Shown here in pieces: positions 1-64,000 of a DNA stretch of 64,000 nt; positions within the stretch are counted from its first letter, which is position 1, and each line of letters opens with the position of its first letter. The notes below the pieces were generated by a model, which made no database searches, was not told the DNA's origin, and saw only the letters and a list, made by a program, of their open reading frames with translations. The translations under genes and the position numbers were made by a program. The DNA comes from Lachnospiraceae bacterium MD335. GTDB lineage: Bacteria; Bacillota; Clostridia; Lachnospirales; Lachnospiraceae. The DNA is taken from assembly GCA_000403335.2 (NCBI GenBank), contig KE159631.1, positions 149,110 to 213,109 on the forward strand, in the 5' to 3' direction.

Positions 1-1
1 T

Positions 2-136
2 ATTGCGCCTTTAATAGAAGAAACCATCCAAAAACTGGAGCGCGGCGAGGCGGTTGAGAAAGTGCAGTATGTCGACGAAACGTATTTTGATTATAAAATG
101 GATATAGGAACATTGCTTTTGGACAGGGAGTATTGA
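2..136 (+). CDS. 3' end of an unidentified protein (partial)
   Basis: The reading frame is open from the window edge to TGA at 134-136 and encodes the last 44 residues, ending DIGTLLLDREY. The tail has a charged helix (IEETIQKLERGEAVEKVQYV) and then an aromatic, acidic segment. This resembles the C-terminus of a periplasmic-binding-protein-type fold (sugar-binding protein or LacI-type regulator), but the piece is too short to decide. An intrinsic terminator follows 14 bp after the stop, so this is the last gene of its transcript. The identity is a guess; only the coding call is supported. Confidence 0.6.
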   Translation: MAPLIEETIQKLERGEAVEKVQYVDETYFDYKMDIGTLLLDREY

Positions 137-150
137 CAAAAGGAATAAGA

Positions 151-192
151 AACAGGGCAGACTTTCCGTTTTTAGCGGGCTGCCCTGTTTTT
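151..192 (+). terminator. Intrinsic terminator
   Basis: A perfect 10-bp stem AACAGGGCAG / CTGCCCTGTT (151-160 and 180-189) closes a 19-nt loop and runs into a T tract. It lies just after the partial gene ending at 136. The convergent thrH-like gene ends at 213, so the hairpin may also limit transcription from that side. Confidence 0.85.
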
Positions 193-212
193 ATGTGATT
201 TAAATGCCGCAC

Positions 213-815
213 CTAAATCATTGCCTTTTTGATTGCCGCCATCAGTTCATCGTAGGTATCAAACGCCGGAAGTTCCGGATTGTCCGCCTTGATTTTGTCA
301 GGGCTTTTGAATAGAAAGCCTGCTTTGCCTGCTTTAATCATTGCGAGATCGTTATAGCTGTCGCCGCTTGCAATCGTTTCGTAGCCAATGGACTGCAGCG
401 CTTTTACGGTTGTGAGCTTTGACTGCTCGCAGCGCATTTTAAAGCCCGTAATTTCCCCGTTTGGCGCAACTTCGAGTGAGTTGCAGAAAATTGTGGGCCA
501 GCCGAGTTTTTTCATTAACGGTGTGGCAAACTGTTCAAAGGTGTCGCTGATAATAATGACCTGCGTAATGGAGCGCAATTCGTCCAAAAACTCCTTTGCG
601 CCGGGGATTGGGTCAATTTTGGCGATGGTTTCCTGGATTTCCTTTAAGCCGAGTCCGTGCTCTTTGAGTATACCGAGACGCCATGTCATAAGCTTGTCGT
701 AGTCCGGCTCGTCGCGGGTTGTTTTTTTGAGTTCGGGAATGCCGCTCGCCTCGGCGAATGCAATCCAAATTTCAGGCACGAGTACGCCCTCTAAGTCTAA
801 GCATGTTACGTACAT
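213..815 (-). CDS. thrH: ThrH-type HAD phosphatase (phosphoserine phosphatase / homoserine phosphotransferase)
   Basis: A 200-residue HAD-superfamily enzyme of ThrH type. In that family the enzyme dephosphorylates phosphoserine and can transfer the phosphate to homoserine, linking serine and threonine synthesis. HAD motif I is D7-L-E-G-V, the ThrH-specific form with Glu at the second acidic position. Motif II is the IIISDTF strand (Ser90), and motif IV is GDSYND (about 151-156). Length matches the family (about 200-205 aa). A longer frame reaches 902, but the start at 815 is chosen because a GGAGG-type site lies 7-8 nt upstream and the family begins MYVTCLDLEG. It is a single gene, convergent with the partial gene at the left edge. 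It acts in the cytoplasm. The family call is firm; which of the two activities dominates is not visible. Confidence 0.88.
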   Translation of the reverse strand: MYVTCLDLEGVLVPEIWIAFAEASGIPELKKTTRDEPDYDKLMTWRLGILKEHGLGLKEIQETIAKIDPIPGAKEFLDELRSITQVIIISDTFEQFATPLMKKLGWPTIFCNSLEVAPNGEITGFKMRCEQSKLTTVKALQSIGYETIASGDSYNDLAMIKAGKAGFLFKSPDKIKADNPELPAFDTYDELMAAIKKAMI

Positions 816-937
816 ATATAAATCCTCCGTGATAAGCTGTATTCTTTTTGAAACATGCCTATTATAGCATACTTTTTTGCGTGGGGAAAGTATTTTTCGC
901 AAAGGACTTCGATCACTTCGTCTGGTATATTAGATGG

Positions 938-1219
938 TTATTCAATAAGAGTCAAAGGGTAGAGAGACATAGCAAAACAATAAGTCGCAATGCACAAAAC
1001 ATAATAAAAGAAAAGAAAATATAAAATTATTTTTGCAAACTGATTTTGACGTTTCTGCCATTTTCGTTTTTGCACTGCACTTTTTATATATGGAAAAACG
1101 GTTGTAGTCAGGAAACTGCTGCAAAACAGGTTATTCGGAAGATGAATAAGGGAAGGTGATTTTTTTAAATATTCATATTCCTGTTGCTGTTGCAGTATTT
1201 TTTTCATTTGCTCATTCAT
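938..1219 (-). CDS. Small membrane protein, unknown function
   Basis: A 93-residue frame beginning MNEQMKKILQQQQEYEYL. The N-terminal third is polar and Gln-rich. The C-terminus holds one strongly hydrophobic stretch (about residues 67-85, IILYFLFFYYVLCIATYCF) preceded by a basic cluster, so it is probably a single-pass inner-membrane protein with its N-terminus in the cytoplasm. The start at 1219 has an AGAGGA site 6-7 nt upstream. A longer frame to 1330 has no comparable site. It lies downstream of the kinase gene on the same strand, about 200 bp away. No family is recognised and the gene call is moderate. Confidence 0.5.
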   Translation of the reverse strand: MNEQMKKILQQQQEYEYLKKSPSLIHLPNNLFCSSFLTTTVFPYIKSAVQKRKWQKRQNQFAKIILYFLFFYYVLCIATYCFAMSLYPLTLIE

Positions 1220-1423
1220 AGGCGTCCTCTTTTCCTGTTTTTTTAATGTACAGCCCGATGCAAATGTGAAAGACCGTATATAAAAGCTTTTCACATTAGA
1301 AATATGCCACTGAAGTGGTGCATAGGGCACGCGACGAGTAGTGGAAAATAAATCTTCCCTGCTTGATTATAGAAGTCACTCATTGGTATTAGAATGTGTC
1401 GTGACCAACATCCGATATAAGCA

Positions 1424-2632
1424 TTAAGAAAAAAGTCCTAAGTTGTAGGATACTATAAGGATGATTAGAACAATAAAAATTTTTAGGGTTAATCCAAGGC
1501 GGGGATAAGTACTCTTCCAATGCCCATATTGCGGAAATTTTTCTTCCAAATGAAATTTGCTAAATAGGACGAACAGAATGACAATTTGCATGAGCGAGAG
1601 AAGCATGGCAGATACGGAAGGAAACGGATTCGTCAAGCTGAGCGGTGCAACAATCAAATAAAAATAGTAGGTAATCGCAAGCGTCATCTTCCAGTATGTA
1701 TGGCTCCGAAATCCCGGAATCTTCCAAATCCATTTCGATAAGTTGCTGTCCTCCATTTGGATACCGCGCAGTGCGGCTGTTTTCAATTCCGATACATTCT
1801 TAAAACGATTTTCGTAGTTGGTTGTGCATTTATTGATAATACGCATCGTATTTTGGCTGAACTGCCGTTTGCGTGTGTTAATGTCTTCATTTTTCGGTGA
1901 TTGTCCTGTAAGCATATAGTAGAGAATACAGCCGAGTGAATAAATGTCAACGCGGTTTGTCGGATGTCTGAAATCCAAAATTTCCGGTGCGGCATAAGGT
2001 GTTGTTCCCATAACGGTCGTTACACTGTGATTCCACTTTTTCTGTTCCTTAGAAATATCAAAATCAATCAGCTTCATCCAAATATTTTGGGATGCAGGCG
2101 GTATGATGGAAATTTCCTGCCGCCATGCGGGAGCGTTCGTTAAAAGAATATTTTGGGGTGAAATATCGTTATGCGTCAGATTGATTTTGTGCAGCGCTTC
2201 CAAGGCTTCGCAGAGTTGGCAAATATAAATCAAAGCATCTCGTTCACGAAAACAGCCATATTGCGCAACCGTTTCCTCCAAAGAGATGGAGCGTTGGGCA
2301 TAATTCAGACAATCGGGCGCTTTAATAAATTCGCTAATGGAAAGAAAATGCCCCTGCCGTTCCCAGGCACAGTAGACAGCTTCTAAATTCGGATGAAAAA
2401 TGGTGCTGATTTTCTGATAGATCAGCGCCTGTTCGTAGGAGAGTTCCTTGATAATGACACTGCTCTCCTGCGGGGCAAGCGTCAGATATTCTTTTTTGAT
2501 GTCCGCCAGATAAACATGATGCGGATATTTGTCATATTTTGTACCGGAAGAAATTAAGTTTAGCTTTTCATCAAAGTCAAAAAAATTCTTTAAATCATCG
2601 CGAAATAAATCAATGCTGCTTTCCGTTACCAT
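1424..2632 (-). CDS. Ser/Thr protein kinase-like protein with C-terminal membrane segments
   Basis: A 402-residue eukaryotic-type kinase. Visible landmarks: the ATP-anchoring Lys62 in VIIKEL, a catalytic loop written H154-N-D156 in place of HRD with Asn161 downstream, a metal-binding D190-F-D in place of DFG, and an activation/APE segment GTTPYAAPEIL (209-219). The catalytic Asp, Asn and metal Asp are all kept, so activity is plausible despite the altered signatures. After the domain come three hydrophobic segments and no extracellular sensor, so the kinase domain is probably cytoplasmic and membrane-tethered. The start at 2632 has AGAGGAG 8 nt upstream. It overlaps the end of the HTH gene by 23 bp, which suggests translational coupling. 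The substrate is unknown; the HTH partner is the obvious candidate (inference). Confidence 0.82.
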   Translation of the reverse strand: MVTESSIDLFRDDLKNFFDFDEKLNLISSGTKYDKYPHHVYLADIKKEYLTLAPQESSVIIKELSYEQALIYQKISTIFHPNLEAVYCAWERQGHFLSISEFIKAPDCLNYAQRSISLEETVAQYGCFRERDALIYICQLCEALEALHKINLTHNDISPQNILLTNAPAWRQEISIIPPASQNIWMKLIDFDISKEQKKWNHSVTTVMGTTPYAAPEILDFRHPTNRVDIYSLGCILYYMLTGQSPKNEDINTRKRQFSQNTMRIINKCTTNYENRFKNVSELKTAALRGIQMEDSNLSKWIWKIPGFRSHTYWKMTLAITYYFYLIVAPLSLTNPFPSVSAMLLSLMQIVILFVLFSKFHLEEKFPQYGHWKSTYPRLGLTLKIFIVLIILIVSYNLGLFS

Positions 2633-3086
2633 ATTTGCTTTCTCCTCTGTATAGTTCTTTTGCGTCAGGCGATATCGGGTCATAACCGTCTGTCATTAAA
2701 AATCGGTCTGTTTCCTCCAATGATTTTTGATCATGGATTGCCTTGATAATGTGGCAGTCACGCTTGTTTCGCGCATAGAGCATTGTTTCACCGAGATATT
2801 TGAGCGTATCCTGTATTTTGTCGCAGTCGTAGTGCAGTGTGATAAAGATTGTTAAAAGATTGTCACGACCGAATTTCTTGCGACCATTGAAAAACTCACT
2901 CAGCTGCGACCCGTGAATCCCGCAAGCCGCCGAAAATTGGCTGCGGCTTGGAAAAGCTGCGTCGATATCGTTTGCGATTTGGGTGCGTATCCGGGATTCG
3001 TCGATGCTGTCAATGGCATTGATGGAAGCGTCAGTAATGGCGCCGTTTTTGATGTCTTTTAGAATTTTATCGGTCTGTATGCCCAT
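2610..3086 (-). CDS. HTH-domain protein paired with the kinase
   Basis: A 158-residue protein with a central Cro/XRE-like helix-turn-helix around AACGIHGSQLSEFFNGRKKF (about residues 53-74), where FFNGRKKFGRDNLLTIF matches the usual recognition-helix and following segment. The C-terminal half is helical, contains the conserved-looking pieces LKYLGETMLYARNKRD and FLMTDGYDPI, and may sense or bind the kinase. The start at 3086 was chosen because AAAGGAA lies upstream. A good minus-strand promoter sits at 3149-3177. It is the first gene of a two-gene operon with the kinase. The DNA target is unknown. A regulator whose output is set by its coupled kinase is an inference from overlap and order. 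Confidence 0.72.
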   Translation of the reverse strand: MGIQTDKILKDIKNGAITDASINAIDSIDESRIRTQIANDIDAAFPSRSQFSAACGIHGSQLSEFFNGRKKFGRDNLLTIFITLHYDCDKIQDTLKYLGETMLYARNKRDCHIIKAIHDQKSLEETDRFLMTDGYDPISPDAKELYRGESKYGNGKQH

Positions 3087-3148
3087 GGAAATGAAGTTCC
3101 TTTCGTTTTGTTTTAGAAGCAAAGTAAAATAGTGGTAAATCGAAATAC

Positions 3149-3177
3149 AGTATATAAGGTTTTGGGGGAAGTTGCAA
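3149..3177 (-). promoter_or_regulatory. Promoter of the HTH-kinase operon
   Basis: Read on the minus strand, TTGCAA is followed by a 17-nt spacer and TATACT, about 65 bp upstream of the HTH gene start. Spacing and hexamers fit a sigma-A promoter. The rest of the 374-bp gap (3087-3460) is AT-rich and otherwise holds only the terminator at 3366-3398. Confidence 0.6.
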
Positions 3178-3365
3178 GAGAGGAAATGTAAAATATAATA
3201 AAAAATGATAAAAGTATAAAAAGGCGTTCACTGACAGTTAATGACAGGAATAGATAAATGATTATAATAAAAATAATTGATAAAATATGAATAGTTAACA
3301 GGAGAAAGAGACAATGAGAAAAATTGATACTGGCGCTTATGAGTGTAAGAATGTTTTTTTGTGAA

Positions 3366-3398
3366 CTTAAAAAGACGTGCAGTGATACTTGCACGTCT
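3366..3398 (-). terminator. Intrinsic terminator after the XRE gene
   Basis: A perfect 9-bp stem AGACGTGCA / TGCACGTCT (3373-3381 and 3390-3398) with an 8-nt loop. On the minus strand it is followed by a short T run. It lies about 60 bp after the stop of the XRE regulator gene. Confidence 0.7.
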
Positions 3399-3460
3399 GA
3401 CATCGAAAACATGGTAGATGCATGCTGCATTGGGCATAAAAAATAGAACAAAATAATATG

Positions 3461-3760
3461 TTAAAGGTTGATTGCTTTGAGAAAATGGTGTAAAGCGTTT
3501 CGCTGTTCTGGTGAAAGGCGGTAAATTTCAGCAATAAGAGGATCTCGGAAAAAATCATTGGATAACTGGTCGTCAAAAAAATCTTTTAATGAAATATCAA
3601 GTGTATCACATAAGAGGGATAAAATTTCCACGGTTGGATTTTTATTTCCAAGTTCAACCTCCCGCAGATAACTTTGCGAAATTCCGGAAAGATTTGCAAG
3701 TTTGTTTACACTATATCCTTTGAGTGTTCTAAAGTGTGTGATTCGTTTACTTATTTCCAT
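3461..3760 (-). CDS. XRE-family transcriptional regulator
   Basis: A compact 99-residue repressor-type protein. Residues 1-60 are a classic Cro/C1 helix-turn-helix (RITHFRTLKGYSVNKLANLSGISQSYLREVELGNKNPTVEIL). The short C-terminal part (DPLIAEIYRLSPEQRNALHHFLKAI) is typical of small self-dimerising regulators. The ribosome site AAAGGAC lies just upstream. The gene is divergent from the zinc-ribbon gene at 4107, and a 20-bp palindrome sits between the -35 and -10 of that gene's promoter. Control of the divergent gene, and perhaps of itself, is therefore likely (inference). A possible own promoter, TTGATA-18-TATAAA, reads on the minus strand at 3778-3807. Confidence 0.85.
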   Translation of the reverse strand: MEISKRITHFRTLKGYSVNKLANLSGISQSYLREVELGNKNPTVEILSLLCDTLDISLKDFFDDQLSNDFFRDPLIAEIYRLSPEQRNALHHFLKAINL

Positions 3761-3939
3761 GAAAATAGTCCTTTCAATTTATAGATATATATTAATTAGA
3801 ATATCAAAATGAGAAGAAAATAATAATTTTTATAAAATTAGCAGTATATATTTATAAGTTTAATAATTTGTATTTGAATAAATATTGTCTATATATCGTT
3901 TTTCTCGTTTGAAGGTTATTTGATATATTTCTATAAATA

Positions 3940-3968
3940 TTGACATTTATATTTATAAATGTAATAAT
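3940..3968 (+). promoter_or_regulatory. Promoter of the zinc-ribbon operon
   Basis: TTGACA (3940-3945), a 17-nt spacer and AATAAT (3963-3968), about 140 bp upstream of the gene at 4107. The spacer is almost entirely filled by a palindrome (see the operator entry). Confidence 0.6.
3943..3962 (+). promoter_or_regulatory. Candidate operator palindrome
   Basis: A perfect inverted repeat ACATTTATA-TT-TATAAATGT, with 9-bp arms around a 2-bp centre. It starts inside the -35 box and ends one base before the -10. A dimeric repressor bound here would block polymerase. The divergent XRE gene is the natural candidate for the protein that binds it. Confidence 0.55.
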
Positions 3969-4106
3969 GTCTCTATAATACTAAGTGAAATTTTTTTGCA
4001 AAAAAGGAGGGAGATTAAAAACAGGAGTAATTATGATTCGTACTTTTATATAACAAAATGTATTAAAAAAGGGGCATGTAATACGCCAATGGAGGTATGG
4101 AGAATT

Positions 4107-6188
4107 ATGACAAAATATGATATTGCAGGGAATGCGGTTCAAATACCAACAGAAGTCGAAAATGAAAGGTATGTAAGACAAAGTATAGCGAATCTGATCG
4201 GGGATATTGGAGGAACTTTTGACGCATGGTATTCATCGCAGTCAGATTGTGCTTCGGTAAATAGAAATGCAGGAACTGTTTTGGAAAAAGCAATCGGACC
4301 TTTGGTCAGAAAAGCGGTAAAAATGCTTAGCGATCAAGGTGTTTATTCAATCGATGAAAAAATTTTTATCAGTAAATATCTTAATGGATTTACTGATGAA
4401 TTTTACGATGTTTTGGATGATATGATGGATCGAATTTCTGATATTGATGATCAGCTGGAAGAGGAGCAAAGATATCGTCAGGTCAGAAAAGCAAGCAGAG
4501 GACGTGTTGTAGGCGGCGGCTTTGGTTTAGGCGGCGCACTTAAGGGAATGGCAACTGCCGGTGTGATGAATGCAGCAACAGGAATGGCTCATTCTTTGGG
4601 AAATGCAGTCGGGAATATGGGTTCGAGTATCTCTGCCGGCGCAAATAAAACCGCTGTTTATAAAAATGCCAAAGCACCGCTTCGGGAAGCACTCATAAAC
4701 TGCGGCTATAGCGTTGGAAATGCAATTAGAAATGCATTGGAGCATGAAGCAAATGTAAAATGCAAATATGTTACTGCCACGGAAAGCGCTCAGGCGGAGG
4801 CAATCCTACAAAACTATGCACAAGGTAGAATACCGGAGCCACAGAGAAAAAATCAAATGCTTCAGGCGCTTATGCTTAATCCATATAATACCGAAATCTA
4901 TGAAGCTATCTGGAATGATTTTGGAGATGGGAATGGCGATTTAAGAAAAATGTCATTATATTTTGGGTGCGGATTGGAACAGCGAATACAAGTGATGGCA
5001 TGTAAGTATGGGGACGATGTTTTTAATGCTGACTGTGGAGAATATCTTAGTGCATTTAATAAAACAGGGGCAATTGTCCGAAACGAAGCAAATATCAGAG
5101 ATTCACTAAAAAAGATGGAGCAATATTGTCAAGAACATGATATTGAGGAAAATCTTATACCTAAAATTTCGCTTTGCAAGGAATTACTTCAAACAGCAGA
5201 TTTAGAGAATAGAACTGTTGAGGGTGTTTTATATTCGACAAGAGAAATAGCTAATAGCGTAAAATCTGATTATTTGAAATTTTACAATAATATTCAGGGT
5301 AAGGACTTAACAGATAACGAGCAGTATCAAGAAATTTGTGATAAGACTTATGATAGTGAAGAATTTAACGCTATATGTCGCTCGTTATGTGAAAATGAAA
5401 GGTTATTGAGAACTCCTGAAAGAATCAGAGATAATCTATGGAGTATTTTTACTGACAGATTAGATGAAGCAACATTGACAAATTTTAGATTAAACGTTGT
5501 AGAGCGATTTGGAATATTTGAACAACACGAAGTCATGGTAAGGACAATTACCCAAATGCCAGCGGAAGAGATTCCGTTATTCGTGATTGAACGTTCCAAT
5601 AATGGTAAATCGGGTGTTATGGTAACGGATAGAAACTTACGAATTTATTCAAAGGGATTGCTATTCTCGGAAAATCAAATCTTTGATATTAGAAAAATAA
5701 AGGGAATCGAATGCGTTGGCAGGGACAAGTTTATGATTATTATAGATGGTGCAGATTCCGTTAATGTAAGCTTCAAAGTCAGAAATGTTACAGATGAAAA
5801 GCAAATTATTTTTGCAGATACATTTGAGCGGGCTATCCAAATAGTAAATAATTTATATCCATTACATCTTCAAAATCTATATAGAATTTTATATAGTGTT
5901 GTGACTTGTACTTGCGGGACGAGGCTTTTGCCGAATGAGAAAGTCTGTCCTACATGCCAAAAAATGTTGAAACGGAATGGTGAATTTGTAGAAACAGAGT
6001 ATTGTCCAAATTGTGGTTCCCTTTTGCAGAAAGGAAAAAAATTTTGTTCAAATTGTGGATTTCATTTAATTGTCAGCAGTGAGAATGATTTGAATGTTGT
6101 AGCTTTAATTATGCAATGTCCTAATTGCGGTAATTCCATTAACGCAGGCAAAAAATTTTGTACAAGATGCGGGACTAAAATACAATAG
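4107..6188 (+). CDS. Zinc-ribbon protein with Gly-rich and PH-like regions, unknown function
   Basis: A 693-residue protein, no named family recognised. From N to C: a helical region; a Gly/Ala-rich amphipathic stretch (about 134-185, GGGFGLGGALKGMATAGV...) that could touch or enter a membrane; a long helical middle; a beta-rich segment (about 480-570, VMVTDRNLRIYSKG...IIIDGADSVNVSF) that resembles a bacterial PH-like domain; and three C-terminal zinc-ribbon units with CxCG...CPTC, CPNC...CSNC and CPNC...CTRC. The start at 4107 has GGAG 8 nt upstream; a longer frame begins at 3996 without a clear site. It is the first gene of a likely operon with the small membrane protein at 6199 and the zinc-ribbon membrane protein at 6500. 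It is probably repressed by the divergent XRE regulator. Confidence 0.8.
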   Translation: MTKYDIAGNAVQIPTEVENERYVRQSIANLIGDIGGTFDAWYSSQSDCASVNRNAGTVLEKAIGPLVRKAVKMLSDQGVYSIDEKIFISKYLNGFTDEFYDVLDDMMDRISDIDDQLEEEQRYRQVRKASRGRVVGGGFGLGGALKGMATAGVMNAATGMAHSLGNAVGNMGSSISAGANKTAVYKNAKAPLREALINCGYSVGNAIRNALEHEANVKCKYVTATESAQAEAILQNYAQGRIPEPQRKNQMLQALMLNPYNTEIYEAIWNDFGDGNGDLRKMSLYFGCGLEQRIQVMACKYGDDVFNADCGEYLSAFNKTGAIVRNEANIRDSLKKMEQYCQEHDIEENLIPKISLCKELLQTADLENRTVEGVLYSTREIANSVKSDYLKFYNNIQGKDLTDNEQYQEICDKTYDSEEFNAICRSLCENERLLRTPERIRDNLWSIFTDRLDEATLTNFRLNVVERFGIFEQHEVMVRTITQMPAEEIPLFVIERSNNGKSGVMVTDRNLRIYSKGLLFSENQIFDIRKIKGIECVGRDKFMIIIDGADSVNVSFKVRNVTDEKQIIFADTFERAIQIVNNLYPLHLQNLYRILYSVVTCTCGTRLLPNEKVCPTCQKMLKRNGEFVETEYCPNCGSLLQKGKKFCSNCGFHLIVSSENDLNVVALIMQCPNCGNSINAGKKFCTRCGTKIQ

Positions 6189-6198
6189 GAGGGAAATC

Positions 6199-6366
6199 AT
6201 GGGATACCTTATACCGACTGTAATAGTGACAGTGATCTTAAATAGAATGTATCATAAAATTTTTAGGGTAACGTATTTTAGTTTACAGGCAGTGATATTT
6301 GAATGGCTTGCCTGTTTTATAATAAGTACGTGGAAAGTAGGTGGACTATTGGGCAGTATTTTATGA
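6199..6366 (+). CDS. Small hydrophobic protein (55 aa)
   Basis: An ATG with a full AGGAGGG site 6 nt upstream opens a 55-codon frame, MGYLIPTVIVTVILNRMY..., ending in TGA at 6364-6366. Two hydrophobic stretches (about 3-14 and 29-43) suggest a small inner-membrane protein. It starts 10 bp after the zinc-ribbon gene, so it is almost certainly co-transcribed. No homologue is recognised. The strong ribosome site and tight spacing are the evidence that it is real. Confidence 0.55.
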   Translation: MGYLIPTVIVTVILNRMYHKIFRVTYFSLQAVIFEWLACFIISTWKVGGLLGSIL

Positions 6367-6499
6367 TATATCTTTGATGTAGTAATGTGGTTATCTCCTT
6401 TGGAAAACGAGAAGGATGTATCAGCTGTTATGAACGGAAAGACCCGGTAGAGTGACTTGCATCAAAAATATTATAAATAGTAGGAGGAGAGAGGCTGTT

Positions 6500-8326
6500 A
6501 TGAGTAAGAGATGTCCTAATTGTGGGGTTGAATTAGAGGATAATGCTTTGTTTTGCGATGAGTGTGGTACACAGCTGACACAGTCGGCTGCGCTACCAAC
6601 ATCACAAGCAGCTGAATTATCCAATATTAATTTACAATCAACGTCCACACTTTCGCCAACGGATGATATGAAAAATTCCGGATTAGGAATTGCGGCTATG
6701 GTATGCGGCATTATATCGCTCTGCACATTGGGAATTTTTTTCCTGCCTGAGATTATAGGATTGGTTTTAGGTATAATTGCAATGGGTAATAAGAGCAAAA
6801 AGCATAATTTTGCAGTAGTAGGAATCGTTACTTCCGCGATTGCTTTTGTGCTTGTTATTGTAATTCTTTTAATACCATCGACTGATAATATTGAAGCGGA
6901 ACTTATCAACATGGAAACATTAGATGCTACTGATGAGTTGATTGATGAGGATGATGAAATACTAGAGGAAATATCAGCTAAAGCAAAGACAGATGAGGTG
7001 CAGAGCGTAATTCCGGAAACGCAGAATGAACAGAAAGATGAGCCTGATGTGGTACAGTTTGATTATAGATATATCAGCAGTATTCAGGCATCATCGGAAC
7101 TGACGGATTCAACAAAAACTTATAGGGTGGAAGCAGTGCTTGATGGGAATAAGGAAACCTGTTGGAGTGAGGGAACAGATGGCATAGGAGTGGGTGAGGT
7201 TATTACCATTAATTTTACACGACCTGTGTACATATCAGAAGTGGCATTTTTGAATGGTTATATGAAGAATGAAACCGTTTATAATGCCAACGGAAAATTA
7301 AAGCGTGTTGAACTTGGATTCGAGGGGGAGAAATATGAGGCTGAGTTTGACGACTTGCAGTATCACGAGGTTGAGAATACGTTATATAGCGATCGGTTTG
7401 CACTGGACGCTCCTGTCCGCACGCAGTTTTTATCAATTATGATTTTAGATGCGCAGAAGGGATCAAAATATGATGATATTTGCCTGACGGATTTGGCTAT
7501 ATGGGGATATGCGGACGATACGGATGGTGCAAATGTGCCTGACATTGTTTTACCAGCGGCATCGTATTCCTGGATGAAAGGTGGCAATGAGGATGCGTAT
7601 GGAGCAGACATTACCGTTTTGTATGAAAGCGATGGTAAGATAAGAATGACAGGAGAATGTTGGAACAGTGTGGAAGTTGTAAAGATTGATGCTGTTGCCG
7701 TAGCTGTCGATGCAAATGGAAGCCTCCAATTTGTAGGAGATGTTTGGCTTAGTGAGCCCGGTTTCAGCGAGTCTGATGAAAAGCTAATTGGCAATGTTGT
7801 TTTATCCGTTTCGCCGATGCGGCAGAACGAGATCCAAATTAAGCAGGGAGGTGAAATAGGCGGTGTAACATCTTCATTTTCGGGGACATATCAGGCAGCA
7901 GGGGGAGAAGAAACTTTTGACATCTATGATGTATATAGGAATGTGATTTATGAAGTTGCTATGATGTATGGAAGCGATTGTGAGTATGCATTGTATGATT
8001 TGGATCATGATGGCACTGTGGAACTGATTACATCGCAGGGAACCAGTGATGCGGATTGGTTCAATACGGTATATACAGTAGACGATAGCGGAATGCCGGT
8101 TGAAGTCAGGTCGTTTTATGGTTTGGTGTCCTTGTATGCTGCCGAAACCGGAAATGGTATTTACTCTGTATACGGGCACATGGGGTATCAGCAGGTAGAA
8201 TGGATTGTGAAGAATGGTGATGAATTATATACGGAAATAATATTGTCGGAAGAAACCGAGGATTATTATGAAAATGACAATCCGATTAAAATGGTAGGGA
8301 TTGATGAGGATATTGAGGATTATTAA
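6500..8326 (+). CDS. Zinc-ribbon membrane protein with a discoidin-like glycan-binding domain
   Basis: A 608-residue protein. The N-terminus is a zinc ribbon (CPNCG...CDECG, residues 5-25). A DUF4190-like pair of membrane helices follows (about 60-135, ending AIAFVLVIVILL), then an acidic linker. Next is a discoidin-like beta-sandwich of the NADase-type glycan-binding kind (about 190-350, with the signature AVLDGNKETCWSEG...VGEVITINF), then two further beta-rich domains, the last containing the Ca-binding-like YDLDHDGTVELI. Expected topology: ribbon in the cytoplasm, large domain outside. The start at 6500 has an AGGAGGAG-type site. It follows the small membrane protein by about 130 bp and shares zinc-ribbon architecture with the 4107 gene. 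A role in sensing or binding cell-wall glycans is an inference. Confidence 0.78.
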   Translation: MSKRCPNCGVELEDNALFCDECGTQLTQSAALPTSQAAELSNINLQSTSTLSPTDDMKNSGLGIAAMVCGIISLCTLGIFFLPEIIGLVLGIIAMGNKSKKHNFAVVGIVTSAIAFVLVIVILLIPSTDNIEAELINMETLDATDELIDEDDEILEEISAKAKTDEVQSVIPETQNEQKDEPDVVQFDYRYISSIQASSELTDSTKTYRVEAVLDGNKETCWSEGTDGIGVGEVITINFTRPVYISEVAFLNGYMKNETVYNANGKLKRVELGFEGEKYEAEFDDLQYHEVENTLYSDRFALDAPVRTQFLSIMILDAQKGSKYDDICLTDLAIWGYADDTDGANVPDIVLPAASYSWMKGGNEDAYGADITVLYESDGKIRMTGECWNSVEVVKIDAVAVAVDANGSLQFVGDVWLSEPGFSESDEKLIGNVVLSVSPMRQNEIQIKQGGEIGGVTSSFSGTYQAAGGEETFDIYDVYRNVIYEVAMMYGSDCEYALYDLDHDGTVELITSQGTSDADWFNTVYTVDDSGMPVEVRSFYGLVSLYAAETGNGIYSVYGHMGYQQVEWIVKNGDELYTEIILSEETEDYYENDNPIKMVGIDEDIEDY

Positions 8327-8400
8327 TATGATTAAAAACGGAACCAAAAGAAAGTCACTATGCTTACCTTTATAAAAACAAAATATAATATGTGAAAAAG

Positions 8401-8436
8401 GCAACATTGTACAATTAAGGGTGTTGCTTTCTTTCT
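8401..8436 (+). terminator. Probable intrinsic terminator
   Basis: A short stem GCAACA / TGTTGC (8401-8406 and 8422-8427) followed by a pyrimidine-rich TTTCTTTCT run. It lies 75 bp after the discoidin-domain gene. The 302-bp gap to the next start also holds a gene relic (8437-8495) and a promoter (8575-8603). Confidence 0.5.
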
Positions 8437-8495
8437 GTTTGGCGGAATCAATTATGAAAAGGATAAAGAGAACAAATGGCATAGCTTGTAACACG
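8437..8495 (+). pseudogene. Relic of the C-terminus of a PD-(D/E)XK family gene
   Basis: Translated, this stretch reads GGINYEKDKENKWHSL and then a stop. It is nearly the same as the C-terminus of the pseudogene ending at 9851 (VGINYEKDKENKQHSC...RHSL), and the DNA similarity extends past the stop codon. No other part of such a gene is present upstream. It is therefore the last remnant of a second, tandem copy of the downstream gene family. Confidence 0.7.
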
Positions 8496-8574
8496 ACTTT
8501 TTTCTCGAAATGCTCCTTTTAACTATGTGATGGCTAAACTGTTCGAACTGTTATAACTACATAGTACAATAACC

Positions 8575-8603
8575 TTGTTAATTTATCCATTTTCCCATAT
8601 AAT
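8575..8603 (+). promoter_or_regulatory. Promoter upstream of the PD-(D/E)XK pseudogene
   Basis: TTGTTA (8575-8580), a 17-nt spacer and a perfect TATAAT (8598-8603), about 25 bp before the start codon at 8629. Confidence 0.65.
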
Positions 8604-8628
8604 AAAGTTATCAAGAGAGGCGCATCTT

Positions 8629-9851
8629 ATGGGGATTTATCTAAATCCGAAAAATAAAGGCTTTCAGGATGCAATCCATTCTGAAATCTATGTGGATAAA
8701 ACAGGGTTAATTGTCTGCACGAACAAATGCATCAATACAGAAGCGAAATTTATCTGTGTCAGCAGACCACGCCGTTTTGGAAAATCCATCTGCAGAAACA
8801 GTACCTTGATTTTCTGCGGGATCTTTTAAAGGATCAGTCCTATGTTGCGCTTGCGTATATGACAGGGATTTTACCTGTAAAGAAATACGGTGTCCATTCT
8901 GCATTGAATATGTTTCGGGAATATTCAATGACAGATCAAAAAATGTTTGAGGAATATACCGGATTTACGGAAACGGAGGTTCAGGCGTTGTGCAGGCAGT
9001 ACGACATGGATTTTGAGGAAACAAACAGTTGGTACGACGGATACCGGTTAAGAACGTATCAGCATATCTACAACCCAAAATCCGTTGTGGAGGCGATGAG
9101 CTGTCACCATTTTTCCAACTACTGGACAGCGACGGAGACGTATGAGGCGCTAAAAATCTATATGGACATGGACTATGACGGACTGCGGGGAGATATTGTG
9201 CGGATGCTTGGCGGCGGACACGTCAAAGTCAATACGCGGAGCTTCCAAAACGATATGCGCAATTTTAAGACAAAGGATGATGTGCTGACGCTGCTTATTC
9301 ACTTAGGGTATCTTGGATACGATGCGGAAACGGGCGAGGCGTTTATTCCGAATAAGGAGATTATCGGGGAGTTTGAAAATGCGATGAGTGTTGGCGGCTG
9401 GTCGGAGATTATGCGTGTCTTAAAACAGTCGGAAACGCTCCTTGAAGATACGCTTGCCTGCAGGGAGCAGCTTGTCGCTGGCGCACTTGACAGGGTGCAT
9501 ACGGAGGTAGCATCTATCTTGACATACAATGATGAAAATTCGCTTGGCTGTGCGATCGGGCTGGCGTATTATAGTGCGAGGAAGGATTACAGGCTGATAA
9601 GGGGGTTGCCGACGGGACGCGGTTTTGCGGATGTTGTATTTTTGCCGCTGCCTCATGCAAAAAAGCCTGCTCTGATTGTGGAATTAAAATACGATAAGTC
9701 TGCGGATACCGCGATACGGCAGATTAAGGAAAAACGCTACACGCAGGCGCTGGAGTGCTATTCCGGCAAAATTTTGCTTGTCGGAATCAATTACGAAAAG
9801 GATAAAGAAAACAAGCAGCATAGCTGCGTGATTGAAAGACATAGCTTGTAG
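8629..9851 (+). pseudogene. AAA-ATPase-like / PD-(D/E)XK nuclease family gene, internally deleted
   Basis: The start (AGAGAGG site, MGIYLNPKNKGFQDAIHSEIYVDKTG) and a P-loop-like segment SRPRRFGKS are the usual beginning of the AAA-ATPase-like plus PD-(D/E)XK family common in gut Firmicutes and Bacteroidetes. Right after FGKS the frame breaks near 8780-8800. The second part continues in the next frame (LDFLRDLLKDQSYVALAYMTGILPVKKYG...) up to the nuclease-like end ADVVFLPLPHAKKPALIVELKYDKS. A full-length member should have roughly a hundred or more residues between these two parts, so an internal deletion with a frameshift has occurred. The nuclease region (about 9630-9790) is still open. It is likely non-functional. 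A related relic lies just upstream at 8437. Confidence 0.75.
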
Positions 9852-9881
9852 CACGAAAGATAGAAAGAGGAGCGCTGTGAT

Positions 9882-11144
9882 ATGGACGATGTGACAAAAA
9901 CGCAGAATGAGGAGAAACAGGAACAGGAGGCGCTAAAGCGTCTTTGCGAACGGGCAGAGAACGGGGATGCCCAAGCGCAGTTTGAGTTGGGAAAATGTTA
10001 CGCACAGGGAAGCGGTGTGGAGCAAAGTATGTCTGATGCGATAGAATGGTATCGGAAAGCAGCAGAGCAGGGAAATGCCGACGCGCAGGATGACTTAGGG
10101 TTATGCTATTTCCATGGGAAAGGAGTCGAAAAGAATCCCCAAAAGGCATTTGAACTGTTTCAAAAGGCGGCAGATCAGGGAAACGTCGGTTCTCAGGTTA
10201 ATTTGGGGCTGTGTTATCTTTGTGGAGAAGAAACCAAACGGAATGCAAGAAAAGCAGTCATGTGCTTTGAAAGAGCAGCGAAACAAGGAAACGCAAACGC
10301 GCAGAATAATTTGGGATCCTGTTATATCAGTGGAGAAGGTGTCGAAAAGGATTTTAAGAGAGGAATCGCGTGGTATGAAAAGGCAGCAGAGCAAGGGAAT
10401 GCCAGGTTGCAGATTTTTTTGGGAAAACTATATTATTTTGGAAATTCAGAAAAGCAAGTCGAACGGGATGCAAAAAAAGCGGTAAAGTGGCTGGCTATGG
10501 CGGCAGAACAAGGGGATGCAGAGTCACAATGCCTTTTGGGTGAATGTTATTATTTAGGGAGAGGGGTCGAAAAGGATACTGCGAGAGCCATGGAGTGGCT
10601 TGAGAAGGCTGCCTTGCAGGGAAATCGCGATGCACAATATAATTTAGGAGCATTGTATGAGGAAGGCGTAGAGGCGGATATGGATAAAGCGTCCAAATGG
10701 TATCGAAAGGCGGCAGAACAGGGAGACGTGAATGCACAGTACCGTTTGGCAAAGTATTTAATGCGTATTGCAGGAACCGCAGAGGAGGTAGACCAGGCGA
10801 TAGAATGGTACCGGAAAGCAGCAGAACAAGGACATTCGCGCGCAAAAAAGGAGCTTAGAAATTATTATTACCGCAGGGCAAAAAAATATAAGGCATCACT
10901 GCCCGATAAAGTAATTGAAATGTCCATAAAATTTTTACTGTTACTGGCAATGGCAGGAACGCTGCATTGGTTCAAGAAGCCGCTTGTTTTTTTGTTTGAA
11001 TTGTTTTGTTTTGTGTATACTTGTTTTGCAAAACCAGAAGGGTATCGGGATACAGAGCATTATCAGATTATGATGGATTGTTTACGCAGGGCGGCAGAGC
11101 TTGGACATAAAAGAGCCAATATCAGGATTGTGTTTTGGGGATGA
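9882..11144 (+). CDS. Sel1-repeat protein with C-terminal membrane segment
   Basis: A 420-residue solenoid protein. After a charged N-terminus there are about nine 36-residue Sel1-like (TPR-related) repeats with the consensus A(A/E)QG(N/D)A.AQ..LG.CY..G.GVE.D...A..W..KAA. The C-terminal part (about 345-380, FLLLLAMAGTLHWFKKPLVFLFELFCFVYTCF) is hydrophobic and probably membrane-embedded or membrane-associated. The start at 9882 has AGGAG about 9 nt upstream. Such proteins usually serve as protein-protein scaffolds. It begins 30 bp after the preceding pseudogene and may be read from that gene's promoter. No enzyme domain is present and the partner is unknown. Confidence 0.85.
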   Translation: MDDVTKTQNEEKQEQEALKRLCERAENGDAQAQFELGKCYAQGSGVEQSMSDAIEWYRKAAEQGNADAQDDLGLCYFHGKGVEKNPQKAFELFQKAADQGNVGSQVNLGLCYLCGEETKRNARKAVMCFERAAKQGNANAQNNLGSCYISGEGVEKDFKRGIAWYEKAAEQGNARLQIFLGKLYYFGNSEKQVERDAKKAVKWLAMAAEQGDAESQCLLGECYYLGRGVEKDTARAMEWLEKAALQGNRDAQYNLGALYEEGVEADMDKASKWYRKAAEQGDVNAQYRLAKYLMRIAGTAEEVDQAIEWYRKAAEQGHSRAKKELRNYYYRRAKKYKASLPDKVIEMSIKFLLLLAMAGTLHWFKKPLVFLFELFCFVYTCFAKPEGYRDTEHYQIMMDCLRRAAELGHKRANIRIVFWG

Positions 11145-11174
11145 AAATAATTACCAAAACCCTCTGTTAAAAAA

Positions 11175-11203
11175 TTGACATTTCCGCCCAATAGAGCTAT
11201 ACT
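11175..11203 (+). promoter_or_regulatory. Promoter of the aldolase gene
   Basis: TTGACA (11175-11180), a 17-nt spacer and TATACT (11198-11203), about 70 bp upstream of the start at 11275. This is close to sigma-A consensus and fits a highly expressed glycolytic gene. Confidence 0.8.
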
Positions 11204-11274
11204 AAAGACAGTGGCATAATCAATGTGCACGTGTAAAAATCAATTAACAAAATAAGGTATTGGAGGTTCGTATT

Positions 11275-12138
11275 ATGTTAGTATCAGCAACAGAAATGCT
11301 TAAAAAAGCAAAAGAAGGTCACTATGCGGTAGGTCAGTTCAATATCAACAATCTTGAGTGGACAAAGTCTATTTTACAGACAGCGCAGGAGTTAAACAGC
11401 CCTGTTATTCTCGGTGTTTCAGAGGGCGCAGGCAAATACATGACAGGTTTTAATACGGTTGCAGCTATGGTTAAGGCGATGGATCAGGATCTTGGCATCA
11501 CGGTTCCCGTAGCGCTCCATTTGGATCACGGCACATATGACGGATGCTACAAATGCATCAAGGCAGGCTTTACATCAATTATGTTTGACGGTTCTCATTA
11601 TGCAATTGAGGAGAATATCGAAAAGACAAAAGAGCTCGTAGCAGTTGCACATGCTATGGGAATGTCAATTGAGGCAGAGGTTGGCTCTATCGGCGGCGAG
11701 GAAGACGGCGTTGTCGGAATGGGCGAGTGCGCAGATCCCGCAGAGTGCAAGCAGATTGCCGATTTGGGCGTTGATATGCTCGCGGCAGGCATCGGAAACA
11801 TTCACGGAAAGTATCCTGCAAACTGGGCAGGCTTAAGCTTTGAGACATTGGATGCAATTCAGCAGAAGACAGGCGTTATGCCGTTGGTTCTTCACGGCGG
11901 TACAGGTATTCCTGAGGATATGATTAAGAAGGCAATCTCTCTTGGCGTGGCAAAGATTAACGTGAATACAGAGTGCCAGCTTTCGTTCCAGGAGGCGACA
12001 AGAAAGTACATTGAGGCAGGAAAGGATTTGGAAGGAAAGGGATTTGACCCTCGTAAACTTCTTGCTCCGGGCTGCGAGGCAATTAAGGCTACTGTTAAGA
12101 CAAAGATGGAGCTGTTCGGGTCTGTTGGAAAGGCTTAA
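11275..12138 (+). CDS. fba: Class II fructose-bisphosphate aldolase
   Basis: A 287-residue zinc-dependent aldolase that splits fructose-1,6-bisphosphate into dihydroxyacetone phosphate and glyceraldehyde-3-phosphate in glycolysis, and runs in reverse in gluconeogenesis. Family landmarks: the HLDHG metal/catalytic motif (about residues 81-85), FDGSHYAIEENI, the metal-binding IHGKYP (about 178), LHGGTG (about 206) and KINVNTECQ near the end. Length matches the short (tagatose/fructose) class II type; activity on tagatose-bisphosphate cannot be excluded. The start at 11275 has GGAGG 8 nt upstream. The gene is monocistronic, with its own strong promoter and a terminator. Confidence 0.93.
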   Translation: MLVSATEMLKKAKEGHYAVGQFNINNLEWTKSILQTAQELNSPVILGVSEGAGKYMTGFNTVAAMVKAMDQDLGITVPVALHLDHGTYDGCYKCIKAGFTSIMFDGSHYAIEENIEKTKELVAVAHAMGMSIEAEVGSIGGEEDGVVGMGECADPAECKQIADLGVDMLAAGIGNIHGKYPANWAGLSFETLDAIQQKTGVMPLVLHGGTGIPEDMIKKAISLGVAKINVNTECQLSFQEATRKYIEAGKDLEGKGFDPRKLLAPGCEAIKATVKTKMELFGSVGKA

Positions 12139-12165
12139 TTTTGCGATAATTATGAAATCTTTTAT

Positions 12166-12203
12166 AGGGTGGATACCAGTTCTTTGGTGTCCGCCCTTAT
12201 TTG
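12166..12203 (+). terminator. Intrinsic terminator of fba
   Basis: A 12-bp stem AGGGTGGATACC / GGTGTCCGCCCT (12166-12177 and 12186-12197) with two G-U pairs and an 8-nt loop, followed by TATTTG. It lies 27 bp after the aldolase stop. Confidence 0.75.
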
Positions 12204-12291
12204 TAATCTTAATATCATATCAATTTATTATCCATAAGAATAGATGAGATTAAATGGGATTAAGAATCCAATATGGATTTGTGAAAAACTG

Positions 12292-12320
12292 TTTACTTTG
12301 GTGCAGACATATTTTATAAT
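12292..12320 (+). promoter_or_regulatory. Promoter of the small HTH gene
   Basis: TTTACT (12292-12297), a 17-nt spacer and a perfect TATAAT (12315-12320), about 35 bp before the start codon at 12357. Confidence 0.7.
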
Positions 12321-12356
12321 AGAGAAAATATGTTCGAAATAAAGGAGATTTTGCAA

Positions 12357-12689
12357 ATGAGTAAACCACAGTTAAAAGACACTTCAATGGATATGATTAT
12401 GACAGGACATTTAATTAAAAGACTGGTGCGTGAGGGCGGTTATTCCGTTTCCGAGGTGCAAAACAGGCTCGGGCTTTCCTGCCCGCAGCCTGTTTACCGT
12501 TGGTATAAGGGACAAAATCTTCCGTCAGTAGACAACCTGTTTATTCTAAGCGGTATGCTTGGGCTGCATATGGAAGATTTGCTGCTTCAAAAGGACGATC
12601 GTTTGTGGCTTGTCGAGGTGCCGGAAAATAAAAACAGGGAAAAGCGCATTTTATTTTATAATAAGCGTATTATGGAGGCTATCGCTTAA
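12357..12689 (+). CDS. Small HTH regulator
   Basis: A 110-residue protein with an XRE-like helix-turn-helix (about 16-68, LIKRLVREGGYSVSEVQNRLGLSCPQPVYRWYKGQNLPSVDNLFILSGML) and a short charged tail ending EKRILFYNKRIMEAIA. The AAAGGAG site 9 nt upstream fixes the start at 12357. It has its own promoter. Its last 11 bp overlap the 3' end of the convergent aminotransferase gene. The target is unknown. Gut Firmicutes carry many near-identical stand-alone copies of this kind of protein. Confidence 0.75.
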   Translation: MSKPQLKDTSMDMIMTGHLIKRLVREGGYSVSEVQNRLGLSCPQPVYRWYKGQNLPSVDNLFILSGMLGLHMEDLLLQKDDRLWLVEVPENKNREKRILFYNKRIMEAIA

Positions 12690-13851
12690 GAATGCCGCTT
12701 TTATCGATTACCTCGATTGCTTCCCGAAGTGTTTCCACGGGAAGCACAAGCGCAAAGCGCACGTATCCTTCGCCCATGCTGCCGAACGCATCGCCGGGGG
12801 TGCAGATAACGCCTGTCCGCTCCATTAATTCCATACAAAACTCTTGCGATGAGCTGAAATTGGGCGGGATTTTCGCCCATGCAAACATGGTGCCTTCGCT
12901 TTTTCGTACGTCCCAGCCGATTGCGCGCAGTCCGTTGCAGAGCACGTCACGGCGTTCCTGGTATTTTTGGCATTGTGTCTTTACACCGTCGAGCGGACCG
13001 GTAAGCGCGGCGATTGCAGCGTGCTGCGTCGGGAGGAACATACCGAAATCGTACTGAGAGCGCAGTAACTTCACGGCGTCCACCACGTCTTTGTTTCCGA
13101 CTACAAAGGATACCCTTGCGCCTGTGAGGTTAAAGGATTTTGAGAGCGAAAACAGCTCAACGCCGATTTCTTTTGCTCCGGGAAGCTCTAAAAATGAGCC
13201 GCCGTATACGCCGTCATAAATAATGTCCGAGTATGCATTGTCGTGTACGATGATGATATTGTATTGTTTTGCAAAGGCGATCAGCTCGTCGTAAAATTTG
13301 CGCGGCGCCACCGCACAGACCGGATTGTACGGGTAGGAAACCATGATATATTTTGCGCGCCTTGCAATATCTTCTGGAATTTTGTCAAAACGCGGGAGAA
13401 ATTGGTTTTCTTCCTTCAAATCATAGAAATACTGTTCGGCATATCCAAAATACGCACCGACTTCAAAGACGGGGTATCCAGGGTTCGGCAAAAGAACGAC
13501 GTCCCCCTCATTGCACAGTGCCATGCCGATATGGGCAATGCCTTCCTGCGAGCCGTTTACGGAAGTGATTTCGTCTAAGGAAAGCGTAACGCCGAAGCGT
13601 TTTTGATAGTATGCCTGAACGGCTTGCGTCAGCTCAGGCAGATCCCTGAGGGCATAGTGGAAGTTTTCGGGGTCTTTGGCAGCATTGACCAATGCCTCCT
13701 GAATATGCGGAAACACGGGAAAATCGGGTGTTCCTACGGAAAGGTTGTAGACCTTTTTTCCGGTTTTGAGCAGAGCGTCCTTTTTGGCGTCCAACGCGGC
13801 GAAAATTCCTGTTTGGAAATGTGAGAGACGTTTTGATGGTTCTATTTTCAT
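12679..13851 (-). CDS. PLP-dependent class I/II aminotransferase
   Basis: A 390-residue fold-type I aminotransferase. Key residues visible: Asp204 (HDNAYSD), which pairs with the pyridine nitrogen; the PLP-binding Lys238 in SLSKSFNLTGAR; and a C-terminal GYVRFALV that holds the substrate carboxylate-binding Arg. The sequence is closest in style to the LL-diaminopimelate/alanine aminotransferase group, but the usual YPNNPTGA segment reads YPYNPVCA, so the substrate is uncertain. It has its own promoter (13906-13934). Next to it on the same strand is a vitamin B6 uptake and kinase operon, which supplies the cofactor this enzyme needs. It acts in the cytoplasm. Confidence 0.85.
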   Translation of the reverse strand: MKIEPSKRLSHFQTGIFAALDAKKDALLKTGKKVYNLSVGTPDFPVFPHIQEALVNAAKDPENFHYALRDLPELTQAVQAYYQKRFGVTLSLDEITSVNGSQEGIAHIGMALCNEGDVVLLPNPGYPVFEVGAYFGYAEQYFYDLKEENQFLPRFDKIPEDIARRAKYIMVSYPYNPVCAVAPRKFYDELIAFAKQYNIIIVHDNAYSDIIYDGVYGGSFLELPGAKEIGVELFSLSKSFNLTGARVSFVVGNKDVVDAVKLLRSQYDFGMFLPTQHAAIAALTGPLDGVKTQCQKYQERRDVLCNGLRAIGWDVRKSEGTMFAWAKIPPNFSSSQEFCMELMERTGVICTPGDAFGSMGEGYVRFALVLPVETLREAIEVIDKSGILKR

Positions 13852-13905
13852 AATCTGTTCCTTCTTTCTTTTATCCGTATATTTTGATGTACCTTGTCTG
13901 AATCG

Positions 13906-13934
13906 GGTATACCATATTGTGGGACGAAAGTCAA
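13906..13934 (-). promoter_or_regulatory. Promoter of the aminotransferase gene
   Basis: On the minus strand TTGACT, a 17-nt spacer and TATACC, about 55 bp upstream of the aminotransferase start. It lies directly after the terminator of the preceding operon, which makes the aminotransferase a separate unit. Confidence 0.7.
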
Positions 13935-13935
13935 A

Positions 13936-13969
13936 TAAATTGCACCGTCTTCATTATGGAAAACGGTGC
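13936..13969 (-). terminator. Intrinsic terminator of the B6/radical SAM operon
   Basis: A 7-bp stem GCACCGT / ACGGTGC (13942-13948 and 13963-13969) extended by A-T and G-T pairs, followed on the minus strand by AATTTATTT. It lies 20 bp after the radical SAM gene stop. Confidence 0.65.
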
Positions 13970-13988
13970 GGGTTATCAAATAAGTTTC

Positions 13989-14585
13989 TTAACTGTATTT
14001 TCGGATTTTTAAATAAATGCCGCGTTCATCCGCAATGCGCTGGCATTGTGCGATTTCATCCGCGGGAAGTACATCTACAATAGATAACTGCGTGTGCGCA
14101 AATGCCGCCTGCGCAAGCGAGGCAAATTCAAGCAGCGCCGGAAACGCGTTTTCAAACTGCGGTCTTGTTACGGCGTCGTACTGTTCGGCGGTCGGCGCGT
14201 TCAGGCTAATGGAAACGCTGTCAATCACGGCGGCAAGCTCGGGCACGATATTTCGCCCGTGATAGAGATTACAGAGTCCGTTTGTGTTCAAACGAATGTT
14301 CAGCCCATACTGCTCCTTTGCATATTTGGCGCATGCAAGCAGAATATCAAGCGCGCAGGTCGGTTCTCCGTAGCCGCAGAAAACAAGCTCATCGTATCCG
14401 GTAAAATCAAAATTGTCAATAGCTGTTTTGATTTCCTTCAGTGTCGGATCTTTTTGGTGCCAAAGCGTTTCGGCATCGCCTACGCTGTCCTTTAGGGAAC
14501 GTATGCAGAAGGTGCAGCTGCAGTCGCACTTGTTTGTAATATTTGCGTAAACTTGGTTTTTATAGGTGTATAAAATGTCTGCCAT
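13989..14585 (-). CDS. TatD-linked radical SAM protein
   Basis: A 198-residue minimal radical SAM enzyme. The iron-sulfur cluster motif CxxxCxxC appears as KCDCSCTFCIR (about residues 19-27), with an extra Cys inside. The SAM-binding GEPT (FCGYGEPT, about 70) follows, then RLNTNGLCNL and SVSISLNAPTAEQY. The short length and these signatures match the radical SAM family that usually neighbours TatD DNase genes; no TatD gene is in the window. It is the last gene of an operon with the ECF substrate-binding protein (36 bp upstream) and pyridoxamine kinase. Its reaction is unknown. Confidence 0.85.
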   Translation of the reverse strand: MADILYTYKNQVYANITNKCDCSCTFCIRSLKDSVGDAETLWHQKDPTLKEIKTAIDNFDFTGYDELVFCGYGEPTCALDILLACAKYAKEQYGLNIRLNTNGLCNLYHGRNIVPELAAVIDSVSISLNAPTAEQYDAVTRPQFENAFPALLEFASLAQAAFAHTQLSIVDVLPADEIAQCQRIADERGIYLKIRKYS

Positions 14586-14621
14586 AATGTCGTGTTAATG
14601 CTCCTTTCTCATGCTGCTGTT

Positions 14622-15170
14622 TTATAGTTGGCTGTTCAGCCTGCCCTTAATATGTACCTTGTCAAGCGCAAGTCCGAATATTATGAAAAATACCGCGCTT
14701 CCGCCTGACTGAATCAGACTGCCTGACATGGATGCGATAAATGCACTTCCAAAGGAGCCAAACAGAAGATATTCGGCAAAAAAATAGCAGATGCCGGAGA
14801 TAAAATAGGCAATCACGGTTGCAATGACGTTTCGCGGCGTGATAATTTTTGCCTGTTTATTTGTAAACGGAATGGTAATCAGCATTTTTATGATAATCGT
14901 CGCAGGCGCCCATATGGGAGCTGTCATCAAGTCCGCAAGACCGCCGCCGATTGCCGCCGCGGCAAGTGCGTACGGTGTGGGAAGCAGTGCGGCTGCAATG
15001 TAGATAAGTGAGTCGCCGAAATGGATATATCCGCCGTTGATGCCGGTCGGAATGTGGCAGATATAGGCAGTCATCAGCGCAATCATTGCCGCCATAAGCC
15101 CTGTGAGTGTCACATAGCGCATTTTGGCGGATTGGGATACGTTTGCCTTTGTGGTTGTGTTTGTTTTCAT
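14622..15170 (-). CDS. ECF transporter substrate-binding (S) component, probably for vitamin B6
   Basis: A 182-residue integral membrane protein with about six hydrophobic helices. It has the S-component style features of an N-terminal Ala-rich helix (LTGLMAAMIALMTAYICHIP), GGYIHFGDSLIYIAAALLP and GGGLADLMTAP. S components bind a vitamin and dock on a shared EcfAA'T energising module, which is not in this window. The gene next door makes pyridoxamine kinase, so a B6 vitamer is the best guess for the ligand (inference from context, as for PdxU-type proteins). The start at 15170 has AAGGAG 7 nt upstream; a longer frame to 15218 is not needed. A Family II structured repeat lies in the upstream gap. 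Confidence 0.82.
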   Translation of the reverse strand: MKTNTTTKANVSQSAKMRYVTLTGLMAAMIALMTAYICHIPTGINGGYIHFGDSLIYIAAALLPTPYALAAAAIGGGLADLMTAPIWAPATIIIKMLITIPFTNKQAKIITPRNVIATVIAYFISGICYFFAEYLLFGSFGSAFIASMSGSLIQSGGSAVFFIIFGLALDKVHIKGRLNSQL

Positions 15171-15190
15171 ATTAATTCTCCTTTCTTGAT

Positions 15191-15249
15191 ATACCTGCGA
15201 ATTTGGGCGTAAGCACAAATTTGCCCTGTGAAAAATTTATTTTTCACAG
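15191..15249 (-). repeat. Family II structured intergenic repeat, copy a
   Basis: On the minus strand, a perfect 10-bp hairpin CTGTGAAAAA / TTTTTCACAG is followed by a second hairpin of GCAAATTTGTGC against CCAAATTCGC. It ends in GCAGGTAT, just ahead of the AAGGAG site of the ECF gene. It is clearly related to 21597-21657, which has the same two hairpins in the same order and the same position relative to the next ribosome site. No T run follows, so these are not typical terminators. Confidence 0.7.
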
Positions 15250-15293
15250 TAATCTCCTCTTTTCTTGATTTTATTGTTCTATTTTTATTCTTG

Positions 15294-16148
15294 TCAGCCT
15301 GTAATCAGCCGTCCAAGATATTTTTCAAAGTCGACTCCGTGATTGCTCTCGATTCCTTTTGCCACGGCGTCCTCAATGGCAGGTTTTAAAAAGAAAGCCG
15401 CTTTTTTTGACGCATCCTCCACGCTCAGACCGTTTACCAAAGATGCACAGATTACCGCTGCAAAAAGGTCTCCCGTGCCCGAAAAACTTTGCGGGATATA
15501 GGGTGTCTCGTGATAGAAGCAGTTGTCCTGGGTTACTGCCATGTTTCCCATAAAAGAGCCGTCTTCCGTATGTCGGATAATGCCGGTGATAAGCGAACAC
15601 GCATTTGGGCGCATTGTGCGCAAAAGACGATTTGCGGCATCCGAAATGCGTGCAAGGTAGTCCGCGGCATTTGCGAAATTTGTAAGCGCTGCATAGTCTG
15701 TTCCCGTTAAAAGGCAAAGCTCTGTTAGATTAGGCGTCGTTATGCTTGCGCGTGCGCACAGCTGCTTCATTCCGTCCAAAAGCTCTTGGCTGAATGCCTT
15801 AATGTGCCTGCCGTCGTCGCCCATGACGGGGTCGGCAAGATATATTGAGGCGTCTGTCTGAAATATATCTAAAAAGCGGAGCACCTTTTTTATTTGACTT
15901 GGACCTGCAAGGTAGCCGGAATGAATCCCGTCAAAGTCTGCACCCATTTTTTTCCATTCGTCCGTAAAGAAGTCCATCCGGTCCGTGTAGTCGTCGCAGT
16001 AAAAGCTCGGAAAGCCTGTTTGTGCAGACAAAATAGCCGTAGGCAGCGGCACGGCATGAATTCCCATAACGGATACGACGGAAATAGCCGCGGTGAGCGA
16101 GCATTTTCCAAATCCGGACAAGTCGTTGATCAGTGCGATTTTTTTCAT
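15294..16148 (-). CDS. pdxY: Pyridoxamine kinase
   Basis: A 284-residue ribokinase-fold kinase of the PdxK/PdxY group that phosphorylates pyridoxal, pyridoxamine or pyridoxine with ATP, giving pyridoxal phosphate by salvage. Landmarks: the N-terminal INDLSGFGKCSLTAAISV, the substrate-loop region YLADPVMGDDGR (about 104-115), TPNLTELCLLTG (about 138-149), and the C-terminal GTGDLFAAVICASLVNG (about 223-239), which holds the catalytic Asp and anion hole. The start has GGGGGA 5 nt upstream. It is the first gene of the operon that continues to the S component and radical SAM gene. Clostridial members of this family can also phosphorylate the pyrimidine HMP; B6 is the main reading here. Confidence 0.85.
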   Translation of the reverse strand: MKKIALINDLSGFGKCSLTAAISVVSVMGIHAVPLPTAILSAQTGFPSFYCDDYTDRMDFFTDEWKKMGADFDGIHSGYLAGPSQIKKVLRFLDIFQTDASIYLADPVMGDDGRHIKAFSQELLDGMKQLCARASITTPNLTELCLLTGTDYAALTNFANAADYLARISDAANRLLRTMRPNACSLITGIIRHTEDGSFMGNMAVTQDNCFYHETPYIPQSFSGTGDLFAAVICASLVNGLSVEDASKKAAFFLKPAIEDAVAKGIESNHGVDFEKYLGRLITG

Positions 16149-16343
16149 GTGTTCCCCCGTTTTTCATGTTCTTTTTGAATGTTCTTCATATTTTATAACT
16201 ATATAATATGAATGTCATTTAAAAAATACACAATTTAAAGTTTTTTTTAGGGGACAGTTTAAAAAAAGTTGAGAAATATAAGAGTTCGTTTTATAATGAA
16301 AAGTAGTTTATTGACAGCAGGCAGAGAAAGGAGCACGATTACG

Positions 16344-18644
16344 ATGAGAATTGAAATTCACGTTGACAAACTTTACAGATATGAGCGCAAAGCGGAACCC
16401 TGTTTTATTGGTATTCCGATGAAAAAGGGCACACTTTATGACTTGGACAAGGTGGCGGTGCTGCAAAATAACAGTGTGCTTCCGATCCAGAAAAAAGTGA
16501 CGGCGCGGCATGACGACGGAAGCGTGAAATTTATGTTTCTGCGGTTTCTTGCGGATTTGCCTGCAAACAAAGACGCAGTTCTGATTTGTGACACAAACGC
16601 GCAGGAAGTGCAGGACGCAGACATGTTTGTCATAGAGACAGTACAGGGAGAAAACGGGATTTGCGTCGATACAGGTGCGGTCGCTTTTGCCGTGGAAAAT
16701 AACAGCGACGGTATCTTTCGGCATATTCGGACACAGGAGCGGCAGTATGACAAGGAACAGCTTACCGGTCCCGTGCTTTGCGGCGCGCAGGGAAGCCGGT
16801 ATCATATGCGAATCGGTAAGTGGAGTATTGTGGAAAGCGGGGCAGTGTGTACGATTTTAAAGGCAAAAGGCGTAAATACATGTTCGGAAAATACAGGAAA
16901 GCATATTGATTTTGAAGTGAAATTGACGGCATATGCGAAAAAGCCGTGGATAGAGGTTTCTTACCGGATTATCAACACAACTCCGAACCGGTTTCCGATT
17001 ACATCGCTTGTATTTAAAGTAAAGCACTCCAATAAAAGCGGCAATACGGACGACGGCAAAAAAATGACACATGTGTCAGGAATTAGGACATGTGCGGCGT
17101 CGTCAAACTATAAGACGGACTTTGTAATCAGTCATAACGGAGAAGACGTATCTGTATGCGCGGATGCAGAAAGCCTTGTGTACGAGGCAAACGAGCATTT
17201 TGCGGAAGTTTTTTACGGTACATTCTTTGCGGACAGCACGGACGCGGAAGGCGGCGTGTGCGCGACGATTTTTCAGGCACAGCAAAACTATCCCAAGGCG
17301 GTACGCGCAGACGCGGAGGGCGTGTCGGTAATGCTGGTTCCTGAGGTCACGTCGGATTCCGGTGTGGATAAGGTGGTTATGGAATCGGGAATGTCGCGGG
17401 AGCAGAAGTTTTTGCTGCATTTTCATGATGCCGAAGAGACACTTGAGGCGCTTGATAACAGGAGTCTGATTTATCAGATGCCGGACAGACCGTATGTGCT
17501 GCCCGAGGTGCATCAGGCATCGGGATGTTATCTTGATGTTTTTACAAAGAAGTTTCTTCCGGAGGCGGAGCAGGCGTTGATTGCGAATGCGGACGGTCAT
17601 GCGCGGGCGTACGGAATGCTGAACTTTGGCGATACTCCGGATATGAATTACACGACGCAGGGCAGGGGCGGCGGCGATTTGGTATGGAGTAATAACGAGT
17701 ACGACTTTCCGCACGCTTGCGCCCTATTATATGTAAGGAACGGGACACGGCGTTTCCTCGATTACAATATCGCGGCAGTCAGCCACTGGATGGATGTGGA
17801 CGTGTGTCATTTTAGTGAAAACCCGCTGTTTTTGGGTGGACAGTGGGAGCATACGAACGGGCATTGCCGCGGCAATGTCAGACGGCATGAGGATTTGATG
17901 GTCTGCTCGCACCAGTGGGTGGAGGGGCTTTTGGACTATTATCATTTTACGGGCGATGAGCGGGGGCTGGAAACGGCGCTTGGCATCGGCGAGAATGTGC
18001 TTCGGCTTTTGGATACGCCGATGTACGCGAAAGTCGGTGAGATTAATGCGCGGGAAACAGGCTGGGCGCTTCGCTCTCTGACAGCGCTTTATGTGGAAAC
18101 GAACGATAAAAAGTGGCTTGCGAAGGCGGACAAAATCGTACAGGATTTTAGAGTATGGGGTGAGCAGTACGGCGGAGACTGGCTTGCGCCGTACACGGAT
18201 AACACAGTGATTCGTGTTGGCTTTATGATCTCGGTGGCAGTGGGCAGTCTGATGCGCTATTACCGCGTATTTCCGAGTATGGAATTAAAGGAAATGATGG
18301 TCAATGCGGTGGACGATTTGATTGAAAACTTCTATATGGAGCGCACGGGACTGTTTTATTATAAGGAGCTGCCAAGTTTAAACAGACTTGGAACAAATAC
18401 ACTTTTGCTGGAGTCGCTTGTCATTGCCTATGAGCTGACAGGGGATGCGGAATATCTGAAATATGGAGAACAAACGTTCAAAAAGGCGCTTTATGCATCA
18501 GGGGGCAGTTCCCTTGGAAAGAAGATGATATACGGTGACGCTGTTGTGGCAGGAAACGGAAGTACGAAAAGCTTTGGTCAGTGCTTTATTCCGCTGGCGA
18601 CGTACTACAAGGCGATTATGGAAAGCGGATTATATCAGGGATAG
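16344..18644 (+). CDS. PcRGLX/YetA-like protein, putative rhamnogalacturonan lyase (PL26-like)
   Basis: A 766-residue protein with the layout of the PcRGLX/YetA family: an N-terminal beta-sandwich (about 1-290, including MRIEIHVDKLYRYERKAEPC and RHDDGSVKFMFLRFL), a linker, and an alpha/alpha barrel (about 400-760). Family-typical segments in the barrel are AVSHWMDVDVCHFSENPLFLGG, NGHCRGNVRRHEDLMVCSHQWVEGLLDYYHFTGD and ETGWALRSLTALY. There is no signal peptide, so it would act on short imported oligosaccharides in the cytoplasm. The start at 16344 has AAAGGAG 8 nt upstream. The following gene belongs to a different system. No pectin transporter or other carbohydrate enzyme is nearby. The family call is moderate to good; the substrate is inferred. 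Confidence 0.68.
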   Translation: MRIEIHVDKLYRYERKAEPCFIGIPMKKGTLYDLDKVAVLQNNSVLPIQKKVTARHDDGSVKFMFLRFLADLPANKDAVLICDTNAQEVQDADMFVIETVQGENGICVDTGAVAFAVENNSDGIFRHIRTQERQYDKEQLTGPVLCGAQGSRYHMRIGKWSIVESGAVCTILKAKGVNTCSENTGKHIDFEVKLTAYAKKPWIEVSYRIINTTPNRFPITSLVFKVKHSNKSGNTDDGKKMTHVSGIRTCAASSNYKTDFVISHNGEDVSVCADAESLVYEANEHFAEVFYGTFFADSTDAEGGVCATIFQAQQNYPKAVRADAEGVSVMLVPEVTSDSGVDKVVMESGMSREQKFLLHFHDAEETLEALDNRSLIYQMPDRPYVLPEVHQASGCYLDVFTKKFLPEAEQALIANADGHARAYGMLNFGDTPDMNYTTQGRGGGDLVWSNNEYDFPHACALLYVRNGTRRFLDYNIAAVSHWMDVDVCHFSENPLFLGGQWEHTNGHCRGNVRRHEDLMVCSHQWVEGLLDYYHFTGDERGLETALGIGENVLRLLDTPMYAKVGEINARETGWALRSLTALYVETNDKKWLAKADKIVQDFRVWGEQYGGDWLAPYTDNTVIRVGFMISVAVGSLMRYYRVFPSMELKEMMVNAVDDLIENFYMERTGLFYYKELPSLNRLGTNTLLLESLVIAYELTGDAEYLKYGEQTFKKALYASGGSSLGKKMIYGDAVVAGNGSTKSFGQCFIPLATYYKAIMESGLYQG

Positions 18645-18661
18645 TATGAATGGGGGATAAA

Positions 18662-20683
18662 ATGAAAAAGCGGATAAAACGATATACGGGATTTTTCACA
18701 GCGCTGCTGTTTGCCGTGCTTTTGGGCACTGCAGGACAGACGGTGCAGGCGGCGGAGATCGAGCCGATTTATATTGAAGCAAAGGTGCTTCCTTCGGATG
18801 CCCCGACGTTCGACGTACAGGTGACGGTTCGGAACTTGGGAACGGACTGGGAAGGAATTGTGCGTTTGAAAACGGAAACAGGACTTGGCTACGGAAGCTA
18901 TACGGATTGTGCCTATGACACGGCGCTTTCGCTGCCGGAGGGGAGCACAAAGCAGTTTACAGTCAGGCTGCCGAAGGACAGCATTGACAGGACGGACGGG
19001 TATGTGCGTGTGACGCTGCTGGACAGGAAAATGAATTCCGTGGCGGAGAAGATGTTTCCAAAGCTGCTGCAGAATGACAAGGATGCGCTTTCTATGGGAG
19101 TATTAAGTGATGCGTATGCGTCACTTACGTATTTGGATATGGGCGGAAACGAACTTTACTACGGGGACAGAACCCGCCCGATTAAGCTGGTGCAGCTGCA
19201 GCAGGGAAGTTTTGTGCCGTCGTTAAATGGATTGGCTTTTTTGGTGATTGACAGTTTTAATACACAGGCGCTTACGGACGAAGAGCGGACGGCGATTGAG
19301 TCATGGGTGGACAAAGGCGGCATGTTGATTGTCGGCACGGGAAGTCAGGCAGAGAAAACGCTGGATGGATTATCCTTTTTGGAGATTGAATACAGCGAGG
19401 CGGATGACACGCAGGTGAACGATTTTGGCTGGGATGATTTTGTGGATACGTCCAAGCTTACGATGGTAGATTTTTCAGATCCGAAAGATACCCTCGGAGG
19501 GTATTATCAGTATCTTCAGTGCGGTGCACCGTGGGGAGACGGATCGGTGAGCCTGCTGCCTTGTGCGCTGACGGACCTTGGTGCGCTTGGCGCGGACGCA
19601 TATTTGAATGAAGGAACGCAGGAGTCTTTGGTAGAGCGTTTTTTAAACAACGCGGTTGATATGGCGAAGGCGCCTAATCAGTCAGGAACGCTACAATACA
19701 ATATGGATTACAATTTGGAACGGATTTTTACGATTTTGGGGCGGGGCAGCAACCGTCTGCAGTTTGGCGGTCTGAAGCTGCTTGTGGTTGTGTATGTGAT
19801 TTTTGTAGGACCGGTTTTGTACCTGATTTTACGCGCGTTAAAGAAAAGGGATTTATACTGGATTGCGGTGCCGATTGCGTCGCTTGCGGGCATTTTTCTG
19901 ATTTATTGGGCAGGAAGAGGATTTGAGGTTGCAAGTACAAGCGTATATTCGGTGAGTATGGAGGACCTTTCAGATAAGGAAAATGTAACAACGTATCTGC
20001 GGTGCTATGATGCGGGACATACGGAATGGAGCCTGTCTTTGGCGGACGGGTATACGTATGCAGGTCCGATGATGGGCAGCCGTTATTATTATAGCGATGA
20101 GCAGGAAGGGAGCTATTATCAGCGCATTCAGAAGGAGGGAGAACGGTTTGCAGTCGGTATTCGTCCAAAGAAGGGCTTTGAGGACGCTTATTTTACAGCG
20201 GGTAAGGCTGCGCAGCCGCATACGGGGACGCTTTCGTGGGACGGTGACAAGACGGTTACGAATGAAACGCAGTGGGATTTTCCGTATTTTGCGGTGATTA
20301 CAGATGACAGTCTTTTGATTTACCGCAATCTTGCGGCGGGGGAGCGCTTTAGTTTGGCGGATAGTACATGTGAATATATGGAAACGGTGACAAGGCTGCG
20401 GACAAATTCCAACGTTTATGCTCACAGCAGCAATTCTTATACGCCTGCGGAGGCTTATTATTACGGCTATCTGCGTGAGATGATGTGGGATGACGATGAT
20501 AAGGAGGCGCGTAAGGACATTGATATAAAGGCGGCGCTTGGTATGGGCATTTCGTATGCATGTGTGCGGGCGCAGTCCGACGATGTGATTATCGTGGGTG
20601 TGGCACCGGATTGGAACAAGGCGGCAGACGGTGACTGCAGCGAGGTTTCTTATGGATGTTTGTATGCGATAGTGGAGGAGTAA
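18662..20683 (+). CDS. Exported membrane protein of the ABC/MoxR operon
   Basis: A 673-residue protein. An N-terminal signal peptide (KKRIKRYTGFFTALLFAVLLGTAGQTVQA, cleavage about residue 31) leads to an extracellular beta domain. A glutamine-amidotransferase-like segment follows (about 190-240, FLVIDSFNTQALTDEERTAIESWVDKGGMLIVG). Two membrane helices (about 366-420) then lead into a further domain. Such genes often head operons with an ABC transporter and MoxR/VWA proteins. The start at 18662 has a GGGGGA site. It is followed 1 bp later by the ABC ATPase gene, so the two are translated together. It probably partners the ABC transporter in a cell-envelope process. The exact role is unknown. 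Confidence 0.78.
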   Translation: MKKRIKRYTGFFTALLFAVLLGTAGQTVQAAEIEPIYIEAKVLPSDAPTFDVQVTVRNLGTDWEGIVRLKTETGLGYGSYTDCAYDTALSLPEGSTKQFTVRLPKDSIDRTDGYVRVTLLDRKMNSVAEKMFPKLLQNDKDALSMGVLSDAYASLTYLDMGGNELYYGDRTRPIKLVQLQQGSFVPSLNGLAFLVIDSFNTQALTDEERTAIESWVDKGGMLIVGTGSQAEKTLDGLSFLEIEYSEADDTQVNDFGWDDFVDTSKLTMVDFSDPKDTLGGYYQYLQCGAPWGDGSVSLLPCALTDLGALGADAYLNEGTQESLVERFLNNAVDMAKAPNQSGTLQYNMDYNLERIFTILGRGSNRLQFGGLKLLVVVYVIFVGPVLYLILRALKKRDLYWIAVPIASLAGIFLIYWAGRGFEVASTSVYSVSMEDLSDKENVTTYLRCYDAGHTEWSLSLADGYTYAGPMMGSRYYYSDEQEGSYYQRIQKEGERFAVGIRPKKGFEDAYFTAGKAAQPHTGTLSWDGDKTVTNETQWDFPYFAVITDDSLLIYRNLAAGERFSLADSTCEYMETVTRLRTNSNVYAHSSNSYTPAEAYYYGYLREMMWDDDDKEARKDIDIKAALGMGISYACVRAQSDDVIIVGVAPDWNKAADGDCSEVSYGCLYAIVEE

Positions 20684-20684
20684 T

Positions 20685-21602
20685 ATGCTTTACATTAATA
20701 ATCTGACAAAAAATTACGGTTCGTTCACAGCGGTCAATCATTTGACGCTGCATATTCCGGAGGGTGATTTGTTTGGCTTTGTGGGACCAAATGGCGCAGG
20801 GAAAACGACGACAATCCGCATTGTCTGCGGTTTGCTTAGGGCAAGCGGCGGTCTTGTCGTGATTGGCGATTCCGAGGCGCCGATCGGGAGCCGGGAAATG
20901 AAACGGATGATTGGTTATGTGCCTGATTTTTTCGGTGTGTATGATAATCTGAAGGTGCGGGAATACATGGATATGTACGGTTCGATGTACGGAATGTACT
21001 CGCGGGATATTGCGAAGATTTCGGACGATTTGCTGGAGCTTGTCAATCTCTCCGACAAAAAGGAGGTCTATGTAGATACGCTTTCGCGCGGCATGAAGCA
21101 GCGCCTTTGCGTGGCGAGGGCATTGCTGCACAATCCGAAGCTTCTGATTTTGGACGAGCCAAGCTCAGGGCTTGACCCGCGGGCGCGGGTGGAAATGAAG
21201 GAATTGTTAAAAAATCTACATTCTATGGGCAAGACGATTGTGATTAGCTCGCATATTCTTTCGGAGCTTTCCGAGATGTGTACGAGCATCGGGATTATGA
21301 ACCGCGGGCAGTTGATAACGGCAGGGCGCATTGAGGATATTATGCAGCAGCTTTCGGGTGGGAAACGCATTCATGTACAGGTGATTTCCGATATGGAGAC
21401 GGCGGTGCGGTTTTTGAAGGAGCAGGCGAATGTGCGCGTGGAATCGGTGCGGGAAAATGAAATCATTATTTCGGGCGGCGGCACGGACGAGGAGGTCAGC
21501 GCGCTGATTGGCAGGCTGATACAAAACGAGGTGGTGCTGACGGGTTTTTACAGGGAAGAGGGCAGTTTGGAATCGCTGTTTATGCAGCTTACGGAAATGT
21601 GA
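20685..21602 (+). CDS. ABC transporter ATP-binding protein
   Basis: A 305-residue ABC ATPase of the multidrug/GldA-like type. Walker A is GPNGAGKTT (about 37-45), the signature is LSRGMKQRLCVARAL (about 130-144), Walker B with catalytic Glu is LLILDEPSSGLDP, and the H-loop is VISSHIL. The C-terminal 80 residues form the usual DUF4162-like extension. It energises the ABC-2 permease encoded next. Spacing to the upstream gene is 1 bp. Its stop codon lies inside the first hairpin of a Family II repeat. The substrate is unknown. Confidence 0.93.
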   Translation: MLYINNLTKNYGSFTAVNHLTLHIPEGDLFGFVGPNGAGKTTTIRIVCGLLRASGGLVVIGDSEAPIGSREMKRMIGYVPDFFGVYDNLKVREYMDMYGSMYGMYSRDIAKISDDLLELVNLSDKKEVYVDTLSRGMKQRLCVARALLHNPKLLILDEPSSGLDPRARVEMKELLKNLHSMGKTIVISSHILSELSEMCTSIGIMNRGQLITAGRIEDIMQQLSGGKRIHVQVISDMETAVRFLKEQANVRVESVRENEIIISGGGTDEEVSALIGRLIQNEVVLTGFYREEGSLESLFMQLTEM

Positions 21603-21657
21603 AAAATCTTAGATTTTTCACATGGCAAATTTGTGCAGAGGCACAAATTCGCAGGTA
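21597..21657 (+). repeat. Family II structured intergenic repeat, copy b
   Basis: A perfect 12-bp hairpin ATGTGAAAAATC / GATTTTTCACAT (21597-21608 and 21612-21623) begins inside the last codons of the ABC ATPase gene. It is followed by a second hairpin GCAAATTTGTGC / GCACAAATTCGC (21625-21636 and 21641-21652) and GCAGGTA. The ribosome site of the permease gene lies 10 bp further on. It is related to 15191-15249. Confidence 0.75.
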
Positions 21658-21678
21658 CATTAAGAATGGAGGAATACA

Positions 21679-22578
21679 GTGAGAATTCATATCAATCCGA
21701 TTGTGAAGAAAGATTTACAGGTGACGGCGCGCAGTATGCGTTTTTGCTGGGGTGTATTTGCCTACGAGGTGGTGCTTGTATTGGCGTTTTTGCTCGCGAT
21801 GGCGTTTATTCAGTCGCAGAGTAACAGCATCTACAGCGATAACAATATTTACAGCTATTTCATTGTGCTGTTTCCCGTGCTTGCGATTGCGCAGGTGTGC
21901 ATTGTGGCGCTGACTGTTCCGATAATCACGGCATCGTCGATTTCAGGCGAGCGGGAGCGCCAGACATTTGACATTATGCTCACGACGTGTATGTCGCCGT
22001 TTTCGATTGTGGTCGGGAAAGTGATTTCGGCGGTTATCCGCATTTTGTTTTTTGTGGTGGCGGGAATGCCGATTATGGCGCTTTCCTTTATCGCGGGCGG
22101 TCTTGGATGGAGCAGTCTGTTTTATTTTGTGCTTACGATTGTTCTGCTGTCGATTTTGTCGGGGAGCATTGGGATTTTGTGTTCCGCACTTTGCCGTAAG
22201 TCCATAACGGCGGTGATTTTGTCGTTTGCGTTTTATTTTGTGATTTATTTTATGACGTTTGTGCCGATGATTTTAAAGTATGTGTGGACCAAGGGGAAGA
22301 GCGCGGGCGAGTCCATGCTGTTTTTGCTCGCAAATCCGTTTGTGTTTTTTGAGGAGTTTTTCATGCAGATTATGAGAGGAGAATCGCTGTTTGGGACGGC
22401 AGGCTCAAACTTTTCCAGGCAGGAGGTCGGTTTTCTGACGTATCATTTGTCGCAGGGGAAAACGTGGCTGTTTTTGTCGGCGGCGTGTCTGTTTGTATTG
22501 TCGCTGGTCTTTATGATTGCTGCGGCATGGAAGATTAATCCGATGCATGGGACAGTTGGGAAGAAAGTAAGGAAGTAA
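21679..22578 (+). CDS. ABC-2 type transporter permease
   Basis: A 299-residue integral membrane protein with about six helices, pairing with the preceding ATPase. Typical ABC-2 permease features are the amphipathic N-terminus INPIVKKDLQVTARS, the extracellular loop after helix 1, and the segment ITASSISGERERQTFDIMLTTCMSPFSIVVGKV (about 87-118). The start codon is GTG at 21679 with GGAGG 6-7 nt upstream. The gap from the ATPase gene is filled by a Family II repeat. The substrate is unknown; in related operons the transporter works with MoxR/VWA proteins on envelope processes. Confidence 0.88.
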   Translation: MRIHINPIVKKDLQVTARSMRFCWGVFAYEVVLVLAFLLAMAFIQSQSNSIYSDNNIYSYFIVLFPVLAIAQVCIVALTVPIITASSISGERERQTFDIMLTTCMSPFSIVVGKVISAVIRILFFVVAGMPIMALSFIAGGLGWSSLFYFVLTIVLLSILSGSIGILCSALCRKSITAVILSFAFYFVIYFMTFVPMILKYVWTKGKSAGESMLFLLANPFVFFEEFFMQIMRGESLFGTAGSNFSRQEVGFLTYHLSQGKTWLFLSAACLFVLSLVFMIAAAWKINPMHGTVGKKVRK

Positions 22579-22579
22579 G

Positions 22580-22735
22580 GTTACTGTTCATACAGGACTT
22601 AGCATTTACTGCTAAGTCCGTACGGAAACGTACATGCAGCAAGTAAAAATCCATTTGCGCAACGAACTTGTTCGTTTTGCAAATTTTGCATGGATTTATA
22701 CTCGTTACTGGAACGGAGTGAACAATAACAGCGGT
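22580..22735 (+). repeat. Family I structured repeat, copy 3 (most complete)
   Basis: Outer inverted arms GTTACTGTTCA (22580-22590) and TGAACAATAAC (22719-22729) match at 10 of 11 positions. Inside are hairpin A, GGACTTAGCA / TGCTAAGTCC (22595-22604 and 22610-22619), and hairpin B, AAATCCAT / ATGGATTT (22647-22654 and 22690-22697), with a nested AACGAAC / GTTCGTT stem. The order is shared with the copies at 30813 and 36584, but hairpin A has a different sequence that still pairs perfectly. It fills most of the 299-bp gap between the permease and coiled-coil genes. Confidence 0.7.
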
Positions 22736-22877
22736 TTTTGCATAAAGCGAAGAAGTCATTGAAAAGTGGGAAGACTTACAGTATGATAAAAGTACAGGAG
22801 TTTGTTAGGGAGCAAAGATTTTGGGGCTGTAAATATGGGTTACAACAGTTTAGACATATGTAGAAAGAGAAAACGGA

Positions 22878-24218
22878 ATGGAACAAAACGAATTTCTGAA
22901 AATCATTAAAACATACCGCCGCAGGCTGAATATGGCAGAGTTTCTGAAAATCCTGTTGTTTGCGCTGTGCGTCGGTGCTGGCGCGGGGATTGTTCTGCAG
23001 GCAGCGGCTTTTATCACACCGATATATTATGTGAATCTATATGCCATTATGGCATTGCTTCTTGCAGTATTGGCGGCGGTTGCAGGCGCGTTTGTGAAAC
23101 GGATAAATATGGAGCAGGCGGCGCTTGCGATGGACCGTTTTGGCTTTGCGGAGCGGATTGTGACCGCTTATGAGAATTTGGCGCGGGAGGGCGATTTGAT
23201 TGTATTGCAGCGGGAGGACGCGATAGAAAAGCTGCGTGCGCATCAGGACAGGATACGCATTCCGCTGATGCCGCCTTTTCGGAAAATCTTTTTGCTTTTG
23301 GGAATGCTGGCGCTTGCAGCGGGGCTTGCGTTTGTGCCTTCTGTGACGAAGGAGCGCGCCTCGGAACAGCAGAGCGTGAAAAAGGAGGCAAAGGAGAAGA
23401 CGCAGGAGCTGGAGGAGCTTGTGGAAACCTTGGAGGAGCTTGCGCAGGAGGAGGCGCTGACGCCGGAGCAGCAGGCGCAATTACAGGAAATGATTGAGAG
23501 CCTTGAGTCGTCGCTATCCGAGTATCAGCAGGCGGTTTCGTCGCAGATGCTTGCGGCGGCGTCACAAAAGCTGGATTATAAGTATCAGAATATGGCGGAT
23601 CAAATGTCCTCCCTTGCGCAGAGCTTGCAGAACGGCGCGTCGGTGTCGGCGGCGTCTTTGGAGGCAATGCAGGAGATGGCACAGCAGCTGCAGAAAATGG
23701 GCGGGCAGCAGCTTGCGCAGAACGGACAAAATGGAAACGGGAATAATGGACAGAACGGTCAAGGCGAAAACGGTCAGAATGGGCAGAACGGACAAAACGG
23801 AAACGGGAATAATGGACAGAACGGACAGAACGGAAACGGTCAGGGCGGACAGGGACAGAATGGTCAAAGCGGTCAGGGGAACGGTCAGGACGGCGATGGT
23901 CAGGGCGGTCAAGGCAACGGTGACGGAAACGGCGGGAACGGCAGAGGCACGGGCAGCAGCGACAATGCGCATGATTATGTCAGTGTTCCGAATGCGATTG
24001 CGGACAGTGAAAATCTGACGGGAAACGCCGGAAATCATGATGATTCCGACTTTTTCCGCGCGCAGAACGGATTGAGCTGGGAAGGTGAGCATATTTCCCA
24101 CGAGGCGGTTATCGGCAGTTATGAGCAGAACGCTTATGAGGGCATTTCGGCGGGGAAATATCCAAGCGGTATGGAGGATATTATTAAGGAGTATTTTGCA
24201 AGCTTTAACACGCCATAA
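22878..24218 (+). CDS. Membrane-anchored coiled-coil protein with an Asn/Gly/Gln repeat tract
   Basis: A 446-residue protein. Two N-terminal membrane helices (about 22-48 and 50-74) and a third (about 136-156) lead to a long charged coiled coil (about 158-275, Glu/Gln-rich). A low-complexity tract of NGQ/GNG units follows (about 281-358), then a short ordered tail ending GMEDIIKEYFASFNTP. The layout resembles DUF4175-like membrane proteins found in MoxR/DUF58/VWA operons. The ribosome site is weak (AAAGAG). The Asn/Gly/Gln tract contains internal direct DNA repeats of about 66 bp and could change length. Function is unknown; a structural or tethering role is an inference. Confidence 0.78.
   Translation: MEQNEFLKIIKTYRRRLNMAEFLKILLFALCVGAGAGIVLQAAAFITPIYYVNLYAIMALLLAVLAAVAGAFVKRINMEQAALAMDRFGFAERIVTAYENLAREGDLIVLQREDAIEKLRAHQDRIRIPLMPPFRKIFLLLGMLALAAGLAFVPSVTKERASEQQSVKKEAKEKTQELEELVETLEELAQEEALTPEQQAQLQEMIESLESSLSEYQQAVSSQMLAAASQKLDYKYQNMADQMSSLAQSLQNGASVSAASLEAMQEMAQQLQKMGGQQLAQNGQNGNGNNGQNGQGENGQNGQNGQNGNGNNGQNGQNGNGQGGQGQNGQSGQGNGQDGDGQGGQGNGDGNGGNGRGTGSSDNAHDYVSVPNAIADSENLTGNAGNHDDSDFFRAQNGLSWEGEHISHEAVIGSYEQNAYEGISAGKYPSGMEDIIKEYFASFNTP
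23715..23948 (+). repeat. In-gene tandem repeat coding NGQ/GNG tract
   Basis: Short degenerate units such as AACGGACAGAACGGT recur. One block, starting CAGAACGGACAAAA, is repeated 66 bp later (23718 and 23784) with one difference. The tract lies wholly within the coiled-coil protein gene. Confidence 0.75.
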
Positions 24219-24319
24219 TAGAAGAATGTGCGCTCGGTTGTGCTGCGAAAGTATTTTGGATACGAAGGACAGCGTATGGGAACGGTTTTGGGAACCATGG
24301 AATAGGAAAGGAACGGTAA

Positions 24320-25687
24320 ATGACATATACAGTAATTTACAGGATGTTGCCTATTGCGGAGGCGTCAGTCAGGGCGTATTGTTTTTACCGTTTGGTAAAG
24401 CCGTTTCTGTGTTCTCCCGGGATGCTGCAAAAGCGGGGGCGTGTGCGCCTGGTTGGTGTGGCATACGCTTTAATTATGATATTGCTTCCTATCATGCCGT
24501 TTGTCGGGGACGCTTATACGGCGTATGGTTTGGGAAGTCTGATGATGTTTTTGGTTCTTTGTTTGACAGATAAAAGAAACTATAAACAGAAAGCGTTTCT
24601 TGTCATGGTCTTTTTTTCCTTGAACTGGCTTTCTTCGGCAATGGCGGAAATCATTTACGATAACCTGTATGCATTTGCCGAGCGCACTGATTACATGAGA
24701 AGTCATTTGGATATGTGGGTTGCGCTTTATATCGGGGTAAGTGCGGTTTATCTTTTGCTGGAGTTTTTGTTTACGGCGGTTGCGATTTGGCAGGTGCTAA
24801 GGGCGTACAAAAACAAGCGGACGGACATGCGGGGCAGGGAGTTGATTATGCTGTCGCTCCCTTCGCTTATGGGCGTGATGGCGTATCAGATTATACAGCA
24901 TCACCGCATGTTTTATATTGTGGAGGGCGGCGAAAATAAGGTCGGTTATGATTTTCTGATGGTGCTGTTTTACGCGGCGAGCGTGATTGCGATTGTCGTG
25001 GTCATTGTGCTGTATCAGGATATTCGGGCAATGGAGGACGAAAACCGGCAGACGGAGTTTCTTGCCATGCAGATGGACAGTATCCGGCGGCATATTGGGC
25101 ATGTGGAGAGTCTTTATCAAAATATCCGCAGCGCGAGGCATGATATGACGAACCATATTGTCACCCTGGAACGGCTTTATGAGGAAAATAAGACGAAGGA
25201 GGCAGTCGCGTACGGAACCGACTTAAAGGCTGCGCTTTTGGAAGTTACGGGAGAGATCCAAAGCGGCAATCCTGTGACGGACGTTATTTTACAGGAGCGG
25301 AAAAAAGAGGCGGAACAAAAGAACGTACGTTTTGAAATTGCGTTTTATTATCCGAACGGGGCGGCTATCAATGCGTTTGATGTGAGCGTGATTTTGCACA
25401 ATGCGCTGCAAAATGCGATAGAATATGCGGCGGAGTGTGAGGTGCCGTTTATTTCCATTCGGTCCTATCACAGGAAGAATGCGTATATGATAGAGGTCTG
25501 CAACAGCTTTTGCGGGACTTTGGAATGGGACGCGCAGAGCGGGCTGCCGATTACGTCAAAGCCGGGGGATGGTCATGGGTATGGATTGTCCAATATCCGC
25601 AGGGTGGCACACAAATATAATGGAGAGCTTGCGGTTGACCTGAAGGACGGGGTGTTTTGCTTGAGTGTGATGCTGATGATGGCGTGA
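24320..25687 (+). CDS. GHKL-type sensor histidine kinase
   Basis: A 455-residue kinase of the AgrC/GHKL type. The N-terminal half has about six membrane helices (about residues 40-240). The phospho-acceptor is the His in SARHDMTNHIVTLERLY (about 274), followed by the N box LHNALQNAIEYA and the G box GDGHGYGLSNIRRVAHKYNG. It probably senses a peptide or membrane signal. No LytTR-type response regulator is adjacent, so it is an orphan in this window. It starts 102 bp after the coiled-coil gene in the same direction. It lies where other genes of the ABC/MoxR operon would be expected, so it may be an accessory insertion. Confidence 0.85.
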   Translation: MTYTVIYRMLPIAEASVRAYCFYRLVKPFLCSPGMLQKRGRVRLVGVAYALIMILLPIMPFVGDAYTAYGLGSLMMFLVLCLTDKRNYKQKAFLVMVFFSLNWLSSAMAEIIYDNLYAFAERTDYMRSHLDMWVALYIGVSAVYLLLEFLFTAVAIWQVLRAYKNKRTDMRGRELIMLSLPSLMGVMAYQIIQHHRMFYIVEGGENKVGYDFLMVLFYAASVIAIVVVIVLYQDIRAMEDENRQTEFLAMQMDSIRRHIGHVESLYQNIRSARHDMTNHIVTLERLYEENKTKEAVAYGTDLKAALLEVTGEIQSGNPVTDVILQERKKEAEQKNVRFEIAFYYPNGAAINAFDVSVILHNALQNAIEYAAECEVPFISIRSYHRKNAYMIEVCNSFCGTLEWDAQSGLPITSKPGDGHGYGLSNIRRVAHKYNGELAVDLKDGVFCLSVMLMMA

Positions 25688-25709
25688 TAATGTTGTAAAG
25701 AGAGAGGTT

Positions 25710-25961
25710 TTAACCACCAACATGTTCTTTGTGGTACCGGATAAAGTCCTCCTTTGAAAATTCCGGCAGATGTCCGTATTCTTCTAAAATCAGTTTGATC
25801 AATGCAACGGTTCTTGCCTGAGTGTTGATGCTTTTTGCAGGATTAAATTCGATATCCGTAAAATAATTGTAGTTTGTAATCGCATGGATTTGCGCTTTTG
25901 TAAGGGATTGTTTTACGGCGGCGATATAGATGTAATTTAACTTGTGCAATTTCTGTATCAT
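25710..25961 (-). CDS. Hypothetical protein (83 aa)
   Basis: Not recognised. A small, mostly helical protein with the central segment AITNYNYFTDIEFNPAKSINTQARTVALIKLILEEYG. It starts 12 bp after the stop of the gene at 25974 with no clear ribosome site, so translation may depend on the upstream gene. It is convergent with the GHKL kinase gene. Together with its upstream partner it forms a small two-gene unit beside a decayed restriction locus. Confidence 0.5.
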   Translation of the reverse strand: MIQKLHKLNYIYIAAVKQSLTKAQIHAITNYNYFTDIEFNPAKSINTQARTVALIKLILEEYGHLPEFSKEDFIRYHKEHVGG

Positions 25962-25973
25962 CCGAACGATGCT

Positions 25974-26258
25974 TCAGGGTTCTAATTCGGAAATGATATC
26001 TTGAATTTCAAGTGCGGCGTCCTCTACGCGAAGTGCGGTTTTTTCACTCAAAAATCGATTTCCACCTGCTAAATCGTCAATCAGATTAAAAATAGATACT
26101 GCGTCGGCGACAGGGATGGAGCCGTTTGTTTTCCATTCGGATAAATGTTTGTTTAGGTAGTCTGTAATGTCTGCAAAGAGTTGCTCATTGAACGTGTTGT
26201 TGCAGCGCAATTCTATCAATAAACCGTTTTCGCCTTGGACCATATCAGGGAAATTCAT
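25974..26258 (-). CDS. Hypothetical protein (94 aa)
   Basis: Not recognised. An acidic helical protein beginning MNFPDMVQGENGLLIELRCN with a GGAGG site 7 nt upstream, which makes the start firm. It is the first gene of a two-gene unit with 25710-25961. A toxin-antitoxin or other accessory role is possible from size and neighbourhood but no family feature supports it. Confidence 0.6.
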   Translation of the reverse strand: MNFPDMVQGENGLLIELRCNNTFNEQLFADITDYLNKHLSEWKTNGSIPVADAVSIFNLIDDLAGGNRFLSEKTALRVEDAALEIQDIISELEP

Positions 26259-26433
26259 TTTGCTGCCTCCGTTTGTGGGATTTGAAGTCTTTTTTTATTA
26301 TAGGATAGTCGGGTGGTGTTTACAATGGGGAGTTGGGAGGTTTATACAATTTTAAGGAGAACTTAAATGACAATTTGGATATTTAGTAGTAAAATTAGTT
26401 TGGAAGATTGTGCGGAAACCGAGAAGGGGAGCA

Positions 26434-27546
26434 ATGAATAATTCGTCTGTCACAATGAACAATATTCTTATGGAAAATTATAAGAATACGAACAACATTA
26501 CAAATGATATAGGTGAGATTATTCTTACGGCACAACAGACTGCATATAGGGCAGTCGATACAATTCTGTTACAAAGAAACTGGTTGATTGGTAAATGGAT
26601 TGCGGAAGAGGAGTTAGACGGAAAAAGAAGATCCGAAATATATGGTGTAGAAATAATCAAAAAATTGTCAAAGGAATTAACGGAAAAATACGGATAAGGC
26701 TATACGAAAACCAATTTATATAGTTTTTATACATTTTATAAAGAATATAAAGACATTTTCCACCCTGCGAGTGGAAAATCCGGTATGGTGTTATCTTGGA
26801 CACATTATAGAATACTGCTTCAAGTACATGATTTAAAAGCCCGCACTTGGTACGAAAAGGAAGCGTATGAGCAGACTTGGAGTACGAAAACCTTACAAAG
26901 AAATATTAATACGCAGTATTATTACCGTCTACTGCAGTCGCGGAATAAAAGTGCAGTAGAAGCTGAGATGAAAGAAAAAACTATAAATTATCAGAATGAT
27001 AAGCTGGAGTTTGTGAAGAATCCGGTTATTACTGAATTCATGGGGCTGTCTTCCAATACAGACATGACAGAAAGTGATTTAGAGACAGCAATTCTGAACA
27101 ATCTTCAAAAATTTCTAATGGAGCTTGGAAAAGGATATGCTTTTGTGGCAAGACAACAGCATGTTCATACAGAGAAAGAACATTATTATATTGATTTGGT
27201 ATTTTATAATTATATTTTGAAATGTTTTGTGCTTATCGACTTAAAGACAAATAAGATTACGCATCAGGATATAGGGCAGATGGACATGTATGTCCGCATG
27301 TATGATGAATTGAAAAAAAGAGATGACGATAATCCGACAATCGGGATTGTACTTTGTGAAGAAACGGACGAGGATATTGCGAGATATTCTATTCTTCATG
27401 GAAATGAACAGTTATTTGCCTCCAAATATAAATTATATCTACCAGATGAAGATGAGCTGAGACGGGAAATTAGCAGACAGAAAGCAATTTTCCAGTTGCA
27501 GCAAAAGGAGAAAGCAGCTTTGAAGGAGGCTGATGCAGATGAGTAG
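26434..27546 (+). pseudogene. DUF1016 / YhcG-type PD-(D/E)XK nuclease gene with an in-frame stop
   Basis: The frame encodes an N-terminal DUF1016 domain (residues 1-87, ending ELTEKYG), a single TAA at 26695-26697, and then continues in the same frame with GYTKTNLYSFYTFYKEYKDIFHPASGKSG...LSWTHYRILLQVHDLKARTWYEKEAYEQTWSTKTLQRNINTQYYYRLLQS. It ends with the nuclease part, including YYIDLVFYNYILKCFVLIDLKTNKI. One base change would restore a full-length protein of about 370 aa. The DUF1016 family is often found inside type I restriction loci, and hsdS and hsdM stubs follow here. The start at 26434 has GGGGAG upstream. It is best read as a recently broken gene. Read-through or re-initiation at an internal start cannot be ruled out. 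Confidence 0.82.
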
Positions 27547-27592
27547 GTTAGAAGAGGTGATACAGGAACGGAACAAAACACAAAATTGGTAG
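27539..27592 (+). pseudogene. 5' stub of a type I restriction specificity gene (hsdS)
   Basis: The ATG overlaps the end of the DUF1016 gene. It reads MSRLEEVIQERNKTQNW and then a stop. The first ten residues match the usual start of HsdS proteins in Firmicutes (MSRLEELI...), and the position after a DUF1016 gene is typical. The rest of the gene is missing. The call rests on a short match plus context. Confidence 0.45.
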
Positions 27593-27675
27593 AGAATACA
27601 ACGCTTTCGTAATATGATATGAACTATATTGGGCGTAAACGACACACGATTTAAAAGCCGGAGGAGGACATAAGA

Positions 27676-27849
27676 GTGGCAGTAAAAACAAAGACAAAAG
27701 AGGTTTCGATGGAAGAGGCTTTGTGGAAGTCGGCGGATAAGCTGAGAGGTTCGGTTGAACCGTCTGAGTATAAGCATGTGGTATTAAGTTTGTTTTTCCT
27801 AAAATTTGCCAGTGATAAATTCGAAGCGCAGAGGGCGAAAATCATTGCT
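27676..27849 (+). pseudogene. 5' fragment of a type I restriction methyltransferase gene (hsdM)
   Basis: A GGAGGA site precedes a GTG start. The first 58 codons read VAVKTKTKEVSMEEALWKSA, DKLRGSVEPSEYKHVVLSLF and FLKFASDKFEAQRAKIIAD, the N-terminal helical region of HsdM. The methyltransferase domain is absent: the frame runs directly into an unrelated ATP-binding regulator relic at about 27850. This is a deletion junction. Confidence 0.75.
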
Positions 27850-28440
27850 GACAGTATGGAGAAATTTGTGGATAAGACGGTTGATTTAGTTTATACGAAA
27901 TATATGAAGGCGTTGATTTTTTATGAGGGTATTCAGAGAGTGGAGCAGTTTATGTTTCATTAAGATGCGTTTCGTGAAATTTTGTTAAACGCGATTGCTC
28001 ATAAGGATTATAGTAGCTGCAATCCTATTCAAATCAGTGTATATGAAGATAAAATATATATTTGGAATGATGGTGAAATGCCGTCGGAATTAGATTCGAC
28101 TGATAAGCTGTTTATGAAACATTCTTCCAAGCCTTATAATCCCAAATTGGCGGGTGTTTTCTTTAAAAGCGGAATGATTGAAGCATGGGGACGAGGATTT
28201 GATAAGATTAAGGAAGCCTGTGCAAAGTATGATGGTCCGCTGCCGGAATATGCGATAAGCGCGTCGGGGATTATGGTGCTTTGTAAGGCGTGTGATAAGT
28301 ATTTGGAATTATTGAGAGATGATGGTTATCATGACCAAAATGGTTATGATGTGGTCATGATAAAAGCGATAGAAGCTTATTATCGTAAAAATATCTTGAA
28401 CAGGATAGGTATTTACGCAAACGTACAGAAAAGAAAAAAT
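27850..28440 (+). pseudogene. Relic of an AlbA_2-type ATP-binding regulator
   Basis: The translation reads SMEKFVDKTVDLVYTKYMKALIFYEGIQRVEQFMFH, a TAA at 27961-27963, and then in the same frame DAFREILLNAIAHKDYSSCNPIQISVYEDKIYIWNDGEMP...FFKSGMIEAWGRGFDKIKEACAKYDGPLPEY. This is the ATPase-like middle and end of AlbA_2-type putative DNA-binding proteins (N box LNAIAHKDY). The N-terminal AlbA_2 part is missing, a stop interrupts it, and the tail after about 28300 loses similarity. Non-functional. Confidence 0.72.
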
Positions 28441-28474
28441 TGTGAAACAAATAACAAACAAAAGGAGAAAAACA

Positions 28475-28948
28475 ATGACACAAGAAGAGAAAAAAGAGGT
28501 TTTAATGAAGTTAGGACTAACCGAGGAACAGGCAGAGTGGTATCTGCAATACGATAACGACATTTGGGCGGTGGTTCCGACGTTTCGCTTATTAAAACCC
28601 TTGAACGACAGTTTGACATTTTACGAAGGTGGGTATCGAAAATGGTTAGAGAAGCAGCACGCGGAGGGTATGCTTGAAAAGCGGGATCCGGAGGCGGCTC
28701 AAATGCTTGAGGCGGGCGTTCCTGCAGAGGTTATTGAGCGGTATGCATATAATCTAGTGTTGGAGTGCTATGAGTCGCTGCTGTATCAGTTGGACGACAA
28801 TAGCGGCGCGGAGGTTGATGATGTCTTTTCGGACGAGATTTTTGAAAAGTGCACATACGGTCAGCTTTGCGAGATGGGTACGGACGGTGAGCCGACAGGG
28901 CGATACCTGTTTGAAGTGCATGGCAAGATACCGTTTTCCAATTTGTGA
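28475..28948 (+). CDS. Hypothetical protein (157 aa)
   Basis: Not recognised. An acidic protein, probably cytoplasmic, beginning MTQEEKKEVLMKLGLTEEQAEWYLQYDND, with an AAAGGAG site 9 nt upstream. The N-terminal helix pair resembles UBA-like or short adaptor motifs, but this is only an impression. It starts where the decayed restriction region ends and lies 36 bp upstream of the MoxR gene in the same direction, so it may be co-transcribed with it. Confidence 0.65.
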   Translation: MTQEEKKEVLMKLGLTEEQAEWYLQYDNDIWAVVPTFRLLKPLNDSLTFYEGGYRKWLEKQHAEGMLEKRDPEAAQMLEAGVPAEVIERYAYNLVLECYESLLYQLDDNSGAEVDDVFSDEIFEKCTYGQLCEMGTDGEPTGRYLFEVHGKIPFSNL

Positions 28949-28984
28949 TAACGGGAAGAGAATTTTGAAAGCGGGGGTTTAAAA

Positions 28985-29956
28985 ATGAGCGAATTAGACA
29001 AAAACAGGCTGCAGGATGCGGCGTATATGGCACAGCGGATTGCGGCGTGTGAGGCGGAAATACAAAAAGGCATTATCGGACAGCATGAGGTCATCCGTCA
29101 GGTCATGCTTGCAATGCTGACAGGCGGAAACGTGCTGTTGGAGGGTATGCCGGGACTTGGAAAGACAAGACTGGTCAGCACCATCGGAAAGGTATTCGAC
29201 CTGCCGTTTAAGCGCATTCAGTTTACGCCCGATTTAATGCCGAGCGACGTAACAGGTACGAATATTATTATGAAGGGTGAACAGGGCAGCAGCTTCTCAT
29301 TTGTGCGCGGACCGATTTTTGCCAATTTAATCTTAGCGGACGAAATTAACCGTGCCACGCCGAAAACGCAGTCGGCGCTGCTTGAGGCAATGCAGGAGCA
29401 CACGGTTACGGTGGGCAGCGAAAGCCATACGCTTGACGCGCCGTTTTTTGTGCTTGCGACGCAGAATCCGATTGAAAACGAGGGCACATATCCGCTGCCG
29501 GAGGCGCAGCTTGACCGTTTTATGTTCAAGATTTTGGTTCGTTTTCCGTCAAAAGAGGAACTAAAAGGCATTGTCGGACTGACGGAAGGAGCGCAGCCGC
29601 CTGCGATTGAAAAGCAGATAGACGGTGAGGGACTGCTTGCGGCGCAGGCGTTGGTGAACCAAATCCCGATTGCAGAGGCGGTGATGGACTACCTGTTGGA
29701 GCTTGTCATGGCGACACATGCCCAAAACCCGTATATCCGCGAGGGCGCAAGCCCGAGAGCGGCGCAGGCGTTAATCCGCGCGGCGCGGGCGAAGGCATTT
29801 TTGGAGGGACGGTTTAACGTTTCGTTTCAGGATGTGCAGGAGGCGGCGTATCCTGTGCTGCGCCACCGTATTATTCCGAGCTTCGACGCAGTGAGTGCGG
29901 GGGTGTCGGAAGACGATATTATTAAGCAGATTTTAGATACAAATAAGAATACTTAA
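28985..29956 (+). CDS. MoxR-family AAA ATPase
   Basis: A 323-residue AAA+ ATPase of the MoxR group. Walker A GMPGLGKTR (about 58-66), Walker B ILADEINRATPKTQSALLEAMQE (about 117-139), sensor 1 LATQNPIENEGTYPLPEAQLDRF (about 158-180) and a sensor-2 region SPRAAQALIRAARAKAFLEGR. MoxR proteins are chaperone-like ATPases that act with VWA-domain proteins to assemble or activate complexes. Here the DUF58 gene follows by 17 bp and the VWA protein gene lies beyond an insertion. The start has a G-rich site (GGGGG). Confidence 0.93.
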   Translation: MSELDKNRLQDAAYMAQRIAACEAEIQKGIIGQHEVIRQVMLAMLTGGNVLLEGMPGLGKTRLVSTIGKVFDLPFKRIQFTPDLMPSDVTGTNIIMKGEQGSSFSFVRGPIFANLILADEINRATPKTQSALLEAMQEHTVTVGSESHTLDAPFFVLATQNPIENEGTYPLPEAQLDRFMFKILVRFPSKEELKGIVGLTEGAQPPAIEKQIDGEGLLAAQALVNQIPIAEAVMDYLLELVMATHAQNPYIREGASPRAAQALIRAARAKAFLEGRFNVSFQDVQEAAYPVLRHRIIPSFDAVSAGVSEDDIIKQILDTNKNT

Positions 29957-29973
29957 ACGGAGGCTAGTGCTAT

Positions 29974-30867
29974 ATGAAACTCGACACCGCATTTTTCGAC
30001 AAGTTGTCCCGCCTGCGCTTATCGATGGGGCAAAGAACCTCCATGAACCTGACGGGAAACCGCAAATCCATGCAGAAAGGCACCTCAATGGAATTTTCGG
30101 ATTTCAGGGAATACATGACAGGCGACGACATCCGGCGCATTGACTGGAATGCTTACGGGCGGCTGGACAGGCTCTATGTGAAAGAATATATGGAAGAGAA
30201 AGAGGCGGTTATCTCGATTTTGCTTGACACAAGCGCTTCGATGGATTACGGCGCGAAGAAAAAGAGCGACCTTGCCTGTGCGCTCGCGGCGGCGCTCGCG
30301 TACTTAGGACTGAATAACATGGACCGCGTGTTTATCTATGACATGAAAAATATGCACCAACCATTTATGGCGGGCGGCGGAAAAAGGGCGCTGCCGCGCC
30401 TTGTGGAGTGGCTTTCGCAGTGCACCTTTGACGGGACAGCGGACATTGGTGCGGCGGTCAGGCAGCTCCCCGCGAAAGGGACAGGTATCACCGTGATTAT
30501 CAGCGATTTTTTGCAGGAGGAGTTTGTGCAGGACGACGCGGAGGAGGCGGCATCTGCGGTGACAAGGCTGCTGCGTTTCTTGGCATACAGACGGCAAAAG
30601 AGTGTGCTGCTGCATGTGCTTGCGGGCGAGGAGCTTGCGGTAAACCTTGCGGGCACGAAAAACTTCATAGACATGGAAGAGGAAAGTACGCTGCGCCTGA
30701 CGCTGGACGCGGCGAGCATTCGGGTGTATGAGAAGGCGCTTGGGGAATTTATCGGGCAGTTTAAACACGCGTGCGCCAAAAACGGAGCGTTTTACGCGGT
30801 GTGCAGTACGGAGCAGGACATTTATCAACTGATTTTACAGGATTTAAGGATGCTATATGATGTTTGA
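29974..30867 (+). CDS. DUF58 protein (MoxR partner)
   Basis: A 297-residue DUF58 protein with the hallmark EFSDFREYMTGDDIRRIDWNAYGRLDRLYVKEYMEEKE (about 34-71) followed by a VWA-like fold starting ILLDTSASMDYG (about 77-88). DUF58 proteins accompany MoxR ATPases in envelope-related operons. GGAGG lies about 9 nt upstream of the start. Its last 55 bp are also present, 92% identical within a longer repeat, at 36584, where they no longer belong to a DUF58 gene. This indicates the gene end was duplicated by an insertion event. Confidence 0.9.
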   Translation: MKLDTAFFDKLSRLRLSMGQRTSMNLTGNRKSMQKGTSMEFSDFREYMTGDDIRRIDWNAYGRLDRLYVKEYMEEKEAVISILLDTSASMDYGAKKKSDLACALAAALAYLGLNNMDRVFIYDMKNMHQPFMAGGGKRALPRLVEWLSQCTFDGTADIGAAVRQLPAKGTGITVIISDFLQEEFVQDDAEEAASAVTRLLRFLAYRRQKSVLLHVLAGEELAVNLAGTKNFIDMEEESTLRLTLDAASIRVYEKALGEFIGQFKHACAKNGAFYAVCSTEQDIYQLILQDLRMLYDV

Positions 30868-31018
30868 GAAAATTGTACAGACAGGTATTTGCACATTGCT
30901 GCAAATACCGTGCCAAAGTGCGGTGGCTTTCTGCAAAAATCCATCGCCAAAGGCGATTATGCATGGATTTTTGCCCGCAACAGTGAGCGTAGCGGAGATG
31001 TTGCAGTTTGAGCGTTTA
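30813..31018 (+). repeat. 206-bp direct repeat, left copy (contains a Family I structured repeat)
   Basis: Aligned by eye with 36584-36789 the two are the same length, have no gaps and differ at roughly 17 positions. The first 55 bp are the DUF58 gene end. The rest holds hairpin A, GGTATTTGCA / TGCAAATACC (30884-30893 and 30900-30909), hairpin B, AAAAATCCAT / ATGGATTTTT, and a third stem GCAACA / TGTTGC. The pair bounds a 5.6-kb insertion. Confidence 0.88.
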
Positions 31019-31366
31019 TTATCACTTGTATTTCCGGCATTAGGAACAGCGGGAGTGGAATCATTTCTGCCGGACAGGGAGCTTGCGGATTCGGTACTGC
31101 AGGTAAGTGTCAGTGCAAACAAACAGGTAGTGGAAGAGCTGAGAGGAGATGAAAATATGTGTCAGGCGTTATTGGAGATCATGGAACCGGAGATTAATAA
31201 GATAAAAGAAAATGTCAAGGTGGAGGTAACAAGAGAGGTAACAAGGAAGGGAATCAAAAGTATTGTAACGGTTTTGCGCGACTGCGGACAGGAGGATGCG
31301 GAAATCATAAAGGCGATCGTAAAAGAATACGGGGTGTCTGCGGAACAGGCGGCAGATTATTTATAA
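30857..31366 (+). CDS. Chimeric ORF: repeat-coded N-terminus fused to an Rpn-like tail
   Basis: A 169-codon frame overlapping the DUF58 stop. Residues 1-55 (MMFEKIVQTGICTLLQIP...) are coded by the direct repeat and match the first residues of the VWA protein at 36631. Residues 56-72 may be a decayed piece of the VWA gene. From about residue 90 on (ELRGDENMCQALLEIMEPEINKIKENVKVEVTREV...AEIIKAIVKEYGVSAEQAADYL) it looks like the C-terminal tail of Rpn-type PD-(D/E)XK recombination-promoting nucleases. There is no nuclease domain. Probably a recombination product; whether it is translated is unclear. A terminator follows at 31403. Confidence 0.45.
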   Translation: MMFEKIVQTGICTLLQIPCQSAVAFCKNPSPKAIMHGFLPATVSVAEMLQFERLLSLVFPALGTAGVESFLPDRELADSVLQVSVSANKQVVEELRGDENMCQALLEIMEPEINKIKENVKVEVTREVTRKGIKSIVTVLRDCGQEDAEIIKAIVKEYGVSAEQAADYL

Positions 31367-31402
31367 AATCCATGCATATGCAACAAGGCGGATGGGGACA
31401 GG

Positions 31403-31438
31403 CAGCAGTGAATCTTTAAAAGGTTTGCTGCTGTTTTT
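31403..31438 (+). terminator. Intrinsic terminator
   Basis: Stem CAGCAG / CTGCTG (31403-31408 and 31428-31433), extended inward by wobble and A-T pairs, followed by TTTTT. It would stop transcription from the MoxR-DUF58 genes before the VWA gene, now 5 kb downstream. Confidence 0.75.
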
Positions 31439-31520
31439 ATGCACATGGGCATCCGAATGAAATATGTCAGCAATCAACCACCGCTTAAAAATGCATTTCG
31501 TTTTGATTCTTGATGCAGCT

Positions 31521-31548
31521 TTGATGCACGATTTTGATAAAATATAAA
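31521..31548 (+). promoter_or_regulatory. Possible promoter of the lipoprotein pair
   Basis: TTGATG (31521-31526), a 16-nt spacer and TATAAA (31543-31548), 22 bp before the leader-peptide start. The motif TTGATGCA occurs twice just here (about 31510 and 31521). Confidence 0.45.
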
Positions 31549-31570
31549 AGATGCAAACAGGAGGAATTTT

Positions 31571-31612
31571 ATGTTTTTTTTGAACTGCCAAAGAGAAAAA
31601 GGGATATCATGA
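31571..31612 (+). CDS. 13-residue leader peptide overlapping the next gene
   Basis: An AGGAGGAATTTT site precedes ATG at 31571. The frame reads MFFLNCQREKGIS and stops at TGA 31610-31612. The stop overlaps the ATG of the following gene as ATGA. This is the strongest ribosome site in the region, while the main gene has only AAGGGA, itself inside this mini-frame. Translational coupling through the leader is therefore likely. No attenuator hairpin is seen. Confidence 0.5.
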   Translation: MFFLNCQREKGIS

Positions 31613-34059
31613 AAAATAGAAAATATAAAAACAGAAGATACATTGTGGCAATCGCCGCGATGATTCTGACTGCGTGTATCGTATGGCGGACGATATCACC
31701 GAAAAACGCGCCGGATATTGTCAGAATAGAAGAAAACGCAGACCATAGGACGATATTGGATGATGCGAGAGAACGTATGGCAATACTGAACAACAGCACG
31801 CCATACCAAACCATTCCAATGACCAAAAATAAAGATACATATATAATGCCTGTTGATGCGGAATTAAAACAAACCGACAACACCCTGCACTACGGCGCTC
31901 TTTGCATTACGCTCCTCGACGTAAAGACTGTGCTCCAGCCTGCCTCCGAAACGGACGATAAATCCGCCTGTGTCATTGACCTAGTCGGCGCGGAGCAGAT
32001 AAGGGACATGGACGGCTGCTACGGCACAAGGGGACCATTGCCGCCGCGCCTTTGGCTTTCACATTACGGCGCGTCATATGAAAATGAATGGCAGCTTGCA
32101 AGCTTACTGCTTGACATTCTGCCCGATACCACACTGCGTTTTTGCGACAATACGGGCGACAAGCTTCACTACCTGTTCACCTATGAGAAGCCATACAAAA
32201 ACGGTTACGTACTGGTGTGCGGCAGTGATGTCTGCATTGTGGAGGAGGTTTCAGCGGAGAGCGATTACAGTTTTGACGCACTGCTGAAAGGCGGATGGGT
32301 TCATTGGGATAACACCATGCAGAGGGTTGATACAAGAGATAGGAATGAAGTGTATATTGAAGTCAAAAAATGCAAAACAGAACAGGATGGTACCCTGTTG
32401 GCGGCGCAGACACTCCACACAGACGGTACGCGCAGAATTTCCCTCTATCGGGACGGTCACTTCATGGCTCCGTTTATGGAATATTCCTTTGCAAAATGCC
32501 CTGCGGAAATCGGATTTGAGGACTATAATTTTGACGGGAGCATGGACATGATTGCATTCCCAAAGGAATCTCCGACAACGGTATTGCTTTGGAACACAGA
32601 CAAAAAAACATTTGAGGCAGCGCAAATGCCCGAAGAATTTCCAACCTTTTCTTGGGACTTCGAGTGCTATCCCGAAACAAAAACCATTTGGTCGTACGAT
32701 ACGGATTATGTGGTAAACGCCGACGGTGCGACTTACTGGAACCGATATGACAATACGGAAATGCTTTGGCAGTGGGAAGGGACGACCTTGACAAAAAAGC
32801 GTGAATGTACCGCGCAAGTGCGGGAGGAAGCGGTGCGGATTTGCGCCTATGCATATCATAATGAAGACAAAACCGTTTTGTACGATGAAATTGTCCCCAT
32901 TGCGGAGTGGGAGCAAAACAGCGATACGGTACAGGCATGCTACCGCAAATTCTATGAAAAAGTCCTTCCGGCGAAAAATACAGGAATGCTCCATAAGATA
33001 GACTACAAGGAGGAAGCCATTCCGCAGGGGCTTTTGGACAGCGTTTCAGAAGCCATACTGGAAAGTAAAGAAAACGTGCTTGTGGATACCCTTGGGATTG
33101 GCAAAGAATTAACAAAGGAAAAAGTCCTCGCCATTGCCAAGGATAATCTCTCCCTGCGCTATGATGTCGAATGTGCGGAAGCGGAGGGGGATTACACAAT
33201 GCTTTTGGTTGACGGGGACAACGACGGCATTTCGGATATTGTGGCGGAGATTTATTATGGCGGAACCGGCGGTTATACGGAATATGTTTTTTATCAGGGG
33301 CAGGAGGACGGCACTTTTGAAAAGACGTGTACTTATGATGCCGTACATCAAAACTTTATCTTTATCCGCTATGACGAAAAAAATTATTTATGCCGCAGGC
33401 TTTATGACTACGACACAAAGGAATATAGCGGCATCAGCCTGACATGCTATGTTGACGGCGTGCAGGCGGAGACATGGAATTTGATGTTTGCGCCCAAATC
33501 GTATGATTTTAAAATTACCGAATGTGCATCAAAAAAGTATAGGACGCTGGCGGAGGAAACATTGGAAAATGCCGGAGTTTACAAAGAAAAAATAGATCAA
33601 TACGCCGACATCATCGGCAGTGCGGAGGAAAAATTACCGCTTGGGAAGCACGAGTACCGCTGCGATTTGAACAATGATGACGCATTGGAGCAGTATGAGA
33701 AATCCGTTTGGACACCGAGCAATCTTGCGATGCGGGAATATATCCATTTTTCCGGCAAGGATACGGGAACAGATGCCTCTAGGGATGCAATCCAAGCGGT
33801 TGAAGATGCAATCCAAACGGTAGAAGGATTCCCGATTATGATGTGGGCGGATTTGTATGAAAACAAGACAATCGTTCACGTCATTTCCCGAACGGGGCTA
33901 GAGCACGATGACAACGCAAAAAAGCCGACAGGGCTTGATGACTTTGCAATTACGGCATTCTTAATAGAAGGAACACGCACACAGACCGTATACAAAATAA
34001 CTGCGGACGCAGTGTACACCATACGTGAGGAGTACGATAACAACACTGTTCAACGATAG
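31609..34059 (+). CDS. Membrane-anchored protein with EF-hand-like repeats (paralogue 1)
   Basis: An 816-residue exported protein. The N-terminal signal has a basic start, a hydrophobic core and a lipobox-like LTAC (residues 20-23), so it may be a lipoprotein. The body is beta-rich and contains FG-GAP/EF-hand-like calcium-binding loops: DYNFDGSMD (about 305), DGDNDGISDIVAEIYYGG (about 535) and CDLNNDDALEQ (about 685). It is a clear paralogue of the next gene: both have the segment G.L/FPPR(L/I)WL, similar loops in the same order, and similar ends. No known family name can be given. The pair sits inside the repeat-flanked insertion. The start at 31609 is coupled to the leader peptide. Confidence 0.72.
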   Translation: MKNRKYKNRRYIVAIAAMILTACIVWRTISPKNAPDIVRIEENADHRTILDDARERMAILNNSTPYQTIPMTKNKDTYIMPVDAELKQTDNTLHYGALCITLLDVKTVLQPASETDDKSACVIDLVGAEQIRDMDGCYGTRGPLPPRLWLSHYGASYENEWQLASLLLDILPDTTLRFCDNTGDKLHYLFTYEKPYKNGYVLVCGSDVCIVEEVSAESDYSFDALLKGGWVHWDNTMQRVDTRDRNEVYIEVKKCKTEQDGTLLAAQTLHTDGTRRISLYRDGHFMAPFMEYSFAKCPAEIGFEDYNFDGSMDMIAFPKESPTTVLLWNTDKKTFEAAQMPEEFPTFSWDFECYPETKTIWSYDTDYVVNADGATYWNRYDNTEMLWQWEGTTLTKKRECTAQVREEAVRICAYAYHNEDKTVLYDEIVPIAEWEQNSDTVQACYRKFYEKVLPAKNTGMLHKIDYKEEAIPQGLLDSVSEAILESKENVLVDTLGIGKELTKEKVLAIAKDNLSLRYDVECAEAEGDYTMLLVDGDNDGISDIVAEIYYGGTGGYTEYVFYQGQEDGTFEKTCTYDAVHQNFIFIRYDEKNYLCRRLYDYDTKEYSGISLTCYVDGVQAETWNLMFAPKSYDFKITECASKKYRTLAEETLENAGVYKEKIDQYADIIGSAEEKLPLGKHEYRCDLNNDDALEQYEKSVWTPSNLAMREYIHFSGKDTGTDASRDAIQAVEDAIQTVEGFPIMMWADLYENKTIVHVISRTGLEHDDNAKKPTGLDDFAITAFLIEGTRTQTVYKITADAVYTIREEYDNNTVQR

Positions 34060-34098
34060 AGAAACTGGCAAAAACAGTAGAAGGGAGTACAAACACAG

Positions 34099-36474
34099 AT
34101 GAAACCGTTATTATTCCATTTGAACCAAAAGACCGTGCTGCTGACGGGCATCATAATCCTTGCGCTGCTTCTTGCCGCCTGCAGCACACAGCCGCCCGCA
34201 TTGCAGGAAACGGCACAAAGCACGGTCGCGTCAGCCGAGGCTGTTTCGAACGCTGACGAGCTGCATACCGATAGTGGTCAGGAAGCGCAGACTGCGGAAG
34301 ACAAAGCCGAACCGGAATTGTCGGCGTCATTTGCGGCGATAGAGCGGCTTGACACAAAACTTGTCATAGAGACAGATGCAGTGTGTTACGGCAATCTTCG
34401 TATTACGCTACCCAACGGTGTCACCGCACAGCAGCAGGAGATGGCTGGCAGCGCAGCCGTGATAGACCTCATAGGAGCGGAAAAAATTGGGGAGGGGGAG
34501 GGATATGGCAATAGCGGACCGTTTCCGCCGCGCATATGGCTTACAAATTACCATGCGGAATACGGCAATATCATGGAGCTTTTCAGTGCATTGCTGGATT
34601 TGCTGCCCGACACTGTTCTTAGCGAGCGATATGCATGGGGAAAGGAACGCTGTTACCTGCTCAGCTATGAAAAGCCCGATATCAATGGTTACATACTGAT
34701 ATATGGGAACGATGTCTATCTTGTGGAAGAGCTTTCGGAAGAAAGTGATTATAGTTTTGGAGGGCTGCTTGATGACAAGGCAGTCCGGGGGGGAAACGGC
34801 ATCTGCGATTTTGGCGCCAGGTATCGCAATGCGGATAAACTATACAGCAAAATCAATGTGCAGGACGATATGTCCTTTTTGGTAAGCCAAGACATAATCA
34901 GAGACAGGATGCGGGTAATTCTGTTGTTTGAGGACGGGTATTTTACTTCTCTGTATCAAAATATTGCATATGGGGAATGGAACGACGCTCCTGCATTTGA
35001 GGACTGCAATTTTGACGGCTGTCCTGATATGGCAATATCGGAAACAAAGATTTACCTTTGGAATGCAGACAAAAAAGTGTATGAGGCAGCGCAGATACCG
35101 GAGGAGTTTTCGGTGCATTCATGGAATGCAGAATACTATCCGCAGGCACAGAGCATATGGACTTATAATGTCGAATATGCAAAGGATGCTGAAGGGAAAT
35201 CGTCCGCGGATGCGTTTGACCAAACGGAGAAGATTTGGAAATGGGAAGGGACTGCGTTGGTGAAAAAGCGTGAATGTGCGGCAAACGTGCGCGAGGACAG
35301 CGTGCGGATATGCGCTTATGAGGACAGCGCTGAGCATGTGCTGTTTGATGAAACTTTCACAATCGAGGAGTGGAAACAAAACAGTTTAAGCGTGCAAAAG
35401 CGGTATCAGCAGTTCTACGCCGGAATGCTTCCCGAAGAAAACGACGGAAACCTCCACAAAATCGACGAGAATCAAAGAGAAAATGAAGCCATACCACAGG
35501 CGCTGTTAGACGTTATTACAAAATCCATACTTGACGGCACGGAATTGGAAACGTTAAAGGGACTGATGAATGACAAAGAATTAACAAAAGAGGAGGTCCT
35601 CGCGCTTGCCAAAGACAACATAGCACTGCGCAGTGATGTGATACGGGCGGACAGATTAGGGCACTACATTATGGTAATGGCAGACGGGGATAATGACGGT
35701 ATTTTGGATCTTGTCGCAGAGGAATATTTTGGCGGCTCGGCAGGCTTTACGGAGTATGTTTTCTATAAGGGACAGGAAGATGGTACCTATCAGAAGACAA
35801 GCAGCTATGACGCCGTAGAAGAAGAGTTTGGCATGATTTCCTATGAGGGGAAAAATTACCTGTGCCGCACACGGTACGATTATAGCAAAAAGATATATAA
35901 CGGTATCAGTTTGGCGTGTTATGTGGACGGGGTGCAGGTGGAATCGGCAGACTTGATGCTTTTCCCCGAACAATATGATACAAAGCTTGCCGAACGCGCA
36001 AAGGAGGATTACAGGGCGCTTGCGCAGGACATCCTGCAAAACAGCCTTTTCTTTAAGAAACAAATTGACGCGCATGAAGCGATTGTCGGAAGCTGTGAGG
36101 AGCTGTCGCCTTTGGAGGAAGATCACCAATACCAGTGCGACTTGGACAATGACAAGGTGATGGAGCATTATTGTAAATCCATTTGGGAGCCTAGCAACAT
36201 GGGAACACATGAAAGCCTGATTTTATATGGTGATGGGGAAGGAATTGAGCATGTGCAGAATGCAATAAAGGCTTTGAGAGGGCAACCGATAATGATGTGG
36301 GTTGAACCGTTTGCAGAAGAAAATGTTGTCAATGTCATTTCTTTGACAGGGCTGCATGACTTTGAGGTAACTGGATTGCTGCTGCATGGCGCAGATTTTA
36401 AAACCATGTACCGGATTACCGCAGAAGTGACATATGGTGTTAAATGTGAAATCGGCACTCAGATGAATGAATAA
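34099..36474 (+). CDS. Lipoprotein with EF-hand-like repeats (paralogue 2)
   Basis: A 791-residue lipoprotein. The signal ends in the lipobox LAAC (Cys28), followed by a Ser/Glu-rich linker. The body aligns with the preceding gene: SGPFPPRIWLTNYHAEYGN, DCNFDGCPDMAIS, ADGDNDGILDLVAEEYFGGSAGFTEYVFYKGQEDG and CDLDNDKVMEHY occur in the same order, giving three calcium-binding-like loops. It starts 39 bp after paralogue 1 with GAAGGGAG about 13 nt before the ATG, so the two are one operon and a tandem duplication. It is probably on the outer face of the membrane. Function is unknown. Confidence 0.78.
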   Translation: MKPLLFHLNQKTVLLTGIIILALLLAACSTQPPALQETAQSTVASAEAVSNADELHTDSGQEAQTAEDKAEPELSASFAAIERLDTKLVIETDAVCYGNLRITLPNGVTAQQQEMAGSAAVIDLIGAEKIGEGEGYGNSGPFPPRIWLTNYHAEYGNIMELFSALLDLLPDTVLSERYAWGKERCYLLSYEKPDINGYILIYGNDVYLVEELSEESDYSFGGLLDDKAVRGGNGICDFGARYRNADKLYSKINVQDDMSFLVSQDIIRDRMRVILLFEDGYFTSLYQNIAYGEWNDAPAFEDCNFDGCPDMAISETKIYLWNADKKVYEAAQIPEEFSVHSWNAEYYPQAQSIWTYNVEYAKDAEGKSSADAFDQTEKIWKWEGTALVKKRECAANVREDSVRICAYEDSAEHVLFDETFTIEEWKQNSLSVQKRYQQFYAGMLPEENDGNLHKIDENQRENEAIPQALLDVITKSILDGTELETLKGLMNDKELTKEEVLALAKDNIALRSDVIRADRLGHYIMVMADGDNDGILDLVAEEYFGGSAGFTEYVFYKGQEDGTYQKTSSYDAVEEEFGMISYEGKNYLCRTRYDYSKKIYNGISLACYVDGVQVESADLMLFPEQYDTKLAERAKEDYRALAQDILQNSLFFKKQIDAHEAIVGSCEELSPLEEDHQYQCDLDNDKVMEHYCKSIWEPSNMGTHESLILYGDGEGIEHVQNAIKALRGQPIMMWVEPFAEENVVNVISLTGLHDFEVTGLLLHGADFKTMYRITAEVTYGVKCEIGTQMNE

Positions 36475-36583
36475 TACATATGTCAGCGAATCATAAGCCG
36501 CTTTATTGAATAAAAATTTCTCGGTTTAGCTTGGAAACTTTCATGGAAATTCACGATAAAGTATGATAAAATAATGCTGTTTG

Positions 36584-36789
36584 GCAGGACATTTATCAAC
36601 TGATTTTTTAGGATTTAAGGATGTTATATAATGTTTGAGAAAATTGTTCAGACAGGTATTTGCACTTTGCTGCAAATACCGTGCGAAAGTGTAGTGGCTT
36701 TTGGCAAAAATCCATCGCCAAAGGCGATTGTGAATGGATTTTTGCCCGCAGCAGTGAGCATAGCGGAGCTGTTGCAATTTGAGAGTTTA
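36584..36789 (+). repeat. 206-bp direct repeat, right copy (contains a Family I structured repeat)
   Basis: Right copy of the repeat at 30813-31018, same length without gaps. It starts with the last 55 bp of a DUF58-like gene end (with its stop region altered), then hairpin A GGTATTTGCA / TGCAAATACC (loop changed), hairpin B and the third stem. The VWA gene frame begins within it. Confidence 0.88.
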
Positions 36790-39700
36790 ATGCCGTTGGC
36801 GTTTTTGGCAGCGGTTCCAATCATTATTTTGTTGTATTTGCTAAAGCCAAAGGGCGTGGATTACCGGATTTCTTCGAATTTACTTTGGAAAAAGCTGCTC
36901 AAAAACGAGCAGTCGCGGACGTTTTTCGAGAAATTTGTCCACAACATTTTAATGTACTTACAGATTTTGATAATTATACTGCTTGTGATTGCCCTGATGT
37001 CGCCGTTTATCCGCGTGGACAACCGCGGTGGGGGCAGGAAAATCCTGTTGGTCGATACAAGCGCAAGTATGCAGCATGTCGGACATTACGGCGATAGCCG
37101 GGGAAAGAGCCGCCTTACAGAAGCAATAGAACTGATGTGCGATGCGGTGCAGACGGCGCAGGACACACAATTTTGCGTTGTGACGGCGGATGCAGTTGGC
37201 GTAAAGCTTTTGGCGGTGGACATGACAGATACGGAGAGCCTGATACAGACGCTGAAAAGCTTGGAGTGCAGTGACGGCGGAGGCAATCTTGCGCAGGCGC
37301 AGGGGATTTTGGATACGCTTGTGGGGGATACGGCGGAAAACGCGGCGGATTTGCTTGTTTTTACGGACGGCAGCGGCGCGGCGGCGTTTGAGGAGCTGCG
37401 CGGCGCCGAAAAGGAGCTTTATGTCGTGGGTGACGCTGCTTCCAATGTGGCAAACGAGTACACCGTGTATACAGAGCGGGAGGACGGAACGTATGACGTG
37501 ATTGTGAGCGTGGCGAATTACAGCGATGCGGAAGCATCGTTTGACGTTGGTTTGTATGACGGTGAAGACGCGCTGATTGCGCTGAAACAGATGCGTCTTG
37601 CGCCGTCGGAGAACGCGTCGTGCCTGTTTGAGGCTGCGGACTGGCGGGGTAAGACGCTTACGTCCCGTCTTGACAATATTTCGTTTGACGGTGCGGCGGG
37701 CGACAGCCTTGCGGCGGACAATGTTTCACGGGCAGTTAAGAGCCGTCAGAATAAAATACGCGGACTGCTTGTCGGAAACGGCAACACATTTTTGGAAAAG
37801 GCATACGTTGCAGTGACGGGTGATACGATTACGAAATCCCAAACCGACGGTGCGGCGGACGGCGTGCAGGATACGGGCATTTCCAAGCGCACGCCGCTCA
37901 AGGAAATGGGTTACAATGTGGTGATTTACGACGCAGGACAGACGCCGCAGAACAGTGAGGGCAATCGTCTGATTTTTGGCGACGGCGGTGCCAAACCTGT
38001 CGAAACGCTTGAAAACGTGGTGCTTGACATGACGGACTGCGATTTGACAGCGGGGCTTTCAGGCTTTACGGTTGGCGTAAACAAGGCATACTGCTTTGCG
38101 CTGCCCGAGGGGGCGCAGAGCTTTTTGACATACGACGGAAAGTGTGTCGGCTATTATGGCGAGCGGGACGGACACAAGGAGGTGGTTGTCGGCTTTGACA
38201 TTCGGGAGTCTGATTTTCCGCTGCGGGCGGAGTTTCCGATTTTTCTTGCAAATGCCATGATTTATCTCTCCGACACGTCTTGGTTGGCAACAAATGTTTA
38301 TTATGCGGGCGAGGAAATTGCATTGCAGCCTTGGGCGGAATTGGACAGGACGCAGTTTGAAAGCCGTCCGGCTAAGGCGGGGCTGTATTCACTTGGAAAC
38401 GAGGAATATCGGGAGTCTTATGTCGTGCGTTTTCAGACGGCGACGGAGTCCGACGGCAGAGTGACGGCGGAGTCGGTCGGCGGTTCGGGGGAGGCGCGCC
38501 TGCAAAAGGTGAAGCAGACGCTGCGCAATGTGTTTTTACTGCTTGCCCTGCTGCTTTTGGTCGTGGAGTGGATTGTCTATGTGCGCCAAATGTGTTACCG
38601 CGGGAAGTTCTACCTTGTGGTGCGCGGTGCGGTGCTTTTGTGCGTGTTGCTTGCGCTGCTTGGCATTACGCTGAAAAAGGGCAGTTCTCAGACGGCGACG
38701 GTGTTTGTCGTGGATTTGTCGAACAGCAATGCGGAGCATTTGGAGCGCATGGAGCAGTATTTGCAGGAAACGGTCGGCAAAATGCCTTCGGGGAATGTTT
38801 ACGGGATTGTGACCTTTGGAAAAGATACACTGGTGGAGCAGTTTTTGACGGACGGGACGCATTACGGGGGGCTGATGACGCTGCCCGAGAAGGCGGCGAC
38901 GAACTTCGAGGACGCTGTTTCCAAGGCGCTTACACTGTTATCAGGCGATTACAGAAAACGCCTTGTGGTGCTGACGGACGGTAAAGAAACGCGGGGCGAC
39001 ATTCAAAATATGGCACAGGCATTGACGGCGAGTCAGGCGGAGTTTCTGACACTGCTTTACGAGAACGAGGAAACGCCGGATGCTTATATTGATAATGTTA
39101 TGCTTCCGTCGTATCTGCACCCGAATGACAAGTATTCGATTACGGTGCTTGTGGAGAGCAATTACGATACGGACGCGGTGATTGCGCTGTACAACGGAAG
39201 CAGTCAGACGGCGGCGAACAGCGTGCACTTAAACAAAGGGAGCAACCGCTTTGCATTCAGCGCGCAGGTTGACACGGGCACACAAAGCGGCGCAATGGAA
39301 AATCTGCGCGTGCAGGTTCAGGCACAGGGGGATACCTGCGCTGAAAATGACACGTTCAGCGCGTACTCCGTCGTGGAGGCGGTGCCGAAAATCCTTGTGA
39401 TTTCGGGACGTGATACGAGCGTTTCGGGCTTTGCGTCCGTATTGGGCGCGGCAGGCTGCGATTACAGCGTTGTTTCAGCGTTGAATGCGCCGGACAGTAT
39501 CAATGCCATGCTCGATTACAAGTCGATTATTTTGGTGGACACATATATTGACGATTTGCCGACCGGATTTTTGGAAAATTTGGAGACATATGTGAAGGAT
39601 TACGGATGCGGTTTTATCTGCTGCGGCGGTGAGGACAGCTTTGCGCTTGGCGGTTATCGGGATACGGCGCTGGAAACGGTGCTGCCCGTGGACATGCAGC

Positions 39701-41316
39701 TGCGCAGCGTGAATGAAGTGCCGTCAATGGCGATGGTGATGGTGATTGACCATTCGGGCAGTATGAGCGGTGCGCTGGATGGTTCGGGTATCACGAATTT
39801 GGACATTGCAATCCGGGCGGCGACGGTGGCGGCGGACAATCTGCGCGATACGGATTATGTCGGAGTACTGACGTTCGACGACAAATATACATGGCAGGTG
39901 GAATTGCAGACGGCGGAAGATAAAACGGCGGTCAAAGACGCGATTAAGCAGATTAAAGAGGGCGGCGGAACGACGATTAAGCCTGCGCTTTTGGAGGCAT
40001 GCAAGGCGCTTGAGGACTGTGACGCGTCCGTGAAGCATGTGGTGCTTTTGACGGACGGCATGGGAGAAACAGGCAATTATACAGATGTGATCAGCGATTA
40101 TACGGCAAACGGCATTACGCTTTCGACGGTGGCGGTCGGGACGGGTTCCGACACAAAGCTTTTGAAAAGGCTGGCGGACAACTGCGGCGGCAGATATTAT
40201 TATTCGGATATTTCGAGCGATATTCCAAAGATTTTCGCACAGGAGGTTTTTTTGGGCGGTGACAGCTATATCCAAAACGGCGATTTCCCGCTTGCGGTTC
40301 GGGGCGGTCATGAGCTGACGCACGGTCTGTTTGCTGACGGGTGGCCTTCGCTTTACGGGTATGTTGCCGCGACACCGAAGACGGCGTCGAATCCGGTGAT
40401 TGTCTCTGCGGATAAGGAAGACCCGATTTTGACGGTATGGCAGTACGGGCTTGGCAGGACTGCCGCCTGGAACAGCGATGTCACGGGCGAGTGGAGCGGC
40501 GCGTTTTCGGGGAAGGACGATTATGTGCAGCTTTGGAAACGCATTGTGGACTATTCAACGGGAAATGCCGATATGGGCGAGGACAGCGTAAACGTGGTGA
40601 CGGCTGGCGAGCAGACCGAGGTCGTTTATCAGACGGGCGATTACGGCAGCGGGACAGAGATTCTTGTGACGATGATTGCCCCCGACGGGGAGAGCAGCGA
40701 GGCGAAGCTGCATGCGACGGCGCCGGGGAAATATACGGCGCAGCTTCCTACGTCTCAGACGGGATTGTATCATTTTAATATCCGGCGTACGGAGGGCGGC
40801 GAAATTCAGAGCTATATGACGACCGCGGCGGCAGTGCAGTTCTCAGACGAATATAAGTTCGATGTGAGCGCGGCGCCGTATCTGAGATTTGCCGAGCAGT
40901 ACGGGAAGGTGATTACGGAGCAGGAGAATGTCTGGACGCGCATTACGGCGGGGGCAAAGGAGCGTTATCCGCTGACGAACTGGCTGACAGCGTTTGCGAT
41001 TTGCCTGTTTTTGGCGGATGTTGCGATGCGGCGGTTTCAGTATGTGCCAAAGTTTGGCGGCGTGACGGGGAAATGGAAGAAGAATGCGGCGGCTGGTGCT
41101 GATGCGGGGGCGTCCGGAGAAATGAAGCAGGCGCAACCGGCAGTGCAGCCAGGACAGTTAGAGCAGAGTGCGGAAACTGAAACAAAGAAGGAGTCTGACC
41201 CCGCCCCCCAAAAGGTTAAAAAGCAGAAACGGGAAAAAAAGGCGAAGCAGTCGGAGCAGGTGCTGGATACTTCGCAGTTGTTGAAGAAGAAGGATGAGCG
41301 GAATGGGGAAGGCTGA
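36631..41316 (+). CDS. Giant BatA/VWA-domain membrane protein
   Basis: 1561 residues from the first ATG. Residues 1-46 are coded by the structured repeat and are unlikely to be ancestral. Then comes a BatA-like start (FESLMPLAFLAAVPIIILLYLLKPKG, about 50-75), a second helix (107-125) and a first VWA fold with LLVDTSASM (139-147). Further helices lie at about 632-682, followed by a second VWA-like region (ATVFVVDLSNSN). Next are a glutamine-amidotransferase-like domain (about 930-1030) and a VWA domain with a complete MIDAS D1040-HSGSMSG. A C-terminal helix (about 1450) and a Lys/Glu-rich tail end the protein. It should work with the MoxR and DUF58 proteins. The start is uncertain: 36631 has only AAGGAT upstream. 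In the left repeat copy the matching codon to residue 47 is ATG (here CTG), hinting that the original start was there. Confidence 0.85.
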   Translation: MFEKIVQTGICTLLQIPCESVVAFGKNPSPKAIVNGFLPAAVSIAELLQFESLMPLAFLAAVPIIILLYLLKPKGVDYRISSNLLWKKLLKNEQSRTFFEKFVHNILMYLQILIIILLVIALMSPFIRVDNRGGGRKILLVDTSASMQHVGHYGDSRGKSRLTEAIELMCDAVQTAQDTQFCVVTADAVGVKLLAVDMTDTESLIQTLKSLECSDGGGNLAQAQGILDTLVGDTAENAADLLVFTDGSGAAAFEELRGAEKELYVVGDAASNVANEYTVYTEREDGTYDVIVSVANYSDAEASFDVGLYDGEDALIALKQMRLAPSENASCLFEAADWRGKTLTSRLDNISFDGAAGDSLAADNVSRAVKSRQNKIRGLLVGNGNTFLEKAYVAVTGDTITKSQTDGAADGVQDTGISKRTPLKEMGYNVVIYDAGQTPQNSEGNRLIFGDGGAKPVETLENVVLDMTDCDLTAGLSGFTVGVNKAYCFALPEGAQSFLTYDGKCVGYYGERDGHKEVVVGFDIRESDFPLRAEFPIFLANAMIYLSDTSWLATNVYYAGEEIALQPWAELDRTQFESRPAKAGLYSLGNEEYRESYVVRFQTATESDGRVTAESVGGSGEARLQKVKQTLRNVFLLLALLLLVVEWIVYVRQMCYRGKFYLVVRGAVLLCVLLALLGITLKKGSSQTATVFVVDLSNSNAEHLERMEQYLQETVGKMPSGNVYGIVTFGKDTLVEQFLTDGTHYGGLMTLPEKAATNFEDAVSKALTLLSGDYRKRLVVLTDGKETRGDIQNMAQALTASQAEFLTLLYENEETPDAYIDNVMLPSYLHPNDKYSITVLVESNYDTDAVIALYNGSSQTAANSVHLNKGSNRFAFSAQVDTGTQSGAMENLRVQVQAQGDTCAENDTFSAYSVVEAVPKILVISGRDTSVSGFASVLGAAGCDYSVVSALNAPDSINAMLDYKSIILVDTYIDDLPTGFLENLETYVKDYGCGFICCGGEDSFALGGYRDTALETVLPVDMQLRSVNEVPSMAMVMVIDHSGSMSGALDGSGITNLDIAIRAATVAADNLRDTDYVGVLTFDDKYTWQVELQTAEDKTAVKDAIKQIKEGGGTTIKPALLEACKALEDCDASVKHVVLLTDGMGETGNYTDVISDYTANGITLSTVAVGTGSDTKLLKRLADNCGGRYYYSDISSDIPKIFAQEVFLGGDSYIQNGDFPLAVRGGHELTHGLFADGWPSLYGYVAATPKTASNPVIVSADKEDPILTVWQYGLGRTAAWNSDVTGEWSGAFSGKDDYVQLWKRIVDYSTGNADMGEDSVNVVTAGEQTEVVYQTGDYGSGTEILVTMIAPDGESSEAKLHATAPGKYTAQLPTSQTGLYHFNIRRTEGGEIQSYMTTAAAVQFSDEYKFDVSAAPYLRFAEQYGKVITEQENVWTRITAGAKERYPLTNWLTAFAICLFLADVAMRRFQYVPKFGGVTGKWKKNAAAGADAGASGEMKQAQPAVQPGQLEQSAETETKKESDPAPQKVKKQKREKKAKQSEQVLDTSQLLKKKDERNGEG

Positions 41317-41411
41317 TTGGAACATTGAGGAACGCGTATTCCAATGGTGTTGGAATATATAACCGACTGAAAAAACACAATTGGGGCGCGTAAATGAAGA
41401 ATGAGTAATGA

Positions 41412-41441
41412 TTGATAACCACATATATTTTATGCTATAAT
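41412..41441 (+). promoter_or_regulatory. Promoter of the hybrid kinase gene
   Basis: TTGATA (41412-41417), an 18-nt spacer and a perfect TATAAT (41436-41441), about 85 bp before the start. Upstream, a 7-bp inverted repeat ATTCCAA / TTGGAAT at 41338-41356 lacks a T run and is not a clear terminator. Confidence 0.7.
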
Positions 41442-41528
41442 TTCCCTGAAATTGTGTGTGATTCAAATCCGTAACGGGATGACGATGAATATAATAGTAA
41501 GGTACTTATTTTCGAAAAGAGAGGGGGC

Positions 41529-44500
41529 ATGGCGCGTTCTAAGCCAATTGCGCCGAATTTGATGAAACAGCATAAGAAAACATGGCAGCCGATTGTTTAT
41601 GCAACTTTTTTCCTGATTGTTGTACTTGTTTTATTCCACATCTATACTATGATAAATAGAGTGCGAATTCAGGAACAGAACAGAGTTTATGCGGAGGATT
41701 CCGCAAGGCAGACCGTCGGGCGTATTGAGAGTGAATTTGACAACGCGCTTCAGCGCATTCAGAATAATGCTTTTTTGGTGAGTACAGGCGGAAACGGTTC
41801 GAAAATCAATTCGCAGGTATTAAAGCAGCTTGAGGACAATACGACCTTTGATGCGTTTCGTTTTACGGATAAAAACGGTGTCAATCTTGCCTCTGACGGG
41901 GAGACGAACGACAGCTCGGACCGGGATTATTTTATACGTGGAATGCGGGGCGAGAGCGGTTTGGAGGTTGTGGAAGAATCCAGGCATACAGGGAAACCGA
42001 TGATGGTCTTTTATGCGCCTGTATACGAGGGCGAGGAAATTGCCGGAATGTTTTTGGGGTTGTATTTTGCTGAAAATTATCTGCAGGATATGATTTCCGC
42101 CAGTTATTTCGGCGTGCCTGCCGATGTGTTCCTCTGCACGCGTGAGGGAATGATAATCGCAAATTCTGGAAACGGAGCATACGGGGATAATTTGTTTGAC
42201 TCTTTGATGCAGGCAGGTGTCATAGACGGCAAAACTGCGCAAAAGGCGCAAACAGCGTTTACGGATGGCAGTAATGCAGCGCTTTTGTGCAGTAAGGGCT
42301 GTAAAACAGATAATCTCTGTGTGATGCATCTGCCGGGGTATGATTATGTTCTCGTGCAGGCATTCCCTAAAAATGTCACACAGTCAATGGTAGACAGGGC
42401 GAATATTGCGGGTGTCGGACTGGAAATCTGCCTGCTTATCCTGTTTTTGTTTTATGTTGCCGCTTTGGTTATTCATGCAAGGAAACGACGCGTGGAATTG
42501 GAAACGGAGAATAAAACGATAAATGATGTGCTGCGCGGTATGAATATCCTTTTTGCGTCGCGTTATTTTATAGCGGATTTGGATAAAGACCGATATGCTT
42601 ATTTAGCGGGAATCGGACCCTTGAACATCAGTATCCCGATGGAGGGAATATACAGCGAAGCGATTGCATATCATGCCGAAGATATTATTGGAGACGAGGA
42701 AAGAGAGGCATTTCTCCATTTCGGGCAAATTGATATAATAAAGAAAGAGCTTGGCACGAAGGATTCCATCGTTCATGAATGCCATGTATCCCGTCAGGGA
42801 AAAGAAGAGTGGGAACATTTGGTTGCAATCTGTCTTGACCGGAGGGACGGGGAGCCTGTCAGGGTTTTATATGTCCGTCAGAATGTAACGGAGTTAAAAC
42901 AGAAAGAACAACGGGAGCAACGCGAGCGCGCTGTATTAAACCGCAAGGAACGCCAGTACCGCATTGCCATTATGTCCAATTCGTTCAGTGCGTTTGAGTG
43001 TAATCTGACAAAAGACCTGATTGAGCAGGACGTTATCCGCGTTTATAACGGCAAAGAAGTTTCTATGCTGGAACATGCAGGACTGTCTGCACCATGTAAG
43101 GTTTCCGAATGTTTTGAGCGGTGGGCGCAGTTTGTCTTGCCGGAATCATGGGACGATTACGACGCAACCGTTGATGTGGAGATATTAAAAGCCCAGTATG
43201 AACAAGGGAATATGGAAGTCGATGTGGATTATTGGGCAGGCGCCAATAACGGGTCGGCAATGTGTGTCCGTCAGTCCTTTGTGATGACGCGCGATGATGA
43301 GACCGGGGATCTGATTGCGATGGTGGTGTCGCGTGACGTCACGGATCAGGTCAGAAAGCAGCGGGAGCAGACACAGGCGCTGCAGGATGCTTTAATGCAG
43401 GCGCAGCATGCCAATCAGGCGAAGACGACGTTTTTATCCAATATGAGTCACGATATTCGAACGCCCATGAATGCGATTATCGGTTTTGCCACGATTGCGG
43501 CAAGCCATATGGAACGGACGGATCAGGTGCGGGAATGTTTGCAGAAAATTCTTTCCTCAAGCAATCATTTGCTGGGACTGATTAATGATATTTTGGATAT
43601 GAGCCGCATTGAGAGCGGAAAGCTGCAGATTCATAATCAGGAGTGCAATATTTCCGAGTTGATACACAACCTGGTAAACATCATTCAGCCGCAGGTAAAG
43701 TCTAAGCAGTTGGAGATGTTTATTGACACCTTTGATGTTGAAAATGAGGATGTGATTGCGGATCCGCTGAAATTAAATCAGATTTTTATCAACTTGATGG
43801 GCAATGCCGTCAAATATACGCCCGCAGGCGGGACGATAAGTTTCCGGATTGCGCAGCACACAACGCATAAGCAAGGATGGGGCGACTACACTTTTACGGT
43901 CAAGGACAATGGGATTGGCATGTCGCGTGAGTTTGTAGAACATATATTTGAACCGTTTGAACGGGAAACAACCGCGACAAGAAGCGGCATACAGGGCGCG
44001 GGACTTGGTATGGCGATTACGAAGAGCATTATTGATTTGATGGGAGGAGAAATCACTGTCGAAAGCCAACCCGGAAACGGGAGCACGTTCACGGTAAAAC
44101 TTTCGCTCCAACTTCAGAATATTGAAAAAACTGCGGAAGATCTTAAGGAACTTAAAGGGCTGCGCTCCTTGGTGGTGGATGATGATTTAAATGTCTGCGA
44201 CAGCGTGAGCAGGATGTTAAAAAGCATCGGAATGCGCTCGGAGTGGACGACGTCGGGGAAAGAGGCGGCATATCGGGCGAAATCCGCATATGAGGAAGGT
44301 GATCCGTACCATACATATATTATTGACTGGCAGATGCCGGAAATGAGCGGAATTGAAACTGCGCGTAAAATCCGCAGTATGGCGAAAGACGATGCGCCGA
44401 TTATTATTCTTACGGCGTATGACTGGACGGATATTGAAGAGGAGGCAAAGGAGGCAGGCGTTACCACGTTCTGCGCGAAACCGCTGTTTATGTCGGATTT

Positions 44501-44963
44501 GAGAGCAGCGCTGCTGACGGCGAACAATATCGGCGATCATCATTTGGAGGAAGCAGGCGCTGTTTGGACGCAGGAGGATTATGGCGGAAAGCGGCTTCTT
44601 TTGGTGGAGGATAATGAGCTGAACCGCGAAATCGCGCAGGTTATTTTGGAGGAAGCAGGTTTTGTTATTGAGACTGCACCCGACGGAACCGATGCGGTTT
44701 CGATGGTGGAACGTTCCGAAGAGAGTTACTATAGTGCCGTGCTAATGGACGTACAGATGCCTATTATGAACGGATATGAGGCGACAAAGGCAATCCGGGC
44801 GATGCACCGCAATGATGTAAAAAGGTTGCCAATTATTGCGATGACGGCAAATGCGATGGAGGATGATAAGGAGGCGGCGCTCAAGAGCGGCATGAATGCG
44901 CATATTGCAAAACCGCTAGATATATCGCTGTTGATGAGGGTGCTGCATAAATATTTGCATTAA
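41529..44963 (+). CDS. Hybrid sensor histidine kinase / response regulator
   Basis: 1144 residues. A first membrane helix (about 19-39) and a second (about 297-318) bracket an extracellular dCache-like sensor (about 40-296). PAS-like cytoplasmic segments follow (about 330-615). Next are HisKA with the phospho-accepting His of FLSNMSHDIRTPMNA (about 641) and a full HATPase domain (NLMGNAVKYT, DNGIGM, GAGLGMAI). Two receiver domains follow, with Asp in IIDWQMPEMSG (about 932) and in VLMDVQMPIMNGYEA (about 1074). No HPt domain is fused, so phosphate must leave through another protein. It is monocistronic, with its own promoter and terminator. The ligand is unknown. Confidence 0.92.
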   Translation: MARSKPIAPNLMKQHKKTWQPIVYATFFLIVVLVLFHIYTMINRVRIQEQNRVYAEDSARQTVGRIESEFDNALQRIQNNAFLVSTGGNGSKINSQVLKQLEDNTTFDAFRFTDKNGVNLASDGETNDSSDRDYFIRGMRGESGLEVVEESRHTGKPMMVFYAPVYEGEEIAGMFLGLYFAENYLQDMISASYFGVPADVFLCTREGMIIANSGNGAYGDNLFDSLMQAGVIDGKTAQKAQTAFTDGSNAALLCSKGCKTDNLCVMHLPGYDYVLVQAFPKNVTQSMVDRANIAGVGLEICLLILFLFYVAALVIHARKRRVELETENKTINDVLRGMNILFASRYFIADLDKDRYAYLAGIGPLNISIPMEGIYSEAIAYHAEDIIGDEEREAFLHFGQIDIIKKELGTKDSIVHECHVSRQGKEEWEHLVAICLDRRDGEPVRVLYVRQNVTELKQKEQREQRERAVLNRKERQYRIAIMSNSFSAFECNLTKDLIEQDVIRVYNGKEVSMLEHAGLSAPCKVSECFERWAQFVLPESWDDYDATVDVEILKAQYEQGNMEVDVDYWAGANNGSAMCVRQSFVMTRDDETGDLIAMVVSRDVTDQVRKQREQTQALQDALMQAQHANQAKTTFLSNMSHDIRTPMNAIIGFATIAASHMERTDQVRECLQKILSSSNHLLGLINDILDMSRIESGKLQIHNQECNISELIHNLVNIIQPQVKSKQLEMFIDTFDVENEDVIADPLKLNQIFINLMGNAVKYTPAGGTISFRIAQHTTHKQGWGDYTFTVKDNGIGMSREFVEHIFEPFERETTATRSGIQGAGLGMAITKSIIDLMGGEITVESQPGNGSTFTVKLSLQLQNIEKTAEDLKELKGLRSLVVDDDLNVCDSVSRMLKSIGMRSEWTTSGKEAAYRAKSAYEEGDPYHTYIIDWQMPEMSGIETARKIRSMAKDDAPIIILTAYDWTDIEEEAKEAGVTTFCAKPLFMSDLRAALLTANNIGDHHLEEAGAVWTQEDYGGKRLLLVEDNELNREIAQVILEEAGFVIETAPDGTDAVSMVERSEESYYSAVLMDVQMPIMNGYEATKAIRAMHRNDVKRLPIIAMTANAMEDDKEAALKSGMNAHIAKPLDISLLMRVLHKYLH

Positions 44964-44965
44964 GC

Positions 44966-44998
44966 AAAAGCGCTGCTGGTTTTACGGCAGCGCTTTTT
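44966..44998 (+). terminator. Intrinsic terminator
   Basis: An 11-bp stem AAAAGCGCTGC / GCAGCGCTTTT (44966-44976 and 44987-44997) running into T residues, 3 bp after the kinase stop. Its symmetric A and T flanks could also serve the convergent gene ending at 45002. Confidence 0.88.
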
Positions 44999-45001
44999 CC
45001 G

Positions 45002-45850
45002 TTATCCGTAATTTTTTTCCGTAAGCGGATTGGCTGGCCGTACGCCTTTATTGGAGTACAGCTTGGTTATGGCAAGGGTGTTTTTCTGCATTTTGGAATT
45101 GTAAACATTGAGTATTGCCTCGGAAAATCCCAAAGAGCCGTTACGTCTGTCGCGTGCTGTCCGCGCGATTTCTTTAATGGACAGACGCCCTAATTTCTCT
45201 TTAAATAGTTCATCCTTTAAATCTTCCCCATAACTGTTAACAAGTCTTGCCACGCCGTTTAGCATGTTCGCGCTAAACGATTGCGGGATACCCTCCCAAG
45301 TGCCGACAATCAGGTAAATTGTGCGGTCCAGCACATGAAAACCGTATTTTTCATAGATGTTTTCGAGTGTGGCAACAGCGCAGATTGTGCCCGGATGCAT
45401 ATTCTTTGCAATGGTCAGGTCGTAGGATTCAACTAAAGATTTTATCATAAGCTGATTATTGTTGCCTGCTTCAATATTTGCCATAAAAATTTCATAGGGC
45501 ACCAGGCTTTTCGTATATTTTAGCTGGTTGGCAAAAATATCAGCCTCCTGCGTGTATTCCAAGTCATCATAAATCATGAACCAAACAGGAGTTTCCCTGG
45601 AGCCGGAAACCAAAGCCACAATTTCGATGGTATGCTGACCGTTGAATACATAGTTAATCCCGTCGCGCCGGCTGACTTTTACAGGATTAATCTGATAAAT
45701 GTCAAAATGTGCCGCCGCTTTCTGCACATGTTTTTCCGAGATGTTGCGCTGGTAATTCTGATTGGATACAAGGTTTTTGATTGGAATTAGTTCATAATGG
45801 ACTTGTGGAACAAATTGATGAAAGGCTCTTTCACAGATTGCGTCATGCAT
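45002..45850 (-). CDS. ParB/sulfiredoxin-fold protein (DUF6551-like)
   Basis: A 282-residue protein with a ParB-like N-terminal domain: LIPIKNLVSNQNYQRNISEKHVQKAAAHFDIYQINPVKVSRRDGINYVFNGQHTIEIV, where NGQHT takes the place of the nucleotide-binding DGxHR of ParB-type domains. The C-terminal half is helical and ends with a basic segment. The GGAGG site 7 nt upstream lies in the tail of the preceding small gene. Last gene of the recombinase module. Such proteins travel with serine recombinases in Firmicutes. A role in DNA binding or CTP-dependent switching is inferred from the fold only. Confidence 0.75.
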   Translation of the reverse strand: MHDAICERAFHQFVPQVHYELIPIKNLVSNQNYQRNISEKHVQKAAAHFDIYQINPVKVSRRDGINYVFNGQHTIEIVALVSGSRETPVWFMIYDDLEYTQEADIFANQLKYTKSLVPYEIFMANIEAGNNNQLMIKSLVESYDLTIAKNMHPGTICAVATLENIYEKYGFHVLDRTIYLIVGTWEGIPQSFSANMLNGVARLVNSYGEDLKDELFKEKLGRLSIKEIARTARDRRNGSLGFSEAILNVYNSKMQKNTLAITKLYSNKGVRPANPLTEKNYG

Positions 45851-46049
45851 GATATTCCTCCTGTATTTTCAATTGCATTTCTTCGGTACATTGTCTTAAC
45901 CTAATAAGCTGTTCCTCCAACCGCGCAAGTGCATCTGCGGAAACTTCGTGGAACTTGGTGAGCGATTTGGTGCGGTTGATGGAACTAATCCACATGGGGA
46001 TGGTAAGTGTAAGGCTGGAAAGCTCCGCATCGGGGTCATATTTGGGCAT
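45843..46049 (-). CDS. Small hypothetical protein of the recombinase module (68 aa)
   Basis: Not recognised. The first half is MPKYDPDAELSSLTLTIPMWISSINRT, followed by a coiled-coil-like segment VSADALARLEEQLIRLRQCTEEMQLKIQEE. It overlaps the ParB-like gene by 8 bp. The start has no clear ribosome site, but the position between two module genes and the helix-forming composition support it being real. Confidence 0.55.
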   Translation of the reverse strand: MPKYDPDAELSSLTLTIPMWISSINRTKSLTKFHEVSADALARLEEQLIRLRQCTEEMQLKIQEEYHA

Positions 46050-46094
46050 TTGTTTGATTTCAGGATATAAACCGGATGCTTTTGGGGCTGCGTG

Positions 46095-46730
46095 TCATTT
46101 GGGTCTCTTTTTCGGGGCGGCATCAGACAACATGCTTGCATCCTCACCGTTTTTGATACGGTCACAGACAATCCGTATTCCTTCAGGGGAAAGCCTGCTT
46201 AATGCAAGTGTATTTGCCTGTGAGAGCTTCAAATGTCCCTGCAAAAGTCCGTCGGCAATCTCGGGAGCCTTCCTGTCGATTTCGTCAATAGCGGCGGAAT
46301 AAAGGCTGTATTTACAAATCGAGCTGCGGGATAACGTTGTGCTGTCGGGTAAAAGTGCGGCGGTTGTGCGGCAGCTTTGATTTTTGGTAACAGGCTGTGA
46401 CAGGTGTTGGGTTAAAAGCCGTTTCTGTGCATGGTACAGTCTGCCGATACAATAGCGGAACTTTTCGTCTGTCAAATCCGTTTGTTTAAGACTTTCCAGG
46501 CAGGCGTAGGTGACTGCTTCATCCAGTGAGAAAAAGTTCCGTTCTTCATAGGAGTAGGGGATTTTGTGGAGTCGGCAGTATTCATAGGAAATAAAGCCGG
46601 ATACAATGGTGTGGCTGTAGGTGATAATCGGTTTTGTGCAAAGTGTTTTTTGCAGCTCCTCTTGGGAAAACGGTACCCAAATTTTGCGGAAGGTGCGGTC
46701 GATTGACAGGTTATATGCAGATGATTTCAT
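46095..46730 (-). CDS. Hypothetical protein of the recombinase module (211 aa)
   Basis: No named family recognised. It has SYHTIVSGFISYEYCRLHKIPYSYEERNFF-style content in the first half, and a C-terminal part (EIADGLLQGHLKLSQANTLALSRLSPEGIRIVCDRIKNGED) like the helical region of ParB/KorB-type DNA-binding proteins. The start at 46730 has AGAGG 8 nt upstream, immediately after the stop of the preceding gene (46732), so the two are coupled. A DNA-binding accessory role in the module is an inference. Confidence 0.65.
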   Translation of the reverse strand: MKSSAYNLSIDRTFRKIWVPFSQEELQKTLCTKPIITYSHTIVSGFISYEYCRLHKIPYSYEERNFFSLDEAVTYACLESLKQTDLTDEKFRYCIGRLYHAQKRLLTQHLSQPVTKNQSCRTTAALLPDSTTLSRSSICKYSLYSAAIDEIDRKAPEIADGLLQGHLKLSQANTLALSRLSPEGIRIVCDRIKNGEDASMLSDAAPKKRPK

Positions 46731-46731
46731 G

Positions 46732-47196
46732 TTATACCTCTTTGATTTCGTTTTTGGGTTCCGTCTGCAGGCAGAATATGGTATATCCGTTGCTTGCGGC
46801 TGCCTGTATGGAACGGTTGTCAGGGTTGTCAGGGTTTTCGCAGACTTCGGGAATAGTGAGGTCAAATGTAAAAATCGCGTCTTTGTTAGAATGGATTAGG
46901 TTTCCGAATAGTTTATAACGGCTGCCCGGGTTCCAGTTCATAAGCGCCATTACCTTGGCAAAGAAAATTCTGCACGCTATTTTACGGGGACTTCTTTTGG
47001 CTGTGGCGGAGCACCATCGCAGGGCGTTTTTTTCATATTCGCTGCAAGGGTGCAGCGTAAGCTTTTGCTCAGAGGGATTGACCATTATCTGAACATAGTC
47101 AAAATCCGGCAGACTTTTGATGCAGGCTGTATTCACGTACACTTTGTAATTATGAAATGTGAACGTAGGAACATAAGTACTTGCGTAGTTAGTCAT
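46732..47196 (-). CDS. Stand-alone copy of the recombinase C-terminal domain
   Basis: A 154-residue protein whose middle (VQIMVNPSEQKLTLHPCSEY...ACRIFFAKVMALMNWNPGSRYKLFGN) aligns clearly with the C-terminal part of the serine recombinase encoded just upstream (VELLVHPDKQMFALRPAQKE...AGCAFLPNLYELFGWNPEYQYRLIGI). It has no catalytic domain. A GGAGG site lies 6-7 nt upstream of the start, which overlaps the recombinase end by 8 bp. It probably pairs with the recombinase or competes with its C-terminal domain, as an accessory or directionality factor (inference). Confidence 0.75.
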   Translation of the reverse strand: MTNYASTYVPTFTFHNYKVYVNTACIKSLPDFDYVQIMVNPSEQKLTLHPCSEYEKNALRWCSATAKRSPRKIACRIFFAKVMALMNWNPGSRYKLFGNLIHSNKDAIFTFDLTIPEVCENPDNPDNRSIQAAASNGYTIFCLQTEPKNEIKEV

Positions 47197-49042
47197 GGCA
47201 AACCTCCTGATGCATGGAAAAAAGCATACTTTCAATTGTTTTTTCAATCTCCAGTTCATCTGTGACATTGAGCGGTTCCGGATTGTAGGGAATGCCTTTT
47301 GCTTTGGTATTCCAGTTTCTGACCGGATCTAAGGGCGGTGTTTGTGCTTCCGAAATGAGGAGGGTACACGGTTCGCCAAAGGAATAACGCCATTCCATAG
47401 GGTACGCTGATACATTGTTTTTCGTGCCGGGTGGTTTTATAACCGTTTGGTCGTCTGTGTCGGCAATAAGCGAAACGGGTATCAGGATTTCGGTATCTTT
47501 TATCGGAAAAAGAATGATTTCTTCCTCTGCATTTTGTTTTTTTATGCCAATCAGGCGATATTGATATTCCGGATTCCAACCGAACAGTTCGTACAGGTTT
47601 GGGAGGAATGCACATCCCGCAACCTGCTTTGGGACGGTGCGGCTGTTTTCTGTTTTAGACCACCCAACGGCGCTGCGGCTCTCTTTTTGTGCAGGACGGA
47701 GTGCAAACATTTGTTTATCAGGATGGACAAGTAATTCGACATAATGTGTTTGAAATTTCCGCACGCAATCGGCGCTGAAACGAATTTGCTTCGGGGAAAA
47801 GGTTAGTGTAATTCGGCTGCGGGTATCGAAAAACTGTGCGCGTACCATTTCATATCCTTGCAAATTACAGGATCCGGACTGGCTGTCGGATCTTTTAGCG
47901 GAGTGTTGCGCGGGAGGCTTTCCGATACTTAGGGAGGCAAGGCGGTAGTCGTCTGCCCGAAAGCCCGACCATTTTGGATGGACAATCACATAGCCGTGAA
48001 GGATACCTGTCGGAATGACCTGCAGTTTGGGCAGCAGTCCTTTGTATCCGTACCGGGCATTTTGGATAAGGCGCTGTACGGCAATAAAATCATCCTTTGA
48101 CACAATTGCCTCATGATGGTTTTCCCGTCGGTATTGGTTGCGGTCCCGTCGGTTTTTCTTGGATTTATGGTCAAGGTAGTTCGGCGTGTATGTTTTTCGT
48201 GCAAGAATATCGCCGCAGTGCCGTTCGTTTTGCAGAATGGACAGGATGACGGACGCGGACCATGTAACATTGGATTTCTTGGTGCGCCGTTCCAATTTTG
48301 TGAGCGTTTCCGCGATTTGACGACAGGTATAGCCGTATAAATACATGAAAAATATGAGTCTGACAGTCTGCGCCTCTTTTTCATTGACGACAAGGTCGCC
48401 ATTATCGTTTTTGTCATATCCGAGCAAAGCGGGTGTCAGAAACAGTCCTCTGCGAAACCGCATTTCGATTGAGGCATTCATGACCTCCGATTTTGTGCGG
48501 CTTTCCTCCTGTGCGAAAAGGGAAATAAAAGACAGTCCCAGTTCACTGTTGGAATTGAGTGTATAAATATTTTCGGTTTCAAAGAAAATGCCTACGGGCG
48601 GGGACAATGACGCGAGTGCTCTGACATATCCGATACAGTCAACAACATTGCGTGCAAAACGGGATACGCTTTTGGTTAGGATGAAGTCAATTTTTCCTGC
48701 TTTGCAGTCATCAATCATGCGGACAAAAGCGTCTCTGTGTCTTAGAGAGGTGCCGGATATTCCTTCATCTGCGTAGACTTCGATGAGTGTCCATTGGGGA
48801 TGACGGCTGACAATATCCCTGTAATGGTTTTTCTGAAGCTCGTAGGAGGAAGTCTGACGAGGGTCATCCGTGGACACTCTTGCGTAAACTGCGACACGCT
48901 TTTCCTGCTTCTCGTCAAAAAGGTTTTCTTGAGGAATGGCGGGAATGAGTTCTAACGTATCAATGGAAATTCCTTGGTATTTTTGTCGGATTTGTTCTTT
49001 TTGTGCAGTGACGCGCGCTAATCTTGTTTCCGTGTCTTTCAT
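47189..49042 (-). CDS. Large serine recombinase
   Basis: 617 residues. The resolvase domain (about 48-190) has the nucleophile Ser57 in AVYARVSTDD and the catalytic-region segments YADEGISGTSLRHRDAF and LTKSVSRFARNVVD. A recombinase domain follows (about 205-310: GYDKNDNGDLVVNEKEAQTVRLIFFMYLYG), then a basic linker. No classical CxxC zinc ribbon is seen. The C-terminal 200 residues hold the domain that is repeated as the next gene. The start has GGAAAGG about 10 nt upstream. It probably mobilises or once mobilised this region; attachment sites could not be identified. Confidence 0.9.
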   Translation of the reverse strand: MKDTETRLARVTAQKEQIRQKYQGISIDTLELIPAIPQENLFDEKQEKRVAVYARVSTDDPRQTSSYELQKNHYRDIVSRHPQWTLIEVYADEGISGTSLRHRDAFVRMIDDCKAGKIDFILTKSVSRFARNVVDCIGYVRALASLSPPVGIFFETENIYTLNSNSELGLSFISLFAQEESRTKSEVMNASIEMRFRRGLFLTPALLGYDKNDNGDLVVNEKEAQTVRLIFFMYLYGYTCRQIAETLTKLERRTKKSNVTWSASVILSILQNERHCGDILARKTYTPNYLDHKSKKNRRDRNQYRRENHHEAIVSKDDFIAVQRLIQNARYGYKGLLPKLQVIPTGILHGYVIVHPKWSGFRADDYRLASLSIGKPPAQHSAKRSDSQSGSCNLQGYEMVRAQFFDTRSRITLTFSPKQIRFSADCVRKFQTHYVELLVHPDKQMFALRPAQKESRSAVGWSKTENSRTVPKQVAGCAFLPNLYELFGWNPEYQYRLIGIKKQNAEEEIILFPIKDTEILIPVSLIADTDDQTVIKPPGTKNNVSAYPMEWRYSFGEPCTLLISEAQTPPLDPVRNWNTKAKGIPYNPEPLNVTDELEIEKTIESMLFSMHQEVCHD

Positions 49043-49232
49043 TTGTTAATCAGCCTTTCCGATATGGATTGACGGTGTTCTTTGTGAAAATGATAGCAGA
49101 ATGCCGTGCATGCGGGAATATGCGGAATGCTGACTGTTCAGCGTACAGCTTGACCGGTTAAACTTGGGAGAATCGTAAGTGCATGAAGTTTTCTGTAAAA
49201 TAAAAAGGATAAATTTTACAGGAGGATGGGTT

Positions 49233-49610
49233 ATGTTTATTAATTATCAGTTGCTCGGGAAGCGGATTAAAGAGGTGCGAAGAGCGAGGGGAATTTCGCA
49301 GGAGGTGTTGGCGGAACGCTCCGAGTTGTCTGCGCAGTATGTCAGTCAGATTGAAACGGCGGTCAGACAGGCAAGCCTGCGGTCTTTGGTAAATATTGCA
49401 AATGTGCTTGAGGTGAGTGTGGACGCACTTTTATATGGAAACCGGACAATGGATTATGCGGAATACCGCGGTGAGGTGGAGGCGCTGTTGGGGGACTGCA
49501 CCGCGTATGAGAAGCGTGTGCTGTTTGAGATTGTGACGGAGGCGAAACGGATATTGAAGGAAAACCGCAGGCTTTTGGACAGGCGATACGCGGAAGCGCG
49601 GCTACGCTGA
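49233..49610 (+). CDS. XRE-family regulator
   Basis: A 125-residue protein. Residues 6-64 are a Cro/C1-type helix-turn-helix (LLGKRIKEVRRARGISQEVLAERSELSAQYVSQIETAVRQASLRSLVNIANVLEVSVDALL). A charged helical tail follows. The GGAGG site 7 nt upstream sets the start at 49233. It is divergent from the serine recombinase gene, 190 bp apart, and may be its regulator or simply the first gene beyond the module. Confidence 0.85.
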   Translation: MFINYQLLGKRIKEVRRARGISQEVLAERSELSAQYVSQIETAVRQASLRSLVNIANVLEVSVDALLYGNRTMDYAEYRGEVEALLGDCTAYEKRVLFEIVTEAKRILKENRRLLDRRYAEARLR

Positions 49611-49637
49611 AAAATTCAGCCATTCAGCCGTGCAGGG

Positions 49638-50600
49638 TTAGTGCAGGATTGCCGTAAAATATGCGGCATATCCTGCCAACAAAAGTGCGCCGTGCGGACG
49701 CTTGAGTGTTTTATCCCTGTAACAAAAGAGAATGAGACACAACGTCGCCGCCGCGGAAACCACGCTGTCAAAACGAAAGCCCTGCGCAAACGTCACGGGG
49801 CGGACAAGCGCGGAAATGCCAACGACAAACAGGATATTAAAAATGTTGCTGCCCACAATGTTTCCGATGGCGATGTCCGCATTGCCTTTTCTTGCAGCCG
49901 TAACAGATGTCACAAGCTCAGGCAGGGACGTGCCGAGTGCGACAATCGTCAGTCCGATAAAACGCTCGCTCATGCCAAGTTTTTTTGCAATGCCGCACGC
50001 AGCGTCTACCGCGAAGTTGCTTCCCGCGACCGTCATAGCCAAACCAAAAACGCATAGCAGGAGGATTTTCCAAACGGCTTGCTGACTGTGCTTCACGGGG
50101 GAGCTTTCATGTGGTTCAGTAGTTAATTCATTTTTTTGCGTGCTGCTTTTTCGTGCCGACCAAAACAGATAGATGAGGTACAGGATAAAAAGAAGAATCT
50201 GTACAATTCCGTCCGCAAGTCCGATTGTACCGTCTAGCCCTTGCAAGAGCAGCAGAACACTCACGCCTGTCAGAAAGGGCAGTTCGATTGTTACCGTACT
50301 TTTTTCAACCGCGAGCGGCGTGATAAGCGCCGAAAGACCGAGAATAATCAGAATATTGAGAATGTTGCTCCCTACGACATTTCCGATGGTAATGTCAGCA
50401 TTTCCTTTTAACACGGCGGATATGCTGACTGCCGCCTCGGGCAGACTTGTGCCCATTGCAACCACGGTAAGACCAATCACAAGCTGCGCGATGCCAAGCC
50501 GTGCCGCAAGCGCGCTGGCGCCGCCGACAAATAAATCTGCGCCTTTCACAAGCAAAACAAGTCCGACTGACAAAACGAGTACCCACATAAAAATTTCCAT
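49638..50600 (-). CDS. yrbG: Sodium/calcium-type cation antiporter (CaCA family, YrbG-like)
   Basis: A 320-residue membrane protein with about ten helices in two inverted halves. Both alpha-repeat signatures are intact: GTSLPEAAVSISAVLKGNADITIGNVVGSNI (about 51-81) and GTSLPELVTSVTAARKGNADIAIGNIVGSNIF (about 210-241). These contain the ion-binding Glu and Asn residues of the family. It exports a divalent cation in exchange for sodium or protons. The upstream yybP-ykoY riboswitch, which senses manganese, suggests manganese (or calcium together with manganese) is the relevant cargo or signal. It is monocistronic. Confidence 0.92.
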   Translation of the reverse strand: MEIFMWVLVLSVGLVLLVKGADLFVGGASALAARLGIAQLVIGLTVVAMGTSLPEAAVSISAVLKGNADITIGNVVGSNILNILIILGLSALITPLAVEKSTVTIELPFLTGVSVLLLLQGLDGTIGLADGIVQILLFILYLIYLFWSARKSSTQKNELTTEPHESSPVKHSQQAVWKILLLCVFGLAMTVAGSNFAVDAACGIAKKLGMSERFIGLTIVALGTSLPELVTSVTAARKGNADIAIGNIVGSNIFNILFVVGISALVRPVTFAQGFRFDSVVSAAATLCLILFCYRDKTLKRPHGALLLAGYAAYFTAILH

Positions 50601-50651
50601 AACAACAACCCTTCCTTTCCGTTTTTACAAAAAATCTATGATAATCTGCGG

Positions 50652-50694
50652 CAAAATAAAAAGACTTTGCCATTTCTAACAACAGCAAAGTCTT
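50652..50694 (-). terminator. Riboswitch-controlled terminator
   Basis: A 10-bp stem AAGACTTTGC / GCAAAGTCTT (50661-50670 and 50685-50694) followed on the minus strand by TTTATTTT. It lies between the aptamer and the antiporter start, the place of an expression-platform terminator. Confidence 0.85.
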
Positions 50695-50704
50695 GCAATT
50701 TCAT

Positions 50705-50792
50705 TACAAAGCCGGATCACAAGGATCGTATTGACGGCAAGGTAAACATGGAATTTTCCACGGGTTGTTCCATGCAAGCTACTCCCTTTGTA
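50705..50792 (-). promoter_or_regulatory. yybP-ykoY (manganese) riboswitch
   Basis: On the minus strand the closing helix TACAAAG / CTTTGTA brackets the conserved blocks of this class: AAAGGGAGTAGC at the 5' side, GTCAATACGA in the middle and TCCGGCTTTGT at the 3' side. The 88-nt aptamer stands between a good promoter and an intrinsic terminator ahead of a CaCA-family antiporter. Members of the class bind manganese and switch on export genes when it is high. Confidence 0.88.
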
Positions 50793-50797
50793 GTTAC

Positions 50798-50827
50798 AGT
50801 ATATGACTGCGGCGGCAGTTTTGTCAA
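50798..50827 (-). promoter_or_regulatory. Promoter of the riboswitch-antiporter transcript
   Basis: On the minus strand TTGACA, an 18-nt spacer and TATACT, ending 6 nt before the aptamer. This is near sigma-A consensus. Confidence 0.8.
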
Positions 50828-50954
50828 CAACCGAATGAAATAATTTTTTTTGCGCCCAGTGAAGAAAGCATTACCGGAACGGGAGAACAGTAACAAGAAC
50901 GCTGTAAAACAATTTGAAATTATAAAGAAAATATGGCAAAATAAAACAAAATAC

Positions 50955-51100
50955 GATATAATGAGCGCAAGAGAGCAAAGTGGACTTGTACATTTTGCGA
51001 ACGGCGAATGTTGATCATAAATCGCAGATTTATGATATAATGAGCGCAAGAGAGAAGAATGAACGGAGTTCATTCGGCGAATGGCAAATAAACAACAACT
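50955..51100 (+). repeat. Duplicated promoter-like unit upstream of the helicase gene
   Basis: The 21-bp stretch at 50955-50975, which contains TATAAT, recurs exactly at 51034-51054, 79 bp later. Sequences after each copy are also similar (the CATT...GCGAA...GGC pattern). Between them lies a perfect inverted repeat ATCATAAATC / GATTTATGAT (51014-51023 and 51027-51036), which runs into the second TATAAT (51036-51041). No good -35 box is seen for either. The remaining sequence from 50828 to 50954 shows nothing clear. Confidence 0.6.
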
Positions 51101-51115
51101 GCAAAGGAAGAAAAT

Positions 51116-54100
51116 ATGTACACAGTCATATTTACCGATACCGAAGTAAGTCCCAAAACAAACACCGTCCGGGACTATGGCGCCGCAGTAGACGCAAAAA
51201 CACAGCTCCACACAAACTCGAGAGAACAATACCGCAATTTTTTGATTCGAAACAGCACAGGCAGCAAACGCTTCGTGTGCGGGCATAATATTGTCCACCA
51301 TGACGCTAAATACATCCGGCAGGAACTGCAGGACGCCCATATAGACGCCCTGATAGATACGCTCTATCTGTCCCCGCTGCTTTTTCCAAATAAGCCGTAC
51401 CATGCCCTCCTCAAGGACGACAAATTGCAGACCGATGCACTCAACAATCCGTTGAATGATTCAGTCAAAGCGATGGAATTATTTTATGACGAAGTAAACG
51501 CTTTTTACGGTTTAAATGAACTGCAAAAAGAAATTTATGCAGATTTACTTTATCAGAAGGAAGAATTTCGTGGCTTTTTTTCATATCTGAACTATTATCC
51601 GAGAAGAAATACCGTCAACCTCATCAAAACCGTTTATCATGGAAAAATATGCAGCAATTGCGATATTGAAGGAATATCCAAACAGTATCCGACGGAGCTT
51701 GCATATGTTTTGGCAATGATTTCGGCAAAGGATACAACCTCTATCATACCAAACTGGGTAAACATGAAGTTTCCTGCCGTTTCCAACGTAATCAGGCTGC
51801 TGCGCGGCACAATCTGCGCCGCAAAATGTGCTTATTGCCAAAATGAGCTGAATATCCACAGACGCTTAAAGCAGATTTTCGGATACGACGATTTTCGCAA
51901 ATACGACGGCGAAAACCTGCAGGAAAAGGCGGTACAGGCAGCCGTTGACAATCAATCCCTGCTTGCCATATTTCCCACGGGAGGAGGAAAGTCCATAACC
52001 TTCCAGCTCCCCGCCCTCATAGCAGGCGCATTGTCCAAGGCATTGACCGTGGTTATTTCACCGCTGCAATCCCTTATGAAGGATCAAGTCGACAATCTTG
52101 AAAAGAAAGGCATCGTGGATGCTGTAACGATTAATGGTCTGCTCAGTCCGATTGAACGCGCGGATGCCATTGAGCGCGTTGAGAACGGAATGGCTTCCAT
52201 TTTGTACATATCGCCCGAGTCCCTGCGCTCCAAGACAATCGAGTTGCTGCTTTTAAAGCGCAGCATTGCACGGTTTGTCATCGACGAGGCACACTGTTTT
52301 TCCGCATGGGGGCAGGATTTCAGGGTGGATTACCTGTATATCGGCGATTTTATCAGAGAAATGCAGGAGAAAAAGCAGCTAAACGAAAAGATTCCCGTAT
52401 CCTGCTTCACTGCAACCGCCAAGCAAAAAGTCGTCAGTGACATTAAGGCATATTTCAAAGAACATTTGGACTTGGATTTGGAACTTTACACCTCAAATGC
52501 GAGCAGAAAAAATCTAAGGTATGAGGTCATTTATAAGGAAAGCGACGAGGAAAAATATGCGGCGCTGCGGTGGCTGATTGAACAGAAAAACTGTCCGACA
52601 ATCGTTTACGTTTCGAGAACAAAGCGGACTATGGAACTTGCAAAAAAGCTGTGCGACGATGGCTTTTCGGCGCTTGCCTTTAACGGAAAAATGGATAAGG
52701 GAGAGAAGCAGGCAAACCAGGATGCCTTTATCAATGATGAGGTGCAGGTGATGGTTGCAACCTCCGCGTTTGGAATGGGTGTCGATAAGCCAAACGTCAG
52801 GCTTGTGGTTCATTATGACATTTCGGATTCGCTGGAGAATTATGTGCAGGAGGCGGGAAGAGCGGGCAGGGACCAAAATCTGCAGGCGGAATGCTACGTG
52901 CTGTTTAACGACGGGGATTTGGACAAGCATTTCATGCTCTTAAATCAGACAAAGCTAAGTATCAGCGAAATCCAGCAGGTTTGGAAGGCAATTAAGGACT
53001 TGACAAGAAACCGATCGTCCATGCAGCGTACGCCGCTTGAAATTGCGCGTCAGGCAGGTTGGGATGAAGCGGTTCCGGATATTGAGACACGTGTCAGGAC
53101 AGCGGTGCAGGCGTTGGAGAATGCAGGATATATTAAGCGCGGGAAAAATGTGCCGCACATTTATGCTACAGGCATTCTTGTCAGAAACATGATAGAAGCT
53201 TCCGCAGTGATAGAAAAATCTTATAAAATGACGGAAACTGACCGGACAAATGCAAAACGGATTATCAGTATGTTGATTTCGGCGAGGAGCGTTGCAAATG
53301 CGGCGGATTATGAGGGCGAGTCGCGGGTTGATTATATTTCCGACAGGCTTGGCATTGAGCGGGAGGAAACGTTTAAAATAATCCATATTCTGCGTGAAGA
53401 AAATATCTTGGCAAACACAAAGGATTTGACGGCATATATCCAAAAGACGGATACGGAGAACAAATCACTGAACATTCTCAGAAAATATTCTCAGTTGGAA
53501 GAGTTCCTTGTGAAAAATCTGAACGAAGACGGAGAAAGTCTGAATTTAAAAGAACTGAATGAGACAGCCATAATCAGCGGAATAAAGACTGCTACAGTCA
53601 ATGCGATAAAGACCGTATTTTATTATTGGACCATCAAAAAGTTTATTAAAAAAAGCATTGAAAACACAACGCAGAGAACGATTGTCGTTCCCGAAAAGAA
53701 CCCCGGGCAATTGTGGAAAAAGAGACAGCAGTGTATTCAGCTGGCTGACTTTATCGTAAAGTATCTGTTTGACAAAAGCAGGGCGGTTATGAGCAGCAAA
53801 GAGCAGATACTGGTAGGTTTTTCCGTTTTGGAATTAAAGCAGGAATATCAAAGAAACAGGGATATAGAAGTGAGTGACCAAGAGGTGGAGGATGCGCTTT
53901 TATATTTATCGAAAATTGATGCCATGAAGCTGGAGGGCGGTTTCCTTGTGCTGTATAGCGGAATGGAGATAACAAGACTGGAGCGGGACAATAAAATCCG
54001 TTATAAGGCGGACGATTATAAGGAACTGAACGAGTATTACAGGCAGAAAATGCAGCAAATTCATATTGTCGGTGAGTTTGCGAACATGATGGTCAGGAAT

Positions 54101-55909
54101 TATCAGGAGGCGCTGCAGTTTGTCAATGAATATTTTCAGATGGACTACCGCATGTTTATTGCAAAATATTTTAAGGGAAACCGAAAAAATGAGATTAACC
54201 GAAATATTACACCTGATAAATATAATAAGCTTTTTAACGAGCTGTCGGAAGTACAAAGGGAAATTATTGATGATGACATGTCGAAGTATATTGTCGTGGC
54301 AGCAGGTCCGGGGAGCGGAAAGACAAAGGTTTTGGTACATAAGCTTGCCTCGCTCATGCTTTTGGAGGACGTAAAGCATGAGCAGCTTTTGATGGTGACG
54401 TTTTCGCGTGCGGCGGTAACAGAGTTTCGCCAACGGCTTTATGCTTTGATTGGAAATGCGGCAGGTTTTATCGAAATCAAGACGTTTCATTCCTACTGTT
54501 TTGACCTGATTGGCAGGGTCGGAAATCTTGGAACCGCTGATACGGTTGTAAAAGATGCCTCGGAAATGATTGAGAACGGAGATGTCGAAATCGGAAGGAT
54601 TACCAAGACGGTCCTTGTAATTGATGAGGCGCAGGACATGGACGAGAATGAGTACAGGTTCGTTACTGCACTGATGGAACGAAACGACGATTTGCGTGTG
54701 GTTGCCGTAGGGGACGACGATCAGAATATTTATGAATTCAGAGGTTCTGATTCCCGATATTTTGCGGCTTTTTTGAAGCAGGAAAATGCAAAAAAATATG
54801 AACTGCTTGACAACTACAGAAGCGCTCCCTGCATTGTGGAATTTGCAAATCATTTTGTGAAGTGTATTCATAATCGGCTGAAAAGTGCGCCTGTTGTCTC
54901 GCGCTGCGCTGCGGGCGGAGTGGTTGAGCTGGTGCAGTGTGCCAGTCCGAATTTGGAGGAGCCTGTGGCAGTTGCTGCAATCACGGCGCGCAGCAAAGGA
55001 ACGGTGTGCATTCTCACCAACACAAATAATGAGGCGTTCTGCGTGGTCGGGCTTTTAAAGAAAAAGGGAATCGGAGCAAAGCTGATACAGTCGAGTGACG
55101 GATTTGACTTGTATAATATGGTCGAACTGCGTTTTTTTATGATGAGAATTGAGAAGGGTTTGACAACGCCGATTATTTCCGACGAGAAGTGGGAGGACGC
55201 AAAAAGCAGAATGGAGCGGTATTATGAACAGAGCAGTAATCTTGCGCTATGCCTTACAATATTGGAGGCTTTTGAGCAGTCCAATAAGCGGAAATATAAG
55301 TCGGATTTAGAGGCGTTTTTGCATGAATCGAAGCTTGAAGATTTTTTTCAGAATGAGAACGGTGATGTGGTCGTGTCTACGATCCATAAATCAAAGGGTA
55401 GGGAATTTGATGAGGTTTTTATGATGCTTGATAAGGTGAACATTGACACGGATGCGTGTAAACGAAAATTGTATGTGGGCATGACAAGGGCAAAGAGGGG
55501 GTTGCATATTTTTTACAATAATAAGGAGTTTGACCGTTTTATTTCTGCAAGTGTGAGGACAAGGGCAGACGATAGGCTGTATGAAAAGCCTGAGGAAATT
55601 TTGATGCAGCTTTCGCATAAGTCTGTTAATCTAGGATTTTTTAAGAATAAAAAAGAGATTATCCGCCAAATGATATGCGGCACGCAGCTTTTGGTGAGAG
55701 GGGCGGAGCTTTGTGTGGAATACAACGGGAAAATGCAGGCGGTGGTGCAGTTTTCGAAGGACTTTCGCAAACAGGCGGAGCAGTATCGGGCGCAGGGGTA
55801 TGTGATGAAAAGCGCCCGCGTGCGGTTCGTCGTGGGGTGGACAGATATGGACGAGGGGAAAGAGTATCCGATTGTTTTGCCGGATGTGTGTTTTATCCGC
55901 GGGCAGTAG
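51116..55909 (+). CDS. DEDDh exonuclease - RecQ helicase - UvrD helicase fusion
   Basis: 1597 residues with three enzymes in one chain. The N-terminal DEDDh 3'-5' exonuclease (about 1-130) has D8-T-E10, GHNIVHHD63, and H96 with D115 (YHALLKDD...NPLNDS). A RecQ helicase follows (about 255-690), with Walker A FPTGGGKS (about 286), VIDEAHCFSAWGQDFR (about 388), TSAFGMGVDKPNVRLVVHYD and QEAGRAGRD. A winged-helix-like middle leads to a UvrD/PcrA helicase (about 1040-1560) with AAGPGSGKT (about 1062), VIDEAQDMDENE, GDDDQNIYEFRG, STIHKSKGREFDE and YVGMTRAKRGLHIF. All catalytic motifs look intact. The start follows GGAAG closely. It acts on DNA ends or branched DNA; repair, plasmid or phage control are all possible. 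It is single, with only a micro-ORF downstream. Confidence 0.9.
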   Translation: MYTVIFTDTEVSPKTNTVRDYGAAVDAKTQLHTNSREQYRNFLIRNSTGSKRFVCGHNIVHHDAKYIRQELQDAHIDALIDTLYLSPLLFPNKPYHALLKDDKLQTDALNNPLNDSVKAMELFYDEVNAFYGLNELQKEIYADLLYQKEEFRGFFSYLNYYPRRNTVNLIKTVYHGKICSNCDIEGISKQYPTELAYVLAMISAKDTTSIIPNWVNMKFPAVSNVIRLLRGTICAAKCAYCQNELNIHRRLKQIFGYDDFRKYDGENLQEKAVQAAVDNQSLLAIFPTGGGKSITFQLPALIAGALSKALTVVISPLQSLMKDQVDNLEKKGIVDAVTINGLLSPIERADAIERVENGMASILYISPESLRSKTIELLLLKRSIARFVIDEAHCFSAWGQDFRVDYLYIGDFIREMQEKKQLNEKIPVSCFTATAKQKVVSDIKAYFKEHLDLDLELYTSNASRKNLRYEVIYKESDEEKYAALRWLIEQKNCPTIVYVSRTKRTMELAKKLCDDGFSALAFNGKMDKGEKQANQDAFINDEVQVMVATSAFGMGVDKPNVRLVVHYDISDSLENYVQEAGRAGRDQNLQAECYVLFNDGDLDKHFMLLNQTKLSISEIQQVWKAIKDLTRNRSSMQRTPLEIARQAGWDEAVPDIETRVRTAVQALENAGYIKRGKNVPHIYATGILVRNMIEASAVIEKSYKMTETDRTNAKRIISMLISARSVANAADYEGESRVDYISDRLGIEREETFKIIHILREENILANTKDLTAYIQKTDTENKSLNILRKYSQLEEFLVKNLNEDGESLNLKELNETAIISGIKTATVNAIKTVFYYWTIKKFIKKSIENTTQRTIVVPEKNPGQLWKKRQQCIQLADFIVKYLFDKSRAVMSSKEQILVGFSVLELKQEYQRNRDIEVSDQEVEDALLYLSKIDAMKLEGGFLVLYSGMEITRLERDNKIRYKADDYKELNEYYRQKMQQIHIVGEFANMMVRNYQEALQFVNEYFQMDYRMFIAKYFKGNRKNEINRNITPDKYNKLFNELSEVQREIIDDDMSKYIVVAAGPGSGKTKVLVHKLASLMLLEDVKHEQLLMVTFSRAAVTEFRQRLYALIGNAAGFIEIKTFHSYCFDLIGRVGNLGTADTVVKDASEMIENGDVEIGRITKTVLVIDEAQDMDENEYRFVTALMERNDDLRVVAVGDDDQNIYEFRGSDSRYFAAFLKQENAKKYELLDNYRSAPCIVEFANHFVKCIHNRLKSAPVVSRCAAGGVVELVQCASPNLEEPVAVAAITARSKGTVCILTNTNNEAFCVVGLLKKKGIGAKLIQSSDGFDLYNMVELRFFMMRIEKGLTTPIISDEKWEDAKSRMERYYEQSSNLALCLTILEAFEQSNKRKYKSDLEAFLHESKLEDFFQNENGDVVVSTIHKSKGREFDEVFMMLDKVNIDTDACKRKLYVGMTRAKRGLHIFYNNKEFDRFISASVRTRADDRLYEKPEEILMQLSHKSVNLGFFKNKKEIIRQMICGTQLLVRGAELCVEYNGKMQAVVQFSKDFRKQAEQYRAQGYVMKSARVRFVVGWTDMDEGKEYPIVLPDVCFIRGQ

Positions 55910-55928
55910 TGGCAAAGGAGGATTAAAA

Positions 55929-56009
55929 ATGGGCAGTTGGATAATTGACAAACAGCCTCTTTTTTCATGCGTAATTTTTATCGAATCCTTTTATCGAAAC
56001 TACTGCTGA
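55929..56009 (+). CDS. Candidate 26-residue peptide downstream of the helicase
   Basis: AAAGGAGGAT, a near-perfect ribosome site, lies 5-6 nt upstream of ATG at 55929. The frame reads MGSWIIDKQPLFSCVIFIES and FYRNYC and then a stop. The middle is hydrophobic. It begins 19 bp after the helicase stop, so it would be co-transcribed. Only the ribosome site and spacing support it; it may also be the remnant of a longer gene. Confidence 0.4.
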   Translation: MGSWIIDKQPLFSCVIFIESFYRNYC

Positions 56010-56091
56010 TTATAGTAATCAAAACGAATACATATAATCAGTATAATAAATTTCCAATACAGGAAAGGTTGTTTCCATAATTAAAAAACCA

Positions 56092-56120
56092 TTGACAGAT
56101 TCCCAATAAAGAATTAACAT
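56092..56120 (+). promoter_or_regulatory. Possible promoter of the hydratase gene
   Basis: TTGACA (56092-56097), a 17-nt spacer and TAACAT (56115-56120). A second -10-like TATAGT lies at 56124-56129. About 140 bp of untranslated leader follows. Confidence 0.5.
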
Positions 56121-56133
56121 AAGTATAGTACGA

Positions 56134-56165
56134 GGGCGCACGCTACAAAAGGCTTGCGCCTTTTT
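56134..56165 (+). terminator. Leader hairpin with T run (possible attenuator)
   Basis: Stem GGCGCA / TGCGCC (56135-56140 and 56155-56160) with an inner GC / GC pair, followed by TTTTT. It lies just after the likely promoter and 96 bp before the hydratase start. It could terminate early or mark the end of a short transcript. A further hairpin GAATTTACTGC / GCAGCGCAAATTC (56192-56218) follows, somewhat like the second stem of the Family II repeats. Confidence 0.5.
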
Positions 56166-56261
56166 CTGAAAATGCATACGGATTTGTAAGGGAATTTACT
56201 GCTTTGCAGCGCAAATTCGGTAAAAATTAAAAAATTATAGAAAGGTCAGGTGTAACAATAA

Positions 56262-58553
56262 ATGATACAACTATTTGAAACAGGCGCTTATCTCGTAAAC
56301 GGAACGGAGCTGATTGCCGACAACGCGGACGCGGCGGCAGCAGTGAAGGCAAAAACCGGAAAAGACGTGGATAAGGCAGCGGCAAAGAAAAATACGATTG
56401 CTTACGGTATTCTCGAAAAGCATAATACGTCAGATAATATGGACAAGCTGAAAATCAAGTTTGACAAACTGACATCACATGATATTACATTCGTAGGAAT
56501 TATCCAGACGGCACGCGCGTCAGGGCTGACAAAATTCCCTGTTCCGTACGTGCTCACAAACTGTCACAACTCGCTCTGTGCAGTGGGCGGTACAATCAAC
56601 GAGGACGACCACATGTTTGGATTGACATGCGCCAAGAAATACGGCGGTGTTTATGTTCCTCCTCATCAGGCAGTCATTCACCAGTATGCGCGTGAAATGC
56701 TTGCAGGCGGCGGCAGAATGATACTTGGCTCCGACTCCCACACGCGTTACGGTGCGCTTGGAACAATGGCGATGGGCGAGGGCGGTCCGGAGCTTGTAAA
56801 ACAGCTTTTGAATCAAACGTATGACATTAATATGCCCGGCGTGGTTGCCGTTTATATGGAAGGCGCGCCTGCAAAGGGCGTCGGTCCGCAGGACGTGGCG
56901 CTTGCGATTATCGGCGCGGTGTTCAAGAATGGTTATGTGAAAAATAAGGTAATGGAGTTTGTCGGTCCCGGCGTTTCGTCTTTGTCGGCGGATTTCCGTA
57001 TCGGCGTTGACGTGATGACAACGGAAACGACTTGTCTTTCTTCAATTTGGAGAACGGACGGCGAGATTAAGGAATTTTATGATATTCATGGCAGAACGGA
57101 AGATTTTGCCGAGCTTAATCCGGGAGAAACAGCTTACTATGACGGTGTGATTAAGGTTGATTTGAGTAAAGTAAAGCCGATGATTGCAATGCCGTTCCAC
57201 CCGAGCAATACATACACGATTGAGGAGCTGAACGCCAATCTTATGGACATCCTTGACGAGTGTGAGAAGAAGGCGCTTGTCAGCCTTGACGGGGCGGTTG
57301 ATTTTAAGCTCAAGGATAAGGTCAGAAACGGAAAGCTCTATGTTGAGCAGGGGATTATCGCAGGCTGTGCGGGCGGCGGATTTGAAAATATCTGCGCGGC
57401 GGCGGACATTTTGGACAATGCAAGCATTGGTCCCGATGAGTTCACATTAAGCGTTTATCCGGCGTCAATGCCTGTTTACATGGAACTGGTGAAAAACGGC
57501 TGTGCGGCGAAATTAATGCAGACGGGTGCGGTGTTAAAGACGGCATTCTGCGGTCCGTGCTTTGGTGCGGGCGACACACCTGCAAACAACGCATTTTCAA
57601 TTCGTCATTCAACGAGGAACTTCCCGAACCGCGAGGGTTCTAAGCTGCAGAGCGGACAGATTGCGTCGGTTGCGCTGATGGATGCGCGTTCAATTGCGGC
57701 GACTGCGGCAAATAAAGGGTATCTGACGCCTGCTACGGAGTTTGACGGAGATTTCACAAAGTACAAATATTTCTTTGACAAAAAGATTTACGAAAACCGC
57801 GTGTTTGATTCAAAGGGCGTGGCGGATGAATCAGTCGAAATTAAGTTTGGGCCAAACATCAAGGACTGGCCTGCAATGGTTGCGCTTACGGACAATCTGA
57901 TGTTGAAGGTCGTTTCGGAAATTCATGATCCGGTCACAACAACGGACGAGTTAATTCCGTCGGGCGAGACTTCTTCCTACCGTTCGAATCCGTTGGGACT
58001 TGCGGAGTTTACGCTTTCCAGAAAGGACCCTGCTTATGTGGGACGTGCGAAAGAAATTCAGGCGGCGGAGAAGGCGAGAGAAGAGCAGTCCTGTCCGGTA
58101 CAGACCCTTCCGGAATTGGAAGAGGCTTGGGCTGTGATGAAGACGATTACGCCGGATGCGGACCGTTACAATACGGGTATCGGCAGCACGATTTTTGCGG
58201 TCAAGCCGGGCGACGGTTCGGCGAGAGAGCAGGCGGCAAGCTGTCAGAAGGTGCTTGGCGGATGGGCAAATATTGCAAACGAATATGCGACGAAGAGATA
58301 CCGTTCGAATCTGATTAACTGGGGTATGCTGCCGTTTTTGATTAAAGAGGGCGAGCTGCCGTTTCAAAATCTTGATTATATTTACATTCCGGGTATCAGA
58401 AAAGCCGTTGAGGAAAATGCGGACGTGATTAAGGCGTATGTTGTCGGGAAGGATAAAAAGACGGAGTTTGAGATGACATTAGGCGAGTTGACAGACGAGG
58501 AGCGGCAGATTATCTTGAAAGGGTGCCTGATTAACTATAACAGGGTTGGATAA
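56262..58553 (+). CDS. Aconitase-family hydratase (YbhJ-like)
   Basis: A 763-residue aconitase-superfamily protein. It has the Fe-S and active-site style segments NCHNSLC (about 99-105), [13 protein letters not shown] (about 154-166), [14 protein letters not shown] (about 366-379) and [18 protein letters not shown] (about 427-444). The CxxC in CGPC and an upstream Cys would hold a [4Fe-4S] cluster. A C-terminal swivel domain follows (about 590-763). Length and pattern fit the YbhJ-type hydratases rather than AcnA or AcnB. The substrate is a hydroxy-acid not settled by sequence; aconitate is possible. The ribosome site is weak (AAAGG at a long distance), so the start rests on family form. Confidence 0.82.
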
Positions 58554-58592
58554 TTTGGTTGTGAAATATGTTTTATAGAATATGAATAACAG

Positions 58593-58635
58593 AAAAAAGT
58601 CTGTCTTAACGTGCGGTTAGGACAGACTTATCTTT
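58593..58635 (+). terminator. Bidirectional intrinsic terminator
   Basis: Stem AAGTCTGTC..TAAC / GTTA.GACAGACTT (58597-58609 and 58615-58629). An A run precedes it, which is a T run for the minus strand, and ATCTTTTA follows it. It separates the convergent hydratase and EAL genes. Confidence 0.82.
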
Positions 58636-58647
58636 TAAAGAGAGACA

Positions 58648-61566
58648 TCATTCCATTATTTCTTTCTCCAGCATCTGCTCAAACACATCCTCCGGTACCG
58701 GTTTGCAATAGAGATACCCTTGTGCCACATAAGCCCCAATCTCCATCATAAGCTCCGTATCATTTTCCGTCTCAACACCTTCGCAGACCACCTGCGCATT
58801 CAAATCCCGGGCAAGATTGACAATATTCTTCATAATCTGTACCTGCCTGGTGCGGTTTTCGTTATTCAGCAAAAATGAACGGTCCAATTTTATTACAGAT
58901 GCCGGAATCTGCTCAAACACACCCAGGGAAGAGTATCCGGACCCAAAATCGTCTATGGAAAGATGTACGCCCTTCTTGCGCAGAATGTCCACGATTTCCT
59001 TGACCTTTTGCTGCTGCACATCCTCCACTACAAGCGTCTCCGTAATCTCCACTTCAATCAGGTCCTTAGGAATTTGGTATCTGTCAATAACAGACTCAAA
59101 CCGTTTTGGAAAACCATCGTCCGTGAAATGCATTCTGGAAAAATTGCAGGAAACAGGTACAACATTTTTACCCGCGTCAATCCGTCTGCGCAGCATGATA
59201 CATACACACTCCATTACAAAGAAATCAATTTCCTTAATTCTTCCGGTGCGCTCATAATAAGGAACAAAGAACCACGGTGTGCGGATAGCGCCGTCCGCCG
59301 TAGGATCCTTGAAACGAACCAGCGCTTCCGCGCCTACAATTTTCTCGTTGCGAATATCCACCTTTGCCTGATAGTAAGCCACAAAATCTGTATGAATATC
59401 CGCAGCCTCCAAGAGTTTCTCCCTTTCGTGCGTTTCCCGCAGCTTTGCACGCAGCTTATCGTCATAAATCTGAACCGCGTTGTTATAGTTGTCCTTTAAA
59501 GAGTCCACTAACTGTATCGCCTCGGACAGGGCACGCTGCAGATCATCGTCACCGTTCTCAAGACAGCCTACGCCCATAGTCAGTGACATATGCGTTTCCA
59601 TTTTTTCATAAATCCGTGCAGAAATTTTATCCGCAATGTCCATAAGACGCGTGTGAAGCGCATCTATCGTTTCATATTTCATAAAAAGCACAAAATGACT
59701 GCTGTAGCTCCTCGCATAGAGTTCCCGTTTATTATCCACTTCCTCTGAGAGCGTCTTAATGACCAGCGCCAGTATCTGCTGTCCCGCATTCCAGCCGTAC
59801 AATGCGTTGTAGCTTTTAAACTGACCAATATCCGTGTAGGCGATGGCGTAATTGCCGTTTTTATCTGCCGCCAGTTTTTTTGCCGCCCGGTATCGCAGAT
59901 AATGCAGGTTCCAAATACGAAATTCTGTATCCTTGTACATCAGCTTCTGAACACGTAAGCTGTTTCGCAGCAAAAAGAACAGTACCAAAATAACCGCCGC
60001 CGCACAGAATGACAGAACAGCAATAATCGAAATGCTGTGATCGCTGATAAAGTTTGCCATACTCATCTTGGAATAGAAATTGTCCCGGAGCATATAGTCA
60101 TTGACCATTTTGTCGCTGACCTCGAGCAGTTCTTTATTTAAAATACCAAGAAGCGGGGACTCTTCGTCATCTGCCACAACCATATAGATGTTGTGGACGT
60201 CACTGAGCACACTTTGGATTTCCATTCTGTTAAAACGAAACTGCGAACCGAGCAGATACTCTGCCAAATACCCGTCGCATATGGCAGCGTCCGCCTCGCC
60301 GTCCATCACCGCGTTCAGGGTCTCAAGCTGTGTGGAATAGGGAAAAAGACGCGTATTTTCATCAACAAAGTTTTGCACGGCAGTCCCGGAGGCGTTGCCT
60401 GATTCCACTGCAAGGGTGTCAATGGAGTCGGATTTGTCACTTCGGGTCATAATAATGACCTGCGGTATTTGGGCATACACTTTTGTGACCGCAAGCCCTT
60501 CTGACTGCATACTCTGCGCAGTCTCCCCGCAGTAGTTCATCAAATCAATACTGCCGTTATTTAAAGCCCTCTTTGCCTCTTCCATACTTTCCAGTTTTAC
60601 ATAATCAAAGAGGATACCCGTGCTCACGGAAACTTCCTCCAATACCTGACGGGAAAGTCCTGTATAAACTCCATCGTTTTCGTAGGAGAACGGATAATAA
60701 CCGTCGAGGTATCCCACGGTCAAAGTTCCTTTTTCCGCGATATACTGCTTCTCGCTGTTGGTCAGCAGAATAGTCTGATCCAAACGGCTGTCATAATGTT
60801 TTACCATCAACTCGTTTTCCAGCCAGGGCCGGTTCATTTTCAGATCGGCAATTCCCTGATTCAGTTCCCGTACCAAGTCATTATTGCCTTGATACGTAAT
60901 ATAATAAAAAGGCATTGGCGCAAATCTGCCGACCACACGCTGTCCTTCCCGGACCTCTGTCAGAGAATGCACAAGGGCGTCGATTTCCCCTGCATCCAAC
61001 GCGGCGTGCAGGGCAGCTGTATTTTTATAGGACCTTACCCTGGGATGCGGAACGCCGTGGTCTGTCATATATTCATAAAATTCATCCTTTCGTATGTAAG
61101 TGCCCACAATTCCGAAGGAGGCATCGCTCATTGCGTCAAAGTCTTCGTAGGCAAATTCACTGTCACTGTTTACCGCAATCACGCCAAAGGTATATCCGCT
61201 TGCCAAATCGGCATACCGGTACAGCTGTGCCCGCTTTGCAGAATACTGTGCGGAGCCTACTAAATCAATTTCACGGTTCAAAAGCATTGTCAGGGCATCG
61301 TCCCAACTGTCGCATTCGACATATTCAATATTCCAGTTGACATAGTCGCTCAGCGCCTCAAGGTATTCTACGTCCATACCTGTGCGGCTTCCGTCCGCCC
61401 GGGTTTCATGGTAGCCCTCCATCGGGAAGAATCCAATTCGGACCGTCCGCTTTCCCGCACCCTGAACTGTGCGGATACTTCCTGCAGACGCTAAATGCGC
61501 CGCCACAAGCAGAAACACAAGAAGTCTCACCGCCATGACGGCGGCTTTTTTTTGTATTTTCTTCAT
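58648..61566 (-). CDS. EAL-domain c-di-GMP phosphodiesterase with two periplasmic-binding-protein domains
   Basis: 972 residues. A signal helix (about 5-26) leads to two SBP_bac_3-like domains in tandem outside the cell (about 40-255: VRIGFFPMEGYHETRADGSRTGMDVEYLEAL; and about 270-490: LTVGYLDGYYPFSYENDGVYTGLSRQVLEEV). A membrane helix follows (about 510-530), then a degenerate GGDEF domain (the GGDEF motif is replaced by SYSSH) and a C-terminal EAL domain. The EAL domain has EALVRF (about 746), DDFGSGYSSLGVFEQIP and CEGVET, so catalytic and metal residues are kept. It likely breaks down c-di-GMP in response to a small ligand such as an amino acid. The start at 61566 has GCAAGG 6 nt upstream and gives a proper signal helix; the frame itself extends to 61836. 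Confidence 0.9.
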   Translation of the reverse strand: MKKIQKKAAVMAVRLLVFLLVAAHLASAGSIRTVQGAGKRTVRIGFFPMEGYHETRADGSRTGMDVEYLEALSDYVNWNIEYVECDSWDDALTMLLNREIDLVGSAQYSAKRAQLYRYADLASGYTFGVIAVNSDSEFAYEDFDAMSDASFGIVGTYIRKDEFYEYMTDHGVPHPRVRSYKNTAALHAALDAGEIDALVHSLTEVREGQRVVGRFAPMPFYYITYQGNNDLVRELNQGIADLKMNRPWLENELMVKHYDSRLDQTILLTNSEKQYIAEKGTLTVGYLDGYYPFSYENDGVYTGLSRQVLEEVSVSTGILFDYVKLESMEEAKRALNNGSIDLMNYCGETAQSMQSEGLAVTKVYAQIPQVIIMTRSDKSDSIDTLAVESGNASGTAVQNFVDENTRLFPYSTQLETLNAVMDGEADAAICDGYLAEYLLGSQFRFNRMEIQSVLSDVHNIYMVVADDEESPLLGILNKELLEVSDKMVNDYMLRDNFYSKMSMANFISDHSISIIAVLSFCAAAVILVLFFLLRNSLRVQKLMYKDTEFRIWNLHYLRYRAAKKLAADKNGNYAIAYTDIGQFKSYNALYGWNAGQQILALVIKTLSEEVDNKRELYARSYSSHFVLFMKYETIDALHTRLMDIADKISARIYEKMETHMSLTMGVGCLENGDDDLQRALSEAIQLVDSLKDNYNNAVQIYDDKLRAKLRETHEREKLLEAADIHTDFVAYYQAKVDIRNEKIVGAEALVRFKDPTADGAIRTPWFFVPYYERTGRIKEIDFFVMECVCIMLRRRIDAGKNVVPVSCNFSRMHFTDDGFPKRFESVIDRYQIPKDLIEVEITETLVVEDVQQQKVKEIVDILRKKGVHLSIDDFGSGYSSLGVFEQIPASVIKLDRSFLLNNENRTRQVQIMKNIVNLARDLNAQVVCEGVETENDTELMMEIGAYVAQGYLYCKPVPEDVFEQMLEKEIME

Positions 61567-61999
61567 AATACCTTGCCCTTCCTGAACAATATCTTGTATT
61601 ATTCTATTTTCATTATAAGTGAACAGGCTCCCAAAATGCAAGCGTTTTGCGCGTTCTGGCGCAATTCCGTCAGAATGCTGACAGAATGAATAAATGCTGT
61701 TTTTGCGGCTGCTTCCGTCCGGAATACGGTGGAAGGCAGAGCAGCGCGTGAGAGCGTCATCCTGTGAGATGATGAAATTAATGAAAAGCAGCGGATTTTG
61801 GAACGGGATATACAGGAGGTCATAAAACGCGGACAAGATTCATAAGATATGATATGCCTGTTATAACGTTTTTCTTTTCAACATATATAATAAAATATTA
61901 ACAAATTTGCACAAAAGACTACCATTTTTTACAGTTTTATAGTATAATTTCGATAAATGAAATTTCAATAAATTAATGCTTAAGGAGGATGCAGAACAT
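61567..61999. other. Divergent intergenic region between the EAL gene and glgC
   Basis: 433 bp without a supported gene. It holds the minus-strand promoter at 61612-61641. For glgC there is a TATAAT at 61943-61948 with no convincing -35, and the AAGGAGG site at 61982-61988. A few short frames cross the region but none has a ribosome site. Confidence 0.6.
61612..61641 (-). promoter_or_regulatory. Promoter of the EAL gene
   Basis: On the minus strand TTGCAT, an 18-nt spacer and a perfect TATAAT, about 46 bp upstream of the start at 61566. Its position supports the shorter start. Confidence 0.75.
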
Positions 62000-63208
62000 A
62001 TGGCAAAAGAAATGATTGCAATGCTGCTCGCCGGAGGGCAGGGCTCGCGTCTGTACACACTGACACAGAAGTTAGCTAAACCTGCGGTTCCCTTTGGTGG
62101 GAAATACAGAATTATTGATTTCCCGCTGTCAAACTGTGTAAATTCGGGAATTGACACAGTCGGTATCCTTACACAGTATCAGCCGTTGGTGCTCAACGAG
62201 TATATCGGAAACGGACAGCCGTGGGATTTGGACAGACTCCACGGAGGTGTGCATGTGCTTCCGCCGTATCAGCAGGCAAGCGGCTCTGACTGGTACAAAG
62301 GCACGGCAAATGCCATTTATCAGAACATCAACTTTATTGAACGTTATGATCCCAAGTATGTCATCATTCTTTCGGGTGATCAGATTTGTAAGCAGGATTA
62401 CAGTGATTTTCTGCGTTTCCACAAGGAAAAGGGCGCAGAATTCAGCGTTGCGGTTATGGAAGTTCCCTGGGACGAGGCAAGCCGTTTCGGTTTGATGGTT
62501 TCGGACGAGAATGACAAGATTACGGAATTTCAGGAGAAACCAAAGGAGCCGAAGTCAAATCTTGCCTCAATGGGTATTTACATCTTTAACTGGGATGTAT
62601 TAAAGAAGTATCTGATTGAGGATGAGAAAGATCCTGAGTCTGAGAACGATTTCGGTAATAATATTATTCCCAATTTGTTAAGGGATAACAAACAAATGTA
62701 CGCATACCGCTTTGACGGATATTGGAAGGACGTCGGAACCATTTCCTCTTTGTGGGAGGCAAATATGGAGGTGCTTGATCCCGAGAACAGCGGTATCAAC
62801 ATCTTTGATGACAATTGGCGCATATACAGCCGAAACAGCGGTATGACGGGTCACAGGATAGGCGAGAGCGCTGAACTCGACAACTGCATGATTACCGATG
62901 GCTGCAGCATTGAGGGAAAAGTAAAGCATTCGATTCTCTTTGCGGGCGTTAAGGTAGAGAAGGGCGCGGAGATTGAGGATGCCGTTATCATGGGCGGCAG
63001 CACAATCAAAGAAGGTGCAAAAGTGAAACACTGTATTATCGCGGAAAACGTAGTGATTGAAAAAGACGCGGTAGTCGGCGTGATGCCCGAAGGTGATGAA
63101 AAGGGTGTTGCAACGGTTGGCTCAGGCGTGACAGTCGGCGAGGGTGCCGTTGTCGGACCAAAGGCTATGGTATCAGAGGATGTTAAGGGAGGTGACAAGG
63201 TATGGTAA
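62000..63208 (+). CDS. glgC: Glucose-1-phosphate adenylyltransferase
   Basis: A 402-residue ADP-glucose pyrophosphorylase, the committed step of glycogen synthesis (glucose-1-phosphate plus ATP to ADP-glucose). The N-terminal nucleotidyltransferase domain has [30 protein letters not shown] (about 8-37) with the nucleotide-binding Gly-rich loop. The active-site region reads [15 protein letters not shown] (about 117-131). [11 protein letters not shown] and [17 protein letters not shown] follow, then a C-terminal left-handed beta-helix. The start at 62000 has AAGGAGG 10 nt upstream. It overlaps the glgD start by 7 bp. In Firmicutes GlgC and GlgD form a mixed tetramer with GlgC as the catalytic subunit. 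Confidence 0.95.
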
Positions 63209-64000
63209 ATTCAAATGCAGATTCAGCAATGGGTATTTTATTCCCGAACAGCTACGATTCGTTGGTACCGGAACTTGTTTCAGAGCGTCTGATGGCATCC
63301 ATACCATTTGCAAGTCGATACAGACTGGTGGATTTTATGCTTTCAAGTATGGTAAATTGCGGCATTGATAATATTTCGTTTATTGTTAAGCGAAATTATC
63401 ATTCGCTGATGGATCATCTCGGAGCAGGCCGTGAGTGGGATTTGACGCGTAAAAATGGTGGTTTAAATATTATTCCGCCGTTCGCGCAGAAAACAGTTAA
63501 TATCTACAACGGCAGAGTTGAGGCGATTGCGAGCATTCTTGATTACTTAAACCGTCAGAAAGAAAAATATGTGATTATGGCGGATACGAACATTGCCGTA
63601 AACTTTGATTTTAATGCATTTTTGCAAAAACATATTGACAGCGGTGCGGATATTACGATTGCTTACACGAAAGAGGAAATTCCCAAGGCATTCATTGATA
63701 TTGACATGACAAAGAAAGATCTGTACTATACGCTTGACATTGACGAGAATGACAAGGTGAAGAAGATTATTGTCAACAATAAGGACAAGGGTGAGCAGAA
63801 TATGTCCATGAACGTTTATGTAATGGATAGAAAGCTCCTTGTTGAACAAATCAGAGAGGCGTATGTAAACGGTCAGACTTACTTTGAGCGCGATATTGTT
63901 TCTCCGCAGCTTGACAAGCTTGATGTTCGGGCTTATCAGCACACAGGATACTATGCACGTATTCTTGATGTGAAGAGCTATTTCGCGGAAAATATGAAAT
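63202..64000 (+). CDS. glgD: GlgD, regulatory subunit of ADP-glucose pyrophosphorylase (5' part)
   Basis: The first 266 residues of a GlgC-like protein, cut by the window end. It begins [21 protein letters not shown] and continues [28 protein letters not shown]. The Gly-rich nucleotide loop LAGGxGSRL of GlgC is replaced by LFPNSYDSL, which marks the GlgD subunit of Firmicutes. GlgD has little or no activity alone and modulates GlgC. The start is at ATG 63202 with GGGAGG upstream and overlaps the glgC stop, so the two are translationally coupled. The glycogen synthase gene glgA would be expected nearby but is not in the window. Confidence 0.92.

Follow-up and report, generated by a model that had tools for sequence, protein, structure and literature searches.

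A MITE in the DUF58–VWA junction and a 5.6-kb segment between two diverged copies of that junction in Lachnospiraceae bacterium MD335

In the gut bacterium Lachnospiraceae bacterium MD335, a MoxR–DUF58–VWA gene cluster is split by an inserted segment of about 5.6 kb, which lies between two copies of the DUF58–VWA junction that each carry a 136-bp MITE. Among the genomes examined, only this one has such a segment between two MITE-bearing junction copies. Comparison with related genomes shows a MITE insertion, a 5.6-kb insertion and two junction lineages at this site. The best explanation, and one we consider probable, is that the MITE inserted first and that the segment then arrived by recombination between diverged junction alleles. 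The parts are of known kinds, and the in-frame MITE is unusual.

The locus was studied in a window of 64,000 nucleotides (the whole stretch of DNA analysed, contig KE159631.1, positions 149,110 to 213,109) within a 424,905-bp contig, and the genes and repeats mapped here all lie on its + strand. The cluster's first gene encodes a MoxR-type AAA ATPase (28985–29956; Pfam AAA_3, 1.2e-61) and is followed by the DUF58 gene (29974–30867; Pfam DUF58, 4.6e-31). Beyond the split lies a VWA/BatA-like gene (36631–41316), 1561 aa long if its start is upstream of the MITE, with Pfam matches to BatA (PF07584, 6.4e-10, residues 49–125) and VWA_2 (3.2e-38). The order MoxR, DUF58, BatA/VWA is that of other MoxR–DUF58–VWA/BatA clusters, but here the cluster has the 5.6-kb split and an in-frame MITE at the start of the VWA gene.

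A first-pass annotation of this DNA had described a gapless 206-bp direct repeat at 30813–31018 and 36584–36789, with about 17 differences. We counted 18 mismatches (91.3% identity; E ~2e-81 in a within-window search), and a weaker similarity between the copies extends over 227 nt (88%). The boundaries had been read correctly: the first 55 bp are the 3' end of DUF58 (30813–30867 in the left copy) and the last bases are the start of VWA. The repeat is therefore composite, consisting of the DUF58 end, the 136-bp MITE (located by covariance model at 30869–31004 in the left copy, C1, and at 36640–36775 in the right copy, C2) and the first VWA codons. By sequence comparison, the MITE makes up most of the repeat and predates the 5.6-kb insertion. 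In C1, faint VWA similarity continues to ~31039, and in C2, the displaced DUF58 3' end has a stop in the old frame. The 8-mers flanking the MITE are TGTTTGAG and AGTTTGAG in C1 (7/8 matching) and TGTTTGAG and AATTTGAG in C2 (6/8 matching); at the junction of the relative G025 they are TATTTGAG and AATTTGAG (7/8 matching, by eye).

That DUF58 and VWA genes normally adjoin, as the annotation had stated, held throughout our comparisons. VWA comes directly after DUF58 in 80/80 named loci (the best 80 of 100, a set in which at least one record prefix is present twice: L130, L145), and the gap between them is <30 bp in 72, 30–120 bp in 6 and 146 bp, owing to a MITE, in 2. The junction is likewise uninterrupted in 20/20 genus relatives, two of which (G025 and G004) have the MITE; this set comes from the 21/38 genus genomes, own included, with a DUF58 match (E ≤ 1e-60), and it overlaps with the named loci. 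Since VWA directly follows DUF58 in all of these, the 5.6-kb segment is a derived insertion, as the annotation had proposed. Close relatives with the lipoprotein gene pair between DUF58 and VWA were looked for, and none was found, while the uninterrupted junction with a single repeat copy was found in G004 and G025.

In 16/18 MITE-free genus relatives the two genes overlap, with the stop of DUF58 falling among the first codons of VWA (ATGATATTTGAGAG and variants; L026 and L027 differ). In G025, G004, C1 and C2, the 136-bp MITE sits within this overlap, and these junctions have TTTGAG on both sides of the MITE, with GTTGAG on the left in G004. G025 and G004 each have exactly one MITE, at the same spot. 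The G031 junction has no MITE. In G031 the cluster carries a further insertion, this one located between MoxR and DUF58 (L034:6093-9990) and containing ORFs with cohesin, dockerin and sortase domains.

When the inner part of the repeat was used as a query, it found divergent copies dispersed in the MD335 genome. A ten-copy alignment revealed a structured element with internal hairpins, and in 17/32 consensus pairs at least one sequence has both sides changed with pairing kept. The covariance model built from this alignment gave 51 matches in the own genome (E up to 0.001), and there are matches in 31/38 genus genomes and in 21/150 family genomes (own included in both; E up to 1e-6 and stricter filters for the family). 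Fifty of the own matches, including C1 and C2 and leaving out the 51st (contig C13:237447-237610), are 101–159 bp in length and without a transposase gene. Many copies have the terminal inverted repeats GTAACAGTTCAG / CTGAACTGTTAC or close variants, with ends that read GTAACAGTTCAG or GTTACTGTTCA or variants, and these repeats are degenerate in the DUF58–VWA copies and some others. Target duplications of 8 bp flank 30/50 own copies (18 exact and 12 more at 7/8), counting adjacent copies that sometimes share one duplication. In other genus genomes, sampled at one copy per genome from 27/28 further genomes with matches, 23/27 copies have duplications at 7 or 8 of 8 (16 exact). On these sequence features we class the element as a MITE, since it is short, lacks a transposase, has inverted-repeat ends and constant 8-bp duplications, and occurs in many dispersed copies. 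It resembles known MITEs in all these respects and in sharing its ends with IS66, but it differs from them in that its internal hairpins show the compensatory changes at 17/32 pairs.

A third MITE copy in the window (22580–22729; covariance model, 101.2 bits) lies between an ORF ending at 22578 and an ORF starting at 22878; its flanks were checked and have no clear 8-bp duplication. In the own genome (G000), three MITEs (L229, L232, L235; contig C1:890586-891009, starting at 890586, 890730 and 890874) stand head to tail with the same 8-bp separators, as if by repeated insertion at one target. The own genome also has very short pairs of these terminal repeats, measuring 45–57 bp from one end to the other (contigs C12:79201-79245, C12:379538-379594 and C1:728001-728057), which are possibly minimal MITE derivatives. 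Rfam gave no match at the gathering threshold in 25–45 kb of the window. A known structured RNA was rejected as an identity for the element: at four element loci searched with E up to 1, the sole match was mir-994, which lies beside the element and below the gathering score. A literature search found no paper on this Lachnospiraceae MITE family, which is no proof of absence.

IS66 elements generally have 8-bp duplications and GTAA ends, although a literature search for these two features found no paper. IS66 transposase matches occur in 14/38 genus genomes, with 11 in the own genome. At 2/30 IS66 loci examined, both in relatives, facing ends are combined with exact 8-bp duplications. One (L266, in G003) is 2251 bp long, with ends GTTACTGTTCAC, duplication GCTGCTTT and a 571-aa ORF that matches PF03050 (Pfam). 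The other (L276, in G029) is 2323 bp long, with duplication TATCAATA and ends GTTACTTTTCACGG, as in MITE copies L250–L252. Three more IS66 loci (L271, L283 and L287) have similar ends with no duplication flagged. Because complete-looking IS66 elements share its ends and 8-bp duplications, the MITE is most likely IS66-derived. Within the own genome, 7/11 matches were examined with 1.5-kb flanks and at none of them are such ends accompanied by 8-bp duplications, and a search there for exact 11-base ends found no facing pair 260–15,000 bases apart. At another place in the own genome (contig C15:36406-40749), and likewise in G001, parts of an IS66 transposase lie ~3.5 kb apart, perhaps through interruption by another element.

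At the DUF58–VWA junction, the MITE plus its duplication comes to 144 bp, i.e., 48 codons, so the VWA frame is kept, and this stretch is open in C2, G004 and G025. Pfam places the start of the BatA domain at residue 49 of the extended VWA ORF. A ribosome-binding-like AAGGA and an ATG can be seen by eye upstream of the MITE, in-frame ATG, GTG or TTG codons occur inside it (ATG in G004 and G025), and an ATG between the MITE and the BatA domain is present in C2 and G025 and missing in G004. Because G004 has no ATG in that interval, at least part of its MITE is probably translated; translation of the full 48 MITE residues is possible in MD335, G025 and G004. A second open frame runs through the MITE in C1, C2 and G025. 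Among the other MITE copies, a sense frame is open in 10/75 (frame-neutral in 3 of them) and 65/75 have stops in all sense frames, in a count where the orientation of 9/27 genus copies (L200–L208) follows a motif rule and may be wrong.

Differences at second codon positions are few between junction copies (1–2 of 9–17 per pair). In 6/6 junction-copy pairs, non-synonymous codons are at least as numerous as synonymous ones, which counts against purifying selection on the MITE. Scored as open frames rather than gene calls, sense frames of >90 aa span just C1 and C2 among the 50 own copies, and insertion into genes was not found to be a rule of the family. Antisense open frames of 98–244 aa span own copies L211, L217 and L224 and genus copies L185, L186 and L195; by eye, the L217 frame faces a LytTR-like ORF on the opposite strand. 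A passage of PMC10969869 describes in-frame fusions caused by intragenic MITEs as not unusual, with Rickettsia palindromic elements (RPE) as the extreme case. That passage has the RPE as a ~150-bp element in frame within its host gene, as is the case here, but here a single site is involved (C1 and C2 of 50 own copies). We tentatively raise the idea, which we think rather unlikely, that the MITE has been co-opted as coding sequence, giving BatA/VWA proteins of three species up to 48 extra N-terminal residues in an RPE-like manner outside Rickettsia. The start codons inside the MITE and the codon counts lower its odds.

The inserted segment contains the tail of an unnamed gene, two lipoprotein-like genes and a non-coding end. 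The tail (31073–31366) is the 3' remnant of a gene that has lost its 5' part, is in frame with the C1 MITE and has a 79% DNA match, from 31073, to G031 contig C17, where it corresponds to the C-terminus of a complete 298-aa gene (L069). It had been labelled 'Rpn-like', which we withdraw as unsupported: Pfam and NCBIfam gave no named nuclease family for either the fragment or the complete 298-aa relative. A terminator noted at ~31407–31440 can be seen by eye but does not appear in the output of the scan that gave the promoter-like sites described below. A ~40-bp dispersed repeat (31434–31473), different from the MITE, has many matches across genus genomes. Gene A (31609–34059, 816 aa) and gene B (34099–36474, 791 aa) are ORFs that had been called paralogous lipoprotein genes, which fits their 48% identity and the lipobox-like sequence in each (by eye). 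Neither has a Pfam match, and NCBIfam XAC2610 was below cut-off. The non-coding right end (36475–36583) has a weak likeness to the region upstream of gene A, and a weak site at 36544–36572 is a candidate promoter before VWA, in a scan where promoter-like sites were not above chance (14 found vs 10.9 ± 3.0 expected).

Relatives of the lipoprotein-like genes occur in 19/38 genus genomes (own included). In G031, gene A and gene-B remnants adjoin a Na/H-exchanger (antiporter) gene, and in G025 a gene-B tail does so. In the own genome, the Na/H-exchanger gene (Pfam) adjoins a MutY-like gene and no lipoprotein sequence matched there. Judged by these neighbourhoods, the lipoprotein-like genes therefore stand at a different place in the own genome than in G031 and G025. 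G025 also has a similar gene pair, at 93% DNA identity, on a contig of 3,278 bp. G031 and the own genome also share an unrelated palindrome-like repeat of 89 bp (L061:8366-8454 vs L092:4759-4846; 94% similarity), which in G031 stands between gene A and the remnants of gene B. Among the loci compared, the right end (36474–36590) and 31019–31080 had no match outside the own locus that could indicate a donor, and no molecule that might have served as donor, with the segment attached to a DUF58–VWA junction, was found among the genomes examined.

The two repeat copies have different closest relatives. In a tree of the 206 bp, C1 is placed with G025 and C2 with G004 (97/95), and a sister relationship of C1 and C2 is rejected (p-AU 0.0117). 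Site patterns in 30857–31021 favour this pairing at 5 sites, against 2 and 1 for the other two. Two changes common to C1 and G025 look derived relative to the six other family copies in the alignment. Because the left copy groups with G025 and the right with G004, we conclude that C1 and C2 are not twins born recently in this genome. The argument draws on 206 bp with some six informative sites, and a single small tract of gene conversion could have produced this pattern as well. The annotation had named duplication of a structured repeat as one route of insertion: there is a structured element, the MITE, but the grouping of C1 and C2 with different junction lineages speaks against a fresh mutual duplication.

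The flanking genes are also mosaic. MoxR is G025-like (94–97% in five comparison windows from 29041), as is VWA (88–98% in 21/23 comparison windows, with the last two at 85 and 80%). DUF58 from ~30274 is G031-like (93–98%; tree support 99/98), so recombination between lineages has acted at the cluster, and the own DUF58 beside C1 resembles that of the MITE-free G031. VWA downstream of C2 is G025-like while C2 itself is G004-like, a combination that takes at least two events to explain. G031, without a MITE, and G004, with one, group together in the VWA tree (support 85/88). To account for this, the MITE must have been lost, removed by allelic replacement or transferred, and any of these may have happened in this group.

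The sequence of events that we favour begins with a step that comparison shows: an IS66-like 136-bp MITE inserted into the DUF58-stop/VWA-start overlap, with an 8-bp duplication, in a lineage that MD335 shares with G025 and G004. The left duplicate preserves the DUF58 stop, and the 144-bp insertion leaves the VWA frame open. About 5.5 kb of DNA now separates two MITE-bearing junction copies, and we infer that this segment arrived when two diverged junction alleles underwent homologous recombination. For example, a molecule made up of the lipoprotein segment and a short piece of a second junction allele could have integrated by a single crossover, which would leave ~206–227 bp of shared sequence bracketing the segment. 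The segment may be able to pop out again between these copies; no sign of this was seen. Homologous recombination had been one of the suggested routes, and it is the best-fitting one given the different junction lineages of C1 and C2. VWA, severed from MoxR–DUF58, would presumably rely on read-through or a local promoter.

The main rival is local duplication with later exchange. The junction would have been doubled in this lineage, either in tandem or by staggered repair that captured ectopic DNA, and the copies would then have drifted apart. This would give the same anatomy and sharp edges with no need for a donor, and the seven changes private to C1 in 30857–31021 are what one would expect of an unconstrained copy. 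However, it predicts the C1/C2 sisterhood that the tree test rejects, and the two derived-looking changes shared by C1 and G025 also count against it; we regard it as a serious but distinctly less probable account. A chimera, with two strains fused at the MITE during assembly or binning, deserves thought because MITEs are repeats and the locus was read from an assembled contig. However, C1 runs past its MITE into the VWA start, C2 is preceded by 55 bp of DUF58, and the region is well inside its contig; with the joins lying outside the MITE, a chimera is unlikely.

In a composite transposon, two MITEs would have carried the intervening genes into the junction. Two MITEs in the same orientation do bracket genes here, and stretches flanked by MITEs can be mobilised, as part of PMC10969869 states. 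Here, however, VWA sequence lies inside the left MITE and DUF58 sequence inside the right one, so host junction sequence separates each MITE from the segment and there is no MITE-bounded unit. The MITEs are not outermost, and each has its own host junction, neither of which a composite would carry. This host sequence inside the bracket excludes a composite MITE transposon, to which we give very little credence. Less credible still, to the point of being negligible, is that the lipoprotein pair always stood between DUF58 and VWA and was lost elsewhere. The pair is missing there in every one of the 80 named loci and 20 genus relatives, which contradicts an ancestral arrangement, and the lipoprotein-like genes of G031 and G025 adjoin the antiporter gene instead. 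Insertion of the MITE followed by recombination between diverged junction alleles is therefore our preferred reading.

The MITE family reported here is structured, widespread in Lachnospiraceae and likely descended from IS66 elements. The locus also offers, at one site, a natural series of states: the bare junction, the junction with a single MITE, and the junction with the MITE and a 5.6-kb insertion. The mixed ancestry of C1 and C2 is a caution that a bracketing direct repeat need not be a recent duplication. Finally, the in-frame MITE provides a test case for the incorporation of a mobile element into a membrane protein.
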